Below, piece after piece: positions 1-13,932 of a DNA stretch of 13,932 nt. Every line of letters starts with the position of its first letter. The stretch's first letter is position 1. Source of the stretch: Gammaproteobacteria bacterium (GTDB lineage: Bacteria; Pseudomonadota; Gammaproteobacteria; Pseudomonadales; Pseudohongiellaceae); the NCBI GenBank assembly GCA_016762995.1, contig JAESUT010000124.1, positions 1 through 13,932 of the forward strand, read 5' to 3'. The notes beneath the pieces were generated by a model. The model ran no database searches and was not told the origin of the DNA. It saw nothing but the letters and a program-made list of their open reading frames with translations. Both the position numbers and the translations under genes were made by a program.

Positions 1-138
1 ATTTTCGACATTATCTGGAAACGCATGCAATGGATAAAAAAGCAACGCATGAGCATTCAAGACATCAAAAATGAACATAAAGATTCAGAAGGCGACCCAA
101 AGATAAAAGCGCGGCGCAGGGAAATTGGCCGCAAATGA
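1..138 (+). pseudogene. Possible upstream part of the MFS transporter, in another frame
   Basis: The first frame is open from the window edge to a TGA at 136-138 and encodes a very charged 45-residue stretch (starting IFDIIWKRMQ, ending REIGRK). The transporter frame that follows is one base out of register and is closed by TAA at 104-106, so the two frames overlap only between about 107 and 138. A polar, charged segment directly before transmembrane segment 7 is what the central cytoplasmic loop of an MFS protein looks like. I infer that both parts once formed one gene and that a single-base change in 104-138 (or a sequencing error) split them. The alternative is the tail of an unrelated upstream gene. 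Confidence 0.4.
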
Positions 139-850
139 GGAAGACTCAACCGAGACCGTCGCTAGTGCCTCAGAAGATCATCCGCTCAGTAAAACTGAGA
201 CACGCGCCGCTATCCGCGTTTTCATAAGCAATCCTAGGTTCTGGTTAATCAGCCTTGGCGTTTCTTCATTGGCAGTTCTTTTTGAATTCCAAGTATTTTT
301 GCCCATTTATCTTAGTGAGACATTTTCCTTGCCGCCGGCACAAGCTGGCATGGCGTCTTCGGCATTTCCACTGGGGTGCCTCGTTGCGGTTTTCAGCGGA
401 GGTTTTATCTACGATAAACTTTCTAAAAGAAATATCGTTTATACAATGGGCGCTACGTTGATTATGGCTGTTTTATGCCTCCTGAGTTTGCGGCTGCTTG
501 GTGTCTATGATTTAGGCGCTGGACTAGAATTGGTGCTTACTATCGCTCTCATATTTCTTTTTGGCTTCGCGATCTCTCCGGCGTATTACATTCCTATGAG
601 TGTCTTCTCGATCGGCTTTGGCGGCAAGCATTGCGGTTTGCTTGTTGGCTTAATCGATGCATTTGCCTACTTTGGTGCAATGATGTTCGATTTTATTGGT
701 GGAGCAGTGGCGAACAAAGAAGGTGGGTGGGAGGATTTTATTCTTATTCTCATTGTGACTTCCATGTTGGCGACAATTATTATGACGGCCTTCCTCTATT
801 TAGACTATCGAGACTCAGAACGTGATCTCGAATTAGCTCTACCTTCCTAA
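125..850 (+). CDS. MFS transporter, C-terminal half (six TM segments)
   Basis: The 241 residues contain a polar N-terminal linker (to about residue 28) and then about six hydrophobic helices, the first being NPRFWLISLGVSSLAVLFEF. After the second helix comes GGFIYDKLSKR, the cytoplasmic G-x3-D-(K/R) loop expected between TM8 and TM9 of major facilitator superfamily carriers. MFS proteins have 12 helices, so this is only the second half. The only start available is TTG at 125, without a properly spaced ribosome binding site, so it is unlikely to be translated independently. The substrate cannot be read from the sequence; the layout resembles organophosphate/sugar-phosphate or general anion carriers. 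Either a frameshifted gene or a sequence error. Confidence 0.75.
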   Translation: MAANEEDSTETVASASEDHPLSKTETRAAIRVFISNPRFWLISLGVSSLAVLFEFQVFLPIYLSETFSLPPAQAGMASSAFPLGCLVAVFSGGFIYDKLSKRNIVYTMGATLIMAVLCLLSLRLLGVYDLGAGLELVLTIALIFLFGFAISPAYYIPMSVFSIGFGGKHCGLLVGLIDAFAYFGAMMFDFIGGAVANKEGGWEDFILILIVTSMLATIIMTAFLYLDYRDSERDLELALPS

Positions 851-968
851 AACAGCTTGATGATCCATTTCTTTGTGACAGCTTTGGTTTTGATGTGGAA
901 CAAGGATAACTTCTGAGAAAACACTATCTTTGTACGCTATTCACAATTGAGAACGATTGAGGTTTTCC

Positions 969-1262
969 ATGCACGCTCCCGCATACAAGAAAATGGCTGG
1001 TACCGCTGCAGTATTCCTTTCAAGCGACTTTGACAAAGCCGCTCCAGTTGAACGAGATGGCATGGTGTGGACGGCAGAAGAGCTACATCTTGATAAGCTG
1101 CCTAAGGAACGTCATCGCAAGCCGATGATGCAAACGGTGCTCGCATTGGAAGGCCTGGAGGAATACGACAAACCAGAAGATGGCGACATACGTTGCGTTG
1201 ACTCTGTTGGGAGTGATTTTGTCTATTTTCAGCTAATTAGCGGTTGGGTTCAGCAAAATTAG
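969..1262 (+). CDS. Small protein of unknown function (97 aa)
   Basis: I do not recognise a family. The start is ATG at 969, because GAGG at 959-962 lies 6 nt before it; a TTG at 957 in the same frame lacks such a site. The product is soluble and mixed-charge, with no signal peptide or membrane segment; it has a basic patch (KLPKERHRK) in the middle and an acidic stretch (EGLEEYDKPEDGD) after it. It stands alone: the transporter fragment ends 118 bp upstream and the next gene begins over 340 bp downstream. A hairpin with a T-rich tail follows directly, which supports a single-gene transcript. Confidence 0.75.
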   Translation: MHAPAYKKMAGTAAVFLSSDFDKAAPVERDGMVWTAEELHLDKLPKERHRKPMMQTVLALEGLEEYDKPEDGDIRCVDSVGSDFVYFQLISGWVQQN

Positions 1263-1271
1263 CATTTCAGT

Positions 1272-1311
1272 GCCCAGGGCCAACTAGGTCGCTGGGCTTT
1301 CCCGCCTTTTT
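1272..1311 (+). terminator. Probable Rho-independent terminator
   Basis: GCCCAG at 1272-1277 pairs with CTGGGC at 1292-1297, extended inward by GGCC/GGTC (one G.T pair) across a bulged G, with loop AACTA. It is followed by TTT and, after CCCGCC, by a run of five T at 1307-1311. It lies 10 nt after the stop codon of the 97-aa gene. The first T-tract is short, so efficiency is uncertain. Confidence 0.55.
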
Positions 1312-1465
1312 ACACCGCCCCTTTGATTTCTCTTCGATATCGAGCTTTTATCGTGGTCGCTTTCTTTGCGAGCATCTTAGTCACTTCAAATAGTCCAGGC
1401 TTCGGGGGCGTGAAAACCGAGTGCCCGAATGCTTGTTCTACATCAAGGTTTAGGTGGATAAAGGC
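1310..1465 (-). other. Short open frame, possible gene remnant
   Basis: On the minus strand 51 codons are open between TAG (read from 1468) and TAA (ending at 1310). The translation is basic and compositionally protein-like, ending KKATTIKARYRREIKGAV. There is no ATG near its beginning, only an internal ATG and GTG, and the frame is closed upstream. It could be the decayed tail of a gene or a chance open frame. I recognise no family. Confidence 0.18.
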
Positions 1466-1605
1466 CTATTCACTGCTGTTTATTCGATATTAGAAAGAAC
1501 CCTGCTATCAAAATGATTAGACTCGGCTGAGAACTAACAACCTTCTGGAATTTACTCCGATTGATCGAAATCGACATAAATTTCATATCAAATGAGAGGA
1601 TAGAC
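1312..1605. other. Intergenic region upstream of the cytochrome c/copper gene
   Basis: About 300 bp with no supported plus-strand gene. It should contain the promoter of the gene at 1606, but I cannot point to a convincing -35/-10 pair. The only other content is the short minus-strand open frame at 1310-1465. Confidence 0.5.
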
Positions 1606-3015
1606 ATGAGAATTTCGTCAATCATGAGCAAGGGCCTGCTACTGGCCTTTTTTGGAATGATACTTCCGTCGGCGACTCTCGCTCAGGAAATCACATTCCA
1701 CAAAGATATCGAGCCAATTCTGCAGCGCAGCTGCCAGAACTGCCATCGGCCTGCCGGTGTGGCACCAATGCCTCTGATCGAGTATGACCAAGTTGCCCCT
1801 TATGCCGGGCTTATTGAGTACAAGACGGGTTTACGTGACCGTGCTGGCGCAATGCCACCTTGGTATGCAGAGAAGGACGTCGGCATTCAACACTTTAAGA
1901 GTGACCCTTCTCTTAGTGATGCAGAGATCGCTGCCATATCCACCTGGGCCCGAAGTGGAACACCTAAAGGGGATGTAGCCGATGCCCCCGAGCCTCTGGT
2001 GTTCGATGACAGTATCAAATGGAGTCTGGGCGAGCCTGACTTGATCGTAAATACGGAAGACTTCTTTATGGCCGGTGGTCGACCGGACTGGTGGGGAGAG
2101 CTTCCAAGGATATCAACGGGTCTAACAGAAGATCGCTATGTGAAATCCGTAGAAATCGTAGAAGTGAATGATGTAGGCGTTGGCGCTGAAGCATCTGATA
2201 CCGTGGGTGGTTTGTATATTTTCCATCACATGATCTGGCGTACTGAGGTATTGGACGAGGATGGCAGATTGGTTGAAGGCGAGGCCGTTAACTGGCCGGT
2301 ACACGAAGTGGGCCGTAATGGTGACATCTTCGACCCGGACGCAGGCCCTTTACTTAAAGCCGGTTCTGCTTTTTTTACCGATTCCGTACACATGCACTCA
2401 AACGGCCGTGATACCACCGGTCATCTACAGATAGGGTTTACCTTTCATCCAGATGGTTATGAGCCTAAGTACAAGACTGGAATCAGCATCATGGGAAATG
2501 GCGTTGATATTAGTGTTGAAGGCAACGGTAAGGATCAGGAGTTACACGCCTACCAAGTACTGACAGAAAACACCAAGGTCATTACTTTCGAGCCTCACTT
2601 GCATGCTCCAGGTGATCGTATGTGTCTGGAAGCTATCTGGGGTTACGCGGTCGAGACACTATCCTGCGTGGGCTACGACCACAATTGGGTGCGAGGCTAT
2701 CCTTTTGCTGATGACTACACACCACTGCTACCAAAGGGCACCATTCTTCACATCACGGGTTATTTCGACAACACGGCTGGAAATGCCAATGTGCCAGATG
2801 CGCGTAACTGGCAGGGTTCTGGAAACCGCTCGGTAACTAATATGTTTATCGACTTGGGAAGCAGGGTAGCCATGACCGATGAGCAGTTTATGGAGGAGAT
2901 GGAAAAACGGCGTACCAATTTGAATCTTGGTCCTAACGATCACGTTATTGGTTGCCCGTTGTGCCTTGCCCCTCTGGTATGGCCGATTGAAAAAACCGCT
3001 GGCGGCAATGACTAA
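1606..3015 (+). CDS. Secreted cytochrome c - copper monooxygenase-like fusion protein
   Basis: 469 residues. ATG at 1606 is chosen because GAGAGGA at 1594-1600 precedes it by 5 nt; the longer TTG form (1561) would put a charged tail before the signal peptide. Residues 1-26 are a signal peptide (cleavage after TLA). A small cytochrome c domain follows, with heme-binding CQNCH at 43-47 and a candidate axial Met83 (AGAMPPW). The rest resembles copper type II ascorbate-dependent monooxygenase (PHM/DBM-like) folds: HHM at 207-209, HMH at 262-264, HLH at 331-333, then YDHNW and GYFDNT, motifs shared by the c-type cytochrome/monooxygenase-like proteins of environmental bacteria. I infer a periplasmic copper enzyme receiving electrons through its own heme. 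Substrate unknown. It is the first gene of a set with the secreted protein at 3138. Confidence 0.88.
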   Translation: MRISSIMSKGLLLAFFGMILPSATLAQEITFHKDIEPILQRSCQNCHRPAGVAPMPLIEYDQVAPYAGLIEYKTGLRDRAGAMPPWYAEKDVGIQHFKSDPSLSDAEIAAISTWARSGTPKGDVADAPEPLVFDDSIKWSLGEPDLIVNTEDFFMAGGRPDWWGELPRISTGLTEDRYVKSVEIVEVNDVGVGAEASDTVGGLYIFHHMIWRTEVLDEDGRLVEGEAVNWPVHEVGRNGDIFDPDAGPLLKAGSAFFTDSVHMHSNGRDTTGHLQIGFTFHPDGYEPKYKTGISIMGNGVDISVEGNGKDQELHAYQVLTENTKVITFEPHLHAPGDRMCLEAIWGYAVETLSCVGYDHNWVRGYPFADDYTPLLPKGTILHITGYFDNTAGNANVPDARNWQGSGNRSVTNMFIDLGSRVAMTDEQFMEEMEKRRTNLNLGPNDHVIGCPLCLAPLVWPIEKTAGGND

Positions 3016-3028
3016 CTGATAGTTGATT

Positions 3029-3073
3029 GGCTGGTATTGAAGGAAGCAACGTCGCTTCTGGGAAATACCAGCC
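3029..3073 (+). other. Intergenic stem-loop between the cytochrome gene and the next gene
   Basis: GGCTGGTATT at 3029-3038 is a perfect 10-bp complement of AATACCAGCC at 3064-3073. Within it GAAGC (3043-3047) pairs with GCTTC (3054-3058). There is no good T-run afterwards (only ATTTTAAT), so it is a poor terminator. It may be an mRNA processing, stability or attenuation element setting the ratio of the two proteins. Confidence 0.5.
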
Positions 3074-3137
3074 GCAAATTTTAATACAGCGAAACTCTTA
3101 CAGACGGAGGTCTTTCTGAATAGGAAAGAATCTAGAT

Positions 3138-4181
3138 ATGAAATTAGCATTCAAGCAAGAGATCGATAACAAGTTCAATAGCTTACTAAAGCCTGTCCTA
3201 GTGCTCTTCGCGAGCAGTCTGGTACTGGTTTCCAGCCTGGCGACAGCAGAGCCGGACTACGAATACACCAAGCACAGTTATGCTAGTGGTCAACACACTG
3301 AAGTTGCCTACGAGGGTTGGCGAGTAGATGACAGCGGTGCTATTACGTTCACGTTTGGTTACTTTAATCACAACTGGGAAGAAGAACTCGATATTCCCAT
3401 TGGTGAGAATAATCGCTTCACTACGGGTGATCCGGACCGTGGCCAGCCTACTCATTTCTTGCCGCGTCGAAACCGTTTTACCTTCGATGTGCCGGCGCCT
3501 GAAGGCTTCGCTGCAGATGATGAGTTGGTGTGGGAGGTGACGTCTCCTAACGGAGTGACCCGCGGAGCCTACGCGACTCTCAGAGATGATTACAAGATAG
3601 AAAATATAACGATCATGTCGGAAACTGGCTCTCTAGGAGCTGGTTCGTCCGATGAAACAATCAGGGCTAATACTCCGCCAGTGTCGGAACTAATCGGAGA
3701 CACTATTCGGACGGTTAGTGTGGGTCAAGCCCTGACGTTTCAGACTCGAGTTAGTGATGACGGCGTTCCAGAGCCCTTCGATCCCATGCGGCGCGTCAGG
3801 CGTCTCGGGGGTGCAGCCGCGGCCTTCATAACGGAAGAGTCGGTTCGCGAAAGAATGATGATGATGCCACCGCCAAAACCCACAGTGGCCAAGAATAATG
3901 GTTTGTTCTTGTCCTGGAATGTTTACCGAGCTCCAGAATCCGTAACGGCGGCACAGGATGTGGTGCATTTCGATCCGCCGCAGATTAAGCCTTGGGAAGA
4001 TACCCGTCCTACAGCTAACTCACCTTGGAGCTGGCTGTGGATACCGCCGGAGTTACCTGAAGATGGAATCTATGAAGTGTCTGTCACCTTTGATGAGCCA
4101 GGTACTTACCTGCTTTGGGGGCGCGCAGATGATGGCGGGTTGTACCAAGATCAATACCTGACGGTTAATGTTACCCGGTAG
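3138..4181 (+). CDS. Secreted protein of unknown function, partner of the copper/heme protein
   Basis: 347 residues. ATG at 3138 opens a long N-region followed by a signal peptide h-region (KPVLVLFASSLVLVSSLATA), with cleavage expected after ATA near residue 37. The mature protein looks all-beta: YEGWRVDDSGAITFTFGYFNHNWEEELDIPIG near the N-terminus and a C-terminal strand-rich part ending in GTYLLWGRADDGGLYQDQYLTVNV, like a bacterial Ig-type sandwich. No catalytic motif is visible. A run of four Met (RERMMMMPPP) sits in the middle. I know no named domain, but proteins with this pattern occur beside cytochrome c/copper monooxygenase-like genes, as here, 122 bp downstream in the same direction. 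A structural or metal-handling partner is my inference. Confidence 0.78.
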   Translation: MKLAFKQEIDNKFNSLLKPVLVLFASSLVLVSSLATAEPDYEYTKHSYASGQHTEVAYEGWRVDDSGAITFTFGYFNHNWEEELDIPIGENNRFTTGDPDRGQPTHFLPRRNRFTFDVPAPEGFAADDELVWEVTSPNGVTRGAYATLRDDYKIENITIMSETGSLGAGSSDETIRANTPPVSELIGDTIRTVSVGQALTFQTRVSDDGVPEPFDPMRRVRRLGGAAAAFITEESVRERMMMMPPPKPTVAKNNGLFLSWNVYRAPESVTAAQDVVHFDPPQIKPWEDTRPTANSPWSWLWIPPELPEDGIYEVSVTFDEPGTYLLWGRADDGGLYQDQYLTVNVTR

Positions 4182-4248
4182 GTTTTTTACAGACAGCTAG
4201 GTAGGTAGAGATGTTCTAGTAATAACCCTAGAGCTATCGACTATGAGC

Positions 4249-4284
4249 AAAACCAGGGGAGGGATTACTTCCTCTGGTTTTTTT
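4249..4284 (+). terminator. Strong Rho-independent terminator
   Basis: AACCAGGGGAGG (4251-4262) pairs with TTCCTCTGGTT (4269-4279) to give a stem of about 12 bp including two G.T pairs, loop of about 5 nt, followed by seven T (4278-4284). It ends the transcript of the secreted-protein gene and separates it from the CopC-like gene, which starts only 25 nt after the T-run. Read-through or attenuation into the CopC-like gene is possible. Confidence 0.85.
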
Positions 4285-4309
4285 ACGATTTAACAGTCAG
4301 GAGATTGAT

Positions 4310-4831
4310 GTGGGTGTAGTGCGTAGCGTGAAGAGTCGCAATTTGGTAAGCCAATCTCGAAAACCATTCGTGAGCCTGTTGTTGTCTCTGAGTTTTTTGT
4401 TCTCGTTATCGGCCAGTTCATTGGTTCTGGGCCAGCATGTTATGCCTGGCATGTCTGATCACGGCGGTCTGCAACTTTCTACTGTGCCTGCTGATGACGA
4501 AGTCGTTGCTAAGGCCCCCCAGTCGATCATGCTGAATTTTGAGTCTGAGGTGCGGTTGGTGAAGCTGGCGCTGAAAGAAACGAAGCAGGGCGAGATCCTG
4601 ATCGATTTTCGATATAACCCGGCTGTGGGCATGCAATACATGCAACTGCTTCCCTCGCTGGCAGCAGCTGATTATTACAAGGTTGAGTGGGCAGCGCTCG
4701 ATGCCAGTGGCAAGCTAGTTAAGGGTAGTTTCTACTTTTCATTTGGAGATGGTGCCAAGCCCCCATCGTCTTACATGCAGGGAATGGATCACAATATGCA
4801 GATCATCTCTCCAGATTATAGGTTGCTTTAG
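4310..4831 (+). CDS. CopC/YobA-like periplasmic copper protein with Met/His tails
   Basis: 173 residues. The start is GTG at 4310, with AGGAG at 4299-4303 and a 6-nt spacer; the overlapping ATG at 4308 runs into a stop. The signal peptide spans about residues 20-41 with likely cleavage after VLG. The mature protein begins QHVMPGMSDH, then shows the CopC-type Ig fold: LSTVPADDEVVAKAPQSIML, later strand VKGSFYFSFGD. CopC proteins bind Cu(II) through an N-terminal His and a His before the last strand (DGHxVxG); here the latter reads SGKLVKG, so that His is missing, and the first His is residue 2 of the predicted mature chain. Met and His are instead concentrated at both ends (C-terminal MQGMDHNM), which suits Cu(I) binding or delivery. 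Likely acts with the copper/heme protein upstream. Confidence 0.8.
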   Translation: MGVVRSVKSRNLVSQSRKPFVSLLLSLSFLFSLSASSLVLGQHVMPGMSDHGGLQLSTVPADDEVVAKAPQSIMLNFESEVRLVKLALKETKQGEILIDFRYNPAVGMQYMQLLPSLAAADYYKVEWAALDASGKLVKGSFYFSFGDGAKPPSSYMQGMDHNMQIISPDYRLL

Positions 4832-4852
4832 GAGCTAGTGCCCCGTCATATC

Positions 4853-4957
4853 CTATAGGGTAGACATATACCACCAAAGAAGAATCAGGGTGGGTACTAA
4901 TATGACGGTCATGAGGGCCGTGATGGCGATCATTTTATTGGCCCACAATCTTTTCAT
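4853..4957 (-). CDS. 34-residue single-pass membrane peptide
   Basis: The sequence encodes MKRLWANKMIAITALMTVIL then VPTLILLWWYMSTL: a basic N-terminus and one hydrophobic helix of about 21 residues ending in WWY. The start is supported by AGAGGA on the minus strand (about 4964-4969) with a 6-nt spacer to ATG. It lies 55 bp downstream of the 7-TM/PAS gene in the same direction and converges on the CopC-like gene, ending 21 bp from it. Small proteins of this type often accompany membrane complexes such as terminal oxidases or transporters, but no family is recognisable here, so no function is given. Confidence 0.55.
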   Translation of the reverse strand: MKRLWANKMIAITALMTVILVPTLILLWWYMSTL

Positions 4958-5012
4958 GCTTAATCCTCTGCACCTTCAGTGGTTTTCATGCTCATTTCCG
5001 ATGAAGGCAGTG

Positions 5013-6020
5013 TCAATTTAAATCAGGTTGCTCAGATTTTATTTCGGCATTTCTAATTACATAGATAGTCTGGGTTTCCGATTCATCTATGATGGTTTTT
5101 ATTCTTGCTTTGACAGAGAATGTCTTGCCATCTATACGCTCCATGATTGCGCTAAGCTCTTGTTCTTTATCGGTATTTTTGTGCCAATAATTCCCAGAAA
5201 AAAGATCGTCTATATACATCTTCCTAATTGCCTGTGAATTAGTATATCCGAATACGTTCTCCGCCCTTTTGTTCCAAGTTAGTAATAAACCCGCACTGTT
5301 CACAGTGAGGATGATATCGACAGAGTTGTCGAGAATAAACCTTAGGTTTGCCTCTGATCGTGTTTTCTCTTTGAGCAACGTGTTCAGCTTGGAATGGGCA
5401 TTCTCTATTTCCGCAAGGACCAGCGCTGACACCAGTATCGGAAATACCAGGACATCTAAGTAGTACAGCAGATACACCATTTCAGTCGAATCGACAATGA
5501 GTAGTGCTATTCGAATGGACGCAAGTGAGATGCCACTGAGAAATAACAGAATTTTCCCAGATAGAGCGGCAATTTCCGTGTGCCTGATTTTCCAGAGAAC
5601 CGCCAATACAGTAAAGATTGCAGGCAGAGTAATCGCAAGCCAACTGAGTGTTGAGTGAGGGTATCCGGTAACGACAGTAAAGACGAGCCCAAGAACGTAT
5701 GAAGCGAATAGGAGGCCAAGGAGTATCTTGTGGTTGGTACTAAATGCGCTTTCTTTGCGGATAATGGCGCAGAGCAACATCCAGGATGCAAAAAATTGTA
5801 GAAAGAAAGACAGAAGTAAAGCTAGGAAAGATTCAGGGCTGAAGGATAGCAACAGTGCTGGAATCTGTCTTAGGGCTTCGATTCCGATGGCAATACTACC
5901 CAGCAACAAGTAGGGCTTGCGCGTGCTATTGTAATTTACCCGCAGGCTAATAAAGGCCATCAGGTTGAGGATAAGAATGAAGCCTGTAGCGACTAAAACA
6001 TAGGCAGTTGGTTGGTTCAA
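5013..6020 (-). CDS. Seven-TM membrane sensor with C-terminal PAS domain
   Basis: 335 residues. The N-terminal 205 residues contain seven hydrophobic segments (roughly 6-26, 37-58, 65-87, 97-119, 123-143, 154-177, 181-205). A short predicted coiled linker (AEIENAHSKLNTLLKEKTRSEANL) leads to a PAS domain at about 225-328, seen from the pattern RFILDNSVDIILTVNSAG, then TWNKRAENVFGYT and the following DDLF segment. No histidine kinase, GGDEF, EAL or methyl-accepting domain follows, so any output must come from a partner. The start is TTG at 6020, kept because it completes TM1; the next ATG (5960) would cut into TM1. The ribosome binding site is weak. The family resembles N-terminal parts of bacterial membrane-bound sensor kinases or diguanylate cyclases. 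Confidence 0.83.
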   Translation of the reverse strand: MNQPTAYVLVATGFILILNLMAFISLRVNYNSTRKPYLLLGSIAIGIEALRQIPALLLSFSPESFLALLLSFFLQFFASWMLLCAIIRKESAFSTNHKILLGLLFASYVLGLVFTVVTGYPHSTLSWLAITLPAIFTVLAVLWKIRHTEIAALSGKILLFLSGISLASIRIALLIVDSTEMVYLLYYLDVLVFPILVSALVLAEIENAHSKLNTLLKEKTRSEANLRFILDNSVDIILTVNSAGLLLTWNKRAENVFGYTNSQAIRKMYIDDLFSGNYWHKNTDKEQELSAIMERIDGKTFSVKARIKTIIDESETQTIYVIRNAEIKSEQPDLN

Positions 6021-6120
6021 AATTCTAGATCTCGGCTCTTGGGCTTTTCGTGTCGGGACAACTTATCTTAGATAGCATTTAGGCTCAATATTTTACTACC
6101 AAAGAAGAAGATTAATGGGC

Positions 6121-6669
6121 CTACCAAGTTAAATCATCCGGGATCTGAAAGTCGGCATAGGGGTCATCTTCTTCACCAATAGTATTTTCTTGGGCCTGGA
6201 ACGCCACGACCTTAGCATCACGTTGCTCAATCTTCTTCGCTACACCTATGGGTACTAATACGTGATTGTGTTTCTGCCCGTCCTTCTGCGTAACTATGGC
6301 TAGTATGCCGCGACTGAGTTGATCAATCTGATCTTGACTGACGTAAATGTGTTTAATTAGTTTGCTATCGGTAAAACTGAATTTTTGGTCGCCGTCTTTG
6401 GCGACAATGTTCATCTCAATGAGCTGTTTTATCTGAGCCGCCAATGCATGTACTTCGGCTTGCTTGTTTTTTTCCAGATTCAGTTGCCGATCCTTAGCTA
6501 TCTTCTCGGACTTCGTTCGATCCAGCGCTAATTTATGCTGATCAACCGCAGGGTTCTTGGTCTTGCGGGCAAGTTTTTCCTGTTTATTTTTGGCGCGCTT
6601 GAGCTGCTTGGCTTTCTTATCGTCTATCAAGCCAGATTTTTTGAGTTGATCTTGTAGGGAAGCAGACAT
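6121..6669 (-). CDS. yaiL: YaiL family protein (DUF2058)
   Basis: 182 residues, the usual length. It begins MSASLQDQLKKSGLIDDKKA, followed by a long basic, probably helical region rich in Lys and Gln (to about residue 75), then KQLIEMNIVAKDGDQKFSFTD and the family's hallmark acidic C-terminus, EEDDPYADFQIPDDLTW. This matches E. coli YaiL, whose C-terminus is nearly the same (DDPYADFKVPDDLMW). The family is cytosolic and typical of Gammaproteobacteria; it is annotated as nucleoprotein/polysaccharide-associated, but its biochemical role is not established. ATG at 6669 is the only sensible start, although no clear ribosome binding site precedes it. No operon partner is evident; the PAS gene starts about 100 bp downstream. 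Confidence 0.95.
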   Translation of the reverse strand: MSASLQDQLKKSGLIDDKKAKQLKRAKNKQEKLARKTKNPAVDQHKLALDRTKSEKIAKDRQLNLEKNKQAEVHALAAQIKQLIEMNIVAKDGDQKFSFTDSKLIKHIYVSQDQIDQLSRGILAIVTQKDGQKHNHVLVPIGVAKKIEQRDAKVVAFQAQENTIGEEDDPYADFQIPDDLTW

Positions 6670-7123
6670 AGGGAAATAATTGGTTTGGGCTGTTAGTTGA
6701 GTGAGTAGTAGTTAGAAAGTCGAGGATCAGTCACGACCTGTGTTAGCTTAACATGGGCAATTCGGAAAACGAGAGTTAAAACCTTAGAGAGTTAAAATTT
6801 TGGAAAGTCCAAGTGTTGATTTGCGGCGGAACCTGACCCAGTATCGTCATCAGTTAGTTTGTTGCTAACAATGACGGGAAGGGTGGAAGGTGGGCTGGAT
6901 AGTCCTAGGTCGCGGCACAGCATAGGCACGTAAAACAGGCCTGTCATGACGGTCCATTGAGGCTCGATCCACGGGTAAATGGATTGCGAGGCCAGTGTTT
7001 TATCCAATTGAGATAAGTATGGGGGTGATTGAATTAGGTGCGGATCGTGTGAGATGTTGGTTATGTTGCCGCCTAACTTGTGAATTCTCTGAATCCTCCG
7101 ATTGTTGAGTTAGAATAGGAGCC
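6670..7123. other. Intergenic region with a minus-strand open frame and a short direct repeat
   Basis: No gene is firmly supported here. The region must hold the promoters of yaiL (leftward) and the lipoprotein gene (rightward). GAGAGTTAAAA occurs twice, at 6771-6781 and 6787-6797, with 16-bp spacing. A minus-strand frame is open from about 7113 to its TAA at 6792-6794 (about 106 codons), but its first conventional start is TTG at 7007 without a ribosome binding site. The encoded sequence (…WTVMTGLFYVPMLCRDLGL…) has no family I recognise; it may be a decayed gene. Confidence 0.4.
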
Positions 7124-7423
7124 ATGAAATATCTACTGTTAGCGGTCTTAGCTATTGTTGCTGCCTGCAACAGCGGCGCCCCTTCTTTCGTCGGTATGAA
7201 TGAGTTGGAACTCGCTGCATACAATCGTGAGTTGCCCCCTGAAAGGCATATTTATTGCGTTCAGGAGGCGACTACTTCGACTTTTATTCGCAAGCGCATT
7301 TGCCGCAGCTATGAAGATTGGATGGCACATAACGAGAGATCTGCAGCCACTCTAGATGTATTGAACTCGCGGCCCAATTACAGTCTGCCTAACTCGATCC
7401 AAGACGGGCCAGCACGTAATTGA
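7124..7423 (+). CDS. Small predicted lipoprotein
   Basis: 99 residues. The N-terminus MKYLLLAVLAIVAAC is a short signal peptide with a lipobox (VAAC), so Cys15 would be lipidated. The mature part of about 85 residues is hydrophilic, contains two further Cys residues (IYCVQ, RICRS) that could form a disulfide, and carries ICRSYEDWMAH, a pattern seen in several small gammaproteobacterial lipoprotein-like unknowns. AGGAG lies only 2 nt before the ATG, closer than ideal. The next gene begins 25 nt downstream in the same direction, so co-transcription is likely. Function unknown. Confidence 0.72.
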   Translation: MKYLLLAVLAIVAACNSGAPSFVGMNELELAAYNRELPPERHIYCVQEATTSTFIRKRICRSYEDWMAHNERSAATLDVLNSRPNYSLPNSIQDGPARN

Positions 7424-7448
7424 GCCAAAACTAGAAAGGACAAATAGG

Positions 7449-9356
7449 GTGCTCGCAGGAGCTCGAATTCTGGACAGGCGGACTATGAAGAGGAACAATT
7501 CTGATACCAATTTTGTAGGCGCTAGAAAGGGCGCTTCAGGCACCCTTGACGACCTGAAGAATAGCCCTCCAACACCCAAGGCTTGGCTACGCCCCTCACT
7601 GGTGAAGGTCGTAATGGGTCACCTAAAAGCGAATCAGCTTGTTCATTCCCGGCTCAGCCTAGATTCGATCATCTACAGTCACTTCTTCGATTCTTCTAAG
7701 GACCGCTATCGGATAGTCTGGTCCAAGAATATGATCACTTCAGCAGGCGTGTCTAGGATACAAAGAAAAGGCGCCGACGCGGAGCTGGTTCTGCATCTGC
7801 GGGATGGAGAAGAGGAGCGCGGCGACAACCCGCGCTGGATGCGTCAGGTGCTTGAGGGTTTATACGCTAAAGGAGGGCTAGCGAAAGAATCGGTTGAGAA
7901 TTTTCTTTATCTCACTCTGGTGCATGAGGCGAGTGAAATCCATCAGAGAAAGCAAGCAGAGACCTTGAATCCCGACATAAAGGCAGAGATAAGAGCTGAG
8001 CTAGAAGAGGCAAAGGCCTATTTATCCTATCCTGCGGATAGAAGAAAAGCTCTGAAGCAGTTATATAGGATTCTTGATGGCACGCACGATGCCTACAAAA
8101 AGATATACAGTCGCGAGCTTGACCTCTTTGAGAGCATAGGCGAAGAAAACCTGGGAACAATCGAAGGCCTGTTGGCGCTTATTGAATTTGTTCTGGGGAT
8201 GCCCGACTACGCGAAGGAATCAAAACTCTATCATGACGAAAGAACCAGACTGCAGCTGGCGAGGAGTCTGTTCGTTGACATCCTCCATGATTTTGCGAGC
8301 TCGAGCAAGACTGACCGGTGGGTGAGAGACGTGGAAAGTTCTGACGCGTTTGCTAGTCAGCCGGTTAAGTTTAACTACACAGAAAATTCCGAGGCGCTCA
8401 GCAAGCAGGCAGAGGAAATCTTTAGCTCGGCCGTGAGAATTATTGCAGCATTGAAAGGGGAAGGCTCAGGGTCAGAATCATTGCCCGGTAAGAGTCAGAT
8501 AAAGCGTGTTGTCGATAGTTTCAATGAGAAAATCGGTCAACTAGACTCCATTAAGGCTCAATTGAAATTAAATGAAGTCTTGAGTATACCTTCTCAATTG
8601 AAGGATGCGCTCGAGGATAATAAGCTCAACCGACACTTCTCTTACATGGATAAATTTGGAATATACTATTCTCTCGATCTTTCGCGTATTGATCTGAGAG
8701 GTTTAAATTTACATTCTGGCGACGATAAACGAACAGAAAATGACCGCTCCCGCGAAATCAATAAACACAAGGACGAGCGGGCTGATCTGAGAGGTGCTCA
8801 CTTTTTTGGTAGTGATATATCTGAGCGCGCCAATTTCAATGCGGCGCAGATGGATTTCGTGATCGCCTCTTACTCAAATCTTAGCGAAGTTGTTTTCACG
8901 CGGACCAAGGCGATAGGAATGGTGTTCTATGGCGCGAATGCGAATGAGGCACAATTTGAACATGCCAAAATGACCGCGGCAGACGCAAGAGGTATGAGCG
9001 CTAGCTTTGCGCGCATTCAAATGAAGGAAACTGACATTAATGGCATGAAAATCTGGCAATCTGACGTGCCAAGTTGGCAGAGAGCTTATGTTGATGTTTT
9101 TCAGCTTAAAGCGGCAGATAAAGTAGATGACGTTGAAAATGTAGATCGAGAATCTTTAAAGGAAGAACTCGACTTCTTGGACGACTCATTTCTGGATGAG
9201 TTAAAAGAGATAGATGAGACCGATACATTTCAGAGAGAGCAAACTTGGATTGAGCTCAGAGAAGTTGATGGGCAGCTTGATTTCTTAAAGGGTCGAGGCA
9301 TTGTATTTTACTCTAGAGACGAGGTGCTAACCTACAGCGTCAGTGAGCAGTCGTAG
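7449..9356 (+). CDS. Large pentapeptide-repeat protein with an unknown N-terminal region
   Basis: 635 residues. GTG at 7449 has AAAGGA 8 nt upstream; ATG at 7485 is an alternative start. There is no signal peptide, so it is probably cytoplasmic. Residues 1-400 are largely helical and not assigned. They contain HEASEIH at 159-165 and, 48 residues later, THDAYKKIYSRELDLFE (212-228), a spacing of His/Glu residues that recalls HExxE-type metallopeptidase-like domains, although the classic HExxH is absent. Residues about 409-535 hold pentapeptide repeats of the A(D/N)Lxx type (ADLRGAHFFGSDISERANFN and following, to KETDINGMKIW), which form a right-handed quadrilateral beta-helix. An acidic tail (VDDVENVDRESLKEELDFLDD) follows. 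It probably forms an operon with the lipoprotein upstream. Role unknown. Confidence 0.83.
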   Translation: MLAGARILDRRTMKRNNSDTNFVGARKGASGTLDDLKNSPPTPKAWLRPSLVKVVMGHLKANQLVHSRLSLDSIIYSHFFDSSKDRYRIVWSKNMITSAGVSRIQRKGADAELVLHLRDGEEERGDNPRWMRQVLEGLYAKGGLAKESVENFLYLTLVHEASEIHQRKQAETLNPDIKAEIRAELEEAKAYLSYPADRRKALKQLYRILDGTHDAYKKIYSRELDLFESIGEENLGTIEGLLALIEFVLGMPDYAKESKLYHDERTRLQLARSLFVDILHDFASSSKTDRWVRDVESSDAFASQPVKFNYTENSEALSKQAEEIFSSAVRIIAALKGEGSGSESLPGKSQIKRVVDSFNEKIGQLDSIKAQLKLNEVLSIPSQLKDALEDNKLNRHFSYMDKFGIYYSLDLSRIDLRGLNLHSGDDKRTENDRSREINKHKDERADLRGAHFFGSDISERANFNAAQMDFVIASYSNLSEVVFTRTKAIGMVFYGANANEAQFEHAKMTAADARGMSASFARIQMKETDINGMKIWQSDVPSWQRAYVDVFQLKAADKVDDVENVDRESLKEELDFLDDSFLDELKEIDETDTFQREQTWIELREVDGQLDFLKGRGIVFYSRDEVLTYSVSEQS

Positions 9357-9455
9357 TTTGTGCATGCCCCTCTGGATGAAAACAATTCCGAATCTAAGCA
9401 GAATCAATAGATGTAAAAATATCTGACAGGAAGTAGGAATATTTCTGCTTTCCGA

Positions 9456-9794
9456 TTATTTAAGCCTTACCAGAACCGCACCCGCGTTAAAGGGTTCGGA
9501 TTCAAAGTCCATGACGTCACCGCGAAACTTAAGATCGCGTAGTGTCAGTATTACCTCGTCACGAATCAGCCCCGATCCAACTACCAATCGAATAGACATG
9601 GCGATACCTTTTCGGGCTAGATCGATCTCGCCTTGCATTTTTTGTAGCGCCTCACTAACGCGCTCACCTTGGTGCGCAATATCAACAGTGATAGTTGAGC
9701 CATCATGTTGAAGATGCAGCGGATTATCACATTTTGGGCAATTACCCACGGCATCGCTAACGCTCATGCCACACTCCAGGCAAGTCTGTTGCAT
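9456..9794 (-). CDS. Zinc-ribbon protein with an Smr-like domain
   Basis: 112 residues from ATG at 9794; a GTG at 9803 would add three residues but has no ribosome binding site. The N-terminus has a zinc ribbon with Cys5, Cys8, Cys19 and Cys22 (CLECG…CPKC). Residues about 33-112 follow the Smr (MutS2 C-terminal) fold: ITVDIAHQGERVSEALQKMQ in place of the usual LDLHG start, then a glycine turn VVGSGLIRDEV, then GAVLVRLK as the last strand. The diagnostic LDLHG and HGxG motifs are both altered, so the His residues tied to nuclease activity in canonical Smr proteins are not in place. A nucleic-acid binding rather than cleaving role is my inference. It converges on the pentapeptide gene (99 bp apart). 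Confidence 0.72.
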   Translation of the reverse strand: MQQTCLECGMSVSDAVGNCPKCDNPLHLQHDGSTITVDIAHQGERVSEALQKMQGEIDLARKGIAMSIRLVVGSGLIRDEVILTLRDLKFRGDVMDFESEPFNAGAVLVRLK

Positions 9795-10000
9795 TATTTT
9801 CACTCACAGATAAGCAGAAGCATCAGGTTATCCCCAAACTAAAATCTTGTCCAGATTCATGGGTTTTGCAAGGAATCGGAGGAATCGTAGAGCAATATAA
9901 CCCACCGCGAGAGATAGGCCGCGGATGAGTTTAGGATAAATTTCCCTCCTTCAGAGCACGCTAAAAACACAGGGTTTCATCGGCTTCCTTTAAGCTCGCA
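9795..10000. other. Intergenic region with a short minus-strand open frame
   Basis: No firmly supported gene. On the minus strand a frame of about 41 codons ends at TAA 9828-9830 and reads …LIRGLSLAVGYIALRFLRFL…, hydrophobic and basic. A perfect AAGGAGG lies at its beginning, but no ATG, GTG or TTG follows at a usable distance. It could be a remnant or chance. The promoter of the Smr-like gene should also lie here. Confidence 0.3.
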
Positions 10001-10243
10001 TTGGTGGAAAACCTAGGTGCGAGAAAATACAAGCTGGTGTTTAGTCTTATTTTCTTGCTTGGATTGGGATTAATTATTTATGGCTTTAGTTTCTCGAGCT
10101 TTATTCCGCTATGGGACCCTTCGCTTGCATGCTCCTGCGGATTGGGAATTAAAGTGTTAGTACCGATCGAGTCATTCTTCAATCACCGTGGGCGGGAAGA
10201 ACAGGTTCAATGCTCGATTGCTGGCAAAGGGTACAAAGCCTAA
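10001..10243 (+). CDS. Doubtful small membrane protein overlapping the GH114 gene
   Basis: 80 residues starting at TTG 10001 (or the adjacent GTG). It has one clear hydrophobic segment, KLVFSLIFLLGLGLIIYGFSF, then a short Cys pair (CSC). The last 72 bp overlap the 3' end of the GH114 gene on the other strand. There is no recognisable ribosome binding site and no family. The first 55 codons lie in otherwise empty DNA, which is why I list it; the overlapping tail may not be real coding sequence. Confidence 0.3.
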   Translation: MVENLGARKYKLVFSLIFLLGLGLIIYGFSFSSFIPLWDPSLACSCGLGIKVLVPIESFFNHRGREEQVQCSIAGKGYKA

Positions 10244-11554
10244 GGCTCGAGAGGTCTCGAAAACGAAGTTAACGTTGTCTGGCTGCAGGGCATAATCCAC
10301 GGTAAAGACAATGACGCCTTTCTCGCGGGCAAGGGCCAGCTCGCTTATATATGCCTCACTGCTCACGTGCAGTGTACTGTCGGTAAATGTCTCGTATTGC
10401 TCCCTACACGCTGTCGACAGACTGCTCACATAGGCATTGGTTTCGACATCGGCCTCCGTTCGGGGCAAGGGGCAGTCGCCAGGCGGGTCGTTGTCGGCGG
10501 CCCCATCGAACCAAACCTGTTCTTGTGCAATGGCATCTACAGCGTTCAGATATTCATCGTCTGCAACTAATTCAGCCGCGTTCTGTCCTATGACGATGAA
10601 GTTGGGCTGCTGGTTTCGTGTAAAATTCGCGATGTCGGTTACCCACCAGATCATCTCTTGTCGAGGGTCGACGCCGTCTTGCTGCGCCGCCGCGATGATG
10701 TTGTCGTCGGAATAGGCCTCAATCCAATCCAGATAAACCCCGTCAAAGCCGAGATCGAGAATATCCTGCAGATAACCATCTACACCTAACCAGATATCGC
10801 GCCAATCATCGTGCCAATAGGCCACCGGGAAATTGCCCTCCCAGCCATCTGGGTCCAAGGCTGTAATCCACTCAGGGTTGCCGACGCCCCAACCGGGCTG
10901 CCAGTAGCTGCGAAAATCTTCTGCCTGTCCGATATCGATATAGGCCATGACAAGCTTAGGTTTAGGGGCGCTCTGTAACTCAGCAACCACCGCCGCCATC
11001 GGAAAATCTGTATTATTTGCCTCTGAAGGAATGAAATCCAGCACCACCATGTCGTACTCCGACGCGGTGATTTTCTCCACCATATCCTGCTCAAGGTTTA
11101 CATCTATCATATAGAACCAAGTAGAAACTTTTGCCAGGCTCGGTTTGCCGCTCCCAAGCGCATCAGCGCAACCCGGGTTTTCCGCCGCTGTTCCTAGCGC
11201 TAAACTCGAAGATTCAACATCGAGATTCATCGTCAGGGTGTATTCGGAATCATTATAAACAAGACAATTTATCGTCAGCGTGCTGCCTTCAAATATTGCT
11301 GATACTGCTTCCGTAGAATCGATTTCGCTTGCGCTATTAACTACCCAATTGGGATTTGCGTAGCTTAAACCCACCTGAAAATAGTCTGATCCGAACCTTA
11401 AGACAGGGATGCTGATGGAGAGATCGGATTCGACGATCGCTTCATTGACGGCATGGCCAGGGCTGGAGGCGCAAGCGACGGCCCCGCAAAAAAATAAGCC
11501 GTAGATTGTTTTATTTGTTGGTTTGGTCATGTGTGTGAGGTTATGTTCAACCAT
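10172..11554 (-). CDS. Secreted GH114-family glycosidase (endo-alpha-1,4-polygalactosaminidase type)
   Basis: 460 residues from ATG at 11554, or 452 from ATG at 11530, which gives a cleaner signal peptide (TKPTNKTIYGLFFCGAVACA, cleavage around SPGHA). After a beta-rich N-terminal part (about 40-140), residues 144-450 match the GH114/TM1410 alpha/beta barrel: VVLDFIPSEAN, PKLVMAYIDIGQAEDFRSYW, GNFPVAYWHDDWRDIW, GFDGVYLDWIEAYSD and PNFIVIGQNA. Asp172 and the Asp276/Glu279 pair in YLDWIEAY are candidate active-site acids. Members such as fungal Ega3 cleave alpha-1,4-linked galactosaminoglycan, and the bacterial PelA hydrolase is related; a role in degrading an exopolysaccharide outside the cell is inferred. 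Transcribed alone, with a possible short upstream ORF touching its start. Confidence 0.9.
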   Translation of the reverse strand: MVEHNLTHMTKPTNKTIYGLFFCGAVACASSPGHAVNEAIVESDLSISIPVLRFGSDYFQVGLSYANPNWVVNSASEIDSTEAVSAIFEGSTLTINCLVYNDSEYTLTMNLDVESSSLALGTAAENPGCADALGSGKPSLAKVSTWFYMIDVNLEQDMVEKITASEYDMVVLDFIPSEANNTDFPMAAVVAELQSAPKPKLVMAYIDIGQAEDFRSYWQPGWGVGNPEWITALDPDGWEGNFPVAYWHDDWRDIWLGVDGYLQDILDLGFDGVYLDWIEAYSDDNIIAAAQQDGVDPRQEMIWWVTDIANFTRNQQPNFIVIGQNAAELVADDEYLNAVDAIAQEQVWFDGAADNDPPGDCPLPRTEADVETNAYVSSLSTACREQYETFTDSTLHVSSEAYISELALAREKGVIVFTVDYALQPDNVNFVFETSRALGFVPFASNRALNLFFPPTVIEE

Positions 11555-11781
11555 GTTAATTCAATGTGAATTTCAAATTGAGGGAGGGGCACGCTAATCA
11601 CTTGGTGTAATTTTGTAGATTTCTGATAGAAAGAGATTTTCAAAATCAGAGTGTCTCCTACTTTTAACAACAGCGCAATTGGACAAGCTGGCGGTACAGC
11701 CGCCTGTCTAATGGAGTAATTCTGGCCAACAAGCCGCTGGGCTGACACTGCAAAGATCAGCAGGAATTGCGCAGGTAGTCC
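11527..11781 (-). CDS. Possible small secreted protein overlapping the GH114 start
   Basis: On the minus strand a frame is open from just after a TAA near 11790 to TGA at 11527-11529. It reads LPAQFLLIFAVSAQRLVGQN at the beginning, which looks like the core and cleavage site of a signal peptide, then strand-like sequence (GDTLILKISFYQK, PQFEIHIELTW). Its TGA overlaps the ATG at 11530 of the GH114 gene as ATGA, the arrangement of translational coupling. Against it: no ATG precedes the hydrophobic stretch (CTG codons or GTG at 11748 are the only options) and no family is known. It could also be a degraded gene. Confidence 0.28.
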   Translation of the reverse strand, partial: GLPAQFLLIFAVSAQRLVGQNYSIRQAAVPPACPIALLLKVGDTLILKISFYQKSTKLHQVISVPLPQFEIHIELTWLNITSHT

Positions 11782-11872
11782 TAGTTTTTAGTATGCCTAT
11801 CTCAAAACATCTCTTATAGGGCGCCTATTTCTGGTAGTCTCCACATTCTATATATTATTTTAGGACAATTTT
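11782..11872. promoter_or_regulatory. Leader with ribosome binding site for the B-box gene
   Basis: AT-rich sequence (CATTCTATATATTATTTT) ending in AGGA at 11862-11865, which is 7 nt before the GTG at 11873 and decides that start. The AT-rich run may include the -10 region, but I cannot identify a confident -35. Confidence 0.4.
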
Positions 11873-12478
11873 GTGGGCTGTATAAACCACCCCAACGCTC
11901 CGGTATCGGCAACTTGCAAAAAGTGCAAATCTGAACTTTGCGGTATCTGCACCCAATATCTGGACTCTGGTGAGTACTGTGAAAGGTGCGCGTCGGTGGC
12001 TGAGGCTGATGCCTACGTGAAATCCCGCGACAGCAACGAGGAATTGCGGCAAGTGGAAATGGCTCAGATCACCACGGCCCGGATTACAGAAGAAGAGGAT
12101 AGGATAAAGAGCCGGAGCAAGGACGCCATATTTGTAAAGGGTGGCGCTGTTATGGGTGCCCTAATGATCATTGCATCCCTGGGCCTGTATGCCTTTCCTA
12201 ATCTAATGAAATCAGATGAGCAGCTTACAGAGGAGCAAAGTATTACGCGCTTGGTGGCTTGCCAAGAGGTTTTCCAGGCAATTGGAATCATGCTATCTGA
12301 AGGTCGAATTCCGGATAGCTCAATGAGTTGTCCGGGCACGAATATCCCTAATATTATTTTACGCCAAGGTGCCAAGGTAACTGTATCGCACCCTAATCCT
12401 CGCCAGTTTGGGCTAGACGAGCTCTACGTTACCAGTGATTCACATCGCGTGGTGATGGTGGGGCAGGGTCAAGGATAA
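11873..12478 (+). CDS. B-box-type zinc-finger membrane protein
   Basis: 201 residues from GTG at 11873. The N-terminus is a B-box-like zinc finger: Cys3, His6, Cys15, Cys18, Cys23, Cys26, Cys36 and Cys39 in CINHPNAPVSATCKKCKSEL followed by CGICTQYL…YCERC. A charged helical linker (about 42-89) precedes one membrane helix (GGAVMGALMIIASLGLYAFP, 90-109). The remaining 90 residues, beginning KSDEQLTEEQSITRLVACQEVF, would be on the other side of the membrane and carry two Cys (LVACQ, MSCPG). The finger should sit in the cytoplasm by the positive-inside rule. The pilin-like gene starts 5 nt after its stop, with its ribosome binding site inside the end of this gene, so the two are almost surely translated together. 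A role in assembly or regulation of that pilin is inferred. Confidence 0.83.
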   Translation: MGCINHPNAPVSATCKKCKSELCGICTQYLDSGEYCERCASVAEADAYVKSRDSNEELRQVEMAQITTARITEEEDRIKSRSKDAIFVKGGAVMGALMIIASLGLYAFPNLMKSDEQLTEEQSITRLVACQEVFQAIGIMLSEGRIPDSSMSCPGTNIPNIILRQGAKVTVSHPNPRQFGLDELYVTSDSHRVVMVGQGQG

Positions 12479-12483
12479 TTATT

Positions 12484-12897
12484 ATGAAAAAATCCCAGCA
12501 GGGCTTTACTCTGATTGAAGTGCTTATTGTCACAGCGATAATTGGTGTTTTGGCTGCTGTTGCGCTTCCTGCATACGCGATATACACCGATTCAGCAAGG
12601 TTCACGGAAGCCGAGCTTGCTGCGGGGCTTTACCAGAACGCGATAGTAGTCGCGGCCAATGCTCAACGCTTTAACGCCTTAACGGATATTAACGAAGGCA
12701 CTCTTGGCGTTGCAGATTTCCAGCCTCGAGATTTTGATACTCACGGAATCCATGTGCATGACGGGATTATAATCCTAACCTGGAAGGAGGACGGTACGCC
12801 GTTGGATGGAGTGACATATACCATGGCTGCACAATCTTTCGAGCCGCCCATCCGTTGGGTTGTAGGTGGCACTTGTGTATTTGGCGGCCTTTGTTGA
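12484..12897 (+). CDS. Type IV pilin-like protein
   Basis: 137 residues. The prepilin leader is short (MKKSQQG) and is followed by FTLIEVLIVTAIIGVLAAVALPAY: cleavage and N-methylation after Gly7 by prepilin peptidase, with the conserved Glu5 of the mature protein at residue 12. The hydrophobic alpha-1 helix runs to about residue 30; the globular part is only about 100 residues and ends in CVFGGLC, where Cys131 and the terminal Cys137 could form a very small disulfide loop. Major PilA proteins usually have a larger D-region, so a minor pilin or pseudopilin is possible. AAGGA lies 8 nt before the ATG, within the last codons of the B-box gene. No pilus assembly genes are in the window. Confidence 0.92.
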   Translation: MKKSQQGFTLIEVLIVTAIIGVLAAVALPAYAIYTDSARFTEAELAAGLYQNAIVVAANAQRFNALTDINEGTLGVADFQPRDFDTHGIHVHDGIIILTWKEDGTPLDGVTYTMAAQSFEPPIRWVVGGTCVFGGLC

Positions 12898-12997
12898 TAA
12901 GAGGAATCAGGGGGGTAGCCGATCACTCGAAACCCCTTTAGCTGCGAGTTAAGCTACTAAAAATCCCTAAAGAAGTATTCGCTCCTGACAAATTCTT

Positions 12998-13009
12998 GGA
13001 AGGGTCAAA
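12998..13009 (+). promoter_or_regulatory. Strong ribosome binding site for the selenoprotein start
   Basis: GGAAGGG at 12998-13004 followed by TCAAA and ATG at 13010. This is among the best-spaced sites in the window and is one of the main reasons to treat the short ATG-TGA frame as the start of a real gene. Confidence 0.7.
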
Positions 13010-13345
13010 ATGAAAGTTAAAATCACTTATTGTACGATTTGAAACTACCTGCCAGACGCCGCTAGTGTGTCGGCAGAAATCAAATCATCTACTGGTGTGG
13101 ATGCCGCGCTCATTTCTGGACGCGGGGGTATCTTCGGCGTAAAAAGAGATGACGTGGTGATATTCTCCGTTAAACTCCTCCGTCTCTTGCTCGCCTTATT
13201 CGAAAGGGCTATCTTCTTTCTTCGGTATACTGGGATTATCGGCAGCGCCAAAGCTGCCCACCCCTACCGGCGCCGCCCCGCCAGCGCCACCAGGGGTGTC
13301 GCTGGCGGCCACGATCACCGCAGGCGGCGCCTGCTGCGATCCTAG
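13010..13345 (+). CDS. Selenoprotein W-like (Rdx family) redox protein with in-frame TGA
   Basis: From ATG 13010 the frame reads MKVKITYCTI, TGA (13040-13042), NYLPDAASVSAEIKSSTGVD, AALISGRGGIFGVKRDDVVI, FS. With TGA as selenocysteine (residue 11) this matches the SelW/Rdx family: a first beta strand, then the redox motif CxxU (C8-T-I-U11), then NYxPxAA, an amphipathic helix, LIxGxGGxF and a closing strand VVIFS. The family is a small thioredoxin-like fold, often Cys in place of Sec. A SECIS-like hairpin follows the TGA. Recognisable similarity ends near 13168; the formal frame runs on to TAG at 13343-13345 and overlaps the minus-strand gene. The usual Glu of GGxFEV is Gly43 and the C-terminal RFP motif is missing, so a frameshift near 13168 or a decaying copy is possible. 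Use needs SelA/SelB/SelC/SelD elsewhere in the genome. Confidence 0.8.
13049..13076 (+). promoter_or_regulatory. Candidate bacterial SECIS element
   Basis: CTGCC (13049-13053) pairs with GGCAG (13072-13076), then after a bulged A, GAC (13055-13057) pairs with GTC (13069-13071), extended by G.T and C-G pairs and possibly C60-G65 with U66 bulged. The apical loop then starts with G (13061). It begins 6 nt after the TGA and its loop is about 18 nt from the TGA, in the range for bacterial SECIS hairpins, which lie in the coding region just after UGA and recruit SelB. Confidence 0.68.
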
Positions 13346-13932
13346 GGCGCCCAGATTTCGGGCTACATCGCTACCGATGCCGCTCTGTAGCTCGGGAGGC
13401 ATGTTGTTTATCGCGGCCGCCGTGAGTGTTCCAACCGTGGTTCCCGTGACGTCGTCTCCGCCCTCTTGCAGGCCGTTTACGGCGCTTTGCAGCACGTCAG
13501 TCATGGTGTCAGCATCGAGGTTTGGCAGGTTGGCCGCCGCCGCACTCACGGCTGGCGCAGCTTGGCTCGGATCCGCCTGTGCCGCATTGCCGGTCGCTGC
13601 CGTAACCCCGTCGGTATCACCGATCTGAGCCAGGCCGCCGATCACGTTGGAAGTACCTTGTTGGTGAGCTGCCTGGGAGGCTGCATCACCGTCTGTTAGG
13701 GCGTCGTCGAGGGTGGCTTGCAGCGAGGCGGTCACGGCAGCGAGGCGGTCGACTACTGTCTGTTCATTTGTATTCAAACCCGTGGGCGCGGCATCAAGTA
13801 CGCCGGCGTTGTCGAGTATCGTTATCGAGGTGATGCCCAGCGCATCCATGGTCTGGTCTTGTCGGGCATTGACGGCGGCCTGCTGTGTCGCTAGCTGCGT
13901 CGAGGATGTCTGCGGCGCTGGCATTGCCTGCT
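13196..13932 (-). CDS. Ala/Gly-rich protein, 5' end outside the window
   Basis: At least 244 residues; the frame stays open to the window edge (the ATG at 13924 is preceded by two more sense codons), so the true start is upstream. The composition is unusual: Ala, Gly, Thr, Asp, Gln dominate, there is not a single Cys or Trp and hardly any aromatic residue. Repetitive stretches such as SQAAPAVSAAAANLPNLDAD and PGGAGGAAPVGVGSFGAADN suggest an extended or fibrous, perhaps surface-exposed or structural protein. It ends NPSIPKKEDSPFE at 13196. The coding region is much richer in G+C than the rest of the window. I recognise no domain. Confidence 0.72.
   Translation of the reverse strand, partial: QAMPAPQTSSTQLATQQAAVNARQDQTMDALGITSITILDNAGVLDAAPTGLNTNEQTVVDRLAAVTASLQATLDDALTDGDAASQAAHQQGTSNVIGGLAQIGDTDGVTAATGNAAQADPSQAAPAVSAAAANLPNLDADTMTDVLQSAVNGLQEGGDDVTGTTVGTLTAAAINNMPPELQSGIGSDVARNLGALGSQQAPPAVIVAASDTPGGAGGAAPVGVGSFGAADNPSIPKKEDSPFE

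Follow-up and report, generated by a model that had tools for sequence, protein, structure and literature searches.

A short reading frame near the end of a gammaproteobacterial contig is interrupted by a single TGA after ten codons. This raises two questions, namely whether the TGA is read as selenocysteine in a gene of the SelW (Rdx) type, and whether this gene is still whole. The stretch analysed here, called the window, comprises 13,932 nucleotides of contig JAESUT010000124.1. We consider it rather probable that the locus is a SelW-type gene with UGA decoded as selenocysteine, and that this particular copy has been cut at its 3' end, is impaired and is heading towards loss. Elsewhere in the window, the minus strand encodes a GH114-type glycoside hydrolase (10172-11554), and a CopC-domain protein (4310-4831) lies downstream of two ORFs that had no Pfam match.

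Reading frame and family assignment

A preliminary description of this DNA had claimed a ribosome-binding site, an ATG, ten codons, a TGA and an open frame beyond it, and all of these are present on the plus strand. The ribosome-binding site GGAAGGG (12998..13004, read directly) lies 5 nt before the ATG at 13010, ten codons lead to the TGA at 13040..13042, which is the predicted selenocysteine codon (residue 11), and the frame remains open to 13345. With the TGA taken as a residue, the SelW/Rdx-homologous part of 53 codons (13010..13168) reads MKVKITYCTIUNYLPDAASVSAEIKSSTGVDAALISGRGGIFGVKRDDVVIFS, followed by the tail; this part is supported by PF10262 and NF041051 matches, alignment with 26 relatives and an AlphaFold2 model. 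In the same alignment the redox motif is C8-T-I-U11, i.e. the CxxU that follows the first strand in the SelW family.

Profile searches placed the translation in the Rdx/SelW family, as had been proposed, with the TGA taking the position of the second Cys in CxxC. PF10262 (Rdx/SelW) matched residues 2-54 with 37.4 bits (E 2.9e-9, cut-off 22.6), and of PF10262, TIGR02174 and NF041051 it was the only profile whose curated cut-off was passed. The suggested search against TIGR02174 (CXXU_selWTH) did give a match (residues 3-53, profile positions 1-55 of 74, E 9.6e-6), but its 25.8 bits fell below the cut-off of 34.2. NF041051 (SelT/SelW/SelH family (seleno)protein) matched residues 3-55 with 55.8 bits (E 4.1e-15), below its curated cut-off of 88. 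Six selenocysteine-containing relatives that were tested passed TIGR02174 (37.6-54.6 bits) and themselves stayed short of 88 bits with NF041051 (75.5-86.3). The window matches cover the first 53-55 residues, their last aligned profile positions being 54-56 of 70-74. The frame continues one conserved fold, as had been stated, but only until about 13168, which corresponds to positions 1-56 of the 74 in the profile; the last conserved block is missing. When translation was started at GTG 13067 alone, NF041051 was the one profile left, with 16.2 bits.

The AlphaFold2 model has pLDDT 94-96 over residues 1-50 and superposes on the solved Rdx/SelW-type structures 3dex, 2fa8, 2ojl, 2p0g, 2obk and 2npb, the five best structural rows aligning residues 1-58 or 1-59 only. 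PF10262 found nothing but the window gene in its own assembly (E 1e-6), with one TGA within the match. Together, the profile matches and this sole occurrence indicate that the gene is more than a product of chance. A spurious frame was rejected as well, given that 36 same-genus matches show this TGA in this frame; a 45-base model from which the window had been left out also located the site (E 1.3e-9 within the window, 2.9e-7 across the whole genome).

The TGA codon in relatives and the decoding machinery

An Rdx match was present in 35 of 60 same-genus genomes (36 matches, each with one in-frame TGA) and absent from the other 25; in the rest of the order, 8 of 36 genomes had an Rdx match without a stop. 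Of the 36 same-genus sequences 35 were read, one being left out as its protein repeats that of another genome (G046 and G016, respectively), and in all 35 the TGA occupies the same place. A tree of 36 rows and 54 columns did not resolve the place of the window copy.

An alignment search of the protein database reported 146 relatives, 120 of them listed. Among 24 that were fetched, 22 span the selenocysteine place, which is occupied by Trp in 17, Cys in three (P0021, P0023 and P0025), Leu in one (P0003) and Lys in one (P0014). The Trp residues probably result from the caller having read TGA as Trp. Two further entries of 53 residues each (P0028 and P0029) start after the TGA, so that the claim that gene callers lose the part around this codon holds for these two relatives. 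A family of predicted selenoproteins thus appears to be spread through one genus and mis-read by annotation, most of the database copies checked carrying Trp at the selenocysteine place and two starting after it. As is typical of bacterial selenoproteins, the UGA is conserved in orthologues (36/36) and also paired with Cys (P0021, P0023 and P0025), and the selenocysteine reading of TGA 13040 is well supported by this comparison of sequences. A homologue search with the window protein alone found nothing. Two scans of genome_contigs found nothing either, the query of the second having a Cys codon at the selenocysteine place and hence being blind to TGA genes; viral_contigs searched with P0014 gave no match.

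Several copies in the genus deviate in their own ways. In the nearest relative (G034, minus strand, near a contig end), the ATG that most copies have ten codons ahead of the TGA is replaced by CTG. The database protein P0014 is closely related to the G034 protein; it has Lys at the selenocysteine place and Cys instead of Tyr two residues on, and scores below the TIGR02174 cut-off. Genome G056 contains two selW copies 5.5 kb apart, belonging to the subgroup with hairpin core GTCAGTCTGGC; the nearer of the two has relatives of the window genes 1561-3015 and 3138-4181 at distances of about 3 and 5 kb.

As for the decoding machinery, the preliminary description had suggested a check for selA, selB, selC and selD. 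In the own genome selB (396 bits) and tRNA-Sec (68.9 bits) were found on one 8.9-kb contig and selD (297 bits) was found too, all above cut-off, but a search for selA found no match in this draft assembly (234 contigs, 92% complete). By our count selA is present in 53 of 60 same-genus genomes, and a tRNA-Sec match of at least 59 bits is listed for 49 of 60. On one contig, tRNA-Sec and selA are about 28 kb apart in G012 and about 23 kb apart in G002; because this spacing exceeds the reach of the own contig, the missing selA is weak evidence. By analogy with established bacterial selenocysteine biology, UGA codon 11 would be decoded by SelB and tRNA-Sec under the direction of the hairpin that follows it immediately. 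The ancestral product would have been a small thioredoxin-fold protein whose first strand is followed by CxxU, with a Cys-Sec pair and a presumed redox role like that of the family.

A true stop at this position, which would make the locus a dead fragment of a Cys-type Rdx gene whose Cys codon mutated to TGA, seems to us extremely improbable. It would be compatible with the missing selA and with the altered state of the genus hairpin in the window (see below), but it is contradicted by the conserved hairpin and by a TGA at this place in every one of the 36 same-genus matches, as well as by the presence of selB, tRNA-Sec and selD in the genome.

The hairpin downstream of the TGA

The genus stem-loop occupies 13058..13074 on the plus strand and consists of six pairs and a loop of five with GU, as derived from pair counts and from a model built without the window (R1). 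After the TGA, GACCGTGTGTC was present in 26 of 35 relatives, GTCAGTCTGGC in six and close variants in three, and all 35 relatives read can form the three apical pairs of the stem. Across 34 distinct 45-base rows, 92.6% of cells pair, compared with a shuffled mean of 79.2%, and both sides have changed in 25 cells, compared with 7.2; none of 500 shuffles reached either value. Sliding the partners lowered pairing to 14-46%. Two other counts, of pairs showing a double change and of additional pair types, gave no excess over shuffling (equalled in 82 and 215 of the 500 shuffles, respectively); 18 of the 25 double changes fall on one pair and six more in one subgroup. On its own, the hairpin reaches the pair probability of 0.5 that was taken as favouring it in only 19 of 33 relatives, and z is below -2 in four of 33. 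An Rfam search at gathering scores found nothing. In the own genome, the next match to this hairpin (contig C192, 17.7 bits, E 0.2) showed no convincing case in the 241 bases read there. By comparison, we read the element as a SECIS-type hairpin, and the genus yields an aligned set of such bacterial hairpins. Family, codon and the hairpin of the genus are supported by sequence comparison, and selenocysteine decoding and the redox role are expected by analogy.

The window itself departs from this pattern. Its hairpin core differs from that of the genus by three changes (GACCGT to GCTAGT), which together produce one C x U mismatch; the first of these letters occurs in none of the 35 relatives, the second in one and the third in six. 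Model R1 gave the window 38.8 bits and 30 relative matches 52.6-67.8 bits, a gap that is overstated because these relatives are the training rows of R1 or copies of them. The window RNA can instead be folded into an alternative, stronger hairpin (13049..13076, plus strand, -15.7 kcal/mol), whose z of -3.7 is the second strongest of 34 rows. Between the window and its nearest relative, pN/pS was 0.42, higher than in any of the other 26 rows (0.10-0.39); leaving out the hairpin codons lowered it to 0.39. The median to all rows was 0.443, within the range of the others (0.338-0.516) and hence no outlier, so that decay is not proven by these values.

The 3' end and the state of the gene

In the 26 aligned relatives, the protein continues with FSKxxxxRFPxxGEI, with some variation. 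In the window, FSVKLLRLLLALFERAIFFL stands in its place and the frame extends to 13345, so that this conserved C-terminal block, which is expected of SelW, is absent. The replacing tail (13169..13345, plus strand, first 23 bases doubtful) is without clear homology. Clear DNA similarity ends at 13168; an ungapped alignment with the nearest relative extends to 13191 (12 identities in the final 23 bases), which places the end of homology between 13168 and 13191. The 60 bases after 13168 were compared with the tails of 32 relatives (lowest p 0.018 and 0.044 of 32, median 0.72). Controls with six relatives gave a lowest p of 0.0 and median p of 0.015 to 0.57, and the test is weak because even the 60 bases before the join gave a median p of only 0.17 (30 relatives). 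Hidden homology of the tail was rejected on the lack of clear similarity in this weak test.

From 13196 on, GC content is 0.63, compared with 0.47 before, and an unrelated, convergent Ala-rich ORF of 63% GC (13196..13924, minus strand, open at the contig end) overlaps the tail. In the protein database this ORF found only itself among the best 8000 candidates scored, and no match was found in plasmids and phages searched with the ORF or its DNA. In 83 other genus genomes it gave one weak, probably spurious match to a protein that we presume to be beta-lactamase-like, and this was taken as a composition match. We further looked for a second selW in the usual neighbourhood. Among seven relative loci listed, what we take to be a QETPxxW-type protein lies near selW in five and a presumed OFA-type transporter in at least two. 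In the own genome, the QETPxxW-type query was unmatched and the OFA-type query gave only a 26% partial match, a second copy being dismissed no more than tentatively.

The idea of a whole gene that is still read is not supported at present: its C-terminal block is gone and the hairpin after the TGA departs from the genus consensus. The missing end probably reflects either a truncation in the recent past or a join made during assembly. As for the latter, the gene would be whole and functional in the organism, and the contig chimeric after about 13168. The draft state of the assembly (234 contigs), the position of the join 764 bases from the contig end, the rise in GC and the flanking ORF without a homologue but itself are all consistent with this. 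On the other hand, the window contains no N, and already before the join the hairpin core departs from that of the genus, which a mis-join cannot account for. We judge a real loss of the end to be the likelier case, and a whole gene behind a chimeric contig to be rather unlikely. Truncation is supported by the missing end of the relatives, the tail without clear similarity, the GC shift and a TIGR02174 score below those of the six selenocysteine-containing relatives.

According to the truncation model, the SelW sequence in this assembly gives way to unrelated DNA rich in GC at some point from about 13168 to 13195, and the product would comprise 53 SelW residues and a 58-residue foreign tail. 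This tail could also be viewed as a new C-terminal helix of a working selenoprotein of altered design, with the hairpin remodelled into a stronger one. AlphaFold2 does predict a helix at residues 54-74 (mean pLDDT 86 over 61-70 and 80 over 71-80), the alternative hairpin is strong, and pN/pS is below 1. Nevertheless, pLDDT drops to near 50 or below past residue 80, the five best structural rows stop at residue 58 or 59 without superposing the new helix, and the tail is antisense to another ORF, so that the helix may be accidental. We find such a redesign improbable. An impaired copy on its way to loss is the most likely state, and it may no longer work. More speculatively, SelW may be in the process of being lost or rebuilt in one sub-lineage, represented by the foreign tail, the remodelled hairpin, the Lys of P0014 and the CTG of G034; we hold this broader scenario to be doubtful. 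If true, the sub-lineage would provide a natural series of a selenocysteine gene dying while the decoding machinery stays. In any case, the window copy serves as a warning that a correct selenoprotein call does not mean an intact gene.

Among known systems, passages of two marine surveys describe SelW-like proteins as the largest selenoprotein family, with 48 genes in the Sargasso Sea set (PMC1088965) and 427 in the Global Ocean Sampling set (PMC2398784), and SelW-like losses in sister genomes are listed in part of another report (PMC1794560). As portrayed in those survey passages (PMC1088965, PMC2398784), marine bacterial SelW-like selenoproteins share with the gene studied here the CxxU motif and a hairpin directly after the UGA with G in a small apical loop, and the Rdx domain of the genus relatives (about 72 residues) is of similar length. 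The window copy is set apart from them by its missing C-terminal block and its changed hairpin core. NF041051 and TIGR02174 are the best profile matches, the window being below the curated cut-offs of both. The tail helix is not superposed on the C-terminal part of the solved structures 3dex, 2fa8, 2ojl, 2p0g, 2obk and 2npb in the five best structural rows. Given the prominence of SelW-like proteins in the marine sets, the kind of gene is already known, and the window gene appears to be a new, damaged member of it.
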